A DNA stretch of 64,000 bases from Microlunatus speluncae. GTDB lineage: Bacteria; Actinomycetota; Actinomycetes; Propionibacteriales; Propionibacteriaceae. The number at the start of each line of letters is the position of its first letter. Within the stretch, counting starts at the first letter, position 1. The translations under genes were made by a program, and so were the position numbers. The notes under the pieces are model-generated. The model had not been told where the DNA came from. It did not search any database and worked only from the letters and a program-made list of their open reading frames with translations. Shown piece after piece: positions 1-64,000 of the stretch. The stretch is taken from assembly GCF_009299835.1 (NCBI RefSeq), contig NZ_VKCZ01000014.1, positions 186,001-250,000 of the forward strand, given 5' to 3'.

Positions 1-4
1 TGCC

Positions 5-1372
5 TTACCGCGATCGGCGGCGTTGTTGATCTTCCTTGGCTCGGCGGTCCAGCTCCGCTGGGTCGGCGATGGTGCGCAGGTGCTGTCGCAGCCGAGCCAG
101 GATCTCGGCCTGGGCGGGGTCGGCGGCCAGGTCGGTGAGCTCGTCGGGGTCGGCGTCGAGATCGAAGAGCTGGGGCTGATCGCTGACGTACTCGCAGAGC
201 TTGTAGCGACCCTGTTTGATCATGAAGCCGGCGTTCAGCATGCCCTGGGCGTGGTATTCGGCGAAGACCGGCCGATCCGACCCGTCCCGCGCGATGGCGC
301 GCAGGCTCCGGCCGGGCAGGTCGGGGTCGGCCGGCAGCCCGGCCAGCTCGCGGAGGGTGGGCAGGACGTCGAGGTGGCTGACGTCGTCGGTGATCACGGC
401 CGGCGCCCCGGCCTCGCGCAGCGACTCGGGCAGCCGGAGTAGCAGGGGCACCCGGACCGAGTCCTGATAGAAGCACTGCTTCTGCCAGATGCCGTGCCGG
501 CCTGCCATCTCGCCGTGATCACTGGTGTAGAGCACGGCCGTGTTGTCTCGCAGCGGCCCGGAGTCGATCATGTCCAGCACCCGGCCGACCTGGCGGTCCA
601 GGTGGCTGATCAAGGCCCAGTAGGCCACGGTGGCCCGCCGGAGTTGATCTTCGGTGAGGGGCTCGTCGTTGCGGAAGAACCGGCGCAGCTGGGCGATCAC
701 CGGATGCTGGTCGGCCGGGTCGGCCCGCCAGTCCGGCGGCAGTTCGACGTCGGCCGGGTCGTAGCGGGCCAGGTCCTCCGGCGGCGCCACCAGCGGGAAG
801 TGCGGATGCATGTAGCCGACATAGAGCAGGAAGGGCCGCTCGGCCGGCCGCGCCGCCTCCCGGGTCAGGAATTCGGCCGCCAGTTCCGTGGTCAGCTCGT
901 CGTAGCGGGTCTGCACGTCATGCCCGGCGCCGACCTCGCTGACGTGGGAATTGCTCTCCCGTCGGGCCTCCGGCGTCCGCCGCGGCGCCGCTCCCGGGGT
1001 GAGCCAGTGACCAAGATCATCGGACAGCCGCCGGTCGAAGCCGAGCAGCCGGTCCGGCCCGTTGAAGTGGGTCCGGCCGGCGATCACGCACCGATAACCG
1101 GCCGGCCGCAGGTGATGCCCCCAGGAGCGGAAGTCCGGCCCCGGGATCGCCCCGTTGTCCCAGGCCTCGACCTGGTGCGGGTAGCGGCCGGAGAGCAACG
1201 ACAGCCGCGACGGCACGCAGATCGGGTTGCCGCAGTAGGCGTTGTCGAACCGCTGGCTCTCGCCGGCCAGCCGATCCAGCCGCGGCGTCCGGACCCGCGG
1301 ATGGCCGGCGAAGCCGCTGGCCGCCGCGGCGTGCTCGTCGGACAGGACGACGACCAGGTTGGGAGCCGTCAC
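5..1372 (-). CDS. Sulfatase family protein (formylglycine-dependent)
   Basis: A 455-residue alkaline-phosphatase-fold sulfatase that should hydrolyse a sulfate (or phosphonate) ester; the substrate cannot be told. The N-terminus reads as the usual first strand with a metal-ligand region (NLVVVLSDEH). The activation motif CVPSR lies at residues 52-56, so Cys52 is the residue normally oxidised to formylglycine by a maturase. No such maturase is in the window. The open frame continues upstream to 1741, but residues before the GTG at 1372 are Arg/His-rich shadow sequence. That GTG overlaps the stop of the upstream GNAT gene as GTGA, which supports the start and suggests translational coupling. 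No signal peptide is seen, so a cytoplasmic location is inferred. Confidence 0.88.
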   Translation of the reverse strand: MTAPNLVVVLSDEHAAAASGFAGHPRVRTPRLDRLAGESQRFDNAYCGNPICVPSRLSLLSGRYPHQVEAWDNGAIPGPDFRSWGHHLRPAGYRCVIAGRTHFNGPDRLLGFDRRLSDDLGHWLTPGAAPRRTPEARRESNSHVSEVGAGHDVQTRYDELTTELAAEFLTREAARPAERPFLLYVGYMHPHFPLVAPPEDLARYDPADVELPPDWRADPADQHPVIAQLRRFFRNDEPLTEDQLRRATVAYWALISHLDRQVGRVLDMIDSGPLRDNTAVLYTSDHGEMAGRHGIWQKQCFYQDSVRVPLLLRLPESLREAGAPAVITDDVSHLDVLPTLRELAGLPADPDLPGRSLRAIARDGSDRPVFAEYHAQGMLNAGFMIKQGRYKLCEYVSDQPQLFDLDADPDELTDLAADPAQAEILARLRQHLRTIADPAELDRRAKEDQQRRRSR

Positions 1373-2367
1373 GCGTCGCCGGGACCGGCCGCGATGCGGT
1401 CGTACGTCACGGTGGTCCGTTCCGGCTGGAAGCCGAGCGAACGGTAGAGCGCGTCGGCGCCGGTTGGGCTGGCCGCGTCGACGCCGAGGGACATGGTCTG
1501 GTAGCCGAGCTCGGTGGCCGACGTTCCGACCCGTCCGATCAGGGCCGACGCGATGCCGCGCTTGCGGTGGCTGGCCGCGGTGCCGACGATGTCGATCCAG
1601 GCGTCCTTGACCCCGGTCGCGTCGGTGTCGGCCTCGTAGTACATGGTGATCGCCATCCCGACCGGCGTGCCGTCCTCGGTCAGTGCCAGCCAGGTCAGCT
1701 CGGGCCGGAAGTTGCGGCTCCGGGTCTTGTAATGCCGCCATTCCTCGATGGTCCAGGTCCCGGCGCCCCAGTGATCGGCGAATGCGTCGTTGCGCAGGAT
1801 CCGCAGCGGCTCCTCGAACTCCGGCGCGTACGGCAGCAGGGTCAGCCCGGCCGGATCCGGGCCGGGCGCCGGCCGGTCCGCGGCCAGCTCGAGGGTGAGC
1901 TCGGAGAACCAGCGGACCGCGCTGAAGCCGTGTTTGGTCAGCAGCCGCGCACCGCGCTGGTCGGCCTCGGGCAGGCCGGCCCGCAGGTTCAGCGGCTGGT
2001 CGGAGCCCTCGGCCGCCTGCCGCTGCTCGGCGGTCCGGATCGCCCAGCGGAGCAGCTCGGTGCCGACCCCGTGGCCGCGGTGCTCGGGATGCACGGCGGA
2101 GTCGAGGGCGACCCGGAACACCGGTTCGGTCGTCTCCCGGACCGCGAGGCTGCCGTATCCGGCCAGTCGGCCGTCCCGCAGCACCGCCAGCGTGTCCCGG
2201 GCCAGGTCGAGCCCGGGGGACTCCAGGTCTTCGACCAGGTCCTCCGCGGAGTAGTGCTCACCGGTCCGGTCGGCCGCCGCGCAGGCGTCCAGCAACTCCA
2301 CCCAGCCCGGGATGTCCTCCGGACCCAACGCTCGCAACTCCACGATGCCCCCACCTCGGCCAGTCAT
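1369..2367 (-). CDS. Tandem GNAT-domain N-acetyltransferase
   Basis: A 332-residue protein with two Gcn5-related acetyltransferase folds in a row. The first has the acetyl-CoA pyrophosphate loop HPEHRGHGVGTELL near residues 90-105. The second has SHRKRGIASALIG near residue 265. Two-GNAT proteins of this length include mycothiol synthase MshD, and the segment NDAFADHWG resembles that superfamily, but I see no feature that fixes MshD identity, so the acceptor substrate is unassigned. The ATG at 2367 overlaps the stop of the upstream gene as ATGA and its own stop overlaps the sulfatase GTG, so three genes form one coupled transcription unit. Confidence 0.85.
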   Translation of the reverse strand: MTGRGGGIVELRALGPEDIPGWVELLDACAAADRTGEHYSAEDLVEDLESPGLDLARDTLAVLRDGRLAGYGSLAVRETTEPVFRVALDSAVHPEHRGHGVGTELLRWAIRTAEQRQAAEGSDQPLNLRAGLPEADQRGARLLTKHGFSAVRWFSELTLELAADRPAPGPDPAGLTLLPYAPEFEEPLRILRNDAFADHWGAGTWTIEEWRHYKTRSRNFRPELTWLALTEDGTPVGMAITMYYEADTDATGVKDAWIDIVGTAASHRKRGIASALIGRVGTSATELGYQTMSLGVDAASPTGADALYRSLGFQPERTTVTYDRIAAGPGDA

Positions 2368-3020
2368 AGGTTCAGGTCGGTGGAATTGAGGAGGTCGATG
2401 GCCTCCGGTTCGCCGACCAGCTTGACCTCGGCGGCGGTGGTCCGGCCGTTGGCGAACAGCATCAGCTCACTGGGTACGCCGACGACGGTGACGATCGAGG
2501 AGCCGGTGCTGGCCCGGATGCTCTCCGCCTCGCCGGAGTCGGTGACCGAGCCGGACCGCTCCAGCGTGACCCCGAGCTGGGCCCGGCGGAAGAAGGCCCG
2601 GCCGAGCAGCTTGAGCCGCCGCCACATCCATTCCTCGACCTCGTCGTCGAGCTCCCGGTGCGGCTGCGGCACCGGCCCGCCGCGCCGGACATCCTCGTGG
2701 TGGATGAAGAACTCGGTGGTGTTGGCAGCGTCGTCCACCCCGGGGATGGCGAAGACCGAGAACCGGGCCGGTCCGTGCCGCAGCCGGTCGACCAGCTCGC
2801 CGTACTCCCAGCGTTGCTTGGTCTCGGCCATCCGGCGCTCGGTCAGCCCGGCCAGCGGTTTGGCCAGCATGCCCGGCGCCCCGAGCGGATCGGTCTCCCG
2901 GATCCACAGGTGGGTCGCGAGATCGTGGGTCGTCCACCCCTCGCACAAGGTCGGGGCCTCCGCCCCGAGCTCGTCGAAGAGGTCACACAACGCGGCGCGT
3001 TCCGTCTTCGCGAAGGTCAT
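2364..3020 (-). CDS. TIGR03085-type metal-binding protein (MDMPI/DinB fold)
   Basis: A 218-residue protein of the actinobacterial TIGR03085 family, related to mycothiol-dependent maleylpyruvate isomerase and DinB-fold enzymes. The N-terminal helical domain begins with LCDLFDELGAEAPTLCEGWT and carries the His residues of the expected metal site (DLATHLWIRE, FFIHHEDVRR). The C-terminal part resembles the sterol-carrier-like domain of these proteins (SELMLFANGR). The reaction is unknown; enzymes of this fold often use mycothiol. It is first of a three-gene coupled unit. A hexamer TAGCAT lies 8 bases before its ATG, so its transcript is probably leaderless or nearly so. It diverges from the HisI-TrpE gene. 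Confidence 0.82.
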   Translation of the reverse strand: MTFAKTERAALCDLFDELGAEAPTLCEGWTTHDLATHLWIRETDPLGAPGMLAKPLAGLTERRMAETKQRWEYGELVDRLRHGPARFSVFAIPGVDDAANTTEFFIHHEDVRRGGPVPQPHRELDDEVEEWMWRRLKLLGRAFFRRAQLGVTLERSGSVTDSGEAESIRASTGSSIVTVVGVPSELMLFANGRTTAAEVKLVGEPEAIDLLNSTDLNL

Positions 3021-3089
3021 GACCAGAAATGCTAGGACACCCGACTGTTCGTTGCCCTATCCGGTGGTGGGCGATGTGGTGAGAGCCGC

Positions 3090-3101
3090 AACAATGGACC
3101 C
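3090..3101 (+). promoter_or_regulatory. Possible leaderless promoter of the HisI-TrpE gene
   Basis: The hexamer AACAAT is followed by exactly six bases and the GTG start. This is the spacing seen at several other leaderless-looking genes here, although the hexamer is a weaker -10 match. No long Trp-rich leader peptide or attenuator hairpin is visible in the 81 bp divergent gap. Confidence 0.3.
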
Positions 3102-5006
3102 GTGTCCGACACCCCCGCGACCCCCAGCCAGACCCTGCCCGAGGAGATCCGGGCCGCGCTCAAGCGCGACCGTGACGGCCTGATCGCCGCCGTCGTCCAG
3201 GAGGAGAGCACCGGCGACGTGCTGATGCTCGGCTGGATGGATGACGAGGCGCTGCACCGCTCGCTGACCACCGGGCGGTCGACGTTCTACTCCCGCAGCC
3301 GGCAGGAATACTGGGTCAAGGGCGAGACCAGCGGCCACCGGCAGTGGGTCCGCGAGGTCCGGCTGGACTGCGACGGCGACGCGTTGTTGATCAAGGTCCA
3401 CCAGGAGGGCCCGGCCTGCCACACCGGCACCCACAGCTGCTTCGACGACCGGGAGTTGCCGGCCGTCGTGGTCGCCCCGTCCGACGCCGAGCCGGCGTCG
3501 GCCATGATCACGCCCAGCCTGGAGGACTTCCGCAAGCAGGCCGTGGAACGCCGGGTGATCCCCGTCTACCGCCGGCTGCTGGCCGACACCGAATCGGCGG
3601 TCAGCCTGTACGCGAAGCTGAGCCGCGGCCTGCCCGGCAGCTATCTGCTGGAGTCGGCCGAGCAGGGGGTGTGGTCGCGCTACTCGTTCATCGGGGTGAA
3701 GGCCGCGGCCACCCTGACCGAGCGCGACGGCGAGGCGCACTGGACCGGGCATGCGCCGGTCGGGCTGCCGTCCGGCGGCGACCCGATCCAGGCCGTGCAG
3801 GAGACGCTGCGGCTGCTGCACACCCCGCGCGACGAGGGGCTGCCGCCGTTCACCTCCGGGCTGGTCGGTTATCTGTCCTACGACGCGGTGCGCCGGGTCG
3901 AGGTGCTGCCGGACACCAACCCGGGCGACATCGGCATCCCGGAGCTGGCGTTCCTGCTGGCCAGCGATCTGGCCGTGCTGGACCAGCACACCGGCGAGGT
4001 GTGGCTGATCGCCAACGCGATCAACTACGACGCCACCGACGAGCGGGTCGACGAGGCGTACGCCGACGCGGTCCGCCGGGTCGAGGCGATGACCGAGGCG
4101 CTGCGCCGGCCCACCCCGTCGGCCGTGGTCGCGGCGAATCGTGATCACACCGTGCCGGTCCGGCGGCAGCGGACGGCGGACGAATACCAGGACGCGGTCC
4201 GGGCGGCGATCGAGGAGATCAAGGCCGGCGAGGCCTTCCAGATCGTGGTCAGTCAACGGTTCGAGGTGGAGACGTCGGCCGACGCGCTGGACATCTACCG
4301 GGTGCTCCGGCTGACCAACCCGAGCCCGTACATGTATCTGCTCCGGCTGGACGGCTTCGACATCGTCGGCTGTTCGCCGGAGGCGCTGGTGACCGTGAAG
4401 GAGGGCACGGCGATCACGCACCCGATCGCCGGGTCGAAGCCGCGCGGGGCCACGCCGGCCGAGGACGCCGCGTACGAGGCCGAGCTCGAGTCCGATCCCA
4501 AGGAGCGGGCCGAGCACGTGATGCTGGTCGACCTGGGCCGCAATGATCTTGGTCGGGTCTGCAAGCCGGGCACGGTCGAGGTGATCGAATTCGCCGAGGT
4601 GCGGCGCTACAGCCACATCATGCACCTGGAGTCGACCGTCACCGGGGTGATCGCCGACGGCCGCAGCGCGCTGGACGTCGTCCTGGCCGCGTTCCCGGCC
4701 GGCACCCTGTCCGGTGCGCCGAAGGTCCGGGCGATGGAGATCATCGACAAGCTGGAGACCAGCCGCCGTGCCCTCTACGGCGGCGTGGTCGGCTACTTCG
4801 ACTTCGCCGGTGACGCCGACGCCGCGATCGCCATCCGGACCGCCCTGGTCAAGGACGGCGTCGCGTACGTGCAGGCCGGCGGCGGCATCGTCGCCGACTC
4901 GGTGCCGGCCACCGAAGATCAGGAGAGCCAGAACAAGGCTGCCGCCGTGATCCGGGCGATCTCGATCGCCGAGTCGTTCGCCGAACCGACGGCCGCGGCA
5001 CGGTGA
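3102..5006 (+). CDS. hisI-trpE: Fused phosphoribosyl-AMP cyclohydrolase / anthranilate synthase component I (HisI-TrpE)
   Basis: One 634-residue frame joins two enzymes. Residues 1 to about 120 are HisI, which opens the ring of phosphoribosyl-AMP in histidine synthesis. They carry the DCDGD metal motif (89-93) and cysteines C90, C106 and C113 with the 16- and 7-residue spacing of the HisI zinc site. After a linker, residues from about 135 are full-length TrpE, making anthranilate from chorismate with glutamine amide or ammonia. Its motifs are LLESAE (feedback-site LLES), [39 protein letters not shown] and [13 protein letters not shown]. No stop separates the parts, but an internal ATG (3504, residue 135) could start TrpE alone. 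hisI and trpE are often neighbours in actinobacteria; a fusion is less usual. trpG and trpD are not in the window. Confidence 0.93.
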
Positions 5007-5022
5007 CGATCAGCCTCCGATC

Positions 5023-5607
5023 ATGATCACTCCGGCCCGATCCCGCATCGCCGGCCTGGCCGGCGTGGCACTGGCCGGCCTGCTCGCGTTGATCGTCTCG
5101 GCCCAGCCGTGGTGGCGGGCCCAGGGGAGCGACGCCGGGGTCGTGTTCACCGGCACCGACGCGACCGCGGGGCTGAGCCAGGCCCTCGGCGCCGTCGCGC
5201 TGGCCGGGTTCCTGCTCGGTCTCGCGCTGCGCGGCTGCGGCCGACAGGTGCTCGCCGGTCTGCTTGGCGTGGTCGGAGTGGCGATCGTCGTGGTCGGCGG
5301 GTTCCGGTTCCAGCCCGACTCCGACGCCGTCCGGGCCCGGCTGCAGCAGGTCAGCCTCAGTGATCAGTTCGCGCTGACCGGCACGCCCTGGCCGATCGGC
5401 TACGTGGTCGCCGGCGTGCTGCTGCTCGCCGCCGCGGCCATGATCATGATCACCGCCCCCTCCTGGCCCACCCGGACCGACCGCTTCCGCCGCGACCGGG
5501 CCGCCACGCCGGTCGAGGAGGCGGAGCCGATCGACCTGTGGAAGGCGATGGACTCCGGCCAGGACCCCACCGCCGCCGAGCCACCCGGGCGGACCAAGGA
5601 TTCGTAA
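5023..5607 (+). CDS. Trp biosynthesis-associated membrane protein (TIGR02234-like)
   Basis: A 194-residue integral membrane protein with about four hydrophobic segments (residues 10-27, 55-70, 75-95 and 125-145) and a charged cytoplasmic tail ending DLWKAMDSGQDPT, which matches the tail signature of the actinobacterial trp-operon membrane protein. It starts 16 bases after trpE. Members of this family sit almost always between trpE and trpC, but their molecular function is not established. The coding strand is clearly the plus strand because the reverse-frame product is low-complexity shadow. Confidence 0.85.
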   Translation: MITPARSRIAGLAGVALAGLLALIVSAQPWWRAQGSDAGVVFTGTDATAGLSQALGAVALAGFLLGLALRGCGRQVLAGLLGVVGVAIVVVGGFRFQPDSDAVRARLQQVSLSDQFALTGTPWPIGYVVAGVLLLAAAAMIMITAPSWPTRTDRFRRDRAATPVEEAEPIDLWKAMDSGQDPTAAEPPGRTKDS

Positions 5608-5613
5608 GGGTGC

Positions 5614-5656
5614 GTTCCCTGAGCCTGTCGAAGCATGTCCTGAGCCTGTCGAAGGG
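5614..5656 (+). repeat. Two dispersed REP-like elements (CCTGAGCCTGTCGAAG)
   Basis: Two imperfect copies of the element that recurs through the window in both orientations, consensus CCCTTCGACAGGCTCAGGGA on one strand. They are followed to about 5750 by a degraded copy of a longer companion sequence (GGCCGGAAAGATGCATCAAGG) also found near 12710, 24410, 24810 and 25470. Confidence 0.75.
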
Positions 5657-5838
5657 GGCAGGCCAGTCCGCGCCGTTCGCCGGACGGATTCGGCCTGGCG
5701 GCCGGAAAGATGCATCAAGGCCGGGAGAACGGCGCGGTCTGCCAACTGGTCTGCGGGATGTCTGGGAATCTGCCCGGCGCGGGGTCCGATGGTTCTAACC
5801 TGCGGATGTTGTTTCGGGTTCCGACAGAGAGGCCGTCC

Positions 5839-6483
5839 ATGTCCCACGAAATTCGTGCATCCGCGCTGCCGCCCGTGGTCACGAAAGAGGAGTGGCAGCA
5901 GGCCCGGGCCGAGCTGCTGGCGGAGGAGAAGGCGCTGACCCGGCAGTTGGACCAGTTGGCGGCGAAGCGGCGGCGGCTGCCGATGGTCCCGTTCGACGGC
6001 ACCGGTCACCGGCTGGAGACACCGGATGGGCCGAAGACCCTGCTCGACCTGTTCGGCGATCAGCTCCAACTCGCCGTGTACCAGTTCATGGACAACGGGC
6101 CGGACGACTACTGCCCGGGCTGCACCGCGTTCACCGACAACGTCACGAACCTCGACACGCTCCGGTCGAGGGGTGCCGCCTGGGTCACCGTCTCGGACAT
6201 GCCGCTGGAGCAGATCGCCGGCTACTGGCAGCAGCGCGGCTGGACGGTGCCGTACGCGTCCTCCCGCGGCACCAGCTTCGCCGCCGACTGCGGCGTGATC
6301 GGCTTCCAACTGACGATCTTCCTCCGCGACGGCGACCAGGTGTTCAAGACCTGGACCACGGGCTCGCGCGGAGTCGACCGGCTGATGTTCTCGACCAACC
6401 TGCTCGACCTGCTGCCGTACGGCCGACAGGAGGACTGGGAGGACTCCCCGGAGGGCTGGCCGCAACACCCGACCTACGGCTGA
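5839..6483 (+). CDS. DUF899 family thioredoxin-fold protein
   Basis: A 214-residue protein of the DUF899 family, a peroxiredoxin/thioredoxin-like fold whose enzymatic role is not settled. Recognisable features are the opening VVTKEEWQQARAELLAEEKA, the strand YQFMDNGPDDYCPGCTAF with a CPGC pair where a redox site would lie, and the tail FSTNLLDLLPYGRQEDWEDS. The ATG at 5839 is chosen because it follows a GAGAGG ribosome site and the family begins here; the frame runs further upstream only through repeat sequence. It is inserted between the trp membrane protein and the second trp segment, so its link to tryptophan synthesis is positional only. Confidence 0.85.
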   Translation: MSHEIRASALPPVVTKEEWQQARAELLAEEKALTRQLDQLAAKRRRLPMVPFDGTGHRLETPDGPKTLLDLFGDQLQLAVYQFMDNGPDDYCPGCTAFTDNVTNLDTLRSRGAAWVTVSDMPLEQIAGYWQQRGWTVPYASSRGTSFAADCGVIGFQLTIFLRDGDQVFKTWTTGSRGVDRLMFSTNLLDLLPYGRQEDWEDSPEGWPQHPTYG

Positions 6484-6484
6484 T

Positions 6485-6542
6485 CCCACGCCGACTTGTC
6501 AGAACTGAGTTGTGCCCTGGGGCTACTCAGTTCTGACAAGTC
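6485..6542 (+). repeat. Long perfect palindrome, dispersed copy 1
   Basis: Arms gacttgtcagaactgagt (6493-6510) and its exact reverse complement (6525-6542) enclose a 14-base loop. The whole 50-base core is the exact reverse complement of the copy at 48184-48233. It lies between convergent genes and the stop codon of the minus-strand gene (6541-6543) is formed by its last bases. It could act as a bidirectional terminator, but exact conservation of the loop argues for a mobile repeat. Confidence 0.85.
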
Positions 6543-6867
6543 AGCGGGGGCGGCGGCGGAGGGCGAGGCGGAGGAGGGCGTGCAGGGCGAGGTTGAGGAC
6601 CGCCGGGCCGAGGCGGAGGAGGAGGCCGAGCCCGCCGGTGGGTTCGGTGGCGCCGGCCAGGAACGGGATGGTCCAGGGCAGGCCGAGCACGAGCAGCACG
6701 AGGCCGACCAGACCGGCGCCGATGTTGGCGTCCGGGCCGGTGTGCAGGGCGGTCGCGATCACGTACAGGATCAGGAAGGCGAGGACCACGATCCCGTGCA
6801 CGAGCAGCACCCGGCTGCCGATCCGACCCCGCTGGGGCGGGCCTGGGGTGCTGCTCGGTTCGGACAT
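6541..6867 (-). CDS. Small membrane protein, unknown function
   Basis: A 108-residue protein with three predicted membrane segments (about residues 18-40, 48-65 and 75-95) and an Arg-rich end. I do not recognise the family. The start is taken at the ATG (MSEPSSTPG); the frame continues upstream but without the same quality. Its stop codon is supplied by the palindromic repeat, so the repeat insertion may have set the present C-terminus, which ends in a run of arginines. It is divergent from the HGxxPAAW gene. Confidence 0.6.
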   Translation of the reverse strand: MSEPSSTPGPPQRGRIGSRVLLVHGIVVLAFLILYVIATALHTGPDANIGAGLVGLVLLVLGLPWTIPFLAGATEPTGGLGLLLRLGPAVLNLALHALLRLALRRRPR

Positions 6868-6998
6868 CACGACTCCCGCGGTTTCGACGACGGCACACTG
6901 TAGCGAGCCGCGCCCGTCGGCCCTGCTCACGACCCCGATGTGCATCAAGGGGTGTCGAGAGGCCACAATGGGACCACACATGGCGAGGCGAGGGGACC

Positions 6999-7241
6999 AT
7001 GACTGACACATCCAGCGCATCGGACACGGCGTCCGCGCAACCTCGGGTGAAGCACGTCCACCACGGCCGGACCCCGGCCGCCTGGACCGGCGTGACCATC
7101 GCGATGATCGGTTTCATCGTCGGCGGCATCGCCATGGTGACCGGCCCCAACTGGACCCTCTTCTGGATCTCGGTCGCGATCTTGGTCGTGTCCCTGATCG
7201 TGACCGGAATCATGCGCAAGCTCGGCCACGGCGCCGTCTGA
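6999..7241 (+). CDS. HGxxPAAW family small membrane protein
   Basis: An 80-residue protein with the signature [10 protein letters not shown] (residues 22-31), then two membrane helices (about 32-50 and 54-72) and a basic end. Proteins with this signature lie just upstream of trpC in many actinobacteria; no biochemical role is known. An AGGGGA ribosome site precedes the ATG. The gene ends 35 bases before trpC and probably belongs to the trpC transcription unit. Confidence 0.82.
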
Positions 7242-7276
7242 CCTCGGCCGAGCAGAATCGATCGGGTGGGCATGTC

Positions 7277-8080
7277 ATGGGAGCACTAGACGACATCATC
7301 GCGGGCGTCCGGGACGACCTCGAGGTACGCCAGCAAGAGGTTCCGCTGGAACGGCTCAAGGAGCGGGTGCAGCAGGTCGCGCCGGCGCTCGACCCGGTGC
7401 CGGTCCTGGCCGGCTCCGCCGTCGCCGTGATCGCCGAGGTGAAGCGGTCCAGCCCCAGCAAGGGAGCGCTGGCCGAGATCGCCGATCCGGCCGCCCTGGC
7501 CGGCGAGTACGAGGCCGGCGGGGCAGCGGCCATCTCGGTGCTGACGGAGCGTCGTCGTTTCGGCGGATCGCTGGACGACCTGATCAAGGTCCGCTGTGCG
7601 GTCGACATCCCGGTGCTGCGCAAGGACTTCATCGTCACCGCGTACCAGCTGTTCGAGGCCCGCGCGGCCGGCGCCGACCTGGCGCTGCTGATCGTCGCCG
7701 CGCTGGATGACAACGAGCTGGTCAGCCTGATCGAGCGGGCCGAGTCGATCGGCCTGACCCCGCTGGTCGAGGTGCACACGGCGGACGAGATCAAGCGTGC
7801 GGTCGATGCCGGCGCCAAGATCATCGGCGTCAACGCCCGCAACCTGCAGACCCTCGAGGTCGACCAGAGCACCTTCGCCCGGCTGGCGCCGTCGATCCCG
7901 AGCGGGATCGTCCGGATCGCCGAGTCCGGCGTCCGCGGCCCACACGACGTGATCGAGCTGGCCCGCGCCGGTGCCGACGTCGTCCTGGTCGGCGAGGCCC
8001 TGGTCACCGGTCGCGACCCGCGGGCCGGGGTGGCCGACCTGGTCGCCGCCGGCGCCCACCCGGCGCTCTACAAGTCCTGA
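7277..8080 (+). CDS. trpC: Indole-3-glycerol phosphate synthase
   Basis: A 267-residue single-domain TIM barrel that closes CdRP to indole-3-glycerol phosphate. The hallmark segments are [13 protein letters not shown] (first catalytic lysine, residues about 52-64), LRKDFIV (second lysine), PLVEVH, GVNARNL and AESGVR, in the right order for TrpC and of normal length. It is not fused to TrpF. Actinobacteria usually rely on PriA (HisA/TrpF) for the preceding isomerase step, and no trpF or priA is in the window. It precedes trpB with a 116 bp gap. Confidence 0.96.
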
Positions 8081-8196
8081 CCCGAGCGCAGATCGGGGTC
8101 CCGGTGCACGACCCGGGACACGAACGGGCAACAATTCGATCGTTGAAGCATTTCCGGCACGGTGCCAACCTGCCGCATCCACGAAAGTGATCTTCT

Positions 8197-9449
<1,253 letters not shown>

Positions 9450-9450
<1 letters not shown>

Positions 9451-10358
9451 TGGGGTACGAACTCGGCAACAGCGGGGCGGCGATCGCCTCCGTCCGGGCC
9501 GGTGCCGACGGAGCGGGGGATCGGGCCGCGCTGGTCGGCTATCTCCCGGTCGGCTTCCCGTCGGTGCCCGGCTCGCTGGCGGCGCTGCGGGCGCTGACCG
9601 GTGAGGGCGATTCGCCCGGCGTCGACCTGGTCGAGGTCGGCATGCCGTACTCGGATCCGGTGATCGACGGCGTCACCGTGCAGCGGGCCGGAACGGCGGC
9701 GCTGGAGCGCGGCTTCCGGGTCCGGGACGTGTTCGCCGGGGTCGAGGCGGTCACCGCCACCGGCACCCCGGCCGTCGTGATGACGTACTGGAATCTGGTC
9801 GACCGCTACGGCGTCGACGCCTTCGCCCGCGACCTGGCCGCGGCCGGCGGGGCCGGGCTGATCACGCCCGACCTGACCCCGGACGAGGGCGCGGAGTGGA
9901 TCGCCGCGGCCGACGCGCACGGGCTGGACAAGGTCTTCCTGGTGTCACCGTCGTCCACCGACGAGCGGCTGACCCGCACCGTCCAGAGCTGCCGCGGCTG
10001 GGTGTATGCGACCGCCGTGATGGGCGTCACCGGCGCCCGGGCCACCACCTCCGCGGCCGCTCCGGAGCTGGTCCGCCGGGTCCGCGCGGCCGTGCCGGAC
10101 GCGATCGTCGGCGTCGGGCTCGGCGTCTCCAACGGCGCCCAGGCGGCGGAGATCGGGGCCTATGCCGACGCGGTCGTCGTCGGTTCGGCGTTGGTGTCGC
10201 GGATGATCGAGGCCGACGAAGCCGGCCGGCCCGAGGACCTGTCCGGGCTGCGTGCGCTGGTCGCCGACCTCGCCGCGGGTGTCCGGGATCACAGCGGCGG
10301 TCACAAGTCGGACACGGCCGGAACCATTGCGGGAGCAGCCGGGTTAGTCCCACAGTGA
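9450..10358 (+). CDS. trpA: Tryptophan synthase alpha chain
   Basis: A 302-residue TIM barrel that cleaves indole-3-glycerol phosphate and passes indole to TrpB. The catalytic residues are E62 (VEVGMPYSDP) and D69 in the same motif. TPDLTPDEG, LVSPSST and VGLGVSNGAQ follow in normal order. The ATG shares one base with the trpB stop, so the longer upstream frame is rejected. The C-terminus extends about 20 residues past the fold. Its stop overlaps the next gene as GTGA. Confidence 0.96.
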
Positions 10359-10897
10359 GTCTCCAGCATCCTGCCGAACCTCCGTATCCGGCGAGTCCGT
10401 CGCCGGTGGCGGCGTGGATCTCCACGTTGGCCCGGTGGCTGCTCGGTGGGGTGCTGATCGCCTCCGGCGCGATCAAGGTGGTCGACCTGATCGATTCGGC
10501 CGCGGCCGTGCGGGCCTATCAGTTGCTGCCCGATCCGCTCGCCGTGCTGGTCGGCACGGTCACCCCCTTCTTCGCCCTGTTGCTCGGCCTGGTGCTGCTC
10601 GCCGGCGGTTTCACCCGGGTCGCGGCGATCATCTCGGCGGCGCTGATGGTCATCTTCCTGATCGTCATCGCCTCCGCCGCGGCCCGCGGGCTGAACATCG
10701 ACTGCGGCTGCTTCGGCGGCGGCGGTGAGGTCGCGTCGGGCCAGGCCCGCTACGGCTTCGAGGCGTTGGGCGCGACCGGTCTGTTGGCCCTCGCCGGCTG
10801 GCTGATCGCCCGGCCACGGAGCCGGTTCAGCTTCGACCGGGGCCCGGGCGACGAGGAGTTGGCGCGGGACGACGAGCGGGAAGCGAGCCTGATTTGA
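10355..10897 (+). CDS. MauE/DoxX-like membrane redox protein
   Basis: A 180-residue membrane protein with four helices and the motif LNIDCGCFGGGG, the cysteine pair typical of MauE-like proteins that keep thiols of exported proteins in the right redox state. The GTG start overlaps the trpA stop by four bases, so it is coupled to the trp operon. The next gene is a membrane-anchored DsbA-like thioredoxin. The two probably form a disulfide-forming or -relaying pair at the outer face of the membrane, as is known for DoxX/MauE-type partners. The link to tryptophan synthesis looks like operon sharing only. Confidence 0.85.
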   Translation: MSLQHPAEPPYPASPSPVAAWISTLARWLLGGVLIASGAIKVVDLIDSAAAVRAYQLLPDPLAVLVGTVTPFFALLLGLVLLAGGFTRVAAIISAALMVIFLIVIASAAARGLNIDCGCFGGGGEVASGQARYGFEALGATGLLALAGWLIARPRSRFSFDRGPGDEELARDDEREASLI

Positions 10898-10907
10898 GGT
10901 CACGGCG

Positions 10908-11624
10908 ATGAACCGGTCCGGCCGCGACGGGTCTGAGGAGCAGCGGCAGCAGCAACAACGCCGCCGGGACCGCCGGATCCTGATCATCGCGGCGGCAGTG
11001 GTGCTGTTGCTGGTGGTCGGCGGCGGCGTCGGCTATCAGGTCTGGCAGGTCAACCGGGCGCCGGGAGCGGTGCCGGAACGGGCCGAGGCGCTCGCGCCGC
11101 AGCCGGTCGCCGCCGGCAAACCCGTCCGGATCGGGACGCCCGATGCGCCGCGGACCCTGACCGCCTACGTCGACTTCCACTGCCCGGGCTGCGCCGGCTT
11201 CGAGGACGACTACGGCCCGGCGCTCTTCGACGCGGCGGCCCGCGGCGCGGTGGCGATCGACGTCTATCCGATGTCGTTCCACGACGCCGGCTCGACCGCG
11301 GCGGCCAACGCCTTCGGCTGCGCGACCGAGGCGGGCTTCGGCCGGGCCTACTACCGGGGCCTGTTCGCCAACCGGGACCTCGACTGGAGCGACAGCCAGC
11401 TGACCGCGCTCGCCGCGGCGGTGACGAACGAGGTGCCGCCGACCTTCGCCGGCTGCGTCGGATCCCGGGCCGAGGCGGGCTGGGTCGACTCGATCAACGC
11501 GGCCGCGGAGGCGGCCGGCGTACAGCAGACGCCGACGGTCTTCCTGGACGGCGACCCGGTTGACCTGACCGGCACCACACCTGACATGCTCATCGCCATG
11601 ATCGAGAAGGCGCCGGCGCGATGA
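10908..11624 (+). CDS. Membrane-anchored DsbA-like thiol oxidoreductase
   Basis: A 238-residue protein with a charged N-terminus rich in Gln and Arg, one membrane helix (about 24-44) and an exported thioredoxin-fold domain. The active site is CPGC at residues 92-95 (FHCPGCAGF), with the cis-proline loop QQTPTVFLDG near 205. It should oxidise or isomerise disulfides in secreted proteins. It lies ten bases after the MauE-like gene, its probable electron partner, and its stop overlaps the lgt start as ATGA, grouping it with envelope-protein maturation. Confidence 0.88.
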   Translation: MNRSGRDGSEEQRQQQQRRRDRRILIIAAAVVLLLVVGGGVGYQVWQVNRAPGAVPERAEALAPQPVAAGKPVRIGTPDAPRTLTAYVDFHCPGCAGFEDDYGPALFDAAARGAVAIDVYPMSFHDAGSTAAANAFGCATEAGFGRAYYRGLFANRDLDWSDSQLTALAAAVTNEVPPTFAGCVGSRAEAGWVDSINAAAEAAGVQQTPTVFLDGDPVDLTGTTPDMLIAMIEKAPAR

Positions 11625-12601
11625 TCGACCTGACGCTGCTCAGCATCCCGAGCCCGCCGTGGTCCAGCTGGAACATCTTCGGCTTCCAACTCCGGGCGTA
11701 CGCGGTCTGCATCATCATCGGCATCGTCGTCGGCTACCTGATCGCCAACCGGCGCTGGCAGGCCCGCGGCGGCAAGCCCGACTCGATGGAGCTCGTCGTC
11801 GCGGTCGCGGTGCCGTTCGGCATCATCGGGGCCCGGCTCTATCACGTGATCACCGACTACCAGCTGTACTTCGGCCCCGGCCGGAACCCGCTGGACGCGC
11901 TGAAGATCTGGCAGGGCGGCCTCGGCATCTGGGGCGCGGTCGCGCTCGGCGCGCTCGGTGCCTGGCTGGTCGCCCGGAAGCGCAAGATCAAGTTCCTCGC
12001 GTTGGCCGACGCCGCGGCGCCGGGCATCATCGTCGCGCAGGCGATCGGCCGGCTCGGCAACTGGTTCAACCAGGAACTGTTCGGCGAGCCGACGACCCTG
12101 CCCTGGGGCCTGGCGATCGAGCCGCAGTTCCGGCCGGAGGGCTACGAGCAGTTCGAGACCTTCCACCCGACCTTCCTCTACGAGATCCTGTGGTGTCTCG
12201 GCGCCTACGTGGTGTTGATCTTGGTCGACCGCCGGTTCAAGCTCGGCCACGGCAAGGTCTTCGCCCTCTACGTCGCGCTCTACACCGCCGGCCGGTTCTG
12301 GATCGAGGCGCTGCGGATCGACCCGGTCAACGAGGTCGGCGGCTTTCGCCTGAACAACTACACCTCCTTGATCGTCTTCGTCGCCGCGCTGATCTGCCTG
12401 GCCCTGCTCTTCAAGTTCCGCCCCGGCCGGGAAGCGATCGTCGAGGGCGACCCCGATGATCAACCCGACCCCGCCGACAGCGACGAGGCCGACAGCGACG
12501 AAGCCTCCAAGGCGGATGCCGACACCGACACCGACCCCGAACCGTCCGATGACCCCGACCCGAAGCCGGAGAAGCAACCCGAGCCCAGCACCAACGGCTA
12601 G
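11621..12601 (+). CDS. lgt: Prolipoprotein diacylglyceryl transferase
   Basis: A 326-residue polytopic membrane enzyme that transfers diacylglycerol from phosphatidylglycerol to the lipobox cysteine of prelipoproteins. GARLYHVITD and RLGNWFNQELFGEPT are the conserved Lgt segments, the latter the family signature. About seven helices fill residues 1-275. The last 50 residues are an acidic Asp/Pro/Glu-rich tail (DPDDQPDPADSDEADS) with no known function; such tails vary in actinobacterial Lgt. The TAXI protein at 35968, which has a lipobox, is a likely client. Confidence 0.95.
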   Translation: MIDLTLLSIPSPPWSSWNIFGFQLRAYAVCIIIGIVVGYLIANRRWQARGGKPDSMELVVAVAVPFGIIGARLYHVITDYQLYFGPGRNPLDALKIWQGGLGIWGAVALGALGAWLVARKRKIKFLALADAAAPGIIVAQAIGRLGNWFNQELFGEPTTLPWGLAIEPQFRPEGYEQFETFHPTFLYEILWCLGAYVVLILVDRRFKLGHGKVFALYVALYTAGRFWIEALRIDPVNEVGGFRLNNYTSLIVFVAALICLALLFKFRPGREAIVEGDPDDQPDPADSDEADSDEASKADADTDTDPEPSDDPDPKPEKQPEPSTNG

Positions 12602-12952
12602 CTCCGACGACTGGATGTTCGTTCCCTGAGCCTGTCGAAGGGTCAGGGCGGTTGATCCCGCCGTGCCTTGGGATGTGCCGCCGGCCGGGTGCCGATGGTT
12701 CTGCGGGGAAAGACGCATCAAGGACGGGCGGGCCGTGCGGAACGCGGCTGACGCTGCCGGTCGTCGGTCTGTGCGGCCGCGGCGTTACGTGAGTGGACGC
12801 TTTGGCCGCGAGTTCTTTCCTTGGAGTTGGTCGGAGGGTCCACTCGGCACGCGATCCGCCTCCGAGCCCGCGGGCCGGTGGTTGAAACCGGTTGCGCGCC
12901 GGGGCGGGCATGACGGACTCTCGGATCGGGCAAACCGGAGAGGCGGTACGGA
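12602..12952 (+). repeat. Gene-free gap with a REP-like element and companion sequence
   Basis: No convincing gene in 351 bases. A REP-like copy (TTCGTTCCCTGAGCCTGTCG) lies at 12619-12642. About 65 bases on is GGGAAAGACGCATCAAGGACG (near 12707-12727), a relative of the companion sequence following REP copies near 5708, 24408 and 25465. So the repeat here is probably a decayed composite of about 130 bases. An RBS (GAGAGG) for the next gene ends the gap. Confidence 0.6.
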
Positions 12953-13606
12953 ATGGACATCGCAACCCTGATCGCGTTCCTCGGCGTCGCCGCCGTGGTG
13001 ATCATGACGCCCGGGCCGGACACCGCGATCACGATCCGCAACACCCTGCTGGGCGGGCGGCGGGCCGGCACCGGCACGGCTCTCGGGGTCGCGGCCGGCC
13101 AAGGCGTCTGGACTCTGGCCGCGAGTGCGGGCCTCGCGGCGCTGTTGGTCGCCTCGGAGCCGGTCTTCCTTGCGGTGAAGTTGGCCGGGGCCGGCTATCT
13201 GATCGTGCTGGGTTTGCAGTCGCTGTATCGGGCCTGGCGGGCTCGGTCGGATGGTCCGGCGTCACCCGACGGCGAGCCGGGCGGGGCCGGAGCGCGACGG
13301 CGGTTGTCGGTCCGGGGCGGCTTCAGGCAGGGTCTGCTGAGCAATCTGGCCAACCCCAAGATGGCCGTGTTCTTCCTGGCGTTGCTGCCGCAGTTCGTGC
13401 CGGCCGGGGAGTCCACGCTCGGCTGGTCGGCGCTGCTGGGCCTGGGGTTCTGTGCGCTGACGTTCGGCTGGCTGACGCTCTACGCGGTGATCGTCGCGAA
13501 GGCCGGCAACCTGCTCCGGACGCCCCGGGTGCGGCGTCTCCTGGACGCCGTGCTGGGGACCGTCCTGGTCGGCCTGGGCGTCAGGCTCGCCGTGGAACGG
13601 AACTGA
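12953..13606 (+). CDS. LysE family amino-acid/metabolite exporter
   Basis: A 217-residue membrane protein of the LysE/RhtB superfamily with six predicted helices. The N-terminal signature IMTPGPDTAITIRNTLLGGR (residues about 17-36) and the mid-protein segment GFRQGLLSNLANPKMAVFF are typical. It should export an amino acid or derivative by proton exchange; the substrate cannot be assigned. The ATG follows GAGAGG. The gene converges on the MBL hydrolase with a 14-base gap. Confidence 0.92.
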   Translation: MDIATLIAFLGVAAVVIMTPGPDTAITIRNTLLGGRRAGTGTALGVAAGQGVWTLAASAGLAALLVASEPVFLAVKLAGAGYLIVLGLQSLYRAWRARSDGPASPDGEPGGAGARRRLSVRGGFRQGLLSNLANPKMAVFFLALLPQFVPAGESTLGWSALLGLGFCALTFGWLTLYAVIVAKAGNLLRTPRVRRLLDAVLGTVLVGLGVRLAVERN

Positions 13607-13620
13607 TCCGGTCGCGCCGA

Positions 13621-14430
13621 CTAGGTCAGGTGGTCGAAGTCGCCGCGGACCCAGCCGATGTGCCGGTCGGCGGAGCGGCGCAGGATCTCCTTGGCCCCGG
13701 AGTCGGTGCTGTTGCCGAAGTTGCCGATGATCTTGTCGAAGGAGAGTTCGCCCAGCTGGGCGGCGATCCGCTCCACCACGGCCCCGGACAGCGGGATCTT
13801 GTTCGGATAGCTGCGCAGGAAGCCGAGCGAGGTCCGGTCCGGATTGGGAAACACGGTGTCGCCGGCGAACAGGATGCCCTGCCCCTCGGCGCCCGCTTCC
13901 CAGAGCGCGACGCAGCTGCCGACGAAGTGGCCGCCGACCTGGTGCAGGGTCAGCCCGTCGGTCACGTCGCGGCGACCGGACCAGAGCTCGACCCGCGGCC
14001 CGGTCCGGCCGAGCCACTCCCGGTCGGCCTCACAGACCAGGACCGGGGCATCGAGGGCGTCGGCCCATTCCAGCTGCACCCCGTACATGTGCGGATGGCT
14101 GGCGGCGATCGCCAGCACCGGGCCGAGAGCCCGGATGCGTTCGACCGTGGCGTCGTCGAGGTAGCCCAGCGGATCCCAGAGCAACGAACCGGCCGGGGTG
14201 GTGATCAACTCCATGGTCTGGCCGATGCCGACCCCCGGATCGGCGGCGAGCGCCGCCAGGCCCGGCTCGCGGTCGGTCCAGCTGATCGTCCGGCCCTCGG
14301 CCCGGAGCTTCGCCAGGTCGGTCCAGTGCTGGCCGTCCGACGGCACCCACTGCCGCTCGTCGGCACAGATCGGGCAGACGTCCGGCAACGGCTCGTCGTA
14401 CTCGACCGCACAGGTGGCGCAGATGACCAT
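13621..14430 (-). CDS. MBL-fold hydrolase with N-terminal zinc ribbon
   Basis: A 269-residue protein. The N-terminus has paired cysteines CATC and CPIC, a rubredoxin-like zinc ribbon. The rest has a metallo-beta-lactamase pattern: LAIAASHPHMYG where HxHxDH is expected, GGHFVGSCVALW for the next histidine, and LFAGDTVF for the bridging aspartate. The first motif keeps two histidines but lacks the following Asp-His, so the metal site is altered and activity is uncertain. The start is fixed by GAGGAG upstream of the ATG; the frame continues to 14601 in poor sequence. The substrate is unknown. Confidence 0.8.
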   Translation of the reverse strand: MVICATCAVEYDEPLPDVCPICADERQWVPSDGQHWTDLAKLRAEGRTISWTDREPGLAALAADPGVGIGQTMELITTPAGSLLWDPLGYLDDATVERIRALGPVLAIAASHPHMYGVQLEWADALDAPVLVCEADREWLGRTGPRVELWSGRRDVTDGLTLHQVGGHFVGSCVALWEAGAEGQGILFAGDTVFPNPDRTSLGFLRSYPNKIPLSGAVVERIAAQLGELSFDKIIGNFGNSTDSGAKEILRRSADRHIGWVRGDFDHLT

Positions 14431-14503
14431 GATCACTCCTCGGATGTCGCGGGCGTTGATCGGACTGTAACGGCCGCCAGGGTGTCCGGGGCCGATTACG
14501 GGG

Positions 14504-15649
14504 TCAGCGGATAGCCGCGAACGCGGCATCGGCGCCGCCGCGCCAGACCAGACCGGCCTCGGCGAAGCCGGCCGACCGCAGCAGTTCGAGATGTCGATCA
14601 TGGGTCGGCAGTCCGCGATCGTGCCAGGCTCCGGGAAAGATCACGTCCCGTTCGACCACCGCGTCGGCAAGCTCCGCGGAGTCCCGGGCCCGCTGCCACC
14701 AGTCGCCCCACGACTCCGCCGCGCCGTCGCGGACGGCCTTCTCACGCCGGTGTTCCGCCAGCTCGCCGAGCCGCCGGGTCAGCCCCGGCAGCCCGGAGTC
14801 GGGCAGGTGATCGGCGTTGCCGAAGAGCCCGCCGGGCCGGACCAGGCCGGTCAGCTCGCGATAGAGCTCGGCCAGCCGGTCCTCGGCCAGCCAGTGCAGG
14901 GCCGTCGCCGTCAGTACGGCATCGAACGGCCCGGCGGCCGCGTTCACCCAGCCGCGATCGCGCAGGTCGGCCCGGACCAGCTCGACCCGGTCGTCCCGGC
15001 CGACCGTGTGCGCGGCGATCCGGAGCAGCGCCGGGTCGGCGTCCAGCACGACGGTCGAAGCCCCCGGGAACCGGTCCAGCAGCCGTTGGCTGATCGAGCC
15101 GGTGCCGCCGGCCAGGTCGAGCACCCGCGGCGCCGTCCCGACCGCCGCCTCGACCGCGTCGAACAGAGCGCCGAAACGCTGCTCCCGGTCCGGCAGATAG
15201 ACCTCCTGTTGCGCATCCCAGCTGCGCTGCCAGCCCCACCAGTCGGCCCCGTCTGCCCCGGCCTCAGACCAGGTCGTCGCACCGGCGCGAAACCGGGCCG
15301 GGCCGGTCTGCACCGGGACGACGCAGAACACCACTCCGTCCGGATCGGTCAGCACCGCGTACTCACCGTGATCGGTCCGGACCGACGCGCCGAGTCGGAG
15401 CAGGCGCGCCACCTCGGCCGGCACGTCGTCGGTCTCCAGGTCCAGGTGCAGCCGCGGGTCGCCCTGGCCGAGATGCTGGAACGCGAACTCGACCCCGTTC
15501 AGCCAGCCGAGGTCCGCGTACACCCCGTTGGTCGCGCCGTCGGACGAGCCGGGCGGTCCGCCGACCGCGGCCCGCCAGAAGGCGAGCGCCGAGGCCGAAC
15601 GGGGCTGCGGATGATCGATCAGGATGACGCCGACCCGGCTGCGATGCAT
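14504..15649 (-). CDS. VOC (glyoxalase-fold) domain fused to a class I methyltransferase
   Basis: A 381-residue two-domain protein. Residues 1 to about 115 form a glyoxalase/VOC-like domain (VGVILIDHPQP, FAFQHLGQGDPRLHLDLETD, LTDPDGVVFCVVP). Residues from about 125 form an S-adenosylmethionine-dependent methyltransferase with motif I VLDLAGGTGSIS, motif II STVVLDADP and the later segment FDAVLTATALHWL. VOC domains bind small ligands or metals, so the first domain may present a substrate to the second; that is inference. The ATG at 15649 (MHRSRVGV) is chosen where the VOC domain begins, although the frame opens 15 codons earlier and no clear RBS decides it. Confidence 0.82.
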   Translation of the reverse strand: MHRSRVGVILIDHPQPRSASALAFWRAAVGGPPGSSDGATNGVYADLGWLNGVEFAFQHLGQGDPRLHLDLETDDVPAEVARLLRLGASVRTDHGEYAVLTDPDGVVFCVVPVQTGPARFRAGATTWSEAGADGADWWGWQRSWDAQQEVYLPDREQRFGALFDAVEAAVGTAPRVLDLAGGTGSISQRLLDRFPGASTVVLDADPALLRIAAHTVGRDDRVELVRADLRDRGWVNAAAGPFDAVLTATALHWLAEDRLAELYRELTGLVRPGGLFGNADHLPDSGLPGLTRRLGELAEHRREKAVRDGAAESWGDWWQRARDSAELADAVVERDVIFPGAWHDRGLPTHDRHLELLRSAGFAEAGLVWRGGADAAFAAIR

Positions 15650-15708
15650 GGGCGGCAGGCTAATCCCTGCTTCCGGGTGCGATGAAACGATCACCGGCGA
15701 CGCGAGGA

Positions 15709-16254
15709 CTAGCGCGGCGTCGGGAGCCCAGGGCTTTCGGACGGTTCCCCGGGACCGGCGGACGGCTCCGCGGGACCTCGGGACGGTTCGGCCGGGCCTT
15801 CGGACGGCTCTGCGGGACCCTGGGACGGTTCCGCCGGACCCTCGGACGGTCCTGCCGGACTCTCGGACGGTTCACTGGGACCCGCGGAGGGAGTGCTCGG
15901 GCCTTCGGAGGGGAGCCCGGGCTCTTCGGAGGGCAAGCCGGGCCCCTCGGACGGAAGTCCAGGAGCCTCGGACGGCAGCCCGGGAGCCTTGGTCGGCTGT
16001 CCGGGGGTCGGTTGTCCGGCCGGCATCAGCGTCGGCGGCTGGCCGGGGCTGAACCCGATCCAGACGGCACCGGCCAGGACGGCGGCGGCCACGGCGGTCA
16101 CACCGACGGTGACCTGGCGCCGATTCCGCAGCTGGGTCTGGACCCGGGTCAGGTCATCGGCCAGCGGGCCGAGCGGCGGTTCGTCGTGGAAGCAGGATTC
16201 GAAGTCGAACCTGCTCGGCTGCGATTCGTGGTCCAGCGATGACGAGGGGTTCAT
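15709..16254 (-). CDS. Single-pass membrane protein with Pro-Ser-Glu repeat tail, sigma-factor partner
   Basis: A 181-residue protein. Residues 1-45 are cytoplasmic and acidic, one membrane helix follows (about 47-67), and the rest is a low-complexity exported tail of six-residue repeats of the type PSEGPA/PSEAPG, over 20 copies. It starts two bases after the sigma-factor stop with an AAAGGA site inside the sigma gene, so the two are co-expressed. Position suggests an anti-sigma or sensor protein, but I see no recognisable anti-sigma domain. The tail could span the cell wall. Repeat number is likely to vary between strains. Confidence 0.7.
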   Translation of the reverse strand: MNPSSSLDHESQPSRFDFESCFHDEPPLGPLADDLTRVQTQLRNRRQVTVGVTAVAAAVLAGAVWIGFSPGQPPTLMPAGQPTPGQPTKAPGLPSEAPGLPSEGPGLPSEEPGLPSEGPSTPSAGPSEPSESPAGPSEGPAEPSQGPAEPSEGPAEPSRGPAEPSAGPGEPSESPGLPTPR

Positions 16255-16256
16255 GA

Positions 16257-16784
16257 TCAACGTCCTTTCGGTCCGACGGGCCGATAGCCCAGGTCCGGTT
16301 GTTCGAGGAGCAGGCTGTTCAGCCGCTCCAGAGCACGGGCGGTCTGGCTCTTCACGGTGCCGGGAGTGATCTTCAGATCCGCGGCGACCTCGGCCACCGA
16401 GCAGTCGCACCAGTGCCGCAACACGACGATCTGGCGCTGCCGGAGGGGCAACTCGCGCAGCGCCGCCATCAGCACCGAGCGATCCTCGACCCGATCACCC
16501 GCGGCCGGGACGGGGGACAGGTCGAGCAGTTCGTCTCCCGGCAGACTCACTCGACGGTTCGGCCGGCGTGACTCGTCGATGGCGGTCCGGCTGATCGTTC
16601 GGCGGACGTACGCATCGGCCTGGTCGGACCGGATCCGGCGCCAGGCCCGATAGAGCTTGACCAGAGCCAATTGGACGATGTCGTCGGCCTGACTCCAGTC
16701 GCCGCACATCAGATACGCGGTGCGCCGGAACTTACGCCGTCGTGGAGCGACGTACTCGGTGAACTCTGCATCCCGCCGGCTCAT
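16257..16784 (-). CDS. SigE-family ECF RNA polymerase sigma factor
   Basis: A sigma-70 family protein of 175 residues from the chosen start. Region 2 includes RRTAYLMCGDWSQADDIVQLALVKLYRAW and region 4 is LRELPLRQRQIVVLRHWCDCSVAEVAADLKITPGTVKSQ, the pattern of the actinobacterial SigE-type ECF group. (Both stretches are given as landmarks at residues 25-55 and 105-142.) ATGs at 16808 and 16796 are alternatives; GGAGG just before the ATG at 16784 supports the shorter form. It is paired with the Pro/Ser-repeat membrane protein and diverges from a secreted M23 peptidase, which may be a target. Confidence 0.88.
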   Translation of the reverse strand: MSRRDAEFTEYVAPRRRKFRRTAYLMCGDWSQADDIVQLALVKLYRAWRRIRSDQADAYVRRTISRTAIDESRRPNRRVSLPGDELLDLSPVPAAGDRVEDRSVLMAALRELPLRQRQIVVLRHWCDCSVAEVAADLKITPGTVKSQTARALERLNSLLLEQPDLGYRPVGPKGR

Positions 16785-16938
16785 TGTCCTCCGCATCTCA
16801 GCCGTCAACTGCGTGCACCGTGCTATACGAGGCCGGGCCTCAGCCAGGTTGTCATGCCAGGAGTGTGGCGTACGTCACTTCGTTGGTTTATTCTCCAGGT
16901 GAGGCCCGGCGGGCAAATTCCTTACCCAGGGGGATGAC

Positions 16939-17772
16939 ATGCGGACTGTCCAGAAAGCGTTGATCGTCGGGCTCATCCTGGCGCTGGCCGTTGTCGGCGC
17001 GCTGACCCCGACCGGGGCCGCGCAGGCGGAGCAGGTCACGCCGGCGGCGGCGCCGAACTTCAAGGCACCGTTCCCGTGCGGGCAGAGCTGGACCTACAGC
17101 CATCACAGCCAAGAGGTACGGCTCGCGCTCGACTTCATCAAGAACGGCGGCGGCACCAATGGCCAGCCCAACCTGGCCTCCGCCGCCGGCTATGCGACCC
17201 GGCACTACCAGGCCGGCGGCGCGGGCAATTACGTGATCATCGACCACGGCGGCGGCTGGAAGACGTACTACTTCCATCTGGCCGCCTTCTCGGTCGGCAA
17301 CGGGGTCAACGTCGTGCAGGGCCAGCAGATCGGCACCACCGGCGCGACCGGCAACGTGACCGGGCCGCACATCCATTACGAGCAGCTGTACAACGGTCAG
17401 GGCCAGACGATCCGGATCAACGGCACCTCGCTGGCACCGTATCCGGGCAGCTACGGGCAGAAGTCGATCACCAGCGACAACGGTTGCAGCGGTGGCGGCA
17501 AGCAGTGGGTGGACACGTTCGCCGACGCGCCCGGGCACAGCACTCCGGGTGGTGCGCAGACCGGCACCCTGCTCAAGGGCACCAACTACGTCTACTGCCG
17601 GCAGCTGGGCCCCAAGGTCCAGGTCGGTGACAGCTTCAACCACTGGTGGCTGAAGACGGATCTGGACCAGGGCAACCCGTGGCAGAACCAGTGGGTCTCC
17701 GCCTACTACCTGGCCCGCTGGGGCAATGACGTGGCCAAGGACAACAACGGCGTCGACATCGTCAACTGCTGA
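16939..17772 (+). CDS. Secreted M23 peptidase with SH3-like wall-binding end
   Basis: A 277-residue exported protein. Residues 1-31 are a signal peptide ending AQA. The lysostaphin-type zinc peptidase domain has SHHSQEVRLALDF (HxxxD-type metal ligands, residues about 54-66) and GPHIHYEQ (HxH, about 140). The C-terminal 90 residues contain TGTLLKGTNYVYCRQLG and HWWLKTDLDQGN, a pattern of SH3-like peptidoglycan-binding modules. It should cleave peptidoglycan cross-bridges or exported peptides. A purine-rich CAGGGGG precedes the ATG. It diverges from the ECF sigma gene by about 150 bases, suggesting an envelope-stress link. Confidence 0.9.
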   Translation: MRTVQKALIVGLILALAVVGALTPTGAAQAEQVTPAAAPNFKAPFPCGQSWTYSHHSQEVRLALDFIKNGGGTNGQPNLASAAGYATRHYQAGGAGNYVIIDHGGGWKTYYFHLAAFSVGNGVNVVQGQQIGTTGATGNVTGPHIHYEQLYNGQGQTIRINGTSLAPYPGSYGQKSITSDNGCSGGGKQWVDTFADAPGHSTPGGAQTGTLLKGTNYVYCRQLGPKVQVGDSFNHWWLKTDLDQGNPWQNQWVSAYYLARWGNDVAKDNNGVDIVNC

Positions 17773-18149
17773 GGCCGGGGCCGAGACCACCATCGTCGCT
17801 GGTCCGAAGCCGCCTAGGGCACCCGCGATAGGATCGTTGGTGCCGTTCGCAGCACCCCGCGGGCGGGTGAGGGGCGTCACACCAGGGCGGCCCGGCGTGA
17901 AAGATGTGTAGCACCTCGGCCGGATCGGGCCGGGATTTTCGGGGGCGCGCCAATCTTTGCGCCAGGTGTTTGCAGGTCGTCGGTACCGCCGCGTCGCCCG
18001 TGCGACAAACCGGTTCCGCAATGCCTGTCGGGCTGAGTTAGCATCGCTCGGACCACTCCTGGCCAGCGCCGCCTCCGGGGTGCGCCGATGCCGCAACAGC
18101 AATCCCCGTGGCGATCCCGCCACCGGCCTCGACGACGGGAGTACCGACG
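17773..18149 (+). promoter_or_regulatory. 377 bp leader region of gltB
   Basis: No gene is supported here. The hexamer TAGCAT at 18039-18044 is the best -10 candidate and would give a leader of about 100 bases before gltB. Two others (TAGGAT near 17829, GTGTAG near 17906) are weaker. I see no recognisable riboswitch or strong terminator. Confidence 0.3.
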
Positions 18150-21100
18150 ATGAGCACAGTGCATTCCAGGCTGTCTCGGCCCGCCGAGGGTCTCTACGAC
18201 CCGGCGTACGAGCACGACGCCTGCGGCGTGGCGTTCGTCGCGACCCTGTCCGGCGAACCGACCCACACCATCGTCGAGCAGGGCCTGGAGGCGCTGCGCA
18301 ACCTCGACCACCGCGGCGCGACCGGCGCCGATCCCGGCACCGGTGACGGCGCCGGCATCCTGATCCAGGTCCCGGACGCGTTCCTGCGGGCCGAGGTCGG
18401 TTTCGACCTGCCCCGGCCGGGCGGCTACGCGGTCGGGCACGTGTTTCTGCCCGTCGACGACGAGGATGCGGCCAAGGCCCGGGCCCAGATCGAACTACTG
18501 GCGGAGGAGGAGAGCCTCACCGTCCTCGGCTGGCGGCCGGTGCCGACCGACCCGAGCTCGCTCAGCGACGTCTCCCGGGCCGCGATGCCGCGGTTCGAGC
18601 AGCTCTTCGTCGCCGCCCGGGCGACGCCGCTGATCGGAATGGCGCTGGAGCGGCTGGCGTACTGTCTGCGCCGCCGGGTGCAGAACGAGGTCGGGGTCTA
18701 CCTGTCCTCGTTGTCCTGCCGGACCCTGGTCTACAAGGGGATGCTGACCACCGCGCAGTTGGAGCAGGTGTTTCCCGAACTGCACGACGAGCGGCTGGCC
18801 AGCGCCCTGGCGATCGTGCACTCGCGCTTCTCCACCAACACGTTCCCGGCCTGGGAGCTGGCGCACCCGTTCCGGATGATCGCGCACAACGGCGAGATCA
18901 ACACGGTGATGGGCAACCGGAACTGGATGCGGGCCCGGGAGACGCTGCTGAAGAGCAACCTGCTGCCCGGTGACCTGGAGCGGCTGTTTCCGATCATCAC
19001 GCCCGGCGAATCCGACTCGGCCTCGTTTGATCAAGTGGTGGAGCTGTTGCACCTGGGCGGCCGGTCGCTGCCGCACGCGGTGCTGATGATGATCCCGGAG
19101 GCGTGGGAGAACAACGCCGAGATGGCCCGGGCGCAGAAGGACTTCTACGCCTTCCACTCCTGCCTGATGGAGCCGTGGGACGGCCCGGCCTGCGTGGTCT
19201 TCACCGACGGCACCCAGATCGGCGCCGTGCTCGACCGCAACGGGCTGCGACCGGGGAGGTTCTGGGTCACCGACGACGGCCTGGTGGTGCTCGCGTCGGA
19301 GTCGGGCGTGCTCGACCTGCCGGCCGAGAAGGTGATCAAGAAGGGCCGGTTGCAGCCGGGCAAGATGTTCCTGGCCGACCTGGCCGAGCACCGGATCATC
19401 GACGACGACGAGGTGAAGGGCTCGCTGGCCGCCGCCGCGCCGTACGGCGAATGGCTGGTCGGCGGCCGGATCGGCCTGTCCGACCTGCCGGAGCGGGAGC
19501 ACGTCCGGCACAGCCACGCCTCGGTCACCCGGCGGCAGCAGATCTTCGGCTACACCGAGGAGGAGCTGCGCCGGATCCTCGCCCCGATGGCCAACGCGGG
19601 GGCGGAGCCGATCGGCTCGATGGGCACCGACACCCCGGTCGCGGTGCTGAGCGAGCGGCCGCGGATGCTGTTCGACTACTTCTCCCAGCTGTTCGCGCAG
19701 GTGACCAACCCGCCGCTGGACGCGATCCGGGAAGAGCTGGTCACCTCGCTCTACAACACGATCGGGCCGGAGCACAATCTGCTCGAGCCCGGCCCGCGGT
19801 CCTGCCGCCGGGTGGTGCTGCCGTTCCCGGTGATCGACTCCGACGAGCTGAGCAAGATCAGGCACATCAACCGCGACGGCGACATGCCGGGCTACGCGAC
19901 GCACGTGATCAGGGGTTTGTACGACGTGCACGGCACCTCCGGCGGGCCGGGCGGCGCGGAGGCGCTGGCGGCCAAGCTGGAGGACCTGTGCGCCGAGACC
20001 TCGGCCGCGATCGCCGACGGCGCCCGGATCATCGTGCTGTCCGACCGGCACTCCACCGCCGAGCTGGCACCGATCCCGACGCTGCTGCTGACCTCGGCGA
20101 TCCACCACCACCTGGTCCGGGAGAAGACCCGGACCAAGGTCGGTCTGATCGTCGAGGCCGGCGACGTGCGCGAGGTGCACCACGTCGCGCTGTTGATCGG
20201 GTACGGCGCTGCCGCGGTGAACCCGTATCTGGCGATCGAGACGGTGGAGGACCTGGCCCGGCAGGGCGACTTTGTTGATCTTGAGCCCGAGGACGCCGTC
20301 AAGAACGTGATCAAGGCGCTCGGCAAGGGCGTACTCAAGGTGATGAGCAAGATGGGCGTCTCCACCGTCGCCTCCTACACCGGGGCGCAGATCTTCGAGG
20401 CGCTGGGCCTGGCGTCGGACCTGGTCGACCGCTACTTCACCGGCACCACCTCCAAGCTCGGCGGGATCGGACTGACCGAGCTGAGCGAAGAGGTCCGGCT
20501 GCGGCACCTCGGTGCCTATCCGGCGAACGGGATCCCGCTGGCTCACCGCCGGCTTGCGGTCGGCGGCGAGTACCAGTGGCGGCGGGAGGGTGAGCCGCAC
20601 CTGTTCGACCCGGAGACCGTGTTCCGGCTGCAGCACTCCACCCGGGCCGGCCGCTACGACATCTTCAAGACCTACACCCGGGCCGTCGATGATCAGTCCG
20701 AGCGGCTGATGACGCTGCGCGGTTTGCTGCACTTCAAGGGTGACCGGCCGGCCATCCCGATCGAGGAGGTGGAGCCGGTCTCGGAGATCGTCAAGCGGTT
20801 CTCCACCGGGGCGATGTCGTACGGCTCCATCTCCAAGGAGGCGCACGAGACCCTGGCGATCGCGATGAACCGGCTGGGCGGCAAGTCCAACACCGGTGAG
20901 GGCGGCGAGGACACCGACCGGCTGCACGACCCGGTCCGGCGGAGCGCGATCAAGCAGGTCGCCTCGGGTCGGTTCGGCGTCACCTCGGATTACCTGACCA
21001 ACGCCGACGACATCCAGATCAAGGTGGCCCAGGGCGCGAAGCCGGGGGAGGGTGGTCAACTGCCCGGGCCCAAGGTCTATCCCTGGGTGGCGAAGACCCG

Positions 21101-22703
21101 GCACTCGACGCCGGGCGTCGGTCTGATCTCGCCGCCGCCGCACCACGACATCTATTCGATCGAGGATCTGAAGCAGCTGATCCACGACTTGAAGTGCGCC
21201 AACCCGTCGGCGCGGGTGCACGTCAAGCTGGTGGCCGAGGTCGGCGTCGGTACGGTCGCGGCCGGGGTCAGCAAGGCCAAGGCCGATGTGGTGTTGATCT
21301 CCGGCCACGACGGCGGCACCGGCGCGGCGCCGCTGACCTCGCTCAAGCACGCCGGTGGTCCGTGGGAGCTCGGCCTGGCCGAGACCCAGCAGACGTTGTT
21401 GATCAACGGACTGCGGGACCGGATCGTGGTCCAGGTCGACGGTCAGTTGAAGACCGGCCGGGACGTGATCATCGGCGCCCTGCTCGGGGCCGAGGAGTTC
21501 GGCTTCGCCACCGCGCCGCTCGTGGTCAGCGGTTGCGTGCTGATGCGGGTCTGTCACCTGGACACCTGCCCGGTCGGCGTGGCGACCCAGAACCAGACGC
21601 TGCGGCAGCGGTTCACCGGCAAGCCCGAGTTCGTGATCAACTTCTTCGAATACATCGCCGAGGAGGTCCGGGAACACCTGGCTTCGTTGGGATTCCGGAC
21701 GCTGGACGAGGCGATCGGTCACGTCGAGCTGCTGGACGCGACCAAGGCTGTAGATCACTGGAAGGCGCACGGGCTGGACCTGAGCCCGATCCTGCACCTG
21801 CCGGAGCTGCCCGAGGGGGCGGCCCGGCACCAGGTGATCACCCAGGACCACGGCCTGGAGTCGTCGCTGGACACCGAGTTGATCAAGATCTGCCGGCCGG
21901 CGCTGGACAACGGCTCGCCGGTCCGGGCCCAGATCGACGTACGCAACATCCACCGCACCGTCGGCACCCGGCTCGGCCACGAGGTGACCAAGGCGACCGA
22001 CGGCGTCGGCCTGCCGGACGGCACCATCGACATCACCCTGACCGGCAGCGGCGGACAGAGCTTCGGCGCCTTCCTGCCGGCCGGCATCACGCTCCGGCTG
22101 GAGGGCGACAGCAACGACTATCTGGGCAAGGGCCTGTCCGGCGGCCGGATCGTCGTCCGCCCGGCCCGGGAGGCCGTGCTCACCGCGGAGGAAAACATCA
22201 TCGCCGGCAACGTGATCGCCTACGGCGCCACGTCCGGTGAGCTGTTCCTGCGCGGCGTCGTCGGCGAACGGTTCTGCGTCCGCAACTCCGGCGCCACGGC
22301 CGTGGTCGAGGGCGTCGGTGATCATGCCCTGGAGTACATGACCGGCGGCATCGTCGCGGTGCTCGGCCCGACCGGCCGCAACGTCGCCGCGGGCATGTCC
22401 GGCGGCATCGGCTACTTCCTCGACCTCGACCTGAGCCGGCTGAACGCCGAACTGGTCGACGCCGGGCTGCCGACCGAGGCCGACCTCGAGGTGCTTCGGG
22501 CCCTGATCGCGAAGCACGCCGAGAACACCGGCTCCGCCGTGGCCGAAGCGCTGCTGGCCGACTGGACCGCGGCGGCCCCGCGGTTCACCAAGGTGCTGCC
22601 GCGCGACTTCGCCCGGGTGGTCGCCGCCCGGGAACAGGCGGAACGAGACGGCCTCGACGACGCGACCACCACGACCCGGATGATGGAGGCCGCTCATGGC
22701 TGA
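18150..22703 (+). CDS. gltB: Glutamate synthase (NADPH) large subunit
   Basis: A 1517-residue protein converting glutamine and 2-oxoglutarate to two glutamates. The N-terminal nucleophile is Cys25 in [12 protein letters not shown], so a 24-residue propeptide must be removed. The class II amidotransferase domain is followed by the central domain, the FMN/synthase domain with [10 protein letters not shown] and [14 protein letters not shown], the [3Fe-4S] cysteines in [15 protein letters not shown] (near residue 1130), and the C-terminal beta-helix with repeated GG motifs. The ATG at 18150 ([11 protein letters not shown]) places Cys at a normal position. It overlaps gltD by eight bases. The large antisense frame over the gene is a shadow. 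Confidence 0.97.
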
Positions 22704-24156
22704 TCCACGAGGATTCCTCAAGCATCCCCGCCGGGTGGCCGAGCGCCGCCCGGTCACCGAGCGGGTGAAGGACTGGAACGAGGTCTATCCGGGCACGCCC
22801 GGCCGGGCCCTGCTGCCGATCATCAGTGATCAGGCCGGCCGCTGCATGGACTGCGGTATCCCGTTCTGCCACACCGGCTGCCCGCTCGGCAATCTCATCC
22901 CCGAATGGAACGACCTGGTCTGGCGCGACGACTGGGCCGAGGCCCTGGAACGGCTGCACGCGACCAACAACTTCCCGGAGTTCACCGGCCGGGTCTGCCC
23001 GGCGCCGTGCGAGGACGCCTGCGTGGTGGCGATCGCCGACGAACCGGTGACGATCAAGAACGTCGAGGTCGCGATCATCGACAAGGCGTGGGACGAGCGC
23101 CGGGTCGAGCCGCAGCCACCCGAATGGCACACCGGCAGCACCGTCGCGGTGATCGGCTCCGGCCCGGCGGGCCTGGCCGCCGCCCAACAGCTGACCCGGG
23201 CCGGCCACACCGTCGCCGTCTTCGAGCGGGACGACAAGCCGGGCGGCCTGCTCCGCTACGGGATCCCCGAGTTCAAGATGGAGAAGAAGGTCGTCGATCG
23301 CCGGATCCGGCAGATGCGCGACGAGGGCACCAACTTCCGCTGCAACGTCAAGGTCGGCATCGACGTCACCGGCCACCAGCTGCGGCAGCGCTACGACGCG
23401 GTGGTCGTCGCCACCGGCGCGACCGTGCCGCGCAAGCTCGAAGCGGTCAACCCGGAGCTCGGCGGCGTGCACTACGCCATGGACTACCTGACCCAGGGCA
23501 ACCGCGCCTCGCTCGGCGAGGACGTGCCGGACCAGATCACCGCCGCCGGCAAGAACGTGATCATCATCGGCGGCGGCGACACCGGCGCCGACTGCCTTGG
23601 CACCGCCATCCGGCAGGGCGCAAAATCGATCTTGCAGCTGGAGCACAACATCACCCCGCCGGACCAGCGGGAAGCCCACGAGCCGTGGCCGACCTACCCG
23701 CGGATCTTCCGGTCCTCGGCCGCCAACGAAGAGGGTGGTGAGCGGATCTTCAAGGCCGCGACCACGGAGCTGGTCGGCGACGACGACGGCACCGTGCGGG
23801 CCCTGCGGATCGTCGAGGTGGTCCGGCAAAATCGGGTGAACACCCCTGTCGAGGGAACCGACCGGGAGTTCCCGGCCGACCTCGTCCTGCTCGCCATGGG
23901 CTACACCGGTCCGGAGCCCGACCTGCTGGATCAGCTGGGCGTCTCGACCGACCGCGGGCTGGCCGTACGGGCCGAGAACTACTCGACCGATGCCGACGGA
24001 GTCTTCGTCTGTGGTGACGCCGGCCGCGGGCAATCCTTGGTCGTCTGGGCCATCGCCGAGGGTCGGGCCTGCGCCGCGACCGTGGACGAGTATCTGTCCG
24101 GATCCACCAAGCTGCCTCGACCGATTCCGTCCACAGCGCGGCAGATGGCCGTCTGA
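22696..24156 (+). CDS. gltD: Glutamate synthase (NADPH) small subunit
   Basis: A 486-residue flavoprotein that passes electrons from NADPH to the large subunit. The N-terminal domain carries the [4Fe-4S] cysteines ([17 protein letters not shown] and CPAPCEDAC, residues about 52-120). The FAD loop is [12 protein letters not shown] (about 150) and the NADPH loop is [11 protein letters not shown] (about 285). The end [18 protein letters not shown] is the usual FAD-binding GD motif. The start lies inside the last codons of gltB, so the two subunits are translationally coupled. Confidence 0.97.
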
Positions 24157-24450
24157 GTCCACGGTCGATCTGACTTGGTCGTGGGCCCGCGTTGAGGTCT
24201 GGGGGTCTGTGCGCGGGCAACCATCCGCCCGCGGGTGATCAAGGTGCCGCTCCCGCGGTATGGCGTCCGCGTGCTCCCGCCAGGCCCGCCCACTGATCAT
24301 GGTGGACTGGTCATGCGCTTCTCGATGGGAGGTTTGGGTGTTCGTTCCCTGAGCCGATCGAAGGGCAAGTCGGCTGGTGCCCCTTCGGCTTCGGCCTGAC
24401 GGCCGGAAAACGCGCCGAGGAGCGGGCGGGTCGCGGCGGCCCGTGGACTC
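24157..24450 (+). repeat. Gene-free segment with REP-like element and companion
   Basis: No gene seen. A REP-like variant (TTCGTTCCCTGAGCCGATCG) lies at 24341-24366, preceded by GGGAGGTTTGGGTG and followed at about 24405 by CGGCCGGAAAACGCG, the same block order as at 25392-25480. This is the first unit of the repeat island that runs to 25.93 kb. Confidence 0.65.
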
Positions 24451-24816
24451 TTACGGCCGGGCGCCGGTTTGGACGTCAGCCGGCGCTGGTTGGGCCTTGA
24501 CTGTTTCCCGGCTCAACCGGCGGGTGGATTCACGCGGTTGTTGCAACACCGGTTGATGCTGTCGGGTTTGACATAGCTGGCTGTGTGCTTCGGCGGGGGT
24601 GCGCCAGTCGAGGGTTTGCGGGGTCCTCACGTCGGCATCGGCCTGCGCGGTCGAGGCTCGGTGCGGCAGCTTGTGCCGATCACTCGGACCGCGATCATGC
24701 TTCACCCGCCGCAACTCACGACTGATCGTCGACGGATCCCGGCCCGACTTCCACGCGATCGCCCGCTCCCGAGCCCCGGCGATCTCCTCTCTGCTCGGCC
24801 TGATGGTCGGAAAGAA
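24451..24816 (-). pseudogene. Collapsed IS30-type transposase remnant
   Basis: Reading the minus strand from about 24801, one open frame gives RPSREEIAGARERAIAW then GRDPSTISRELRR, the helix-turn-helix region of IS30-family transposases. About 25 residues later comes TPQTLDWRTPAEA, which is the extreme C-terminal signature of the same family. The whole DDE catalytic core is missing, so a large in-frame deletion has joined the two ends. No start codon of the expected N-terminus and no flanking target duplication could be identified. The product, if made, could bind DNA but not transpose. Confidence 0.65.
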
Positions 24817-25131
24817 CGCGCTAAGGAGCGGACGGGTTGGCGCGGTCGGTGAGGATGGCGGCCGGGCTCGGTTGGGGCGGGTCGATGGTGGCGGCTGGGT
24901 GGTGGTCTGGCCGGGTCGGTCTTCGGGGTGTCCGGAATCGACCCGACGTGACGGGATCCGGGGGTTGTCGGCGGGTTTCGGGTGACGTTGGGTCGATTTC
25001 GGACATCGGATTACCGGTCAGGCGGGGATCTCGCAGAGTTGATCGGTGGGTCCGGCCTCTGGAAGCGAACAGCCTGGCACCCGATCCAAGATCAGGTGGA
25101 TCGAGGCTGAGCTTGTCGAAGGGCCGGCCAG
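24796..25131 (+). repeat. Long direct repeat, copy A (about 336 bp)
   Basis: Nearly identical to 25456-25801. Shared blocks include AAAGAACGCG near the left end, GTGTCCGGAATCGACCCGAC, TTGGGTCGATTTCGGACATC and GGGGATCTCGCAGAGTTGAT, ending with a REP-like core (GGCTGAGCTTGTCGAAGGG). The left edge falls exactly inside the transposase remnant. Differences are small indels and substitutions. No gene is supported in it. Confidence 0.85.
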
Positions 25132-25152
25132 TTCCGTCCGGCGCTGAGAACC

Positions 25153-25430
25153 TTGATCGATCCGGCTTGCCCTTTCGACAGCCTCAGGACGGCGCTTCGA
25201 CAGGCTCAGGGAGCGGATGATCTTCCCTCCACCGATCCTTGCGCAGTTGATCACCATGGCGGCAAGGGGGATCTCTGATCTCGGTCTCGGGTGTTCCTAC
25301 CTGACCTCGTCGAGGGGGACGTTGGCTGGCTCAGGGAGCGGATGATCTTTCGCTGACCTCCGTTTCCTCGTGCTGTAGGGCCTATCGATCGGGAGGTTTG
25401 GGTGTTCGTTCCCTGAGCTTGTCGAAGGGC
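25153..25430 (+). repeat. Cluster of REP-like elements in both orientations
   Basis: Three REP-like copies: CCTTTCGACAGCCTCAGGA-type at 25169-25190, CTTCGACAGGCTCAGGGA at 25195-25213, and TTCGTTCCCTGAGCTTGTCG at 25405-25426 in the opposite orientation. The sequence between 25214 and 25404 holds no gene I can support. Confidence 0.65.
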
Positions 25431-25455
25431 AGGCCGGCTGGTGCGCCTCCGGTTT

Positions 25456-25801
25456 CGGCCTGACGGCCGGAAAGAACGCGTCAAGGAGCGGGCGGGTTGG
25501 CGCGGTCGGTGAGGATGGCGGCCGGGCACGGTTGGGCGTGGGTCGATGGTGGCGGCTGGGTTGGGGTGGTGTGGTCGGGGCGGCGGTCTTGGTGGGGTGT
25601 CCGGAATCGACCCGACGTGACGGGATCCGGGGCGTTGTCGGCGGGTTTCGGGTGACGTTGGGTCGATTTCGGACATCGGATTACCGGTCAGGCGGGGATC
25701 TCGCAGAGTTGATTGGTGGGTCCGGCCTCTGGGAGCGAACAGCCTGGCGCCCGATCCAAGCTCAGGTGGATCCAGGCTGAGCTTGTCGAAGGGCCGGCCA
25801 G
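25456..25801 (+). repeat. Long direct repeat, copy B (about 346 bp)
   Basis: Second copy of the repeat at 24796-25131, separated by about 325 bases. It carries a small insertion near 25560-25590 (extra GTGGTG-like bases). It also ends in the REP-like core at 25775-25793. The gap from 25802 to 25930 contains one further degenerate REP (CCTTCGACGGGCTCGCGGG, about 25910-25929). Confidence 0.85.
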
Positions 25802-25992
25802 AGCAGATCGGCGCTGCGGACTGACCGGCCGGAGCCAGGGCAGTCGTCCAGCCCGAGCCAGCCGATCACCGTGCCGCAGGGCCGTCGATGTTGACGGATC
25901 TGGTTTGTCCTTCGACGGGCTCGCGGGCGGGTGATCTTTGGGTTGGTGTCCTGGATTTTCCTTGTTTTGCTGCGTTTGTGGGCGGCGACAGC

Positions 25993-25998
25993 TATAAT
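25993..25998 (+). promoter_or_regulatory. Consensus -10 box TATAAT, leaderless
   Basis: A perfect TATAAT is followed by seven bases and the ATG of the HNH gene, so the transcript should begin at or next to the start codon. The preceding 70 bases are T-rich and unlike the rest of the window; no clear -35 box is present. Confidence 0.65.
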
Positions 25999-26005
25999 AG
26001 AACAC

Positions 26006-27505
26006 ATGTTCGAGTCGTTGGAGTTGCGGGTTGCCGGGTACGGCACCGACGACATCCTCAAAGCTGCCAAGGCCGCGGTGCGGGCGCGGCTGGAAGCGGA
26101 GAACGAACTGATCGCCTGGACCGCGGCCTGGGCGGACGCGAACTCCGCGGACTCGATCCATCCCGACGAGCTGCGATTGCGGGGCGGGCCGCGAGGGATC
26201 CGGCCTGGCGGGGACGGGACGCCGGAGGTCAACGATCTGGCCCTGGTCGAGCTGGCGGTGGCGATGCGGAAGGGTGAGTTCGCCGGGACCCGGTTCGTCG
26301 GTGAGGTGCTCGATGTCAGGTTTCGGTTGCCTCTGTTGTGGGAGAAGGTGATGGGGTGTGAGGTGGAGGGCTGGCAGGCCCGCACGATCGCCCGGATGAC
26401 CCACCACCTCACCCTCGAGCAGGCCCTCCAGGTGGATGCGGACCTGGCCGGGTTCGCCGGGTTGGTCGGGTTCTCGAAGCTGCGGGATCGGGCGGAGGCG
26501 GCGATCGCGCGGGTCGATGCGGAGCGGGTGGAGCGGGTCGCGGCGGAACGGAAGTCCGAGTTGGGGGTGTGGTTGTCGCAGACCTCCGATGAAGGGTTGA
26601 AGTCGCTGTTTGCCCGTCTCGAACCGGCCGCGGCGATCCGGTTGTATGCCCGGATCCAGGAGCTTGCCGACGCGCTTCCCGCCGATGACCGCACGCCGGA
26701 CGAACGCCGCGCCGAAGCGCTCGCGTTGTTGGGTAATGAGTTGGAGGCGACCCGGATCCTGGCCGAGGCGCGGCAGCCTGATCTGTTCGCCGAGGAGTTC
26801 GCCGCCGCGGTCCAACCGGTCGCGGGCGAGGACCCCGACGAGCCGGTCGAGGAGTCCGAGCTACACCAGTCGTTGCGGGATCAGCCGGCCATGATCACCG
26901 ATACGGGACTGGTCGTGTTCAGGGCGGCGGTCGAGCGGATCGTGGCCGGGCTGGATCCGTCCCTGCTGTTGCCGACCTCGACCCTGGTCGTGCACGTCGC
27001 GGCGGAATCGTTGGAGACCGGGTCCGGGATCTGTCGGGTGCCGGGGATCGGGCCGACCACGATGGGTGTGGTGAAGGACTGGCTCGGTCATGATCGGGTG
27101 AACGTCGTTCCGGTGGTTGATCTGAATGATCCGCCGGCACCGGTCGATGCCTACGAGATCCCCGACCGGCACAGACGCTATCTGCGGTTCGCCCGGCCGG
27201 GGAGCAGTTTCCCGTGGTCGACCGCGACCGGGAACCTGGAGCTTGATCACACCGTGCCCTATCGGTCGATGGGCGAGGGTGGGCCGCCGGGCCAGACCGG
27301 CATCGACGCTCTGGCCCCGCTGGCGAGACGGGAGCATCGGGCGGTGACCCACGGTGGGTGGCGGCGGCGACAACCCGAGCCGGGCACGATGATCTTCCGA
27401 TCACCGCACGGCGACACCCAGCTCACCAACCACTCCGGCACCTTCGACCTCGGTCGCGGGATGTTCGCCCGCGCCGTCTGGGACGCGAGCACTCCAACGC
27501 GCTGA
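26006..27505 (+). CDS. DUF222 / HNH endonuclease-domain protein
   Basis: A 499-residue protein of the actinobacterial DUF222-HNH type (13E12-repeat-like). The long helical DUF222 domain covers about residues 10-380. The HNH site near the end shows LELDHTVPY (first His of the pair), then LAPLARREHRAVTHGGW. Such proteins are abundant and often multi-copy; their biological role is not settled. The ATG follows a TATAAT box by seven bases, so the upstream 25-codon extension of the frame is rejected. The AT-richer promoter and location in a repeat island suggest acquired DNA. Its last codons (ARAVWDASTPTR) are echoed four times in the downstream array. Confidence 0.85.
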   Translation: MFESLELRVAGYGTDDILKAAKAAVRARLEAENELIAWTAAWADANSADSIHPDELRLRGGPRGIRPGGDGTPEVNDLALVELAVAMRKGEFAGTRFVGEVLDVRFRLPLLWEKVMGCEVEGWQARTIARMTHHLTLEQALQVDADLAGFAGLVGFSKLRDRAEAAIARVDAERVERVAAERKSELGVWLSQTSDEGLKSLFARLEPAAAIRLYARIQELADALPADDRTPDERRAEALALLGNELEATRILAEARQPDLFAEEFAAAVQPVAGEDPDEPVEESELHQSLRDQPAMITDTGLVVFRAAVERIVAGLDPSLLLPTSTLVVHVAAESLETGSGICRVPGIGPTTMGVVKDWLGHDRVNVVPVVDLNDPPAPVDAYEIPDRHRRYLRFARPGSSFPWSTATGNLELDHTVPYRSMGEGGPPGQTGIDALAPLARREHRAVTHGGWRRRQPEPGTMIFRSPHGDTQLTNHSGTFDLGRGMFARAVWDASTPTR

Positions 27506-27512
27506 AGCGCGC

Positions 27513-28037
27513 GGGATAGGTCAGTCGGGCCAGTTGATCTTGGGTGTGGCTGAGGTCTGTTCCGGGGTCTTGGTCGCTGCCGCGGGCTTTCGCTCGCGCG
27601 TGATGTCTGGGCCGCTTCTACGGTTCCGCCCTGCTGATCCGCGTGGGATAGGTCAGTCGGGCCAGTTGATCTTGGGTGTGGCTGAGGTCTGTTCCGGGGT
27701 CTTGGTCGCTGCCGCGGGCATTCGCTCGCGCGTGATGGCTGGGCCGCTTCTACGGTTCCGCCCTGCTGATCCGCCGTGGGATAGGTCAGTCGGACCTGTT
27801 GATCTTGGGTGTGGCTGAGGTCTGTTCCGGGGTATTGGTCGCTGCCGCGCTTTCGCTCGCGCGTGATGGCTGGGCCGCTTCTACGGTTCCGCCCTGCTGA
27901 TCCACGCGGGATAGGTCAGCGGGACCAGTTGATCTTGCGCGTGGCTGAGGTCTATTCCGGCGTCTTGGTCGTGGACGCGGGGCTTGGCTCGCGCGCGCTG
28001 TCTGGGACGCAACAGTTCCATCCCGCTGATCCGCGTT
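27513..28037 (+). repeat. Tandem array of four ~131 bp units built from convergent gene ends
   Basis: Units start at 27513, 27645, 27778 and 27908 (periods 132, 133, 130 and 130) and a fifth start merges with the winged-helix gene at 28038. Each unit begins GGGATAGGTCAG then the reverse-strand tail of the winged-helix gene (KINWPD or variant plus stop). It ends with a forward-strand tail resembling the HNH protein (unit 4 reads ARAVWDATVPSR plus TGA at 28027-28029). Units 1-3 are close to each other; unit 4 is more divergent. No ORF of its own is supported. Confidence 0.88.
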
Positions 28038-28040
28038 GGG

Positions 28041-29183
28041 TCAGTCGGACCAGTTGATCTTGTGCGTGGTGGCGGTCGGGGACAGATAGCGGAGCAGCCG
28101 GTCGGCCTCCTCGGTGAGGGCGGCACGGTCCTTGCGGCCGACCTTGGCGAACGGCTCGAGGGTAAGGATGGCCCGGTCATCGGCGGTCTCGGTGGACCAC
28201 AGGCCGGCGACCTGACCGTCGATCAGGAAGGTGGGTAGCACGTCGCCGTTCTTCTTGTAGACGGCGGCGGTGTGGGCCGGATCGACGAGCCGGGCCCGTG
28301 CCCTCGTGCCATAGGCGATCAGGGCACTGTCCCAACGGGCCAGGAAGCGGCGCGGCGGCGGGGCATCCGCGGGCACCGTTTCCAACCCAGCGAGATCGAG
28401 CCACGGGTCCGGTCCGGGCCCCTCGAGCTCGACGATCCGGTCGCCGAGCGACTTCAGCGCGGCGCGGACGATGCCGATCCGGCGCTGCCCGGACCACTGC
28501 ATGAAGTCGGCGGCGGTCGCCGGGCCGTAGGCGGCGAGGAACCGCTCGATGCCGGTCCGCAGTGCCTGCTCCGGCGTCGGGTCCGCCAGGCCCGGCACCC
28601 GAACATCGAGCGCGACATAGCTGGGCTTGCCGTGCTCGCCCCAGAAGCCGCTCGGCGGCACGTGCACCAGCCCACCGGCCGCGGTGCCGAGCCGGAACCA
28701 GGCGTTGCGGACGCCGCCGGGGATGTGCCGGGACGGATCGATCTCCGGATGCAGCCGGCCGAGCCGGGCCTCGATCTCGGCGACGGTACGCGGCTCGCGG
28801 CAGAAGGCCCGTACCTCCGCGTTGAGCTCGACGAGGTCCAACCCGGCCCGGGCCGCGCTCGGCTGCCAGGTCGCCAGCCGTGGCTGTGCCGACAGGACGT
28901 CGAAGGTCCGGGCGTCGGCGGCGTCGACCAGGTGCAACGTCGTCCGCATCACCGTCGCCCTGATCACCGCGCCGTCGGCGAGCGCTGCCTCCAACTCGCT
29001 CACGGCGGCGGTGTGCCGGCGGCTCCAGAGCGCGACGTACGGCCAGGTTGCATGTTGCGCCTGCAGTCCCGCCAGCCGGCCGACGACCTCGGACACCGGA
29101 CCGTCGGCCCGCTCCAGCAGCCGTTGGCGATGCAGCGTCGCCCGGTTGAGGTCGCGCAGGGTCAGCACCTTCGAAGCGCTCAT
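28041..29183 (-). CDS. Winged-helix DNA-binding domain protein (HTH_42-like)
   Basis: A 380-residue protein of the PF06224-type winged-helix family, relatives of which include the DNA glycosylase AlkZ. Typical segments are LTLRDLNRATLHRQRLL at the start, GRLAGLQAQHATWPYVALWSR near residue 40, MRTTLHLV near 90, and WDSALIAYG near 290. The AlkZ catalytic QxQ motif is suggested by LQAQH, so a repair glycosylase role is possible but not proven. The start overlaps the stop of the PhyH gene as ATGA. Its last codons (KINWSD) are copied in the tandem array downstream. Confidence 0.85.
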   Translation of the reverse strand: MSASKVLTLRDLNRATLHRQRLLERADGPVSEVVGRLAGLQAQHATWPYVALWSRRHTAAVSELEAALADGAVIRATVMRTTLHLVDAADARTFDVLSAQPRLATWQPSAARAGLDLVELNAEVRAFCREPRTVAEIEARLGRLHPEIDPSRHIPGGVRNAWFRLGTAAGGLVHVPPSGFWGEHGKPSYVALDVRVPGLADPTPEQALRTGIERFLAAYGPATAADFMQWSGQRRIGIVRAALKSLGDRIVELEGPGPDPWLDLAGLETVPADAPPPRRFLARWDSALIAYGTRARARLVDPAHTAAVYKKNGDVLPTFLIDGQVAGLWSTETADDRAILTLEPFAKVGRKDRAALTEEADRLLRYLSPTATTHKINWSD

Positions 29184-29959
29184 GCCCCCAGTCTGGCAAC
29201 CGGCGGCGTGGCCATTCGTGGCGTGTCGACCAGCAGGCGCCAGTCCCCGGACTCGGTGTCGAGCCAACGGACGTCGTCGCGGTGATACTGCAGCGCGTAC
29301 GCGACGCGCGGTTCGGACGTGACGTTGGGGCCGGAGCCGTGCACGGTCCACCGACTGAAGGCGACGGCGTCGCCGGCGCGCATCCGGATCGGCAGGCACT
29401 CCAGCGGATCGACCTCCACCTGGCGGTGGGTGTCACCGTCGTCGCTGGTGCGGGACTCCAGTTGATCATGGTGGGACCGGGGGACGATCTGCAGACAGCC
29501 GTTGTCGGGCGTCATGTCGCCGAGGGCGACCCAGAGGTTGATCGAGCCGAGGGCGGGGTCGTGCCGGGTGTAGTTGTTGTCCTGGTGGAAGTGCATGGTG
29601 CCGCCACCGCCGCCGGCCTTCACCGCGGTGAACGGCAGATAGCGGTGCGCCGGGCCGCCGATCAGCCGGGCCGCCACGGCCAGGGTGGCCTCGCCGTTGA
29701 TCAAGGTGTCCAGAGCCGAGCCGGCCAGGTACTGCGGGCACTGCCGGAGCTTGTCGGCGGTCTCGGTGGCCTGATCGAGGCCGGCGCGCGAGACGCCGTT
29801 GGCCTCCAGGACCTGGAAGACCTCGGCCCGCAGCTGCTCGACCGCGCCGCTGGCGACCAGCCCGGGCAGGCAGAGATAGCCTTCACGCTTGTAGAATTCG
29901 ACCTCGCTGTCGGTCAACGACAACGGTTGCACGACCTCGGTGTCGGTCGGAGTGATCAT
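29180..29959 (-). CDS. Phytanoyl-CoA dioxygenase (PhyH) family protein
   Basis: A 259-residue Fe(II)/2-oxoglutarate-dependent oxygenase. The iron ligands are visible as HFHQDNNY (H-x-D, about residues 123-130) and WTVHGSGPN (distal His, about 208), and the 2-oxoglutarate arginine lies in EPRVAYALQYH. The substrate is unknown. It diverges from an AraC regulator across 129 bp, a frequent arrangement for sugar or small-molecule catabolic oxygenases, so the regulator probably controls it. It is translationally coupled to the winged-helix gene. Confidence 0.9.
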   Translation of the reverse strand: MITPTDTEVVQPLSLTDSEVEFYKREGYLCLPGLVASGAVEQLRAEVFQVLEANGVSRAGLDQATETADKLRQCPQYLAGSALDTLINGEATLAVAARLIGGPAHRYLPFTAVKAGGGGGTMHFHQDNNYTRHDPALGSINLWVALGDMTPDNGCLQIVPRSHHDQLESRTSDDGDTHRQVEVDPLECLPIRMRAGDAVAFSRWTVHGSGPNVTSEPRVAYALQYHRDDVRWLDTESGDWRLLVDTPRMATPPVARLGA

Positions 29960-30088
29960 GGATTCAGGTCCTTCCCCGGTTGATCAGTGCTGACTGCTCT
30001 CGTACATCCTGGTTGGCTGGCGATCAGTTGACCATGGAGGTTGTCGTCACCACTTTGTGTATTTCGACCACGAGACCGGGAGGCTGCC

Positions 30089-30868
30089 GTGTTGGACGAT
30101 CTGATCTTCCTGCACGGCAAACGCACGGCCGCGTGCATCGCGTCGGTGGACAAACGCTTCGACTACTACACGCTGCAGTTCCTGACCTCGGGCGCGGTCG
30201 AGCTGTTCTACGACGATCAGCGGTACGAGCTCAGCGGCGGCGCCTGGGCATGGCCGTGTCACCCGGGCCCCTGGATCCGGTTCCACGAATGGCCGCGCGG
30301 CCGGCCCTGGGACCACCGCTACCTGTCGTTCACCGGGCCGCGGGTGGCGTCCTGGCAGGCCGACGGGCTGTGGCCGACCCGGCCCGCGAAGGCCGGGCCG
30401 GTCCTCGCGGCCTCGCTCACCGCACTGTTCGACGAGGCGATGGACCTGGCCCAGCAGCCCGGCAGCTGGTCGCACCGGCGGGCGGCCAACCTGGTCGAGC
30501 GGATGCTGCTCGAGCTGGCCGAAGCCGCGCAGACGCCGGGACCGGGCCGGCCGCCCTGGCTGGAACGGGTGCTGCGGGAGCTCGTCGCGGCCGACCGGCG
30601 GCCCGACTATGCCCGGCTCGCGGCCGAGTCCGGCAGGTCGCTGACCACGCTGCGCCGCCAGTTCCGCGAAGCCACCGGGAAGACCCTGCACCAGCACCAT
30701 CTCGAATGCCGGGTGACCGAGGCCAAGCGCCAACTCAGCGACAGCGAGGTGCCGATCAAGCAGGTCGCCCAGCGGCTCGGCTATCGGGACGTGTTCTACT
30801 TCAGCCGGCAGTTCAAGGAGCTGACCGGGACCTCGCCGGCCGCGTACCGCCGCAGCCGCCAGGGTTGA
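30089..30868 (+). CDS. AraC family transcriptional regulator
   Basis: A 259-residue regulator. The N-terminal half is a cupin-like sensor domain (YYTLQFLTSGAVELFYDDQ, ELSGGAWAWPCHPGPW). The C-terminal 100 residues are the two-helix-turn-helix AraC DNA-binding domain (LAAESGRSLTTLRRQFREAT and QVAQRLGYRDVFYFSRQFK). The GTG at 30089 is chosen because GGGAGG lies six bases upstream; the frame begins 16 codons earlier. It is likely to regulate the divergent PhyH operon and perhaps itself. Confidence 0.92.
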   Translation: MLDDLIFLHGKRTAACIASVDKRFDYYTLQFLTSGAVELFYDDQRYELSGGAWAWPCHPGPWIRFHEWPRGRPWDHRYLSFTGPRVASWQADGLWPTRPAKAGPVLAASLTALFDEAMDLAQQPGSWSHRRAANLVERMLLELAEAAQTPGPGRPPWLERVLRELVAADRRPDYARLAAESGRSLTTLRRQFREATGKTLHQHHLECRVTEAKRQLSDSEVPIKQVAQRLGYRDVFYFSRQFKELTGTSPAAYRRSRQG

Positions 30869-30900
30869 TCACCCCGGCGATTCGGCCCAACAACATAAAA

Positions 30901-30953
30901 GCCCCGGCCGTGTGATCGGTCCGAGAAACGGACTACAGGGACGGCTCCGGGGC
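30901..30953 (-). ncRNA. Structured element at the 3' end of the Abi gene (terminator or Abi-associated RNA)
   Basis: An outer stem pairs 30901-30911 with 30941-30953 (11 bp, mostly G-C, with a two-base bulge). It encloses an inner perfect hairpin GTCCG/CGGAC (30919-30923 with 30929-30933) with a five-base loop. On the minus strand, the sense of the Abi gene, the outer stem is followed directly by TTTTATGTTGTT, as in an intrinsic terminator. The internal hairpin and flanking unpaired segments make it more complex than a plain terminator. abiF-type RNAs are known structured RNAs beside Abi genes; membership is untested. Confidence 0.5.
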
Positions 30954-30998
30954 GTTCGCCGCAGTCGAGTCTAGGCATCAGGGCCGGCTCAGTCCAGT

Positions 30999-31670
30999 TC
31001 ACGATCCCGGGCGCTGTTCCAGAATCCCTGCCACCGTGGAATGTTCGATGATCCACTGCTCGAGCTCGGGGTCGAGATAGCGGGCCAGGGTGCACAGATC
31101 CTCGTGCCGGCCGGCCACCGGCAGGTCGAGCAACTGATGTCGGTGAACGATCCGGTTGCCGAGATCGCGGATCGACGTGACCAACTCGCCGATCGTGTCC
31201 TGACGCCGGTTCGGCGCCCCGGGGAACGCGGCGGCCAGGTCGGGCCAGAGGAACATCTGGCGCCGCGACACCAGCTGATGCCAGAGCCCGATCAACGTCT
31301 CGGAGACGATCCGATCCGGCGTGACCCGCTCCCGGCGGCGCTGCACCCGCTCCCGGGCCCGCTGGATGTCGAGGTACGGCTGCGCATGCCGGCCGCCCGG
31401 GACGCCGGCCTTGCCCAGCTCCCGGGTCGGATCGTCGAGCCAGTGTCCGGGCCGACCGCGCTCCAGATGACGGTGCTGCATCCGCTCGTTCAGCGCATTG
31501 CGCAGCGCGACCTCGGTGTGGCCGAGATCGATCCACAGGGCGGCCGACAGCTGGGCGTTCCAGTGATAGTGGAGTGCCGCCGCCGTGGCATCACCCTGGC
31601 CGGCCGCCAGATACGGGCCGAACCGAGCCGGGCCGATGTGCCGCAGTTGGAGTTGCGAAGGTTCAGCCAC
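30999..31670 (-). CDS. Abi-like (abortive infection family, HEPN-type) protein
   Basis: A 223-residue protein resembling actinobacterial Abi family proteins: FGPYLAAGQGDATAAALHYH at the start, WIDLGHTEVALRNALNERM (about 46-64), FLWPDLAAAFPGAPNRRQDT (about 140), and the helix IRDLGNRIVHRHQLLD. The last matches the region where related proteins have R-N-x-x-x-H, the HEPN ribonuclease motif. Here the first Arg is Gly, but an Arg and two His remain (RIVHRH). Related proteins act in phage-defence abortive infection or as toxins. The GTG start at 31670 is the only good one. A structured element lies 45 bases past its stop. It is divergent from a P450. Confidence 0.75.
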   Translation of the reverse strand: MAEPSQLQLRHIGPARFGPYLAAGQGDATAAALHYHWNAQLSAALWIDLGHTEVALRNALNERMQHRHLERGRPGHWLDDPTRELGKAGVPGGRHAQPYLDIQRARERVQRRRERVTPDRIVSETLIGLWHQLVSRRQMFLWPDLAAAFPGAPNRRQDTIGELVTSIRDLGNRIVHRHQLLDLPVAGRHEDLCTLARYLDPELEQWIIEHSTVAGILEQRPGS

Positions 31671-31750
31671 GACGACCCCGGCGACGATTCATGCGGACCA
31701 GGATGCACCGCTTCGGGCACGCGAGCGGTGATCGGCGCACGGAGCCGCCC

Positions 31751-31795
31751 TTGTTCGTCCATGATCACGACTGTTAACTTGGAAGTAAACACTTC
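31751..31795 (+). promoter_or_regulatory. Promoter and palindromic operator of the P450 gene
   Basis: TTGTTC (31751-31756) and TTAACT (31774-31779) are spaced 17 bases. The perfect palindrome GAAGT-AAAC-ACTTC (31782-31795) covers the predicted transcription start. A repressor binding there would block transcription; the TetR gene at 33169 is a candidate. Confidence 0.4.
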
Positions 31796-31807
31796 TCAGG
31801 AGGTCTG

Positions 31808-32974
31808 ATGGATCAACTGCCCTTCCCGTCCAGCGACGACCCGATCGAGATCGCGCCGCGGTATCGCGAGCTCCAGCACTCCAGCCCGCTGACCCGGGTG
31901 CTGACCCGGGTCGGCGACGAGGCCTGGCTGGCCACCGGTTACGACGTGGTCCGGCAGTTGGCCTCGGAGCCGGCGCTCGGCCGCTCCCATCCCGAGCCCG
32001 AACGCGCGGCGCGCAGCCACGAAGCGGCGCTGCTGGGTGGGCCGAGCGGCGACTTCGAGACCGAGCAGGAGCAGCACGCCCAGATGCGGCGGCTGCTCGG
32101 CTCGGCCTTCTCGGCCAAGCGGATGCGGCTGTTGCAGGAGTCGATCGAGCATCGGGTGGACGCTCTGTTGGAGGCCTTTCCCAGCCCGCCGACCGATCTG
32201 CACGAGGCGTTGTCGGCGCCGCTGCCGGTGATGGTGATCTGCGACCTGCTGGGCGCACCGGTCGAGGACTCCGAACGATTGCGTACGTTCTCCACCCGGC
32301 TGGCCAAGATCACCGACGCCGCCGACTCGCATGCGGCCGACGAGGAGTTCACGGCGTACGCGGGGGAGTTGCTGGACCGTAAACGATCAGCGCCCGGGGA
32401 GGATGTCTTCTCGGATCTGGCAGGAGTCGACGGGCTGGCCGCGGCCGAGGCGGCCCGGCTGGCCAAGGGCCTGCTGTTCGCCGGCCACGAGACCACGATG
32501 ACCCGGATCGACCTCGGCACCCTGCTCTTCCTCCGGCATCCGGAGCAGCGCCGGCTGCTGCATGAGGATCCGTCCTTGATCAACTCGGCGGTGGAGGAGA
32601 TCCTCCGGCTGACCATCGGCACCGGCTCGTCGGCCGGCACCCTGCTCCGCTATGCAGGCGAGGAACTCAAGATCGACTCGACGGTGATCAACCTCGGTGA
32701 CGCGGTGCTGCTCGGCTTCGGTGTCGCCAACCGGGACCCGGCCGTCTTCGACCGGCCGGACGCCTTCGACATCACCCGCCAGCCCAACCCGCACCTCGCG
32801 TTCGGCCACGGCCCGCACTTCTGCATCGGCAACAGCCTGGCCCGGGTCGAGCTGCGGGCCGTGTTCAGCCGGCTGTTCGAGCGCTACCCGACTCTGCACC
32901 TGGCGAGTGATCAATTGGAGCACCGGCACGACGCGATCGGCGGCGGGTTGGCTGCTCTCGAGGTCGCCTGGTAG
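31808..32974 (+). CDS. Cytochrome P450
   Basis: A 388-residue soluble bacterial P450. The I-helix oxygen-activation motif is AGHETT (about residues 231-236), the K-helix ExxR is in VEEILRL, and the heme loop FGHGPHFCIG gives the thiolate Cys339. The substrate cannot be predicted. AGGAGG lies six bases before the ATG. No ferredoxin or reductase is adjacent, unlike the second P450 at 60.0 kb. A palindromic operator sits in its promoter and a TetR gene follows on the other strand. Confidence 0.94.
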   Translation: MDQLPFPSSDDPIEIAPRYRELQHSSPLTRVLTRVGDEAWLATGYDVVRQLASEPALGRSHPEPERAARSHEAALLGGPSGDFETEQEQHAQMRRLLGSAFSAKRMRLLQESIEHRVDALLEAFPSPPTDLHEALSAPLPVMVICDLLGAPVEDSERLRTFSTRLAKITDAADSHAADEEFTAYAGELLDRKRSAPGEDVFSDLAGVDGLAAAEAARLAKGLLFAGHETTMTRIDLGTLLFLRHPEQRRLLHEDPSLINSAVEEILRLTIGTGSSAGTLLRYAGEELKIDSTVINLGDAVLLGFGVANRDPAVFDRPDAFDITRQPNPHLAFGHGPHFCIGNSLARVELRAVFSRLFERYPTLHLASDQLEHRHDAIGGGLAALEVAW

Positions 32975-33008
32975 CGAGCCCCGCGCCGTTGGGATGGGAC
33001 GTCGAGAT

Positions 33009-33081
33009 GTTCGTTCCCTGAGCCTGTCGAAGGGCAGGTCGGGTCATCACTCTTGCCCTTCGACAAGCTCAGGGAACGAAC
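33009..33081 (+). repeat. Inverted pair of REP-like elements
   Basis: TTCGTTCCCTGAGCCTGTCG starts near 33010 and its near-complement CCCTTCGACAAGCTCAGGGA ends near 33077. Together they form a stem of about 27 bp with an 18-base loop. It separates the converging P450 and TetR genes and could end transcription from both sides. Confidence 0.8.
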
Positions 33082-33168
33082 ACCCAAACCTCCATCTCGC
33101 CAACGTCAGCAAGCCAGATTGATCAACCGTCCCCAGCAACAGGCAGCGGTCCGATCGCCCCGAGCCTC

Positions 33169-33750
33169 TCAGCGAGCGTCCTTGCCGATGGCGGCGGCGG
33201 CCATGCCGTGGATCGCGGTGATCAGGTCGGCGGCGGGGATCGGGCGGTCGGTGTCCAGCCAGGCGAGGATGGCTTGGATCGCGAGCTCCGGGACGAAGGC
33301 GGCGAGCCAGGCCCGGCGGCGGCGATCATGGACCCGGACGGCGAGCAGATCGTTCGAGGTGGCGCGCTGGGTCTCGTCCAGGTCCCGGACGTAGTCGGCG
33401 AACTCCGGCTCGCGGCGGACGTGCCGAAACAGGATCCGGAAGCCGTCCGGGTCCTGGTCGGCCGCCTGCACCAGCCGACTCAGCCGGTCGGCGTCCGGGC
33501 CCTGGTCGCCGGTGGCGGCGAGCCGATCCCAGGCCCGGCCGAGGACGGCCAGATAGATCTCGCGCTTGGTCGAGAAGTGCCGGTAGATCAACACCTTGGT
33601 CACCCCGGCGGCTTCGGCGATCTCGTCCACCGTGGTGGCGGCGAAGCCGCGCCGCAGGAACGCCTGGGCGGCCGCCTGGATGATCTGGTCCCGGCGCTCC
33701 TCCCGGCCGAGCAGGACCCGCTCGCCGCGACCTGCGGTGCTGCGCGTCAT
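33169..33750 (-). CDS. TetR family transcriptional regulator
   Basis: A 193-residue regulator. The N-terminal helix-turn-helix runs REERRDQIIQAAAQAFLRRG, TTVDEIAEAAGVTKVLIYRHF (residues about 15-55), and the rest is a helical ligand-binding domain. Two ATGs are possible (33756, 33750); AGGG lies at good spacing for the second. It converges on the P450 gene and diverges from the TRAP transporter, either of which could be its target. Confidence 0.9.
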   Translation of the reverse strand: MTRSTAGRGERVLLGREERRDQIIQAAAQAFLRRGFAATTVDEIAEAAGVTKVLIYRHFSTKREIYLAVLGRAWDRLAATGDQGPDADRLSRLVQAADQDPDGFRILFRHVRREPEFADYVRDLDETQRATSNDLLAVRVHDRRRRAWLAAFVPELAIQAILAWLDTDRPIPAADLITAIHGMAAAAIGKDAR

Positions 33751-33821
33751 GATCATCCCTGGCTGCCGGTGGTTCCGTACCGCGCAGCCTAACCCGGCTG
33801 CCCGGCACCGGGCTTCGGCCG

Positions 33822-33827
33822 TATAGT
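33822..33827 (+). promoter_or_regulatory. Leaderless -10 box TATAGT
   Basis: TATAGT, then six bases, then the ATG of the TRAP permease gene, with no ribosome-binding site between. This is one of at least seven sites in the window with the same -10 to start spacing. Confidence 0.55.
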
Positions 33828-33833
33828 CACCGC

Positions 33834-35975
33834 ATGGGTCCCGACGCCGTGGATGCTCCGTCTGCTGAGAAGCGACGTGAATCAGGAGCCGGGACGGTCG
33901 GCAAGGAGCAGGTCGAGGAGCTGATCGCGACCTACGACGAGGAGCGGCCGGCGCGCAAGCTCGGGCCGCGGCTCGACCGGGTGATCGGCGTGATCTGCTT
34001 CGTGATCGCGGCCTGGGTGCTGTGGCAGGTGTTCTTCCCGCTGCCGCAGGGCAACCAGTTTTCCTTGATCATCTTCCTCGGTTCGACGCTGCCACTGGTC
34101 TTCCTCACCTTCCGCTTCCGGAAGCGCCGGGTGGCCCGTAGCGGCCCTTCGACAGGCTCAGGGAACAGACTCTCGGACAACCCGAACGTGATCGACTGGG
34201 CGCTGGCCATGATCGCGTTGCTGGTCTGCCTCTATCCGGTGCTGCCGGTGCCGGGCGGCGGCTTCAACGCATTCCTTGATCGACAGGGTCAGCTCAGCCC
34301 GCTGGATGTGATCGCCGGAGCGCTGCTGACCCTGCTGGTGCTGGAGGCCTGCCGGCGGACCACCGGGCTGGTGCTGCCGATCGTCTGCGTCGCCTTCTTC
34401 CTGTACGCCTACTACGGCGGCTTCCTGCCGATCTCCTGGCCGATCAGTCACGCCGGCGTCGACTTCGACCAGATCATCAACGGCTTCTACAACGACCAGT
34501 CCGGCTTCTTCGGCACACCGCTCGACGTCGCGGCGTCGTACATCGTGCTGTTCACGATCTACGGCGCGGTGCTGGACGCGACCGGGGCCGGCCGGTTCTT
34601 CATCGACCTGAGCTTCGCCCTGTTCCGCAAGTCCCGGTCCGCACCCGGCCGGACGGTCACGCTGAGCGGCTTCCTGCTCGGCACCGTGTCCGGCTCCGGC
34701 ACCGCGACCGCGGTCAGTCTGGGGGCGGTGACCTGGCCGATCCTGCGCCGGGCCGGCTATCCGCGGGAGAACGCGGGCGGCATGCTGGCCGCCGCCGGCA
34801 TCGGCGCGATTCTGTCGCCGCCGACCCTGGGCGCGGCGGCGTTCATCATCGCCGAATACCTGCGGGTGTCCTACCTGCAGGTGTTGCTCTGGGCGGTGAT
34901 CCCGACGATCTTGTACTACCTCGGCATCATCCTGGCGGTCGAGATCGACTCCCGCCGGTTCGGCGCCAAGGCGGTCGAGATGCCGCGGAAGCACGCGGGC
35001 AAACTGCTGCTGCGCTTCGGCTACCACCTGCTGTCGCTGGCGATCATCATCGTCTTCCTCGCCGCCGGGATCCCGCCGTTCCGGGCCGTGGTGTACGCGA
35101 CCGCGGTGGCTGCCGTCTTCGGGCTGGTCGAGCGGATGATCTCCCGCCGCGATCCGCTGGACCCGGAAAGCATCGCCGAAAGGTTCGGTCCGGCCATGAT
35201 CACGTACGCCAAGGACCTGGGCCGGGCGCTCAGTGGCGGCATCCGGTCGGCGCTCGGCGTGGTCACGGTCTGCGCGTCGGCCGGCGTGATCACCTCGGTG
35301 ATCGTGAAGACCGGGCTGGGCCAGAACCTGGCCGACATCCTCGTCGCCGTCGGCCGGGCGCTGACCGACAACCCGACCGTGGTGCTGGTGCTGACCGCCG
35401 TGCTGGCCGCAATCGCGGTGCTGCTGCTCGGCCTGGCCGTGCCGGTGACCGCCTCGTTCATCATCGCCTGGGTGGTGATCGGGCCGGCGCTGCAGACCCT
35501 CGGCGTCAGCCCGGGGGAGTCGGCAATGTTCATCTTCTACTACGCCGTGCTGTCGGAGGTGTCGCCGCCGACGGCGCTGGCCGCCGTCGCCTCGTCGGCG
35601 ATCACCGGCGGCAACACGATCAAGACCATGTGGCAGGCGACGAAATACACGCTGCCCGCCTTCCTGGCGCCGCTGGCGTTCGTGATCACCGACAACGGCT
35701 CGCACCTGCTGCTCCAGGGCACGCCGTGGGAGGTGATCTGGACGACCGTGGTGAGCATGATCGCGGTCGCCGCCCTGGCCGTGGTGACCGGCGGCTGGAT
35801 CTTCCGCGAGGCCAGCCGGCTGCAGCGGATCCTCTGCCTGCCGGCCGCTCTGTTGCTGCTTTATCTGCACCCGATCTCGATCGCGATCGGGCTCGCCTTC
35901 GCCGCTGCGGCGGTGATCTTGAACCTGATCTCGTCCCGACGACAACCCCTGACGCAAGGAGTCACCGATGCCTGA
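33834..35975 (+). CDS. TRAP transporter fused permease (DctQM type, TAXI-associated)
   Basis: A 713-residue protein with a small N-terminal helical part and a large one of about 12-14 helices, the fused permease of tripartite ATP-independent transporters. LSGFLLGTVSGSGTATAVSLG (about 279-299) and GGMLAAAGIGAILSPPTLGA (about 318) are the family landmarks. It uses a sodium or proton gradient to import an organic anion delivered by the following TAXI protein. A REP-like element is embedded in frame at residues 104-111 (GPSTGSGN), in the loop between helices, without breaking the gene. The start is leaderless. It overlaps the TAXI gene by eight bases. Confidence 0.92.
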   Translation: MGPDAVDAPSAEKRRESGAGTVGKEQVEELIATYDEERPARKLGPRLDRVIGVICFVIAAWVLWQVFFPLPQGNQFSLIIFLGSTLPLVFLTFRFRKRRVARSGPSTGSGNRLSDNPNVIDWALAMIALLVCLYPVLPVPGGGFNAFLDRQGQLSPLDVIAGALLTLLVLEACRRTTGLVLPIVCVAFFLYAYYGGFLPISWPISHAGVDFDQIINGFYNDQSGFFGTPLDVAASYIVLFTIYGAVLDATGAGRFFIDLSFALFRKSRSAPGRTVTLSGFLLGTVSGSGTATAVSLGAVTWPILRRAGYPRENAGGMLAAAGIGAILSPPTLGAAAFIIAEYLRVSYLQVLLWAVIPTILYYLGIILAVEIDSRRFGAKAVEMPRKHAGKLLLRFGYHLLSLAIIIVFLAAGIPPFRAVVYATAVAAVFGLVERMISRRDPLDPESIAERFGPAMITYAKDLGRALSGGIRSALGVVTVCASAGVITSVIVKTGLGQNLADILVAVGRALTDNPTVVLVLTAVLAAIAVLLLGLAVPVTASFIIAWVVIGPALQTLGVSPGESAMFIFYYAVLSEVSPPTALAAVASSAITGGNTIKTMWQATKYTLPAFLAPLAFVITDNGSHLLLQGTPWEVIWTTVVSMIAVAALAVVTGGWIFREASRLQRILCLPAALLLLYLHPISIAIGLAFAAAAVILNLISSRRQPLTQGVTDA
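34145..34166 (+). repeat. REP-like element inside the TRAP permease coding sequence
   Basis: CCCTTCGACAGGCTCAGGGA is present exactly and in frame, encoding PSTGSG within an expected loop. The flanking codons look normal, so the insertion was tolerated. Confidence 0.85.
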
Positions 35976-37005
35976 TCAGCTACGCCGCGCCCTCACCTGG
36001 AACCGTCGAAGGGCCGGTGCGATGGTCGCCGCCGTGTCCGTCGTGGCCCTGTTGCTCACCGGCTGCGGCGGCCGGCAGGACCGGACCAGCGAGCCCGGCG
36101 CGAGCGGATCGGCCGGTGCCTGCGAGGCGACCGCGGCCCAGCTGACCATCGCCACCGGCAACAGCACCGGTGTCTATTACGTCCTCGGCGGAGGCATGGC
36201 CAGCCTGATCAGCGCCGAAACCCCGATCCAGGCGACCGCCGCCGAGACCGGCGCCTCGGTGCAGAACATCCAGCAACTCGTCGACGGCACCTACGACATC
36301 GCCTTCTCCCTCGCCGACACCGCCGCCGACGCCGCGACCGGCAAGGGCTCGTTCACCGAGCCGCAGCCGATCCGGGCACTGGGCCGGATCTATTCCAACT
36401 ACACCCAGGTCGTCGCCCGGGCCGACGCCGGGATCGACTCGGTCGAGGACCTGCGCGGCAAGACCGTCTCCACCGGCTCGCCGAAGTCGGGCACCGAGGT
36501 GATCGCCAACCGGCTGCTCGAGTCGGCCGGCCTCGACCCGGCCAAGGACGTCAAGGCCCAGCGGCTCGACCTGGCCAAGACCGTGGACGGGCTGAAGGAC
36601 GGCAGCATCGACGCCTTCGTCTGGTCCGGCGGCCTGCCGACCCCGAACCTGACCGACCTGTACACCTCGCAGCCGGACCTGGCGAAGTTCATCGACATCA
36701 CGCCGTTGCTGCCGAAGATGCAGGAGATCAACCCGGTCTACGCCGAGGGCACCATCCCGGCGGCGACGTACAACCTGAAGGCCGACGCCAAGACCATCGT
36801 GGTGCCGAACCTGTTGCTGGTCACCGACGAGTTCCCGGCCAACAACGCCTGCGCGATCACCAAGCTGCTCTGGAGCAACACCGAGAAGCTGGCCCAGGTG
36901 CACCCCTCGGCCAAGGACCTCGACCCCAAGCTCGCCCAGGACACCACCCCCGTCGAGCTGGCCCCCGGCTCCAAGGAGGCCCTGACCGAGCTCGCCGGCG
37001 GCTAG
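35968..37005 (+). CDS. TAXI family TRAP solute-binding lipoprotein
   Basis: A 345-residue exported substrate-binding protein. The N-terminus has a basic start, a hydrophobic stretch and lipobox LLTGC (Cys33), so it should be lipidated by Lgt and anchored outside the membrane. The TAXI fold shows LTIATGNSTGVYYVLGGGMA near residue 60, the ligand region TGASVQNIQQLVDGTYDIAF, and LRGKTVSTGSPKSGTEV. TAXI proteins typically bind glutamate- or dicarboxylate-like ligands, but the ligand is not determinable here. It is coupled to the permease by an eight-base overlap. Confidence 0.92.
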   Translation: MPDQLRRALTWNRRRAGAMVAAVSVVALLLTGCGGRQDRTSEPGASGSAGACEATAAQLTIATGNSTGVYYVLGGGMASLISAETPIQATAAETGASVQNIQQLVDGTYDIAFSLADTAADAATGKGSFTEPQPIRALGRIYSNYTQVVARADAGIDSVEDLRGKTVSTGSPKSGTEVIANRLLESAGLDPAKDVKAQRLDLAKTVDGLKDGSIDAFVWSGGLPTPNLTDLYTSQPDLAKFIDITPLLPKMQEINPVYAEGTIPAATYNLKADAKTIVVPNLLLVTDEFPANNACAITKLLWSNTEKLAQVHPSAKDLDPKLAQDTTPVELAPGSKEALTELAGG

Positions 37006-37008
37006 GTC

Positions 37009-37102
37009 GTTCGTTCCCTGAGCCTGTCGAAGGGCAGGCCAGGTGAGCCCCGATCGTGGGCTCCGAGGCGCGATCAGGCTTGCCCTTCGACAGGCTCAGG
37101 GA
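37009..37102 (+). repeat. Inverted pair of REP-like elements
   Basis: TTCGTTCCCTGAGCCTGTCG (37010-37029) and its complement CCCTTCGACAGGCTCAGGGA (37083-37102) are about 50 bases apart in opposite orientation. They follow the TAXI stop directly, suggesting a terminator role as well as a repeat. Confidence 0.8.
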
Positions 37103-37110
37103 CCGTCAAC

Positions 37111-37151
37111 CGGGAATACTTCCCGGCCCTCGGGGTTGTTTGAAGTATCAA
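37111..37151 (+). promoter_or_regulatory. Operator-like palindromes upstream of the NmrA-type gene
   Basis: CGGGAA-TAC-TTCCCG (37111-37125) is a perfect palindrome and TTGA-AGTA-TCAA (37140-37151) another. Across them, ATACTTC (37116-37122) and GAAGTAT (37142-37148) form an inverted repeat spaced 19 bases. Such pairs are common for HxlR- or MarR-type repressors of redox reductases; the regulator is not next to it. Confidence 0.4.
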
Positions 37152-37174
37152 GTAACTCGACCGAGGGAGAATCC

Positions 37175-38029
37175 ATGACGATTGGAGTGACCGGAGCCAC
37201 CGGACAGTTGGGGCGGCTGACGATCGAGGCGCTGCTGCGGCAGCACCAGCCGGACGAGCTGGTGGCGGTGGTCCGCGACCCGGCCAAGGCGACGGACCTG
37301 GCCGAACGGGGGATCTCGGTCCGGGTCGCCGACTACGGATCGCCGGCGGCCCTGCGGGCGGCGTTCGAGGGCGTCGAAAAGCTGCTGCTGATCTCCGGCA
37401 GCGAGCCGGGGCAGCGGGTCCCGCAGCACCGCAACGTGATCGAGGCGGCGAAGGCGGCCGGGGTCGGGCACGTCGTCTACACCAGTGCGCCGCACGCGGA
37501 CAGCACTGACCTGGCGCTGGCTCCGGAGCACAAGGCGACGGAGGAGTTGATCAAGGAGTCCGGCCTGCCGTACACCTTCCTCCGCAACAACTGGTACACC
37601 GAGAACTACGCGCCCCAGCTGGACCAGGCCCGGCAGACCGGGACGATCACAGCGGCCGCGGGCGAGGGTCGGGTGGCGTCGGCATCCCGGGTGGATTACG
37701 CCGAGGCGGCGGCCGCGGTGCTGACCGCCGGAGACCACGAGGGCCGGGTGTACGAACTCGCCGGTGACATCGCCTGGGACTTCCCGGAACTCGCTGTCGC
37801 CGTCGGTACCGTGCTCGGCCGCGAGGTCGGCTACCGGCCGGTCGAGCCCGACGTGCTGATCAAGGAACTGACCGTCGCCGGCCTGGACGAGGGCACCGCG
37901 GGCTTCGTCGCGGCTCTGGACACCAACATCGCCGGCGGGGTGCTGGCCGACACCGGGGACGGGGTGCTGGCGTCGCTGATCGGCCGGCCGACCACCCCGC
38001 TGTTGGAGGGTCTGCGGCCGTTCGCCTGA
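37175..38029 (+). CDS. NmrA/QOR2-like NAD(P)-binding reductase
   Basis: A 284-residue atypical short-chain dehydrogenase. The dinucleotide motif is GVTGATGQLGRL (residues 4-15). VYTSAPHADS and LRNNWYTENY resemble NAD(P)H:quinone oxidoreductase type 2 (QorB/YtfG). It probably reduces quinones or senses NADPH. The ATG at 37175 follows GAGGGAGA; the 44 extra upstream codons are repeat-derived and rejected. Two operator-like palindromes precede it. The C-terminus ends at GLRPFA, normal for the group. Confidence 0.88.
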   Translation: MTIGVTGATGQLGRLTIEALLRQHQPDELVAVVRDPAKATDLAERGISVRVADYGSPAALRAAFEGVEKLLLISGSEPGQRVPQHRNVIEAAKAAGVGHVVYTSAPHADSTDLALAPEHKATEELIKESGLPYTFLRNNWYTENYAPQLDQARQTGTITAAAGEGRVASASRVDYAEAAAAVLTAGDHEGRVYELAGDIAWDFPELAVAVGTVLGREVGYRPVEPDVLIKELTVAGLDEGTAGFVAALDTNIAGGVLADTGDGVLASLIGRPTTPLLEGLRPFA

Positions 38030-38036
38030 GCCGTCG

Positions 38037-38124
38037 CCCTGGAATCCGACCGCCAGGTCGGCGGGGAGCCTGGTCCGCTCGGCGTGTCGCGGATCTCCGG
38101 CTGACCGGTGGTCGAATTCCAGGG
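38037..38124 (+). other. Large imperfect hairpin upstream of dnaE
   Basis: CCCTGGAATCCGACCGCC (38037-38054) pairs with 38107-38124 at 16 of 18 positions. Inner bases (GGTCGGCGGGGAG near 38057, CTCCGGCTGACC near 38095) extend the pairing toward a small loop. It follows the NmrA-type gene by eight bases and precedes dnaE by 167. It could be a terminator, a structured leader, or an inverted-repeat element such as a MITE. Confidence 0.5.
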
Positions 38125-38291
38125 AGAAATCCCTTGCACAGCACCGGATCCGGCCCCTCGAGGGGTTGGGTCGGACTGTCAGCGGCGTGCCTCATGATGG
38201 ACCTTCCGAGGAGGGCATAAAGTGTGTCTCCGAGCCGAACTTCCCCACGGCCGGCGCCGCACACTTCGACATTTGGAGGTTGGTCCAGGTC

Positions 38292-41200
38292 ATGGCGGGA
38301 ACCACGGCGGCAGCGGGTGCGGCGGACGACAGCTTCGTTCACCTGCACGTCCATACCGAGTTCTCGATGCTGGACGGTGCGGCCCGGATCAAGGACCTCT
38401 ACGCCGGCGCCGAGCGGATGGGGATGCCGGCCCTCGCCGTCACCGACCACGGCTTCCTGCACGGGGCGTACGAGTTCTACAAGGTCTCGAAGTCCTACCC
38501 GGTGAAGCCGATCATCGGCATCGAGGCCTACGTCACGCCGAAGACGCACCGCAGCGAGCGGAAGCGGGTCCGCTGGGGTGACGGCGGCGGCGATGACGTG
38601 TCCGGCGGCGGCGCGTTCACCCACATGACGATCCTGTCCGAGACCACCGAGGGGATGCACAATCTCTTCCGGCTGGGCTCGCGGGCGTCGCTGGAGGGCT
38701 TCTTCTACAAGCCGCGGATGGACCGCGAGCTGCTGTCGGAATACTCGAAGGGCCTGATCGCCACCACCGGCTGCCCGTCCGGCGAGGTGCAGACCTATCT
38801 CCGGTTGGGCAAGTACGACGAGGCCCGGGCCAGCGCCGCCGAATTCCGCGACATCTTCGGCGCCGAGAACTACTTCATCGAGATCATGGACCACGGCCTC
38901 AGCCTGGAGAAGCGGGTCCGGGTGGGGCTGCTGCAACTCTCCAAGGACCTGCGGCTGCCGCTGGTCGCGACCAACGACCTGCACTACTCCACGCCGGAGG
39001 ACGCGGCGGCGCACGAGGTGCTGCTCTGCGTGCAGACCGGCTCCACGATGGCCGACACGAACCGGTTCAAGCTCGACGGCAACGGCTATTACCTGAAGTC
39101 GCCGGCCGAGATGCGGCAGGTGTTCAAGGAACTGCCGGAGGCCTGCGACAACACGCTGCGGATCGCCGAGCGGTGCGAGATCACCTTCACCGAGGGCGAG
39201 GGCCGGTTCATGCCGCGCTACCCCTGCCCGCCCGGCGAGGACGAGACCACCTGGTATCTCAAGGAGGTCGAGAAGGGCCTGCGCTACCGCTATCCGAACG
39301 GGATCACCGAAGAGATCCGCACCCGGGCCGACTACGAGAACGAGGTGATCATCGGCAAGGGGTATCCGGGGTACTACCTGGTGGTCGCCGACTTCATGCA
39401 GTGGGCCAAGGACCGGGGCATCCGGACCGGCGTGCGCGGCTCCGGCGCGGGCTCCCTGACGGCGTACGCGATGCGGATCACCGACCTGGATCCGCTGGAA
39501 TACAAGCTCACCTTCGAGCGCTTTCTGAACCCCGAGCGGATGTCGATGCCCGACTTCGACGTCGACTTCGACGAGCGTCGGCGGGGCGAGGTGATCCGCT
39601 ACGTCACCGAGAAGTACGGCGACGACCGGGTGGCCCAGATCGCCACCTACGGCACGATCAAGGCGAAGCAGGCCGTCAAGGACGCGTCCCGGGTGCTCGG
39701 CTACCCGTTCGCGATGGGCGACCGGATCACCAAGGCGATGCCACCGCCCGTGATGGGCAAGGACGTGCCGCTGAAGAAGCTGTTCGACCAGACCGACGCG
39801 CGCTACGGCGAGGGCGGGGAGTTCCGGCAGCTCTACCAGACCGACAACGACGTCCAGCGGGTCGTCGACACCGCCAAGGGGCTGGAGGGCCTGATCCGGC
39901 AGTCCGGCGTGCACGCGGCCGGCGTGATCATGTCCTCCGAGCCGCTGCTGGACATCATCCCGATCATGAAACGGGACGCGGACGGCGCGATCATCACCCA
40001 GTTCGACTACCCGTCGTCCGAGGCGCTCGGCCTGGTCAAGATGGACTTCCTCGGGCTGCGCAACCTGACCGTGCTGGGCGACGCGGTGGAGAACGTGAAG
40101 CTCAACCGCGGCGTGGAGCTCGACCTGGACGCCCTCGGCGCCGACCCCACCAACGAGGCCGCGTACGAGTTGCTCAGCCGGGGCGACACGCTGGGCGTGT
40201 TCCAGCTGGACTCCGGCGGCACCCGGTCGCTGCTGCGGCTGATGCGGCCGAAGCGGATCCAGGACATCATGGCGACGATCGCGCTGTACCGGCCCGGTCC
40301 GATGGGGATCAACTCCCACGTCAACTACGCGATGCGGCGCAGCGGCCAGCAGGAGATCGTCTATCCGCATCCCGAGGTGGTCGACGCCCTCAAGCCGGTC
40401 ATCGAGGACAACTACGGCCTGATCGTCTATCAGGAGGACGTGATCGAGGTCGCCCGGCACCTGGCCGGGTACACGCTGGGACGCGCGGACATGCTGCGGC
40501 GCGCGATGGGCAAGAAGAAGAAGGAAGTCCTCGACGCGGAGTACGCGCCGTTCGAGGCCGGGATGAAGGAGCGCGGCTTCTCCGACCAGGCGGTCAAGGC
40601 GGTCTGGGACGCGTTGATGCCGTTCGCCGACTACGGCTTCGGCAAGGCACACGCCGCCGCGTACGGCCAGGTTTCGTACTGGACCGCGTACCTGAAGGCC
40701 AACTACCCGGCCGAATACATGGCGGCGGTGCTGACCTCGGTCAAGGACGACAAGGACAAGATGGCCATCTATCTGGCCGAGTGCCGGCGGATGGGGATCA
40801 AGGTGCTGCCACCGGACGTGAACGAGTCCGAGCACAACTTCACCCCGGTCGGGTCCGACATCCGCTTCGGCCTGACCGCGATCCGCAACGTCGGCAGCAA
40901 CGTGGTCGACGACATCGTCGCCTCCCGCGAGCAGAAGGGGAAGGCGGCCACCTTCTACGACTACCTTGATCACATCGGCCAGATCGCCTGCAACAAGCGG
41001 GTCACCGAGTCGTTGATCAAGGCCGGCGCCTTCGACTCGATGAGCCATCCGCGGCGGGCGCTGATGTCGATCTACGAAAACGCGGTCGACGGCGTGATCG
41101 ACATCAAGCGCAACTCGGCGCACGGGCAGGACGACCTGTTCGGTGATCTCGGCGGGACCGACCCGGTGCTCGGCGGCACGGTGCCCGACCTGGAGGACTG

Positions 41201-41834
41201 GGACAAGACCACCAAGCTGGCGTTCGAGCGGGAGATGCTCGGGCTCTACGTCAGTGATCATCCGCTGCAGGGGCTGGAGCACATCCTGTCGGCCGAGCGA
41301 GACCTGAGCATCGCCGCGGTGCTGGCCGACGACGGGCCCCGCGAGGGCATGATCACCGTCTGCGGCATGATCACCAGCATCACCCGGAAGACGACCAAAC
41401 GCGGCGACATCTGGGCGGTGGTCACGGTCGAGGATCTGGAGGCCTCGATCGAGGTGTTGCTGTTCCCCAAGGCGTACGACCTCGTCTCGACCTCACTGGC
41501 GACCGACACGGTGGTCAAGGTCAAGGGCCGGATCAAGGTGGACGACGACAGCGTCGCGCTGACCGGGCAGGAGTTGTCCCTGCCCGACGTGACCGATGCC
41601 CCGTCCGGCCCGGTGGTGATCTCGCTGCCCGCGGTCCGCTGCACCCCGCCGGTGGTGGAGCAGCTGCGCGAGGTGCTGTCCTCCCATCCGGGCGGCACCG
41701 AGGTCCGGCTCAAGCTGGTGTCGTCGGGCAAGACGACACTGATGCGGCTTGATCAACAACTCCGGGTCAACCCGTCCGGGCCGCTGATGGCGGATCTCAA
41801 GGCGCTGCTCGGCCCGTCCTGCCTGGCTTCGTGA
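38292..41834 (+). CDS. dnaE: DNA polymerase III alpha subunit
   Basis: A 1180-residue replicative polymerase. The N-terminal PHP domain (FVHLHVHTEFSMLDGAA, VTDHG) is complete. The palm has GSGAGSLTAYA and the catalytic PDFDVDFDERRR (two aspartates, near residue 420). Helix-hairpin-helix and OB-fold (ITSITRKTTKRGDIWAVV) domains follow. The length and intact PHP metal residues fit DnaE1 rather than the error-prone DnaE2/ImuC. The ATG at 38292 starts just before the PHP domain; the frame opens 42 codons earlier. AGG lies six bases upstream. Confidence 0.95.
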   Translation: MAGTTAAAGAADDSFVHLHVHTEFSMLDGAARIKDLYAGAERMGMPALAVTDHGFLHGAYEFYKVSKSYPVKPIIGIEAYVTPKTHRSERKRVRWGDGGGDDVSGGGAFTHMTILSETTEGMHNLFRLGSRASLEGFFYKPRMDRELLSEYSKGLIATTGCPSGEVQTYLRLGKYDEARASAAEFRDIFGAENYFIEIMDHGLSLEKRVRVGLLQLSKDLRLPLVATNDLHYSTPEDAAAHEVLLCVQTGSTMADTNRFKLDGNGYYLKSPAEMRQVFKELPEACDNTLRIAERCEITFTEGEGRFMPRYPCPPGEDETTWYLKEVEKGLRYRYPNGITEEIRTRADYENEVIIGKGYPGYYLVVADFMQWAKDRGIRTGVRGSGAGSLTAYAMRITDLDPLEYKLTFERFLNPERMSMPDFDVDFDERRRGEVIRYVTEKYGDDRVAQIATYGTIKAKQAVKDASRVLGYPFAMGDRITKAMPPPVMGKDVPLKKLFDQTDARYGEGGEFRQLYQTDNDVQRVVDTAKGLEGLIRQSGVHAAGVIMSSEPLLDIIPIMKRDADGAIITQFDYPSSEALGLVKMDFLGLRNLTVLGDAVENVKLNRGVELDLDALGADPTNEAAYELLSRGDTLGVFQLDSGGTRSLLRLMRPKRIQDIMATIALYRPGPMGINSHVNYAMRRSGQQEIVYPHPEVVDALKPVIEDNYGLIVYQEDVIEVARHLAGYTLGRADMLRRAMGKKKKEVLDAEYAPFEAGMKERGFSDQAVKAVWDALMPFADYGFGKAHAAAYGQVSYWTAYLKANYPAEYMAAVLTSVKDDKDKMAIYLAECRRMGIKVLPPDVNESEHNFTPVGSDIRFGLTAIRNVGSNVVDDIVASREQKGKAATFYDYLDHIGQIACNKRVTESLIKAGAFDSMSHPRRALMSIYENAVDGVIDIKRNSAHGQDDLFGDLGGTDPVLGGTVPDLEDWDKTTKLAFEREMLGLYVSDHPLQGLEHILSAERDLSIAAVLADDGPREGMITVCGMITSITRKTTKRGDIWAVVTVEDLEASIEVLLFPKAYDLVSTSLATDTVVKVKGRIKVDDDSVALTGQELSLPDVTDAPSGPVVISLPAVRCTPPVVEQLREVLSSHPGGTEVRLKLVSSGKTTLMRLDQQLRVNPSGPLMADLKALLGPSCLAS

Positions 41835-41850
41835 TCAAGGACTGACTCCG

Positions 41851-43302
41851 GTGCGGCTGAAGACGACGACGGACCGGTTGCGGCGCGATGTCCCGGGCCT
41901 GCTGGCCGAGCACGACGTGCCGGGGCTGGCGATCGGGATCTGTGACGCCTCCGGGCTGCGCTGGTCGGCCGGCTTCGGCCACACCACCCGCGGCGGCGCG
42001 GAGGTCACGCCGAGCACGATGTTCAGCATCCAGTCGGTGTCCAAGCTGTACACGTCGACGGTGATCATGACCGCGGTGCGGGACGGCCTGCTCGACCTGG
42101 ACGAGCCGATCACCAGCTATCTGCCGGACTTCACCGTGCACAGTTCCTGGGAGCGGCACCCGGAGCGCCGGATGACGCTGCGCCTGCTGCTCAGCCATCG
42201 GGCCGGCTTCACCCACGAGGCCCCGATCGGCAGCAACTACCACGCCGACCGATCCTGGGCGGCGCACCTGCGGAGCATCTCCGACAGCTGGCTCCGGTTT
42301 CCGGTCGGCCACCACTACGAGTACTCCAACCTCGGCATCGATCTGGCCGCGCACGCCCTGGAGTCCGTCACCGGCCGGCCGTTCCTGACCCTCGCCCGGG
42401 AGCGGCTGCTGGAGCCGCTGGGGTTGCGCCGGACGACCTTCGACCAGCGCGCGATCATGACCGAACCGGACCGGGCCCGCGGGCACGACCCGCAGGTCGC
42501 CCGGCTGCCGGTCTGGATCCCGATGATCGCCGCGGGCGGGGTGTACTCCGGCATCGACGACGCCTGCCGCTTCGTCAGCTTCCACCTCGCCGGCGGCGAA
42601 GGGATCCTGACGCCGGAGCTGCTGCGCGAGCAGTACGCGGTGCCGTCGCCGGAACCGGACCAGGATCTCGGGTACGGCCTCGCCGTCCGGCACGCCCGCT
42701 GGGACGATCGGGTGATCCTCGGCCACGGCGGGGGCGGCTACGGCTTCACCTGTTACCTCGGCTGGGCGCCGCGCGACGGGGTCGGTGTCGTGGTGCTGAC
42801 CAACTCGTCCGGATCGTCGCTGTTCGAGGACCTCTGCCGCCGCGCGTTCCGGGAGCTGCTCGGTGCCGGGGCCGAACGGGCGCCCCTGATCACCACGCGG
42901 CGGCCGCGGATCGAGAGCAGCTATGCGGCCCGCGGGGCCGTGACCTTCTCGGCCGACCAGCTCAACGAGGAGGAGCCGGGCACCACCTTCCGGCAGGACG
43001 GCGACTGGCTGATCCAGAACGACGGGCTGGCGCTCTATCGCAACGACCCGATCGAGATCGCCGATGATCAACCGGTCGACGGTCCCTGGAACCGGGACTA
43101 CACGATCACCATCGCCGGCAGCAAGATCAACTCCGTCCGGCTGCTCCGCCGCCGGGGCGCCGCGGCGATCGAGTTCGACGGCGAGCGGCGGCTGGCCCTT
43201 CGCCGGCACCGAACCGACCTCTACTTCTGCACGATGGGCGAGGCGCTCGACCTGTCCGGCGACCCGATCACGTACGCCAACATCGCGCTCCGCCCGGCCT
43301 GA
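41851..43302 (+). CDS. Serine hydrolase of the beta-lactamase/class C penicillin-binding family
   Basis: A 483-residue protein. The catalytic triplets are SVSK (S-x-x-K, about residue 62), YSN (in YEYSNLGI, about 152) and HGG (in LGHGGGGYG, about 292). A C-terminal lipocalin-like extension of about 140 residues follows. Relatives include D-aminopeptidases, esterases and beta-lactamases; no signal peptide is visible, so an esterase or peptidase inside the cell is more likely. The GTG start lies 16 bases after the dnaE stop. Confidence 0.88.
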   Translation: MRLKTTTDRLRRDVPGLLAEHDVPGLAIGICDASGLRWSAGFGHTTRGGAEVTPSTMFSIQSVSKLYTSTVIMTAVRDGLLDLDEPITSYLPDFTVHSSWERHPERRMTLRLLLSHRAGFTHEAPIGSNYHADRSWAAHLRSISDSWLRFPVGHHYEYSNLGIDLAAHALESVTGRPFLTLARERLLEPLGLRRTTFDQRAIMTEPDRARGHDPQVARLPVWIPMIAAGGVYSGIDDACRFVSFHLAGGEGILTPELLREQYAVPSPEPDQDLGYGLAVRHARWDDRVILGHGGGGYGFTCYLGWAPRDGVGVVVLTNSSGSSLFEDLCRRAFRELLGAGAERAPLITTRRPRIESSYAARGAVTFSADQLNEEEPGTTFRQDGDWLIQNDGLALYRNDPIEIADDQPVDGPWNRDYTITIAGSKINSVRLLRRRGAAAIEFDGERRLALRRHRTDLYFCTMGEALDLSGDPITYANIALRPA

Positions 43303-43326
43303 GCGCGGGCGGCGGAGCGGTCGCAA

Positions 43327-43332
43327 TAGACT
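43327..43332 (+). promoter_or_regulatory. Leaderless -10 box TAGACT
   Basis: TAGACT, six bases, then the ATG at 43339, without a ribosome site. It lies in the short gap after the serine hydrolase gene. Confidence 0.5.
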
Positions 43333-43338
43333 CGCCAG

Positions 43339-43899
43339 ATGTCAGCACGGCGGGCGATCGAGACGAGGCGGGAGCGCCGGCGCAAATCCACGATCTGGAT
43401 CTCGGCGTACGCGGCGCTCTGCGTCGCCGTCGGGGTGCTGACCGGGGTCCTCTGGTCCCGGGTCACGCCGCTGGCCGGCTATCAGGTCGCGTCGGACGCG
43501 TCGGCGACGATGCCGGAGCGGCAAATGGTCGAGATCGTCGCCGGCGATGCCTATTTCGTGGTGATCGGCTTCGCCGTCGGGCTCGGCCTCGGCGTGATCG
43601 CCTGGCGCTGGCTCGGCCGGCTCGGCTGGCCGGTGGTCGTGGTCGCGGTGCTCGGCGTGATCACCGCCGGGCTGCTCTGCTTCCTGGCCGGCGGGGTCAT
43701 CGGGCCGCACGACTTCGAGGCCCGGCTGGCCGCCGCGGTCCCCGGAGATCGGGTGCCGGTCGACCTCACCCTGCGGACCCCGATCGGCTTCCTGGCCTGG
43801 CCGTTCGGCGGGATCATCCCGGTGCTGCTGGCTTCCTCGCTGTCCCGCGATCCGGAGGAGCCGCGGCCGATCCTGCCGCGGCGGGCGTCACGCCGTTAG
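43339..43899 (+). CDS. Membrane protein, unknown function
   Basis: A 186-residue protein with a basic N-terminus and four predicted helices (residues about 20-40, 72-92, 95-118 and 145-165). An extracellular loop of about 30 residues lies between the first two. I do not recognise the family with confidence; a DUF2567-like relationship is possible. The transcript is probably leaderless. Its end overlaps the converging vapC gene by 12 bases. Confidence 0.7.
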   Translation: MSARRAIETRRERRRKSTIWISAYAALCVAVGVLTGVLWSRVTPLAGYQVASDASATMPERQMVEIVAGDAYFVVIGFAVGLGLGVIAWRWLGRLGWPVVVVAVLGVITAGLLCFLAGGVIGPHDFEARLAAAVPGDRVPVDLTLRTPIGFLAWPFGGIIPVLLASSLSRDPEEPRPILPRRASRR

Positions 43900-44295
43900 G
43901 TCGATCACGGAAAGGGCCGGGATGGCATCGGCCATCCGGACAAAGTCGACGTCGCGGTGAACCACGACGAATTCCTGCCGGAGCGCGACGGCCGCAATGA
44001 GGCAGTCGAGGCTGGACCGGATCGTGTGGCCGCGGCCGCGGGCGAGGTGGTAGATCGTCGCCGCCTCGTCGAAATCTGATTCATCCACCGGCGCGGACGG
44101 GACGAGACTGAACGTCTCCCGGATCAGCTGCTGATCTGTTGCGTCGGTGCCGCGAAGCAGTTCGAGTCGCACAGGTCCGCAACTCCACACCTCCGCGTCG
44201 TCGGGGTCGATGAGGGCATCGACCCGGTCCGACAGATCTCTGTCACCCCTGAGCCAACTCACCCAGATCGAGGTGTCGAGCAGGTAGCGCGCCAT
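43888..44295 (-). CDS. vapC: VapC-type PIN-domain ribonuclease toxin
   Basis: A 135-residue PIN-domain toxin. MARYLLDTSIWVSWLRGD has the first catalytic Asp (residue 7); the next acidic residues lie in VRLELLRGT, and SSLDCLIAAVAL and HRDVDF carry the others. VapC toxins cleave tRNA or rRNA unless bound by VapB. The ATG shares one base with the vapB stop (TGATG). It overlaps the convergent membrane gene by 12 bases. Confidence 0.92.
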   Translation of the reverse strand: MARYLLDTSIWVSWLRGDRDLSDRVDALIDPDDAEVWSCGPVRLELLRGTDATDQQLIRETFSLVPSAPVDESDFDEAATIYHLARGRGHTIRSSLDCLIAAVALRQEFVVVHRDVDFVRMADAIPALSVIDLTA

Positions 44296-44501
44296 CAAGA
44301 ACCCGAATGATCTTCGAGTTCGTCGTTGCTCATCGGGTAGCCGATGCCGCGCAGGCTGCGGAACTTCGCCTTGAATGCACGTTGATCACGGACGGTCCGG
44401 CGGAGCGCGAAATCTATCGCCTCACGCTTCGTGGACAGCCCGTTCTGCTTCATCACGGTCTCGACGAGTTCATCATCGATGTCGACGTTGGTGCGTGTCA
44501 T
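44295..44501 (-). CDS. vapB: VapB-type antitoxin
   Basis: A 68-residue protein: ribbon-helix-helix DNA-binding start MTRTNVDIDDELVETVMKQN, then TKREAIDFALRRTV and a toxin-binding tail ending DHSGS. It neutralises VapC and should repress its own promoter. The long upstream frame is a shadow of ligD. The ATG is preceded by TACGAT and six bases, so it is leaderless. It begins 16 bases past the ligD stop, so the toxin-antitoxin promoter lies in the 3' end of ligD. Confidence 0.92.
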   Translation of the reverse strand: MTRTNVDIDDELVETVMKQNGLSTKREAIDFALRRTVRDQRAFKAKFRSLRGIGYPMSNDELEDHSGS

Positions 44502-44507
44502 ACACCA

Positions 44508-44513
44508 ATCGTA
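44508..44513 (-). promoter_or_regulatory. Leaderless -10 box TACGAT of vapBC
   Basis: On the minus strand TACGAT is followed by six bases and the vapB ATG. Repeated GTGTA units flank it and may be the VapBC binding site. Confidence 0.5.
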
Positions 44514-44517
44514 CACA

Positions 44518-46929
44518 TCACTCTTCGACGACGATCTCGTCCGGCGTCTTGTCCGGCCGCCAGCCGCGCCAGACCGGGTGCCAGAGCAGGCCCGGCTCGG
44601 TCCAGCCCGCGAACTCGACCTCGCCGACCAGCAACGGCTCGACCCAGTGCACGGTCCGCGGCTCCTCGGCCGGCACCGCCGGCAGGGCGGTCTTCTTCCG
44701 AGCCAGGGGAGTGAGCACCTCCGTCGCCAGCTCAAGATCGGCATCGCCCAGCCCGCTGCCGGCGGCGCCGACGTAACGCAGCCCGTCGCCGTCGGGCAGG
44801 GCCAGCACCAGGGCGCCGATGCTGCCGTCGCGCCGACCCTGACCCTCGCGCCAGCCGACGACGATCACTTCCTGGTGCTTGCGGTGTTTGATCTTGAGCC
44901 AGGTGCTGGCCCGGCGGCCCTTCAGATAGGTGGAGGAGCGGCGCTTGGCGACCACACCCTCCAGACCCATCGACTCGCTCACCTCGAGCGCGGTTTCAAG
45001 ATCACCGTCGAAGGCCGGCGGCACCTGGATCCGCGGATCCGCGTCCGCCAGCAGCTGGGACAGCAGGCTCCGGCGCTCGTCGTACGGGGTGCGCAGCAGT
45101 GAACGATCATCGACCATGATCAGATCGAACGCGACCAACTGCACCGGGACGCTGGACCGCAGCCGGGCCACGTCGCGAGCAAGGTGGACGTTGATCCGTT
45201 GCTGCAGCCGGCTGAAGCTCGGCCGGCCGGCGGCATCCAGGGCGACGATCTCGCCATCCAGGATCGTCTGGTCGGTGTCGAGCTTGGCGCAGGCCTCGGC
45301 GATCTCCGGGTAGGTGGCGGTGACGTCGTTCCCGCGCCGGCTCCACAGCTTGACCGAGGTCCGGCCGCCGGCCCGGCCGAGGCAGGCGACCACCCGGACG
45401 CCGTCCCACTTCATCTCGAACGACCAGTCGTCGGTGCTGCGCAACTCACTGACGGTGGCCAGCGCCGCCATCATCGGCGTCAACGGCTCCGGCAATGCGG
45501 CGGCCGGTCCCGACTCGTCGGTCAGCTTGGCCGACGACTCCGGCTTCATCAGGTGGATCAGCCACTGATTGTCCGGCCGGTCGCCGCCGCCGGTGTGGAT
45601 CAGCGCGTAGGTGCGCGGCCCGTCCAGGCCGCCGTCGTCGCGGCCGGTCAGGGTCGCGATCACCTCCTTGCCGTCGCGCCACTTGTGCTCGACGTAGCTG
45701 CCGGAGTCCCAGATCGTGACGTTGCCGCCGCCGTACTCGCCGGCCGGGATGGAGCCCTCGAAGCTGCCGTACTCCAGCGGATGATCTTCGGTCTGCACGG
45801 CCAGGTGATTGGTGTCCGGCGTGGTCGGCACCCCCTTCGGCAGGGCCCAACTGACCAGCACGCCGTCGTGCTCCAGCCGGAAATCCCAGTGCAGCCGCCG
45901 GGCGTGGTGCTCCTGGATCACGAACGAACGGCCGTCGGTGGTCGCCGGAGGAGTGGCCGGCACCGGCTCCGGCGTCTTGCCGGCGTCCCGCATGCTCCGG
46001 TACGTGCTCAGCCGGTCCCGGCCGGGCGGGGTGGCGGCGACCGCACCGCCCTGATCGGCCAGCGGATCCGGTTCACTCAGCCGGGCCAGCACCTGGTGGT
46101 AGTCGAGATGATCAAGATCATCGGCCTCGAGCTCGGCCCAGGTTCGCGGAGCCGCGACCATCGGCCGCGACCGGCCGCGCAGCGAATAGGGACAGATGGT
46201 CGTCTTGGCCGCGTTGTTCTGGCTCCAGTCGACGAACACCCGGCCCGGCCGCAGCGACTTCTTCATCTGGCTGGTGACCAGCTGGGGGTCCGCGGTCTCC
46301 AGGGTGCGGGCGAGTTCGCGGGCCAGGGTGCTGGCGCCGTCGGAGGTGATCTCGCCGTCCAACGGGGCATACAGATGCAGGCCCTTGCTGCCGCTGGTCA
46401 CCGGCACCGCCGTCATCCCGATGCCTGCCAGCAGATCCCGGATCCGCAGTGCGACCTCCGCGCATTCGGCCAGCCCGACGCCAGGGCCGGGGTCGAGGTC
46501 GAGCACCAGCCGATCGGGGTGGGACGGCTTCCCGTCGGCGCCGAACCGCCACTGCGGCACATGCAGCTCCAGCGCCGCGTACTGCGCCATCTGGGTCAGC
46601 GAGGCGACCGAGTCGATGATCGGATACAGATTGACGCCGTCGCTGTGGCTGATGCCCTGCCGGGTGACCCAGTCCGGAGTGCCGGAGTCGAGATTCTTGG
46701 TGAAGAAGACGATCTCGGGGTCCCGCTCGGTCCCGACGCCGTTCGGCCACCGTTTCCGGGTCGCGGCCCGGCCGGCCAGCTGGGGCAGGATCCGGTCGGC
46801 GATCTCGGTGTAATAGAGCAGCACTTCACCCTTGGTGGTGCCGGTCTCCGGATACAGCACCTTGTCCAGGTTGGTGATCCGCACCTGCTGCCCGTCCACC
46901 TCAACGGACCCACCCTGCGCCTTGGCCAT
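44518..46929 (-). CDS. ligD: ATP-dependent DNA ligase D (Pol-PE-Lig)
   Basis: An 803-residue non-homologous end-joining enzyme in the mycobacterial domain order. The polymerase/primase domain (about 1-300) has the catalytic LVLDLDPG (D144, D146). The phosphoesterase domain (about 335-465) starts FVIQEHHARRLHWDFRLEHD. The ligase domain (about 480-803) has adenylated Lys507 in EMKWDGVR and the OB-fold end. It repairs double-strand breaks with Ku; no ku gene is in the window. ATG at 46929 is preferred over the GTG at 46932 because GGAGGGG then has proper spacing. vapBC follows on the same strand. Confidence 0.96.
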   Translation of the reverse strand: MAKAQGGSVEVDGQQVRITNLDKVLYPETGTTKGEVLLYYTEIADRILPQLAGRAATRKRWPNGVGTERDPEIVFFTKNLDSGTPDWVTRQGISHSDGVNLYPIIDSVASLTQMAQYAALELHVPQWRFGADGKPSHPDRLVLDLDPGPGVGLAECAEVALRIRDLLAGIGMTAVPVTSGSKGLHLYAPLDGEITSDGASTLARELARTLETADPQLVTSQMKKSLRPGRVFVDWSQNNAAKTTICPYSLRGRSRPMVAAPRTWAELEADDLDHLDYHQVLARLSEPDPLADQGGAVAATPPGRDRLSTYRSMRDAGKTPEPVPATPPATTDGRSFVIQEHHARRLHWDFRLEHDGVLVSWALPKGVPTTPDTNHLAVQTEDHPLEYGSFEGSIPAGEYGGGNVTIWDSGSYVEHKWRDGKEVIATLTGRDDGGLDGPRTYALIHTGGGDRPDNQWLIHLMKPESSAKLTDESGPAAALPEPLTPMMAALATVSELRSTDDWSFEMKWDGVRVVACLGRAGGRTSVKLWSRRGNDVTATYPEIAEACAKLDTDQTILDGEIVALDAAGRPSFSRLQQRINVHLARDVARLRSSVPVQLVAFDLIMVDDRSLLRTPYDERRSLLSQLLADADPRIQVPPAFDGDLETALEVSESMGLEGVVAKRRSSTYLKGRRASTWLKIKHRKHQEVIVVGWREGQGRRDGSIGALVLALPDGDGLRYVGAAGSGLGDADLELATEVLTPLARKKTALPAVPAEEPRTVHWVEPLLVGEVEFAGWTEPGLLWHPVWRGWRPDKTPDEIVVEE

Positions 46930-46960
46930 CACCCCTCCATCCTCCCCGCCGGCCCCACCA

Positions 46961-47020
46961 ACCCCGACTTGTCAGACTCTGGGCACGCTATAGCGTGCTG
47001 AGAGTCTGACAAGTCGGGGT
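46961..47020 (+). repeat. 60-base near-perfect palindrome, variant of the dispersed family
   Basis: Arms accccgacttgtcagactct (46961-46980) and exact complement (47001-47020). The 20-base centre is itself almost palindromic (GCACGCTA/TAGCGTGC). The GACTTGTCAGA core is shared with the copies at 6493, 48184 and 50929, but the inner part differs. It directly follows the ybaK stop and lies upstream of ligD, so a terminator role is plausible. Confidence 0.85.
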
Positions 47021-47021
47021 G

Positions 47022-47498
47022 TTAGTGGGCGATGGGGGCCACGTTTGCCTTGGTGATCTTGGTCAGGGCGGCGGGGGAGAGTTCGAGTTGCAGGCCGCGT
47101 TTGCCGGCGGAGACGAAGATCGTCGGGTACGACTCCGCCGAGGCGTCGATCACCACCGGCAGCGGGCGGCGCGAACCCAGCGGGGAGATGCCGCCGACCA
47201 CCGATCCGGTCAGCCGGGCCGCGTCCTCGACGTCCGCCAGGGTGGCCTTCTTGGCGCCGCGGGCGGCCGCCAGGGCCTTCAGGTCGAGCTGCTGCGCGAC
47301 CGGGACCACCGCCAGCACCGGGGAGCCGGCGACCTCGGCGACCAGGGTCTTGAAGATCCGCTGCCGGTCCACCCCGAGCGCGGCCGCCGCCTCGTCGCCG
47401 AATCCGGTGTTCGCCGGGTCGTGGTCGTACGGATGCAGGGTGAAGTCGATCTTGGCCTTGGCCAGCAGGGCCGTCGCCGGAGTGCCACCGGTCGCCAT
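47022..47498 (-). CDS. ybaK: YbaK/EbsC-type aminoacyl-tRNA deacylase
   Basis: A 158-residue protein of the Cys-tRNA(Pro) deacylase family. Landmarks are GDEAAAALGVDRQRIFKTLV (about 33-52), KKATLADVEDAARLTGSVVGGISPLG (about 85-110) and the end segment. It hydrolyses mischarged tRNA in trans; family members differ in the amino acid removed. The single ATG and normal family length fix the start. A large palindrome follows its stop. Confidence 0.92.
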   Translation of the reverse strand: MATGGTPATALLAKAKIDFTLHPYDHDPANTGFGDEAAAALGVDRQRIFKTLVAEVAGSPVLAVVPVAQQLDLKALAAARGAKKATLADVEDAARLTGSVVGGISPLGSRRPLPVVIDASAESYPTIFVSAGKRGLQLELSPAALTKITKANVAPIAH

Positions 47499-47552
47499 GT
47501 CGCCACCTTCCCGATCGGTGACTGGGATGCTAGTAGGAACCGGCGCTCCGGG

Positions 47553-47558
47553 TACCCT
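47553..47558 (+). promoter_or_regulatory. Leaderless -10 box TACCCT
   Basis: TACCCT, six bases, then GTG at 47565. It supports that start over the longer frame. Confidence 0.45.
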
Positions 47559-47564
47559 CGGGCG

Positions 47565-48167
47565 GTGTCCGACCCCGATCCGGAACCGCCGGAACCGCCG
47601 GAACGCCAGCGCGCTGTGGTCGCCCTGGCGATCGGGATCGTGGTCGCCCTACTGGCGGCGTCCGGGCTGATCGTGATCTTCCGTGACCTGTTGTCCGGAC
47701 CGGTCGAGCCGGAGCGGACCGTGGCCACCCGGCCGGCCGAGACGCCCGAGCCGACCTGGCTCAATTCACCGCCCGCCGAGGGCTGCCAGCCGTCCAGTGC
47801 GACGCCCGGAATCGACGGCCAGGCGGCGGGCCGAGAGTTGTGCCGGCGGTACGCGGACGCGCTGCGGGACCGTACCGACGCGATGTTCGAGTGCCGGATC
47901 GGCGACCGGCTCGAGGACTGCCGGGCCGAGGCCGCAGCGGGCTGGCAGACCCTGCTGAAGCTGACGGCCGATCCGGACTACCGGCGGGCGAAGGCCCTCC
48001 TCGACGGCGCGCACGACCTCGCCCAGCTCAACGGTGACCGCTACCTGTCGCCGGACTGCAAGGGCCGCAACGATCCGGACGACGAGACAGCGACCGACTG
48101 TGCCAGCAGCTACTCCGCCTTCGGCGTCGGCCTCAGCTCCCTCGAATACCTGCTCCGCTCCCTGTAG
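47565..48167 (+). CDS. Membrane-anchored exported protein, unknown function
   Basis: A 200-residue protein: a short proline-rich cytoplasmic start (SDPDPEPPEPPERQ), one helix (about residues 17-40) and an outer domain containing six cysteines (CQPS, LCRRYAD, FECRIGD, EDCRAE, DCKGR, DCASS), so up to three disulfides are possible. I do not recognise the family. The GTG is supported by the leaderless promoter pattern. A palindromic repeat follows the stop. Confidence 0.65.
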   Translation: MSDPDPEPPEPPERQRAVVALAIGIVVALLAASGLIVIFRDLLSGPVEPERTVATRPAETPEPTWLNSPPAEGCQPSSATPGIDGQAAGRELCRRYADALRDRTDAMFECRIGDRLEDCRAEAAAGWQTLLKLTADPDYRRAKALLDGAHDLAQLNGDRYLSPDCKGRNDPDDETATDCASSYSAFGVGLSSLEYLLRSL

Positions 48168-48183
48168 CAACCCCCTCCCCACC

Positions 48184-48233
48184 GACTTGTCAGAACTGAG
48201 TAGCCCCAGGGCACAACTCAGTTCTGACAAGTC
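48184..48233 (+). repeat. Long perfect palindrome, dispersed copy 2 (inverse of copy 1)
   Basis: 18-base arms with a 14-base loop; the 50 bases are the exact reverse complement of 6493-6542, loop included. It lies between two convergent genes. Confidence 0.9.
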
Positions 48234-48247
48234 GGCGGGAGGTGGGG

Positions 48248-48913
48248 TCAGTCGGGGTCCTCGTGGCCGAGGAGCAGGTGGAGCAGGGTGGCGAGAGGGT
48301 TCTCGGCATCGAAGGCGGCGTCGGCGATCATCGACGGAGCGCTGCCGAGGTCGACGATCTCGGCGAGTAGCCGCTCGGTCCCGGTGATCAGCTGGACCAG
48401 CAAACCGAACGTCAGATCGGGGTCGAGACTCGGATATTCCGCGACCTGCTGCTCGACGAAGCCGGGGTCGAGCAGCAGCCCGTCGAGCCCGTCCGGGCCG
48501 CCGTGCTTGGCCGCCAGTCGATCGCCGACCCCGTCATCGATGGCCTCCAGTGCGGCGCTCGGCAGGTCGAGCAGCTCCCGGAGCAGGTCGGAGTCGGCCG
48601 CCGACGCCACCACGTGACAGGTGAGCAGGATGGCGCCGATCGGCCGGCGCAGCGTCGCCAGCGTGATCACCGCCGGACCGGACCCGACCCGGAGCCCGGC
48701 CAGCAGCCGCCGGTTGTCGGCGATCACGTCGAGCAGCCGGGAGTCGGGCCGGTCCGGATGCGTGATCCCGGTGGCGTCGTCGGGGCTGCAGCGATCGGTG
48801 CAGTCGTGCGGTTGTCGCACCTGCTCGTACGGCAGCAACGTCCCGCGCACCGATTCCGGCTCCGGGTAGCCGGCCGCTTCGGACGCCGGGATGAGATGGG
48901 TGTCGCGCTCCAC
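48248..48913 (-). CDS. Hypothetical protein
   Basis: A 221-residue soluble protein, acidic and leucine-rich toward the end (LLVQLITGTERLLAEIVDLG, LLHLLLGHEDPD). The N-terminal third has CTDRCSPDD, possibly a metal-binding pair, and RRPIGAILLTCHVVAS near residue 90. No family is recognised. Coding potential is supported by amino-acid composition unlike the shadow frames. The GTG at 48913 is taken as start. It converges on the preceding exported protein with the palindrome between. Confidence 0.6.
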   Translation of the reverse strand: MERDTHLIPASEAAGYPEPESVRGTLLPYEQVRQPHDCTDRCSPDDATGITHPDRPDSRLLDVIADNRRLLAGLRVGSGPAVITLATLRRPIGAILLTCHVVASAADSDLLRELLDLPSAALEAIDDGVGDRLAAKHGGPDGLDGLLLDPGFVEQQVAEYPSLDPDLTFGLLVQLITGTERLLAEIVDLGSAPSMIADAAFDAENPLATLLHLLLGHEDPD

Positions 48914-48959
48914 GCCGACGACCTTCCGGGATCAGTCGCGCCGTGTCAAAGCCGGGCCG

Positions 48960-49217
48960 TCACGGAGCGGAGAGCCGCAGCCGCCGTTCCAGCACGCCGG
49001 CGTGCCGGAGCAGCCGTTCGGCCCGGCGGCGGAGCCGGGCGGCCTGCTTCCGGTCGCGGGCCTCGCGCCGGGTCGAGCGGTTGCGGCGAGTGGCCTCGGC
49101 GAGGTGTCGGGTGCGGTCCGGGTGCCGGTCCTCGCCGGGTCGCGGCAGGTCGAGATGGCAGGTCAGCCACGTGTCATGCCCGTGCACGGCGACTCCAATC
49201 TGAAGCAGTTCTTTCAC
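48960..49217 (-). CDS. Small Arg-rich protein, possible
   Basis: An 85-residue product beginning VKELLQIGVAVHGHDTWLTC and ending in a strongly basic helix (RREARDRKQAARLRRRAERLL). The first half looks like a real small domain; the second half could be low-complexity GC shadow. The GTG at 49217 is chosen because the gap to the divergent regulator then holds its operator. No clear ribosome site is present. Confidence 0.45.
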   Translation of the reverse strand: MKELLQIGVAVHGHDTWLTCHLDLPRPGEDRHPDRTRHLAEATRRNRSTRREARDRKQAARLRRRAERLLRHAGVLERRLRLSAP

Positions 49218-49242
49218 GCTCAACGCTAGGGCGCTGTGGAGC

Positions 49243-49257
49243 AGATGTCAAACATCT
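49243..49257 (+). promoter_or_regulatory. Palindromic operator AGATGT-CAA-ACATCT
   Basis: A perfect 15-base palindrome between the divergent small gene and the winged-helix regulator, 14 bases upstream of that regulator's -10 box TAGCCT (49272-49277). It has the form of an ArsR-type repressor site, so autoregulation is likely. Confidence 0.5.
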
Positions 49258-49271
49258 CTTTCAGATCTTGA

Positions 49272-49277
49272 TAGCCT
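49272..49277 (+). promoter_or_regulatory. Leaderless -10 box TAGCCT
   Basis: TAGCCT, six bases, then the ATG of the regulator at 49284. Confidence 0.45.
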
Positions 49278-49283
49278 GCACTG

Positions 49284-49850
49284 ATGAGTGAAGGCGAGGA
49301 GAAGTCGGTGCTGCTCACCGATGCCCGAGCGATCCGGGCCATCGCGCACGAGGCGCGGCAACAGGTGATCAACATCCTGTACGCCGAGCAGCAGGCATTG
49401 ACCGCGACGCAGTTGGCGCAGCGGACGGCGCTCAGCCCGAGCGCGATGAGCTATCACCTGCGGGCGTTGGAGAAATGGGGCGTCGTGGTCCGCGACGCCG
49501 CAGCCGAGGGAGACGGCCGCAACCGGCCGTGGCGCGCGGCCGGCAAGGTGCTGGAGATCAAGGCCGGCCACGGGGCCGGCGACGCCGCGGCGGCGGACGC
49601 GTTGTTCGAGTCGATGCTCGATGATCATCGGCTCCGGATCCGCCACCTGCGAAACCTGCCGCAGGATGAGCAGGAGGGCTACACCTCGATGGGGGTGTCG
49701 ACCTACTGGTTGACCTCCGACGAGATCGCCGAGTTGCGGCACACCCTGGATGAACTGTTGCGGAGCTATCGCGATCGGCGACTGGCCCGGGGTGAGGGCC
49801 GCCGCCGGGTCGCCGTCACCTACTCGGTGCTGCCGGCGCCGGAGAGTTGA
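49284..49850 (+). CDS. ArsR-like winged-helix transcriptional regulator
   Basis: A 188-residue regulator. The winged helix (IRAIAHEARQQVINILYAEQ, TATQLAQRTALSPSAMSYHL, residues about 17-70) is the HTH_20/ArsR type without an obvious metal-binding cysteine motif. The C-terminal 100 residues may bind a ligand (YWLTSDEIAELRHTLDELL). An operator-like palindrome precedes it. The stop abuts the converging azlD gene with no gap. The target is unknown. Confidence 0.88.
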   Translation: MSEGEEKSVLLTDARAIRAIAHEARQQVINILYAEQQALTATQLAQRTALSPSAMSYHLRALEKWGVVVRDAAAEGDGRNRPWRAAGKVLEIKAGHGAGDAAAADALFESMLDDHRLRIRHLRNLPQDEQEGYTSMGVSTYWLTSDEIAELRHTLDELLRSYRDRRLARGEGRRRVAVTYSVLPAPES

Positions 49851-50162
49851 TCACGTCAGCAGCCGGAGCACGGCGGTCACCGCGACCGCGACCACGAAGA
49901 CCACCAACAGTCCCCGCTTCAAGATCAACATCAGCACCGCGGCGGCCAGCCCGGCCAGCACCGTCCAGTCCACCGCGAACCGCTGACCGCCGTCGAACAG
50001 CTCGGTGATCACCAGCGCGGACAGCATGGCGATCGGCAGATAGTGCGCGATCCGTTGCACCGTGGGGTGGTTCAAGATCGACTCGGGCAAGGACAGGCCG
50101 GCCAGCTTGAGCGCGTACGAGCCGACGGCGGCGATGATCACCGCGATCCAGAGCGCGGTCAT
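49851..50162 (-). CDS. azlD: AzlD family branched-chain amino-acid transport subunit
   Basis: A 103-residue membrane protein with three or four helices, the small partner of AzlC. LAGLSLPESILNHPTVQRI is the usual AzlD loop. The ATG overlaps the azlC stop as ATGA, and the longer frame through azlC is rejected. Together the pair exports branched-chain amino acids or related compounds. Confidence 0.9.
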   Translation of the reverse strand: MTALWIAVIIAAVGSYALKLAGLSLPESILNHPTVQRIAHYLPIAMLSALVITELFDGGQRFAVDWTVLAGLAAAVLMLILKRGLLVVFVVAVAVTAVLRLLT

Positions 50163-50905
50163 GCCGTCGCCCCGGCCTCGGTCGCGCCGGCACCGGAGTC
50201 GCCGGGCTCCGGATCGCCGGGCCGGGGCACCAACCCGGCGATGATCGCTATCGCCGCGGCAGCGATCACCGGCACGCCGGGCGGGGCGACCGGGATCAGC
50301 AGCAGCGCCAGGGCGGCGCCGCCGAAGGCGACCCAACGGGCCCGTGATCGTTTCAGCGACGGCCAGAGCAGGGCCAGGAAGACGGCCGGCGCCGCGGCGT
50401 CCAGGCCGAAGGCCGCTGGGTCGATCGTGCTGCCGAGCAGGGCACCGACCAGGCTGCCGGTCTGCCAGAGCACGAACAAGATCAAACCGGTGGCCCAGAA
50501 CGCGTAGCGCTGGGCCGGCCGGTTCGGCTGCCCGACGGCCATGGCGGTCGTCTCGTCGATCACGAAGTGAGCGGTCCACAGCTTGGCCGGCCAGCGCGGC
50601 TTGAGCATCTCGGCCACCGGCACGCCGTAGAAGGAGTTGCGGACGCCGAGCAGCAACGCCGCCGGGATCGCCGCGAACGGGCTGCCGGCCGCGGCGACCA
50701 CTCCGGCGAACGCGAACTGGGACGCGCCGGAGAACAACACCACGCTGAGCACCATCGCCTGCGGCACCGACAGCCCCGAGCCGACCGCGACCGCCCCGAA
50801 CGAGGCACCGAACGCGCCGGCGTACAGCCCGAGCCCGGCGGCCGAACGGAGCAGTTCGCCGCGGGGCAGGGTCTCGGGTGCGGAAGACGAGGAGTGACCA
50901 ACCAT
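50159..50905 (-). CDS. azlC: AzlC family branched-chain amino-acid exporter subunit
   Basis: A 248-residue membrane protein. FSGASQFAFAGVVAAAGSP (about 58-76), LLLGVRNSFYGVPVAEML and FVIDETTAMA are AzlC landmarks. It forms the main channel with AzlD to export branched-chain amino acids. The end is a low-complexity tail (PGDPEPGDSGAGATEAGATA). The palindromic repeat copy 3 lies 16 bases upstream of its start, in the divergent gap with hisD. Confidence 0.92.
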   Translation of the reverse strand: MVGHSSSSAPETLPRGELLRSAAGLGLYAGAFGASFGAVAVGSGLSVPQAMVLSVVLFSGASQFAFAGVVAAAGSPFAAIPAALLLGVRNSFYGVPVAEMLKPRWPAKLWTAHFVIDETTAMAVGQPNRPAQRYAFWATGLILFVLWQTGSLVGALLGSTIDPAAFGLDAAAPAVFLALLWPSLKRSRARWVAFGGAALALLLIPVAPPGVPVIAAAAIAIIAGLVPRPGDPEPGDSGAGATEAGATA

Positions 50906-50920
50906 GCGCGGATTGTGACA

Positions 50921-50986
50921 CCCACGCCGACTTGTCAGAACTGAGTTGCCCTATGACACAACTCAGTTCTGACAAGTCGGCGTGGG
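50921..50986 (+). repeat. Long perfect palindrome, dispersed copy 3
   Basis: Same 18-base arms as copies 1 and 2 (50929-50946, 50961-50978), extended by eight more paired bases (CCCACGCC/GGCGTGGG), giving a 26 bp stem and a 14-base loop that differs from copies 1 and 2. It sits between divergent genes azlC and hisD, so it is not simply a terminator. Confidence 0.9.
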
Positions 50987-51037
50987 GGAGACCTCGCCGC
51001 GCAGTGATATTGCCTGCCGACGATCAGAGCGGCTCCG

Positions 51038-51043
51038 TAGAAT
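51038..51043 (+). promoter_or_regulatory. Leaderless -10 box TAGAAT of the his operon
   Basis: TAGAAT, six bases, then the hisD GTG. The transcript probably starts at the GTG, leaving no room for a his attenuator. Confidence 0.6.
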
Positions 51044-51049
51044 CGCTGC

Positions 51050-52381
51050 GTGCCTCAGACCTCACTGCAACTCGGCCGGATCGATCTTCGCGGGCGGGCC
51101 GCTCATGGCGGGACGATCGACTACGCGGCGGTCGTGCCCCGGGCCGAGTTCGGGATCGAGACCGCCGTCGAGGCGGTCCGGCCGATCGTGGACGACGTGG
51201 CTGAGCGCGGCCTGCCGGCCCTGGAGAAGTTCTCCGAGGAGTTCGACCACGTGGTGCCGGAGCACTTCCGGGTGCCGGCCGCCGAGCTGGCCCGGGCCGC
51301 GTACGAGCTGGACGCGGAGCTCCGGGCGGCGTTCGGCGAGTCGATCCGGCGGCGGCGTGAGGTCTGCGTGGTGGAGCGCGGCGAGCCCGAGTCCACGATC
51401 GAGCTCGCGCCCGGCGCCCGGGTCGGCCAGCGGCTGATCCCGGTCGACCGGGTCGGCCTCTACGTGCCGGGCGGGCGGGCGCCGCTGGCCTCGAGCGTGA
51501 TCATGAACGTGGTGCCGGCGCAGGTCGCCGGCGTCGGCTCGATCGCCATCGCCTCGCCGCCGCAGGCCGAGTTCGGCGGGCTGCCGCACCCCTCGATCCT
51601 CGCCGTCTGCCACCTGCTCGGGGTGACCGAGGTGTACGCGGTCGGCGGTGCCCAGGCGATCGCCATGTTCGGCTACGGCGTCGACGGCCTGTGTGAGCCG
51701 GTGAACGTGATCACCGGGCCGGGCAACAGCTACGTGGTCGCGGCCAAGCGGCTGCTCAAGGGTCGGGTCAGCATCGACTCCGAGGCCGGCCCGACCGAGA
51801 TCGCGGTGCTCGCCGATCACACCGCCAACCCGCGCTTCGTCGCCGCCGACCTGATCTCCCAGGCCGAGCACGACCCGTCCGCCGCCTCGGTGTTGATCAC
51901 TCCGGACCAGACGCTGGCCGACGCCGTCGTCGCGGAACTGGAGCGGCAGCTGCCAGGCACCAAGCACACCGACCGGATCCTGGCGGCGCTGAACGGGCAG
52001 CAGTCGGCGGTGGTCCTGGTCGATGATCTTGATCAAGGGATCGCCGTCGCCAACGGCTACGCGGCCGAGCACCTGGAGATCCAGACCGAGGATCCGTCCG
52101 GCGTCGCCACCCGGATCCGCAACGCCGGGGCGATCTTCCTCGGCCCGTGGGCCCCGGTCTCGCTCGGCGACTACTCGGCCGGCAGCACCCACGTGCTGCC
52201 GACCGGCGGCTGCGCCTGCCACTCCGCCGGGCTGACCGTGCGCAACTTCGTCAAGGCGGTGCACGTGATCGACTACACCGAGGCAGCGCTGGGCGAGATC
52301 GCCGGCCAGATCGAGCACTTCGCCGCGGCCGAGGACCTGCCCTCGCACGGCGCCGCCGTGTCGGTCAGGTTCGACCGATGA
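51050..52381 (+). CDS. hisD: Histidinol dehydrogenase
   Basis: A 443-residue zinc enzyme oxidising histidinol to histidine. The family signature region [16 protein letters not shown] and [10 protein letters not shown] (residues about 225-255) and the late motif [15 protein letters not shown] are present. The length is normal. The GTG start is supported by a leaderless promoter. The stop overlaps hisC as ATGA. It opens the hisDCBH unit. Confidence 0.97.
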
Positions 52382-53493
52382 CGGGCACCGCCGGGCCGCC
52401 GAGCGACGGTTCCGGGCTGGCCGACCTGCCGCTGCGGCCGGAGCTGGTCGGCGAGGAGCCGTACGGCGCGCCGCAGCTGGACGTGCCGTACCGGCTGAAC
52501 GTGAACGAGAACCCGTACCCGCCGAGTGCGGTGGTGATCGCCGACATCGCCGCCGCGGCCGCGACCGCCGCGACCGAGATGAACCGCTATCCGGACCGGG
52601 AGGCCCGCGCGCTGCGCGCCGACCTCGCGACCTATCTCGGCCACGGGCTGACCGCCGACCAGATCTGGGCGGCGAACGGCAGCAACGAGGTGATGCTGCA
52701 CGTGCTCGGCGCGTTCGCCGGGCCGGGGCGCAGCGTGCTGTCGTTCGCGCCGACGTACTCGATGTATCCCGAGTACGCCCGGGACACGCACACGACCTGG
52801 CTGACGGCGCCGCGGCAGGACGACTTCACCATCGACCCGGACCGTGCCGTCGCCGCGATCAAGGAGCACCGGCCCGACGTCGTGTTCGTCACCAGCCCGA
52901 ACAACCCGACCGGCACCGCGGTCGCCTTGGACACCTTGATCAAGATCATCGAGGCTGCGCCCGGAGTGATCATCGTCGACGAGGCCTACTACGAGTTCGC
53001 CCGGGCGGGGACGCCGAGCGCGCTGGAGCTGCTGCCGCGGTTTCCGCGGCTCGCGGTGACCCGGACGATGTCGAAGGCGTTCGCGTTCGCCGGCGGCCGG
53101 CTCGGCTATCTGGCGGCGTCGGCGGCCTTCGTCGACGCGCTGCGGATCATCCGGCTGCCGTACCACCTGTCGGCGGTGACCCAGGCGGTCGCCCGGGTGG
53201 CGCTGGCCCACGCCGACGAACTGCTGGCCCGGGTGGCCGACCTGCGCGCGGCCCGGGACGAGCTGGCGGTCTGGCTGGCCGGGCAGGGACTGGAGGTCGC
53301 CGAGTCGGACGCGAACTTCATCCTGTTCGGCCGATTCCCGGACCGGCACGCAGTGTGGCAGGGTCTGTTGGATCGCGGCGTGCTGATTCGCGAGACCGGC
53401 CCGGACGGGTGGCTGCGGGTGAGTGCCGGCACGCCGGCGGAGATGACCGCGTTCAAGGATGCGCTCGAAACTGTCTTGAAGGAGACGAGATGA
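52378..53493 (+). CDS. hisC: Histidinol-phosphate aminotransferase
   Basis: A 371-residue class I/II PLP aminotransferase. [11 protein letters not shown] (residues about 40-50), [18 protein letters not shown] and the PLP-lysine segment [15 protein letters not shown] are all present, in HisC order. The first 30 residues ([15 protein letters not shown]) are a loosely conserved extension. The ATG overlaps the hisD stop by four bases, so the longer frame is rejected. Confidence 0.96.
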
Positions 53494-54122
53494 CCGACCG
53501 TACGGCTCAGCTGGAGCGTCAGACGTCCGAGTCGACGGTGAAGCTGAGCGTCAACCTCGACGGGACGGGGCGGTCGAACATCCTGACCGGGGTCGGGTTC
53601 TACGACCACATGCTGACCGCGTTCGCCAAGCACTCGCTGATCGATCTGGACGTGCACACGGTCGGCGACATCCACATCGACGCCCACCACACGGTGGAGG
53701 ACACCGCGATCGTGCTCGGCCAGGCGATCCGGACCGCGCTCGGCGACAAGGCCGGGATCCGCCGGTTCGGCGATGCGCTGGTGCCGCTGGACGAGGCGCT
53801 GGCCCAGGCGGTGGTCGACGTGTCCGGCCGGCCGTACTGCGTGCACAGCGGTGAGCCGGAGGGGCAGGAGTACGTCCGGATCGGCGGCGGCCCGGCCGGG
53901 TCGGCCGGCGGCACCGTGCCGTACACCGGATCGCTGACCCGGCACGTGCTGGAGACGCTGGCCTTCCACGCGCACCTGTGCCTGCACGTCCGGGTGCTGG
54001 CCGGCCGCGACCCGCACCACATCATCGAGGCCCAGTTCAAGGCGGTCGCCCGGGCGCTGCGGACGGCGATCGAGCCGGACCCGCGGGTGACCGGCGTGCC
54101 GAGCACGAAGGGCGCGCTGTAG
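53490..54122 (+). CDS. hisB: Imidazoleglycerol-phosphate dehydratase
   Basis: A 210-residue monofunctional dehydratase. The Mn-binding repeats are visible as [13 protein letters not shown] with [11 protein letters not shown] (residues about 38-70), and the second set [11 protein letters not shown] with [12 protein letters not shown] (about 158-190). No phosphatase domain is fused. GGAGA precedes the ATG, which overlaps the hisC stop. It is coupled to hisH (TAGTG). Confidence 0.96.
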
Positions 54123-54754
54123 TGGCTGCACCGCGCGTGGTGATCTTGGATTACGGCTCGGGCAACCTGCGGTCGGCGCAGCGGGCGGTGGCCCGGGCCG
54201 GCGCCGACGTCGTGGTGACCGCCGACCGGGAGGCGGCCCTGCAGGCCGACGGCCTGGTGCTGCCCGGGGTCGGCGCGTTCGCGGCCTGCATGGACCAGCT
54301 GACCGGGGTCGGCGGGGGAGAGATCATCGGCGAACGGGTCGCCGCGGGCAAGCCGGTGCTGGCGATCTGCGTCGGCCATCAGGTGCTGTTCACCGAGGGG
54401 ATCGAGCACGGCGAACTGACCAAGGGCTGCGGCGTCTGGCCGGGCACGGTCGAGCGGCTGCACGCGGTCCGGCTGCCGCACATGGGCTGGAACGTCGTCC
54501 AGCCGCCGGCCGACAGCGCGGCCTTCGCCGGCACCGACCGGGAACGCTTCTATTTCGTCCATTCCTATGCCGTCCGGTCCGACTCGGTCCGACTGAATCC
54601 CGGCCTGGCGGACAAGATCACCTGGGCCGATCATGAAGGCGACCGGTTCGTCGCCGCCGTCGAGGACGGCCCGGTCTGGTCCACCCAGTTCCACCCGGAG
54701 AAGTCCGGCGACGCCGGCCGCCGGTTGATCACCAACTGGCTGGCCCGACTCTGA
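54122..54754 (+). CDS. hisH: Imidazole glycerol phosphate synthase glutaminase subunit
   Basis: A 210-residue class I glutamine amidotransferase. [12 protein letters not shown] is the N-terminal landmark. The nucleophile lies in [11 protein letters not shown], where GHQ replaces the more usual GMQ, and the His-Glu pair is in FHPEKSG. It supplies ammonia to HisF, which is not in the window; nor is hisA/priA. The GTG shares one base with the hisB stop. The cluster ends here and meets a gene on the other strand 55 bases on. Confidence 0.94.
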
Positions 54755-54809
54755 CCTCGGCCGGCGCCGCAGTCGGCCCGACGCGTTCGGATGGCTGGGC
54801 GGCGTGCGG

Positions 54810-57359
54810 TCACGGAGAGTGCTGGCGGAGCTTCTCGGTGATCGCGCCTCGGCTGGTCTCCGGTTCGTCGGTGTAGTCGAAGCCGTGCTCGGTGAGCAGG
54901 GAGAGCGCGGTCTGCCAATGCTGCCTCGCCCGGGAAAGATCACCCAGCGCAGCCGCCGCCGCGCCGAGGCCGTCCTCGGCCCGTGCAACATCGGGCCGGA
55001 CCCGGCGGCGTTCGGCCAACCGCAGAGCCTGCCGATGATGCTCGAGGGCCGTCCGGCCGTCACCGAGGTCGAGGTGGGCTCGGCCCAGCCCCTGATGGGA
55101 TTCGTACTGCCAGTTCAGGTTCCCGATGCGACGGGCGACCTCGAGCACCTCCCGGTAGGGCGCCAAGGAGGATGTCGGATCGCCCCCGCGGCGGAGAGCG
55201 TTGCCGAGGCTGAGCAGGCCGAACAGCTCACCCATGGGCAGGCTCTCCTGGCGCGACAGTGCCACGGCACGGCGGAACGCGGCCACAGCGGCGGAGGTCC
55301 GCCCGAGCTCGCCGTCGGCCCGGCCCCGGCCGATCAGGGCATCGACCTCCCGGGCCCGGTAGCCGACTTGTCGGGCCAGCGCCAGCGCCTGGTCGAAGTG
55401 GCCCGCGGCCGACCGGGCGTCACGCTGGTTCAGCCGGGTGTGGCCGAGCGAGCAGTGCAACTCGATCAAACCCTGTTCGTCGCCGGCCTCCGCCGCCCAT
55501 CGCAGCGCCAGCGCGAAGTGCTGGTCAGGATCCTCGGAACTGCCGCTGTACTGGGCCGTCGCGGCGAGCCCGATGTGCGCGTCGACCTGCACCAGCAGCA
55601 GTCCTTCGCTCTCCGCGAGGGACAGCGCGCGGGCGAAATGACGCGACGCGGCCGGGTAGTCGCCCTGGCGTCGTCGCAACCGCCCGAGGTTCCCGTTCAG
55701 TTGGGCTGCGGCGGCCCGGTCGCCCAAGTGGTCGGCGGCCCGCAGCGCCATCCCGAGCAGGAAGTCGGCCTCGGGGAGGCGGTCCATCAGGACCAGTTGG
55801 CGATGCACCTGGCCGGCCAGTCCGACGAGGTAGCGGTGCAGCCCGAGCTCGTCGGCGGCTCGCGCGCAGGCCAGGAGATTCGGGAGTTCGGTGTGCAGCC
55901 AGGCGCTCGCCCGGCCGGCTGTCCAGTCCGCCGTATCGACGGTGTACGGCGGGTCCGGCCGGCGGCTCTTGGTGTACGGATGCGCCAGGTCCATGGCCGC
56001 GCTCGCCCAGGCGCCGTAGTGGTCGAAGAGCCGGATCAGCGCATCCCTGCGGTCGTGCTCGGACTCCGTCGACCTGGCGTGCCGGGCCGCATGGGCCCGA
56101 GTGAGGTCGTGAAAGCTGTAGCGCCCGGCAGGCGCCTCGTCGAGCAGGTGCAGATCCTGCAGACTCTCCAGGGCGGTGCCGGCCGCGGCGACCTCCGTTC
56201 CGAACAGGGCCGCTGCCGCCGCGGCATCCAGGTCCGGGCCGGGAACGAGGCTGGCCAGCCGGTAGCCGCGCCGGGTCGGCTCGTCCAACGCGGCGTAGGA
56301 CAGGTCGAGGGCGGCCGAAACGCCGAGGGTCTGGTCGTCGAGCCGGTCGAGGACGGCGCCGCGTTGCTCCCGCAGCCGCTGGACGAGATCGGCCAGCCGC
56401 CAGGAGGGCCGGGACCGGAGCCGGGCGGCGGCGATTCGCAGCGCGAGGGGCAGTCGGCCGCAGAGCTCGACAACGTCGGTCAGCAACGCGGCATCGCCCT
56501 CGGACCTGCCGGCCGCCGCCTTGTCGACCCCGGCCTCGCCGGCCGGCGGTCCGGCCGACTCGGCCGCCCGGGCGAACAGGTCGATGGCAACCGGCCGGGG
56601 CAGCGTGGCCAGCCGGATCGTCGCGCCGCGGTCCAGGCTGGCCAGCGTGTGCCGGCTGGTGGTCAGCACCTGGCAGGTCGCGGTCGCCGGCAGCAGCGGC
56701 GCGACCTGGCCGGCGGTCGCCACGTTGTCGTACACCAGGAGCAGTCGCCGGTCGGCGACCAGGCTGCGGAAGAGTCCTGCGCACTCCTCGGTGTCGACCG
56801 GTAGTTGATCACCCGGCACCCCCAGGGCCCGCATCAGCCGTGCCAGCGATTCGTCCGCTGTGAGCGGGCGGGTGCGGTCGCTGAAGCCGTGCAGGTCGAG
56901 GAAGAACTGGCCGTCGGGGTAGTCCGGCGCGAGGAGCAGGCCGGCCCGGACGGCGAAGGCGGTCTTGCCGACCCCGGCCATCCCCTCGACCGCGATCACC
57001 GAGCGGCCGGCCGCGACCTGCTCGCACAGGTCGTCGAGCTCCTGCTGCCGGCCGACGAAGTGCGACGGGGCGGGCGGCAACTGCTGCGGCCGGTCGGGGA
57101 GGGCGGTGGCCGTCGCGGCTCGGCCGGCTCCGCGGGCGGCCCCGGCCAGCTCGGCCGACTCGTCGTCGTTCAGCCCGAGGACGTCCGCGACCTGGCGCAG
57201 CGAACTGCCGTGGGGGCGGGAGGACTGGCCGGACTCCCAACGACGCAGCGTTCGCGGGTCCACGCCGGCCCGCCTGCCCAGCTCCTCCTGGGTGAGCAGC
57301 GCGCGCTCGCGCCACCCGCGCAGCAAGTCGCCGAAGGTCGACGGTCCAGGTCCGGTCAC
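54810..57359 (-). CDS. XRE / NB-ARC / TPR regulator (AfsR-like STAND ATPase)
   Basis: An 849-residue signal-transduction protein. Residues about 8-70 are an XRE-type helix-turn-helix (LLTQEELGRRAGVDPRTLRR). The NB-ARC ATPase follows with Walker A GMAGVGKT (about 126-133) and Walker B LLLVYDNV. After a helical domain come at least six tetratricopeptide repeats (about residues 480-830). Such proteins control secondary metabolism or stress genes, but the BTAD domain of true SARP/AfsR is missing. The GTG at 57359 is chosen because GGGGAGG lies six bases upstream; 121 upstream codons are shadow. Confidence 0.9.
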   Translation of the reverse strand: MTGPGPSTFGDLLRGWRERALLTQEELGRRAGVDPRTLRRWESGQSSRPHGSSLRQVADVLGLNDDESAELAGAARGAGRAATATALPDRPQQLPPAPSHFVGRQQELDDLCEQVAAGRSVIAVEGMAGVGKTAFAVRAGLLLAPDYPDGQFFLDLHGFSDRTRPLTADESLARLMRALGVPGDQLPVDTEECAGLFRSLVADRRLLLVYDNVATAGQVAPLLPATATCQVLTTSRHTLASLDRGATIRLATLPRPVAIDLFARAAESAGPPAGEAGVDKAAAGRSEGDAALLTDVVELCGRLPLALRIAAARLRSRPSWRLADLVQRLREQRGAVLDRLDDQTLGVSAALDLSYAALDEPTRRGYRLASLVPGPDLDAAAAAALFGTEVAAAGTALESLQDLHLLDEAPAGRYSFHDLTRAHAARHARSTESEHDRRDALIRLFDHYGAWASAAMDLAHPYTKSRRPDPPYTVDTADWTAGRASAWLHTELPNLLACARAADELGLHRYLVGLAGQVHRQLVLMDRLPEADFLLGMALRAADHLGDRAAAAQLNGNLGRLRRRQGDYPAASRHFARALSLAESEGLLLVQVDAHIGLAATAQYSGSSEDPDQHFALALRWAAEAGDEQGLIELHCSLGHTRLNQRDARSAAGHFDQALALARQVGYRAREVDALIGRGRADGELGRTSAAVAAFRRAVALSRQESLPMGELFGLLSLGNALRRGGDPTSSLAPYREVLEVARRIGNLNWQYESHQGLGRAHLDLGDGRTALEHHRQALRLAERRRVRPDVARAEDGLGAAAAALGDLSRARQHWQTALSLLTEHGFDYTDEPETSRGAITEKLRQHSP

Positions 57360-57550
57360 GGCTGCCTCCCCGCCGCAGTCTAGGAGGTGGGAGGCCTCCG
57401 GCGGGGGCGGGTCGCGCGGCTGCCGTACGCCGAGCGAACTGTCCGACAGGTGTCCGGTCGGCGACCTGGGACCGGCGCCGGCCGCGGCGAAGAGTTGATC
57501 AGGACGGACGGTCGCTCCGGCCTCCGGACCCACCGATCCTGGGAGGCCAG

Positions 57551-57829
57551 ATGACCATCGCCCTGCCGCACCGCCACCATTGGACGACAAGATCGCGGCA
57601 TCGCACCAGCGCGGGCGTCGTCGCCTACGACCACTGCGCCTGCGGTCGCTGGTGCGTCCGGGTGGACACCGATCAGCGGGCCCGGACGGAGCGCACGGCC
57701 CTGGCGACGACGGCCACGGCAAACCAGACGGCGAACGGAGCCGGCGCGAGTACGTCGCCGGACGTAGCGGTCAGGCCGCGACCAACTCGGCGTCGGCCGG
57801 GGTGCGGGCCCGGTGCAGCAGCGCCGTGA
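57551..57829 (+). CDS. Small zinc-ribbon-like protein, possible
   Basis: A 92-residue frame. Its first 42 residues (HRHHWTTRSRHRTSAGVVAY, then HCACGRWCVRV) look like a small family of metal-binding proteins in actinobacteria. The remaining Thr/Ala/Pro-rich part overlaps the end of the converging transporter gene by 59 bases and may be a run-through from a frameshift. The upstream GGGAGG supports the ATG. Confidence 0.5.
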   Translation: MTIALPHRHHWTTRSRHRTSAGVVAYDHCACGRWCVRVDTDQRARTERTALATTATANQTANGAGASTSPDVAVRPRPTRRRPGCGPGAAAP

Positions 57830-59195
57830 GCCCGGCGAGCAGCAGGGCGATCACCGACCCGGCGACGGCCAGGTGCAGGCCATGGGTGATCGTGGCGGGC
57901 GTCGGCGCGGCCGTCGCTGCGGTGTAGAAGATCACGCCGATCACCGCGACCCCGAACGAACCGCCGAGCTGTTGGATCGTGGTCAGGGTGCCGGAGGCGC
58001 TGCCCGCATCCGTCCGCGGGACCGTGGCCAGCCCGACGTCGAAGACCGGCACGATGATCAGGCCCATCCCGATCCCGCCGATGGTGAGCAGACCGGCCAG
58101 CGCCCACCAGTGTGACACGGTGCCGGCTGTCGTCCCGACCAAGATCATCGACAGCGCGAACAGGGCGGCGCCGACCGCCATCACCCGGTGCCCGATCCGG
58201 GCCAGCAGCGGAGCCGCGATCGAGCTGCCGGCCAGCGCACCCAGGCTGAGTCCGAGCCAGACCAGCCCCGACTGCAGCGCCCCCAACCGCAACGCCTGTT
58301 GCAGATACAGAGTGAGGAAGAGGAAGAAGCTGACCAGGCCTGCCTGGAAGCAGAAGTTGATCATGCACCCGGTGCGATAGCCGCGGTCGGCGAACAGCCG
58401 CAGCGGGATCAGCGGCGTGCCACCGGCCCGCTCGAGCCGACGCTGTCGTACGGCGAACGCGATGAGCAACAGCGGCCCGACGGCCAACAGCACCCAGGAC
58501 CACCACGGCCAGCCATGCTCCCGGCCCTCGATCAGTGGCAGGATCAGGCACAGCACGCCGGTCGTCACCAGAGCGGTGCCGGGCAGATCGAGCCGCACCG
58601 CCGGGCCCGGGCGCGTCGCCGGCACGAGCCGGATCGCGGCCAGGAACAGGGCGATCCCGATCGGCACGTTGATCATGAAGATGGCCCGCCAGCCGAAGCC
58701 GAACGCTCCGGTGCTGACGATCACCCCCGACAGCACCGGGCCGACGACGCTGGCCGTACCGGTGATGAAGCCGACCACGCCGTAGACCGGTGCCCGCCGC
58801 TCGGGCGGATACAGCGCCTGCACCCCGGCGAGCACCTGCGGCACCATCAGCCCGGCGAAGCCACCCTGCAGCGCCCGGGCCGCGACCAGCAGGCCGGCGT
58901 CGGTCGCGGCCGCCGCCACGACGGATGTCACGGTGAAGCCGGCGATGCCGATCAGGAACACCCGGCGGAGGCCGACGATGTCACCCAGCCGGCCGCCGAT
59001 GATCAAGGTCGCGGCCAGGGCCAGCGTGTAGGCCGCGACCAGCCACTCCACGGCCGCCGGTCCGGCGCCGAGCTCGGCCTGGATCGACGGCAGCGCAACG
59101 TTGACCACGGTCGTGTCCATCAGATCCATGAAGTTGGCGACGATCAGGACCACCATCGCGCCCATCACCCTGACGCGCCTCGTCGTGCTGCTCAT
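57771..59195 (-). CDS. MFS drug/metabolite exporter, DHA2 (EmrB/QacA) type
   Basis: A 474-residue transporter with 14 predicted helices. FMDLMDTTVVNVALPSIQ (motif D1 region), GGRLGDIVGLRRVF (motif A) and GFITGTASVVGPVLSGVIV (motif C, antiporter) are all in place. It should expel drugs or metabolites by proton exchange. The ATG at 59195 has GGGGAGG upstream; the longer frame is shadow of the marR gene. Two MarR-type operators lie in the gap to the divergent MarR gene. Confidence 0.93.
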   Translation of the reverse strand: MSSTTRRVRVMGAMVVLIVANFMDLMDTTVVNVALPSIQAELGAGPAAVEWLVAAYTLALAATLIIGGRLGDIVGLRRVFLIGIAGFTVTSVVAAAATDAGLLVAARALQGGFAGLMVPQVLAGVQALYPPERRAPVYGVVGFITGTASVVGPVLSGVIVSTGAFGFGWRAIFMINVPIGIALFLAAIRLVPATRPGPAVRLDLPGTALVTTGVLCLILPLIEGREHGWPWWSWVLLAVGPLLLIAFAVRQRRLERAGGTPLIPLRLFADRGYRTGCMINFCFQAGLVSFFLFLTLYLQQALRLGALQSGLVWLGLSLGALAGSSIAAPLLARIGHRVMAVGAALFALSMILVGTTAGTVSHWWALAGLLTIGGIGMGLIIVPVFDVGLATVPRTDAGSASGTLTTIQQLGGSFGVAVIGVIFYTAATAAPTPATITHGLHLAVAGSVIALLLAGLTALLHRARTPADAELVAA

Positions 59196-59214
59196 CCCGA
59201 CCTCCCCAAGGTAG

Positions 59215-59263
59215 TTCCAATATGGAATTAGTTGGCACGATACCATGTGCTTCCAGAATGGAA
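59215..59263 (+). promoter_or_regulatory. Twin MarR-type operators
   Basis: TTCCA-ATA-TGGAATTA (59215-59230) and TTCCA-GAA-TGGAATTA (59251-59266) share 14 of 16 bases and are 36 bp apart. They lie in the divergent gap between the exporter and the MarR gene, so MarR most likely represses both. Confidence 0.65.
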
Positions 59264-59280
59264 TTACTTCAGGAGGGTGG

Positions 59281-59736
59281 ATGCGAGCGAGATCACAGGG
59301 AGAGCGGACGATCCGGGACCGCTTCCAGCACCTGGTGCCGCAGATGATCTTGATGCACGAGCGGGTGGCCAAGGAGATGGGGCTGACCGCGGTCGCACTG
59401 CAGGCCTTGCACATCATCGATCTGCACGGCGAGCCGATCTCGCCGACCGAACTCAGTCGGCAGAGCGGGCTGCCGCGCAGCACGGTCGCGCGGGTGCTCG
59501 CCGGCCTCGAGGCCGACGGCTACGTGCATCGCGCCGAGGTCCCGGGCGACGGGCGGCGCGCGTTGATCAGCGCCGCCCCCAAGGCGCGCACGGTCGGTCG
59601 GCGCTTCGACCTGTACGACGAAGCGATGCGGGAGACCGTGTCCGGTTTCGACGCGGCCGAGGTGGCGGTGATCGCGCGCTACTGGGAATCCCTGCTGGAC
59701 AACGTCGAACGGCGCGACGCCAGAGGCTCCGAGTGA
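59281..59736 (+). CDS. MarR family transcriptional regulator
   Basis: A 151-residue winged-helix regulator. ISPTELSRQSGLPRSTVARV and LEADGYVHRAEVPGDGRRAL (residues about 60-105) are the recognition helix and wing. AGGAGGG precedes the ATG at 59281, so the earlier 12 codons are rejected. It is divergent from the MFS exporter with two matching palindromes between them; repression relieved by an exported compound is the expected behaviour. Confidence 0.93.
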   Translation: MRARSQGERTIRDRFQHLVPQMILMHERVAKEMGLTAVALQALHIIDLHGEPISPTELSRQSGLPRSTVARVLAGLEADGYVHRAEVPGDGRRALISAAPKARTVGRRFDLYDEAMRETVSGFDAAEVAVIARYWESLLDNVERRDARGSE

Positions 59737-59793
59737 TCATCGGGGAAGATCGGACCGGGAGTACCCGGCGGCAGGTTCCCCAGTATCGAGCGG

Positions 59794-59988
59794 TTACTCG
59801 TCGATCGTGAGGGCACCGGACGGGCAGAAGGCGACCGCCTCCCGGGCGGACTCCTCCTCGCCGGGGTCGGGCACTTCCTTGATCACCAGGACGGTCCCGT
59901 CGTTCTCGTCCTGGTCGAACAGCTCGGGGGCGGTGAAGGCGCAGTTGCCGGCACCGACGCAGACGTCACGATTCGCGATGATCTTCAT
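59794..59988 (-). CDS. Ferredoxin for P450 ([3Fe-4S] type)
   Basis: A 64-residue ferredoxin. Cysteines in DVCVGAGNCAFTAPELF (C-x5-C) and CPSGA (C-P) match the single-cluster [3Fe-4S] ferredoxins that serve actinobacterial P450s. It starts 11 bases after the P450 stop with GGAGG upstream, so the two are cotranscribed. No ferredoxin reductase is nearby. Confidence 0.92.
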   Translation of the reverse strand: MKIIANRDVCVGAGNCAFTAPELFDQDENDGTVLVIKEVPDPGEEESAREAVAFCPSGALTIDE

Positions 59989-59999
59989 GCTGCCTCCGA

Positions 60000-61217
60000 T
60001 CACCAGGCCACCGGAAGCCGGTGCACCCCGTAGATCACCATGTCGTGCCGCAACGGGACCTCGCTCGGATCGACCGCGAGGCGCAGGTTCGGGAACCGTT
60101 CCAACAGCTTACCCAGGCCGACCACCAGCTCGGTCCGCGCCAGCTGCTGGCCCAGGCACTGGTGGATGCCGTGGCCGAACGAGACGTGCCGGACCCGCTC
60201 CCGGGTGACGTCGAGCGTGTCTGGATCCTCGAACTGGTGCGGATCCCGGTTGGCCTCCGGCAGGTGCATCGCGACGGTCTCGCCGGCCGGGATCAGCCGG
60301 CCGCCGAGCTCGACGTCCTCCAGCGCCACCCGGACGGCGACGAACTGCACGATGCTCAGATAGCGCAGCAGTTCCTCCACCGCACCCGGGATCAGTTCCG
60401 GCTCCCGGCGCAGCCGGGCCAGCTGATCGGGGTGCTGCAGCAGGGCGAAGGTGCTCAGTCCGATCATGTTGGCGGTCGTCTCGTGGCCGGCGATCAGCAG
60501 CAGCTTGCCGACGTTGCTGAGCTCCTCGTCGGTGAAGGCGGCGTCGGACTCGATCAGGCCACCGAGGATGTCGTCGGTCGGAGTCTCACGCTTGCGCCGG
60601 ACCAGGTCGAGCATGAACGTGTCCAGGCGGCCCCAGAGATCGCGGATCTCCGCCACCGGGGTGTCCAGGTTGAGCAACTTCGCGGTCCACTCCTGGAAGT
60701 CGGCGCGATCGTCGTAGTCGACGCCGAGCAGTTCGCAGATCACCAGCGAGGGGACCGGCATGGCGAACGCGGCGACCAGGTCGGTCGGCCCGCCGGCGGC
60801 CTCCATCGCGTCCAGCCGCTCGTCGACGTACTCCTCGATCCGGCTGGCCAGCGCCCGCATCCGGCGCACGGTGAAGAGGCCGGTCAACTGCTTGCGATAG
60901 CGGGTGTGGTCCGGTGCGTCGTGGGAGATGAACATCCCGGGCGGGGTCGGCTGGGCATCCCCCGGACGCTCGCGGATCGGGGAGTCGGCCTTGGACCGGT
61001 CGGCGGAGAACCGTGGATCGGCCAGGACGGTGCGCGCCTCCTCGTAACCGGTGACCAGCCAGCCGCGACGACCGCCGGCCATCAGGATCGGGCGGACCGG
61101 GCCGAGCTCGGCGGCGCTGAAGGCGTCCGGGTCCCGCAGGGCCGGCGGCGGGTCGAAGGGGGTGCTGCGCTTCGTCGGCAGTGGGGTGAGGGTCTCGGTC
61201 GCGTACGGCTGGGTCAT
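60000..61217 (-). CDS. Cytochrome P450 (CYP105-like)
   Basis: A 405-residue soluble P450. The I-helix motif is AGHETTANM, ExxR is in EELLRYL, and the heme loop FGHGIHQCLG gives Cys354. SFGHGIHQCLGQQLARTE and the neighbouring ferredoxin recall the CYP105 group, which oxidises varied drugs and natural products; that assignment is tentative. The ATG at 61217 (MTQPYATETL) is chosen over the frame start 12 codons earlier. A TetR gene diverges from it. Confidence 0.93.
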   Translation of the reverse strand: MTQPYATETLTPLPTKRSTPFDPPPALRDPDAFSAAELGPVRPILMAGGRRGWLVTGYEEARTVLADPRFSADRSKADSPIRERPGDAQPTPPGMFISHDAPDHTRYRKQLTGLFTVRRMRALASRIEEYVDERLDAMEAAGGPTDLVAAFAMPVPSLVICELLGVDYDDRADFQEWTAKLLNLDTPVAEIRDLWGRLDTFMLDLVRRKRETPTDDILGGLIESDAAFTDEELSNVGKLLLIAGHETTANMIGLSTFALLQHPDQLARLRREPELIPGAVEELLRYLSIVQFVAVRVALEDVELGGRLIPAGETVAMHLPEANRDPHQFEDPDTLDVTRERVRHVSFGHGIHQCLGQQLARTELVVGLGKLLERFPNLRLAVDPSEVPLRHDMVIYGVHRLPVAW

Positions 61218-61327
61218 GGTGCACGTACTCCTTCGCTGGGGTCGCCCGATCACCTCAACCCTAGGAGCCGAATTGCATGACGTGCAAAGTTTCTTGTTGT
61301 GAATTACTGCACAAAGGGCAGCCTTGC

Positions 61328-61333
61328 TACCGT
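61328..61333 (+). promoter_or_regulatory. Leaderless -10 box TACCGT
   Basis: TACCGT, six bases (GAGGAC), then the ATG of the TetR gene. The GAGG could also act as a ribosome site, so the case is less certain. Upstream, TGCAAAG and TGCACAAAG may belong to an operator. Confidence 0.35.
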
Positions 61334-61339
61334 GAGGAC

Positions 61340-61957
61340 ATGACCAGCTCGGCCACCGACTCCGCGCCCGGCCTGCGCGAGCGCAAGAAGCGGGCCACCC
61401 GCATTGCGCTCAGCCGCGCCGCGTTGCGGCAGACGCTGGAGCACGGCTGGGACAAGGTCACGGTGGAGGGGATCGCGGCCGAGGTCGACGTGTCCGTCCG
61501 CACCTTCTTCAACTACTTCTCCAGCAAGGAGGAGGCGGTGATGGCCGACACCGAGGAGCACCTGGAGCGGGTGCTCGCCGCGCTGCGGGCGCGGCCCGCC
61601 GACGAGCCGATCCTGGTCGCGATGCGCAACGCTCTGGTCGGCGCGATGGACTTCCCCGACGACGAGGCGCGCGAGTGGGTGGACCAGTTCCGGCTGGCCA
61701 AGCGCGAGCCCAGCCTGCTGCCGTACTTCATCGCCCGGCAGGAGGTCGTCGAGGAGCATCTGGTGGCCGCCATCGCCGACCGCACCGGCACCGATGCCGA
61801 GCACGACCTGTATCCGACGCTGGTCGCGACCGCGGCCAGTGGTGCGGTCAAGGCGGCGATGCGGACCTGGTCGACCCGGCGCAGCCCGTTGCCGTTGGCG
61901 ACCCTGATCACCGAGGCGTTGGAGCAGTTGGGCCGAGGACTGCCGCAACCCCGTTGA
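61340..61957 (+). CDS. TetR family regulator of the P450-ferredoxin pair
   Basis: A 205-residue regulator. The helix-turn-helix reads RATRIALSRAALRQTLEHG, then VEGIAAEVDVSVRTFFNYFS (residues about 17-55), and the rest is a helical ligand-binding domain. The ATG at 61340 is preferred to the frame start 21 codons earlier, which is Cys-rich and shadow-like. Its divergent position from the P450 operon makes it the likely repressor. Confidence 0.92.
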   Translation: MTSSATDSAPGLRERKKRATRIALSRAALRQTLEHGWDKVTVEGIAAEVDVSVRTFFNYFSSKEEAVMADTEEHLERVLAALRARPADEPILVAMRNALVGAMDFPDDEAREWVDQFRLAKREPSLLPYFIARQEVVEEHLVAAIADRTGTDAEHDLYPTLVATAASGAVKAAMRTWSTRRSPLPLATLITEALEQLGRGLPQPR

Positions 61958-62006
61958 CGTGGCCGGGCCGTTGGTCCCGGTGGTGGGGTCGGATAGGTTG
62001 ACCGGC

Positions 62007-62036
62007 ATGTCGATCGCAACCAGGAAACGATCATGA
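62007..62036 (+). CDS. Nine-codon leader ORF coupled to the HAD gene
   Basis: TAGGTT (61994-61999), seven bases, then ATG TCG ATC, reading MSIATRKRS and stopping at 62034-62036 on the start of the HAD gene (ATGA). A leaderless mini-ORF would deliver ribosomes to the coupled start. It may be chance, as no conservation can be tested here. Confidence 0.3.
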   Translation: MSIATRKRS

Positions 62037-62974
62037 ACGCCGCCGGCTACGACACGGTCGTCTTCGATCTTGGTGCGGTGGTGCTCGGGTGGGATCCGGT
62101 GCCGGCCTTCGCCACGGTCCTGCCGGCGGCGGAGGTGCCGCCGTTCCTGGAGCAGATCGGCTTCTCGACCTGGAACCACACTCAGGATGCCGGCCGGCCG
62201 TTCGACGACGGCGAGGCTGAACTGATCGAGAAGTTCGGTGATCAACATGCCGCGGCGATCCGCGCCTACCGCTCCAACTTCGAGCTGACGCTGACCGGGA
62301 TGATCCCGGGCACCGGCGCGGTGATCGCCGAACTGCAGCGGGCCGGGATCCGGCTGGTGGCGCTGACCAACTGGTCGCACGAGACCTTTCCCCATGCCCA
62401 GCGGCGGTTCGGGCTGCTCCGGCGGTTCTCCGACATCCTCGTCTCCGGAGCGGAGCGGATGGTCAAGCCCGATCCGGCGATCTTCCGGCTGCTGATCGAG
62501 CGGAACGGCCTCGACCCGGCGCGAGCGATCTTCGTCGACGACGTCGAACGCAATGTCACCGGGGCCGAAGCGGTCGGGCTGACCGGGATCCAGTTCACCG
62601 ACGCCGACGCGCTGCGGGCCCGGCTGGTCGAGCTCGGCCTGCTCGGGCCGCGTGAGCCGGTCACCGAGCCGGTTTTCCACCTCACCGACGTCGAGACCTG
62701 GCGCGCGGCCATGGACGCCGGCGGCTACCTGTGGTCGACCCGCGACGTCGGCTACGACCTGCAGGGGTACGTCCACCTGTCGTTCGCCGGGCAGCTCCCG
62801 GCGCTGCGGCAGCGGCTCTACCCGGACCGGGCCGACGCCGAGTTGATCTTGCTGGAGCTGCGGCCCGAGCCGGCCGATCCGCTGGTGGTCGAAGACCTGG
62901 ACGCCGAGGAACCGTACCCGCATCTCTATGCGCCGCTGCCGGTCGACCGGGTGCAGGCCAAGCCGCTGTCCTGA
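62033..62974 (+). CDS. HAD-superfamily hydrolase fused to a DUF952 domain
   Basis: A 313-residue two-domain protein. Residues 1 to about 205 are a HAD-IA hydrolase: TVVFDLGAVVLGWD (here Asp12 is the nucleophile and the second Asp of DxD is altered to DLG), VALTNWS (motif II), KPDPAIF (motif III Lys) and FVDDVERNV (motif IV). Residues about 216-313 are DUF952: VFHLTDVETWRAAMDAGGY, YVHLSFAGQLP, PYPHLYAPLP. DUF952 has an ADP-ribosyl-transferase-like reputation but no proven activity. AGGAAA precedes the ATG. Confidence 0.85.
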   Translation: MNAAGYDTVVFDLGAVVLGWDPVPAFATVLPAAEVPPFLEQIGFSTWNHTQDAGRPFDDGEAELIEKFGDQHAAAIRAYRSNFELTLTGMIPGTGAVIAELQRAGIRLVALTNWSHETFPHAQRRFGLLRRFSDILVSGAERMVKPDPAIFRLLIERNGLDPARAIFVDDVERNVTGAEAVGLTGIQFTDADALRARLVELGLLGPREPVTEPVFHLTDVETWRAAMDAGGYLWSTRDVGYDLQGYVHLSFAGQLPALRQRLYPDRADAELILLELRPEPADPLVVEDLDAEEPYPHLYAPLPVDRVQAKPLS

Positions 62975-63002
62975 CCCGGGGTTGGCGCGATCGGCGCCGG
63001 GC

Positions 63003-63035
63003 GTTAACGCTGCGTTCACCCGCGATCCCTAGGGT
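63003..63035 (+). promoter_or_regulatory. Possible PHO box and -10 box before the glycosyltransferase-like gene
   Basis: Two 11-base direct repeat units, GTTAACGCTGC (63003) and GTTCACCCGCG (63014), resemble PhoP-binding units. Five bases on is TAGGGT (63030-63035), a -10 candidate. Phosphate-starvation control of a wall-polymer gene would fit. Confidence 0.4.
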
Positions 63036-63073
63036 CCGGCCGTGCCGATCGACGCCTATCGCGGAGCCCGTGG

Positions 63074-64000
63074 ATGAAAAACGCCCTGTTCATCGCCGCC
63101 TTCGACTCGCAACTGAAATGGTGCGGCCGGATCCGGGACGAGTTCGCCAGCCGCGGCTACGCGTGCCGGGTGGTCGTGCCCGACGTGCGCTCGGCGCTGT
63201 CGGCGCAGCAGATCCGCGATGCCGGATTCGACGGGGTCGACTCGCTGTCCTGGTCCGACCTGCTGGATGTCGCGGTGATCAGCGACGTGGTGGTCTGCGG
63301 ACTGTCCGGGCCGATCACCAAGGGCTTCAGCGTCGAACTGGCCGACCGGCGCAACTCGGCCGGGGTGATCGGACCGGTCTTGATCACCGGCTGGGTCGGC
63401 GTGATCATCGAGAAGATCACCGCCGGCTACCTGGACCGCTGTGCCTCCGACATCGTGGCGGTCAACTCGGTGGCCGATTACGATCACTTCACCGCCGTCG
63501 GCCGCCGGCTCGGTCTGCCGCCGGACAACCTGCTGCTGACCGGACTGCCGTTCCTCAGCCCGCGGCCGCAGCCGCAACGGACCGGCCCGATCAAGCGCGT
63601 GCTGTACGCCGACCAGCCGACCGTGCCCGGCCGCGAGGTCGAACGGCGTTACATGTATCAGAAACTGGTCGACTACGCCGTTGATCATCCGGACCGCGAG
63701 GTGATCTTGAAGCCGCGGCACCGGCCGGGGGAGGACACCTTCCACCGGATGCTCTACCACCCGGAGAACGTGCTGGCCGGCATCGACCAGCCGGCCAACT
63801 TCCGGATCGACTACACGCCGATCGGTGAGGTGCTGGACTCGATCGACCTGATGATCACGATGTCTTCGACCGCCTGCCTGGAGGCCTTGGACCACGGCTG
63901 CCGGGTCGGCCTGGTGCTCGACCTCGGCGTCCACGAGCGATACGGCAACCAGGTCTTCCTGGACAGCGGCCTGCTGCGCACCTTCGATGCTCTCGGCGCC
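63074..64000 (+). CDS. Glycosyltransferase-like protein (DUF6716-type), 3' end cut by window
   Basis: An open frame of at least 309 residues running off the window. It starts KNALFIAAFDSQLKWCGRIR and has a two-lobed GT-B-like pattern: Rossmann-type start, linker with LLLTGLPFLSPRPQP near 155, then LYADQPTVPG, LVDYAVDHPDREVILKPRHR and DSIDLMITMSSTACLEALDHG near 260, as in polysaccharide or teichoic-type transferases. The match to DUF6716 is from memory and unproven. No signal peptide is visible. A PHO-box-like sequence lies upstream. It has no stop in the window. Confidence 0.7.
   Translation, partial: MKNALFIAAFDSQLKWCGRIRDEFASRGYACRVVVPDVRSALSAQQIRDAGFDGVDSLSWSDLLDVAVISDVVVCGLSGPITKGFSVELADRRNSAGVIGPVLITGWVGVIIEKITAGYLDRCASDIVAVNSVADYDHFTAVGRRLGLPPDNLLLTGLPFLSPRPQPQRTGPIKRVLYADQPTVPGREVERRYMYQKLVDYAVDHPDREVILKPRHRPGEDTFHRMLYHPENVLAGIDQPANFRIDYTPIGEVLDSIDLMITMSSTACLEALDHGCRVGLVLDLGVHERYGNQVFLDSGLLRTFDALGA

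Follow-up and report, generated by a model that had tools for sequence, protein, structure and literature searches.

A HisI-TrpE gene fusion in Microlunatus speluncae and a sister species

The hisI-trpE locus

The window (the whole stretch of DNA that was analysed, 64,000 nucleotides from Microlunatus speluncae) contains a forward-strand reading frame of 634 codons, with no internal stop, in which a HisI domain is followed by a short linker and a TrpE domain (Table 1). The start and end of this frame and an internal ATG at 3504 lie where the initial annotation had placed them. The claim that a complete HisI runs in frame into a complete TrpE was borne out by matches in Pfam and NCBIfam, by the metal motif of HisI, and by a second copy of the fusion in a sister species (G008). 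Pfam placed PRA-CH at residues 42-114, Anth_synt_I_N at 162-302 and Chorismate_bind at 360-612. The same Pfam search found neither a HisIE-type PRA-PH domain C-terminal to HisI nor a TrpEG-type glutamine amidotransferase domain in the fusion chain; PRA-PH matches lie elsewhere in the genome.

Table 1. Features at and around the fused gene (positions in the window)
Feature	Position	Strand	Details and basis
TIGR03085 family gene, divergent, conserved neighbour	2364..3020	-	NCBIfam, locus comparison
ACAAT, -10-like element	3091..3095	+	6 nt before GTG start; read by eye
Fused hisI-trpE CDS	3102..5006	+	634 aa, GTG start; ORF, Pfam, NCBIfam, same fusion in G008
HisI (phosphoribosyl-AMP cyclohydrolase) domain	3174..3443	+	Residues 25-114; 1ZPS alignment, PF01502
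Linker, predicted disordered	3450..3500	+	Residues 117-133; AlphaFold2 pLDDT < 50
In-frame GTG, possible internal start	3468..3470	+	Residue 123; moderate Shine-Dalgarno in window, weak in G008
In-frame ATG, possible TrpE start raised in the initial annotation	3504..3506	+	Residue 135; unconserved, Shine-Dalgarno at background
TrpE (anthranilate synthase component I)	3507..4988	+	Residues 136-629; Pfam, NCBIfam, alignment, Foldseek 5CWA/7BVD
Tryptophan-associated membrane protein (PF09534)	5023..5607	+	16 nt after fusion; Pfam
trpC	7277..8080	+	Pfam, NCBIfam
trpB	8197..9450	+	Named by inspection; matches in relatives
trpA	9450..10358	+	Named by inspection; start approximate

The -10-like element upstream of the fused gene has counterparts in the genus. 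By eye, A(C/G)AAT was seen 6-7 nt before a GTG, presumed to be in frame, upstream of hisI in all 16 genus members shown, which suggests that the hisI transcript is leaderless. No leader or attenuator RNA from Rfam was found in the window at the gathering threshold.

Two genes in the trp cluster, a DUF899 gene (5710-6483) and a minus-strand open reading frame (6541-7020), lie between the tryptophan membrane protein gene and the HGxxPAAW gene. They had tblastn matches in none of eight loci (L138-L145), all of which contain both flanking genes, and they therefore look inserted. A sulfatase-like open reading frame was recognised by inspection on the minus strand at 5-1741. The stretch that codes for its first ~115 residues is shared, in a different frame, with the gene at 1369-2367, and the true start of the sulfatase-like frame probably lies further in.

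The HisI and TrpE domains

The HisI half of the protein matched PF01502 (PRA-CH) with 114.8 bits against a cut-off of 27, and the NCBIfam HisI model NF000768 scored 170.9 on the fusion against a cut-off of 126. The initial annotation had pointed to a metal motif and spaced cysteines in this half. In alignment with the solved HisI structure 1ZPS, the motif residues Asp89, Asp91, Asp93, Cys90, Cys106 and Cys113 fall in register. Three aspartates and three cysteines are named as the metal ligands of PRA-CH in the available part of PMC8102479, where the solved plant PRA-CH is a dimer in which each metal site is built from both chains. By analogy, a dimer of the fused HisI would carry two TrpE domains.

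The TrpE half exceeded the cut-offs of two NCBIfam models, NF010086 for TrpE (788.6 versus 693) and TIGR00564 (532.4 versus 517.7). Its alignment to solved mycobacterial TrpE spans residues 131-629, and the chorismate-binding region is conserved. Residues 182-186 of the fusion are LLESA, which includes the LLES motif that we take to be the tryptophan feedback site of TrpE.

The fusion was modelled with AlphaFold2 from an alignment of 33 rows, 10 of which were read through one stop purely for depth. The model had a mean pLDDT of 86.7 and a pTM of 0.78, with values below 50 at residues 1-9, 117-133 and 630-634, and the protein is thus predicted to consist of two folded parts joined by a flexible tether. 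In a Foldseek search with this model the top rows were mycobacterial TrpE (5CWA, E 3.6e-66, TMt 0.94; 7BVD_A, TMt 0.95). The 50 matches listed were filled by TrpE relatives and included no HisI structure, so the HisI fold rests on the sequence match to 1ZPS. The C-terminal part of HisI, which contains Cys106 and Cys113, was modelled weakly (mean pLDDT 67 for residues 101-110 and 54 for 111-120).

A second fused genome and selection on both domains

The same open fusion, 91% identical to that of the window genome (G000), is present in the separate assembly of the sister species G008. Because of this independent copy a sequencing error is very unlikely. The open junction is by itself weak evidence, since the DNA is 70% GC and such DNA often leaves 60-codon stretches open; in the two other forward frames they are open at 91 and 347 of 574 positions. 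Both assemblies are flagged as 7-8% contaminated, which could be taken to favor an artefact of assembly or sequencing. However, the two assemblies agree with each other and match in surrounding gene order, and across junction residues 118-135 they differ at 22 of 54 bases with no indel, leaving 7 of 18 residues identical. We regard an artefact as extremely unlikely.

Comparison of G000 with G008 gave a dN/dS of 0.16 over 632 codons of the fusion, with 0.17 for the HisI core (residues 16-117) and 0.12 for TrpE (136-632). Faster evolution was seen in the N-terminal tail of HisI (0.47), in junction 118-135 (0.47) and in the first 30 residues of TrpE (0.71). Both domains are clearly under purifying selection; this bears on the domains and not on their joining. 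When 22 random substitutions were simulated in the junction, the chance of a stop was 0.19-0.24, so that its remaining open is mildly informative.

Whole-genome searches of G000 yielded a single HisI match, which lies inside the fusion, and a single full-length TrpE match, which is the fusion itself. The only other TrpE match at E <= 1e-30 is on contig C19; it is 37% identical, covers fusion residues 340-621 only, and sits in a 706-codon open frame that also matches TrpG/PabA and probably encodes a PabAB-type enzyme. One more TrpE match, weaker than that on C19, was counted. The copy in G008, the low dN/dS, the lone HisI match and the lack of a second full-length TrpE are decisive and confirm that the fusion is real.

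Distribution of the fusion

Genome searches, named in the initial annotation as the way to learn how far the fusion extends, traced it to G008 and, among the matches listed, no further. Our genus sample comprised 20 genomes, which is fewer than all known species; the samples overlap, so their counts cannot be added. Two genomes of the genus are fused (G000 and G008), 14 have adjacent unfused genes, three have no trpE at the locus, and in one (G001) trpE is broken by a contig end. No further open fusion was found among the matches listed for the family (197 genomes, at least 163 matching at 1e-80) or the class (394 genomes, at least 288 matching at 1e-100, with rows listed to about E 4e-179). 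Only G000 and G008 span both domains without a stop among the order matches (391 genomes, 19 matching at 1e-225), and the phylum sample (396 genomes, two matching at 1e-195) contained no open fusion beyond these two. With the strict cut-offs for order and phylum and with matches listed in part, a divergent fusion could escape. A collection of named genomes had no fusion in its best 80 loci, where the named loci are mostly from Actinomycetota; both genes occur in 78 of the 80 and their adjacency is not constant.

A check with HisI alone in the class found HisI in 139 of 148 genomes, five times in open frames of at least 600 aa, and of these five only the frame in the window runs on into trpE. 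G281, G295 and G305, which have HisI in frames of this length, were rejected as fusions because their coordinates place HisI out of frame with trpE. G043 was likewise rejected; the TrpE-like match there is a weak one on a different contig, with nothing reaching 1e-100 among the matches listed.

Among the matches listed for family (G071) and class (G317, G542, G258, G550, G588, G602, G294, G299 and G330), at least 10 genomes carry hisI and trpE in a common frame that is interrupted within the match by exactly one stop. Eight loci of the 10 listed were examined, and in all eight the stop falls between hisI and trpE. These eight loci (L126-L132 and L141) are from other genera and are one mutation short of a fusion. 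Two of them, L127 and L128, read the same at this point as L033 and L032, two named loci from Streptomyces.

A widespread actinobacterial HisI-TrpE fusion is unsupported by the matches listed in the family, order, class and phylum samples. As judged from these comparisons the fusion is derived, clade-specific and, as far as searched, narrowly spread.

In three members of the genus, G003 (L143), G014 (L144) and G017 (L145), the gene immediately after hisI is Trp_oprn_chp, and nothing at the conserved locus matches trpE. The gene most like TrpE in these genomes is divergent, 41-43% identical over residues ~243-624, and lies elsewhere, which suggests loss and replacement of trpE.

Origin of the fusion

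A 4-nt overlap of the hisI stop with the trpE start, ATGA in 10 and GTGA in four, is present in every one of the 14 unfused pairs of the genus; 13 of 13 loci examined in two further families of the order have it too. Spacing was measured between HisI residue 114 and TrpE residue 136. In the 14 unfused pairs it is 62-119 nt (62 nt in G013, G015 and G019) and in every case 2 mod 3, compared with 63 nt, or 0 mod 3, in both fused genomes. The TrpE tree, built on 27 rows, groups G000 with G008 as sisters (100/99) among unfused species, with no unfused species resolved as the nearest. With G016 and G013 as the reference, the codon at the ancestral trpE start position reads TCG in the window and GCG in G008, and the ancestral start is thus absent in both.

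The most likely reading of these patterns is a single event, with one base gained net (or two lost) at an overlapping pair, in the common ancestor of the window species and G008. Before it, hisI and trpE would have overlapped by 4 nt (ATGA or GTGA) and would probably have been translationally coupled. The net change, the exact form of which we infer, would have occurred in the poorly conserved tail of hisI, removing the hisI stop and placing both genes in one frame. Decay of the trpE start codon and its ribosome site would have followed. The fusion appears to have been caught near its origin: species of the same genus keep the overlap, the frame and the trpE starts, and the likely step can be read directly.

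Expression of the fused gene

Shine-Dalgarno energies at the 14 unfused trpE starts range from -4.3 to -11.6. As background, 500 positions drawn at random within the window gene gave a 5th percentile of -8.0, a 25th percentile of -5.6 and a median of -3.0. Five of the 14 starts lie beyond the 5th percentile and three inside the middle half, so the contrast is modest.

We considered whether TrpE is also, or mainly, made as a separate protein, either from an internal start (GTG 3468 or ATG 3504) or by cutting of the chain in the linker. Both codons are in frame in the window, and the disordered linker could be proteolysed. The initial annotation raised ATG 3504 as a possible TrpE start, but this codon is CCG in G008, its Shine-Dalgarno energy is -2.6 against the background median of -3.0, and it lies two codons past the ancestral start position (from the closest-spaced relatives, G016 and G013). 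The CCG in G008 and the background-level energy rule it out as a conserved TrpE start. GTG 3468 is shared by both genomes and has an energy of -6.9 in the window; in G008, however, the energy is only -1.7. Some separate TrpE might be made from this GTG in the window species. With the ancestral start codon also lost in both genomes, we consider separate TrpE unlikely as the explanation of the locus.

Translation of one chain from the GTG start is the reading that we prefer, and near 1:1 expression of HisI and TrpE is likely. The initial annotation had proposed that the fusion forces equal levels unless the internal ATG is used. The first part agrees with this reading; the exception for ATG 3504 finds no support in an unconserved codon at background strength.

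Pathway context and function

A PriA-type gene scored over its cut-off in both fused genomes and TrpF had no match in either. Thus, the histidine and tryptophan pathways probably share an isomerase in these genomes, in line with the statement of the initial annotation about PriA. PriA is described, in the part of PMC13055916 available to us, as an enzyme of Actinomycetota that evolved after loss of trpF. TrpG/PabA-type and PRA-PH matches were also over their cut-offs in both fused genomes, with the best TrpG/PabA-type match of G000 on contig C16. Because TrpG/PabA, PRA-PH and PriA-type genes are present, histidine and tryptophan synthesis both seem able to run on the fusion as the sole HisI and TrpE. 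Both enzyme activities are probably retained.

Based on these results, the gene probably encodes a genuine bifunctional HisI-TrpE that is translated from the GTG as a single chain, with a single origin in the ancestor of G000 and G008 and both enzymes working. On a flexible linker of ~17 residues both enzymes would work as before; HisI would form its usual dimer, TrpE would pair with TrpG encoded elsewhere, and no major new regulation would be expected.

The fusion could instead be adaptive, with a HisI dimer joining two TrpE (together with TrpG) at a 1:1 ratio and coordinating two pathways that share PriA. The presence of PriA without TrpF, the two-chain metal sites of the dimeric plant enzyme (PMC8102479, as far as available) and a frame kept in both species across a junction with no indel are in keeping with this. 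On the other hand, one origin and two fused species were found, a narrow spread that argues against a strong general advantage. Nor are the reactions of HisI and TrpE consecutive, as they belong to different pathways. The linker is predicted to be disordered and evolves fast, and in the relatives the 4-nt overlap already makes hisI and trpE a single coupled unit. Adaptive joining is in our judgement quite improbable. Very improbable, too, is a working cross-pathway assembly in which obligate HisI dimers gather two TrpE-TrpG pairs and lock early enzymes of both pathways in fixed stoichiometry where PriA is already shared; if it were true, tryptophan feedback on TrpE and flux through HisI could show cross-talk. 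The fusion can be explained with no cross-pathway regulatory role. The second physical link between the pathways that the initial annotation proposed exists in the anatomy of the protein; the fusion alone does not demonstrate new co-regulation of histidine and tryptophan synthesis.

Comparison with known systems

Fusion is a known type of event, and the pairing of HisI with TrpE is new as far as searched. We found no description of it in the titles and abstract openings of the papers listed by literature searches, and the available parts of PMC11237513, PMC555942, PMC13055916 and PMC3896937 make no mention of it. The available part of PMC1963479 gives HisE, and HisD in fungi, as fusion partners of HisI, and none of the five his fusions counted there includes a trp gene. 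The fusion described here joins enzymes from different pathways rather than adjacent steps.

HisIE of bacteria and plants is likewise a bifunctional protein with HisI as its N-terminal domain. The partner there, HisE, however, catalyses the neighbouring step in HisI's own pathway, whereas TrpE belongs to another. The same part of PMC1963479 states that hisIE is absent from Actinobacteria, while its table lists 2.8% of 36. The TrpE-TrpG fusion (TrpEG), mentioned in the part of PMC555942 available to us, resembles the present protein in that TrpE lies within a longer chain with another enzyme. In TrpEG the partner is TrpE's own subunit, whereas here the TrpG-type gene is separate and the extra domain is an N-terminal HisI.

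Further counterparts are the unfused gene pairs. One-stop in-frame pairs, for example in G071, G258 and G542, share the continuity of frame but keep exactly one stop. The pairs overlapping at ATGA or GTGA in the genus and order have the same genes in the same order, with neighbours also shared in L139 and L140; they encode two proteins and keep the trpE start, whereas the fusion is one frame. In Proteobacteria, according to the available part of PMC1963479, approach and overlap of genes preceded the his fusions, which is the same route as we propose for hisI-trpE.
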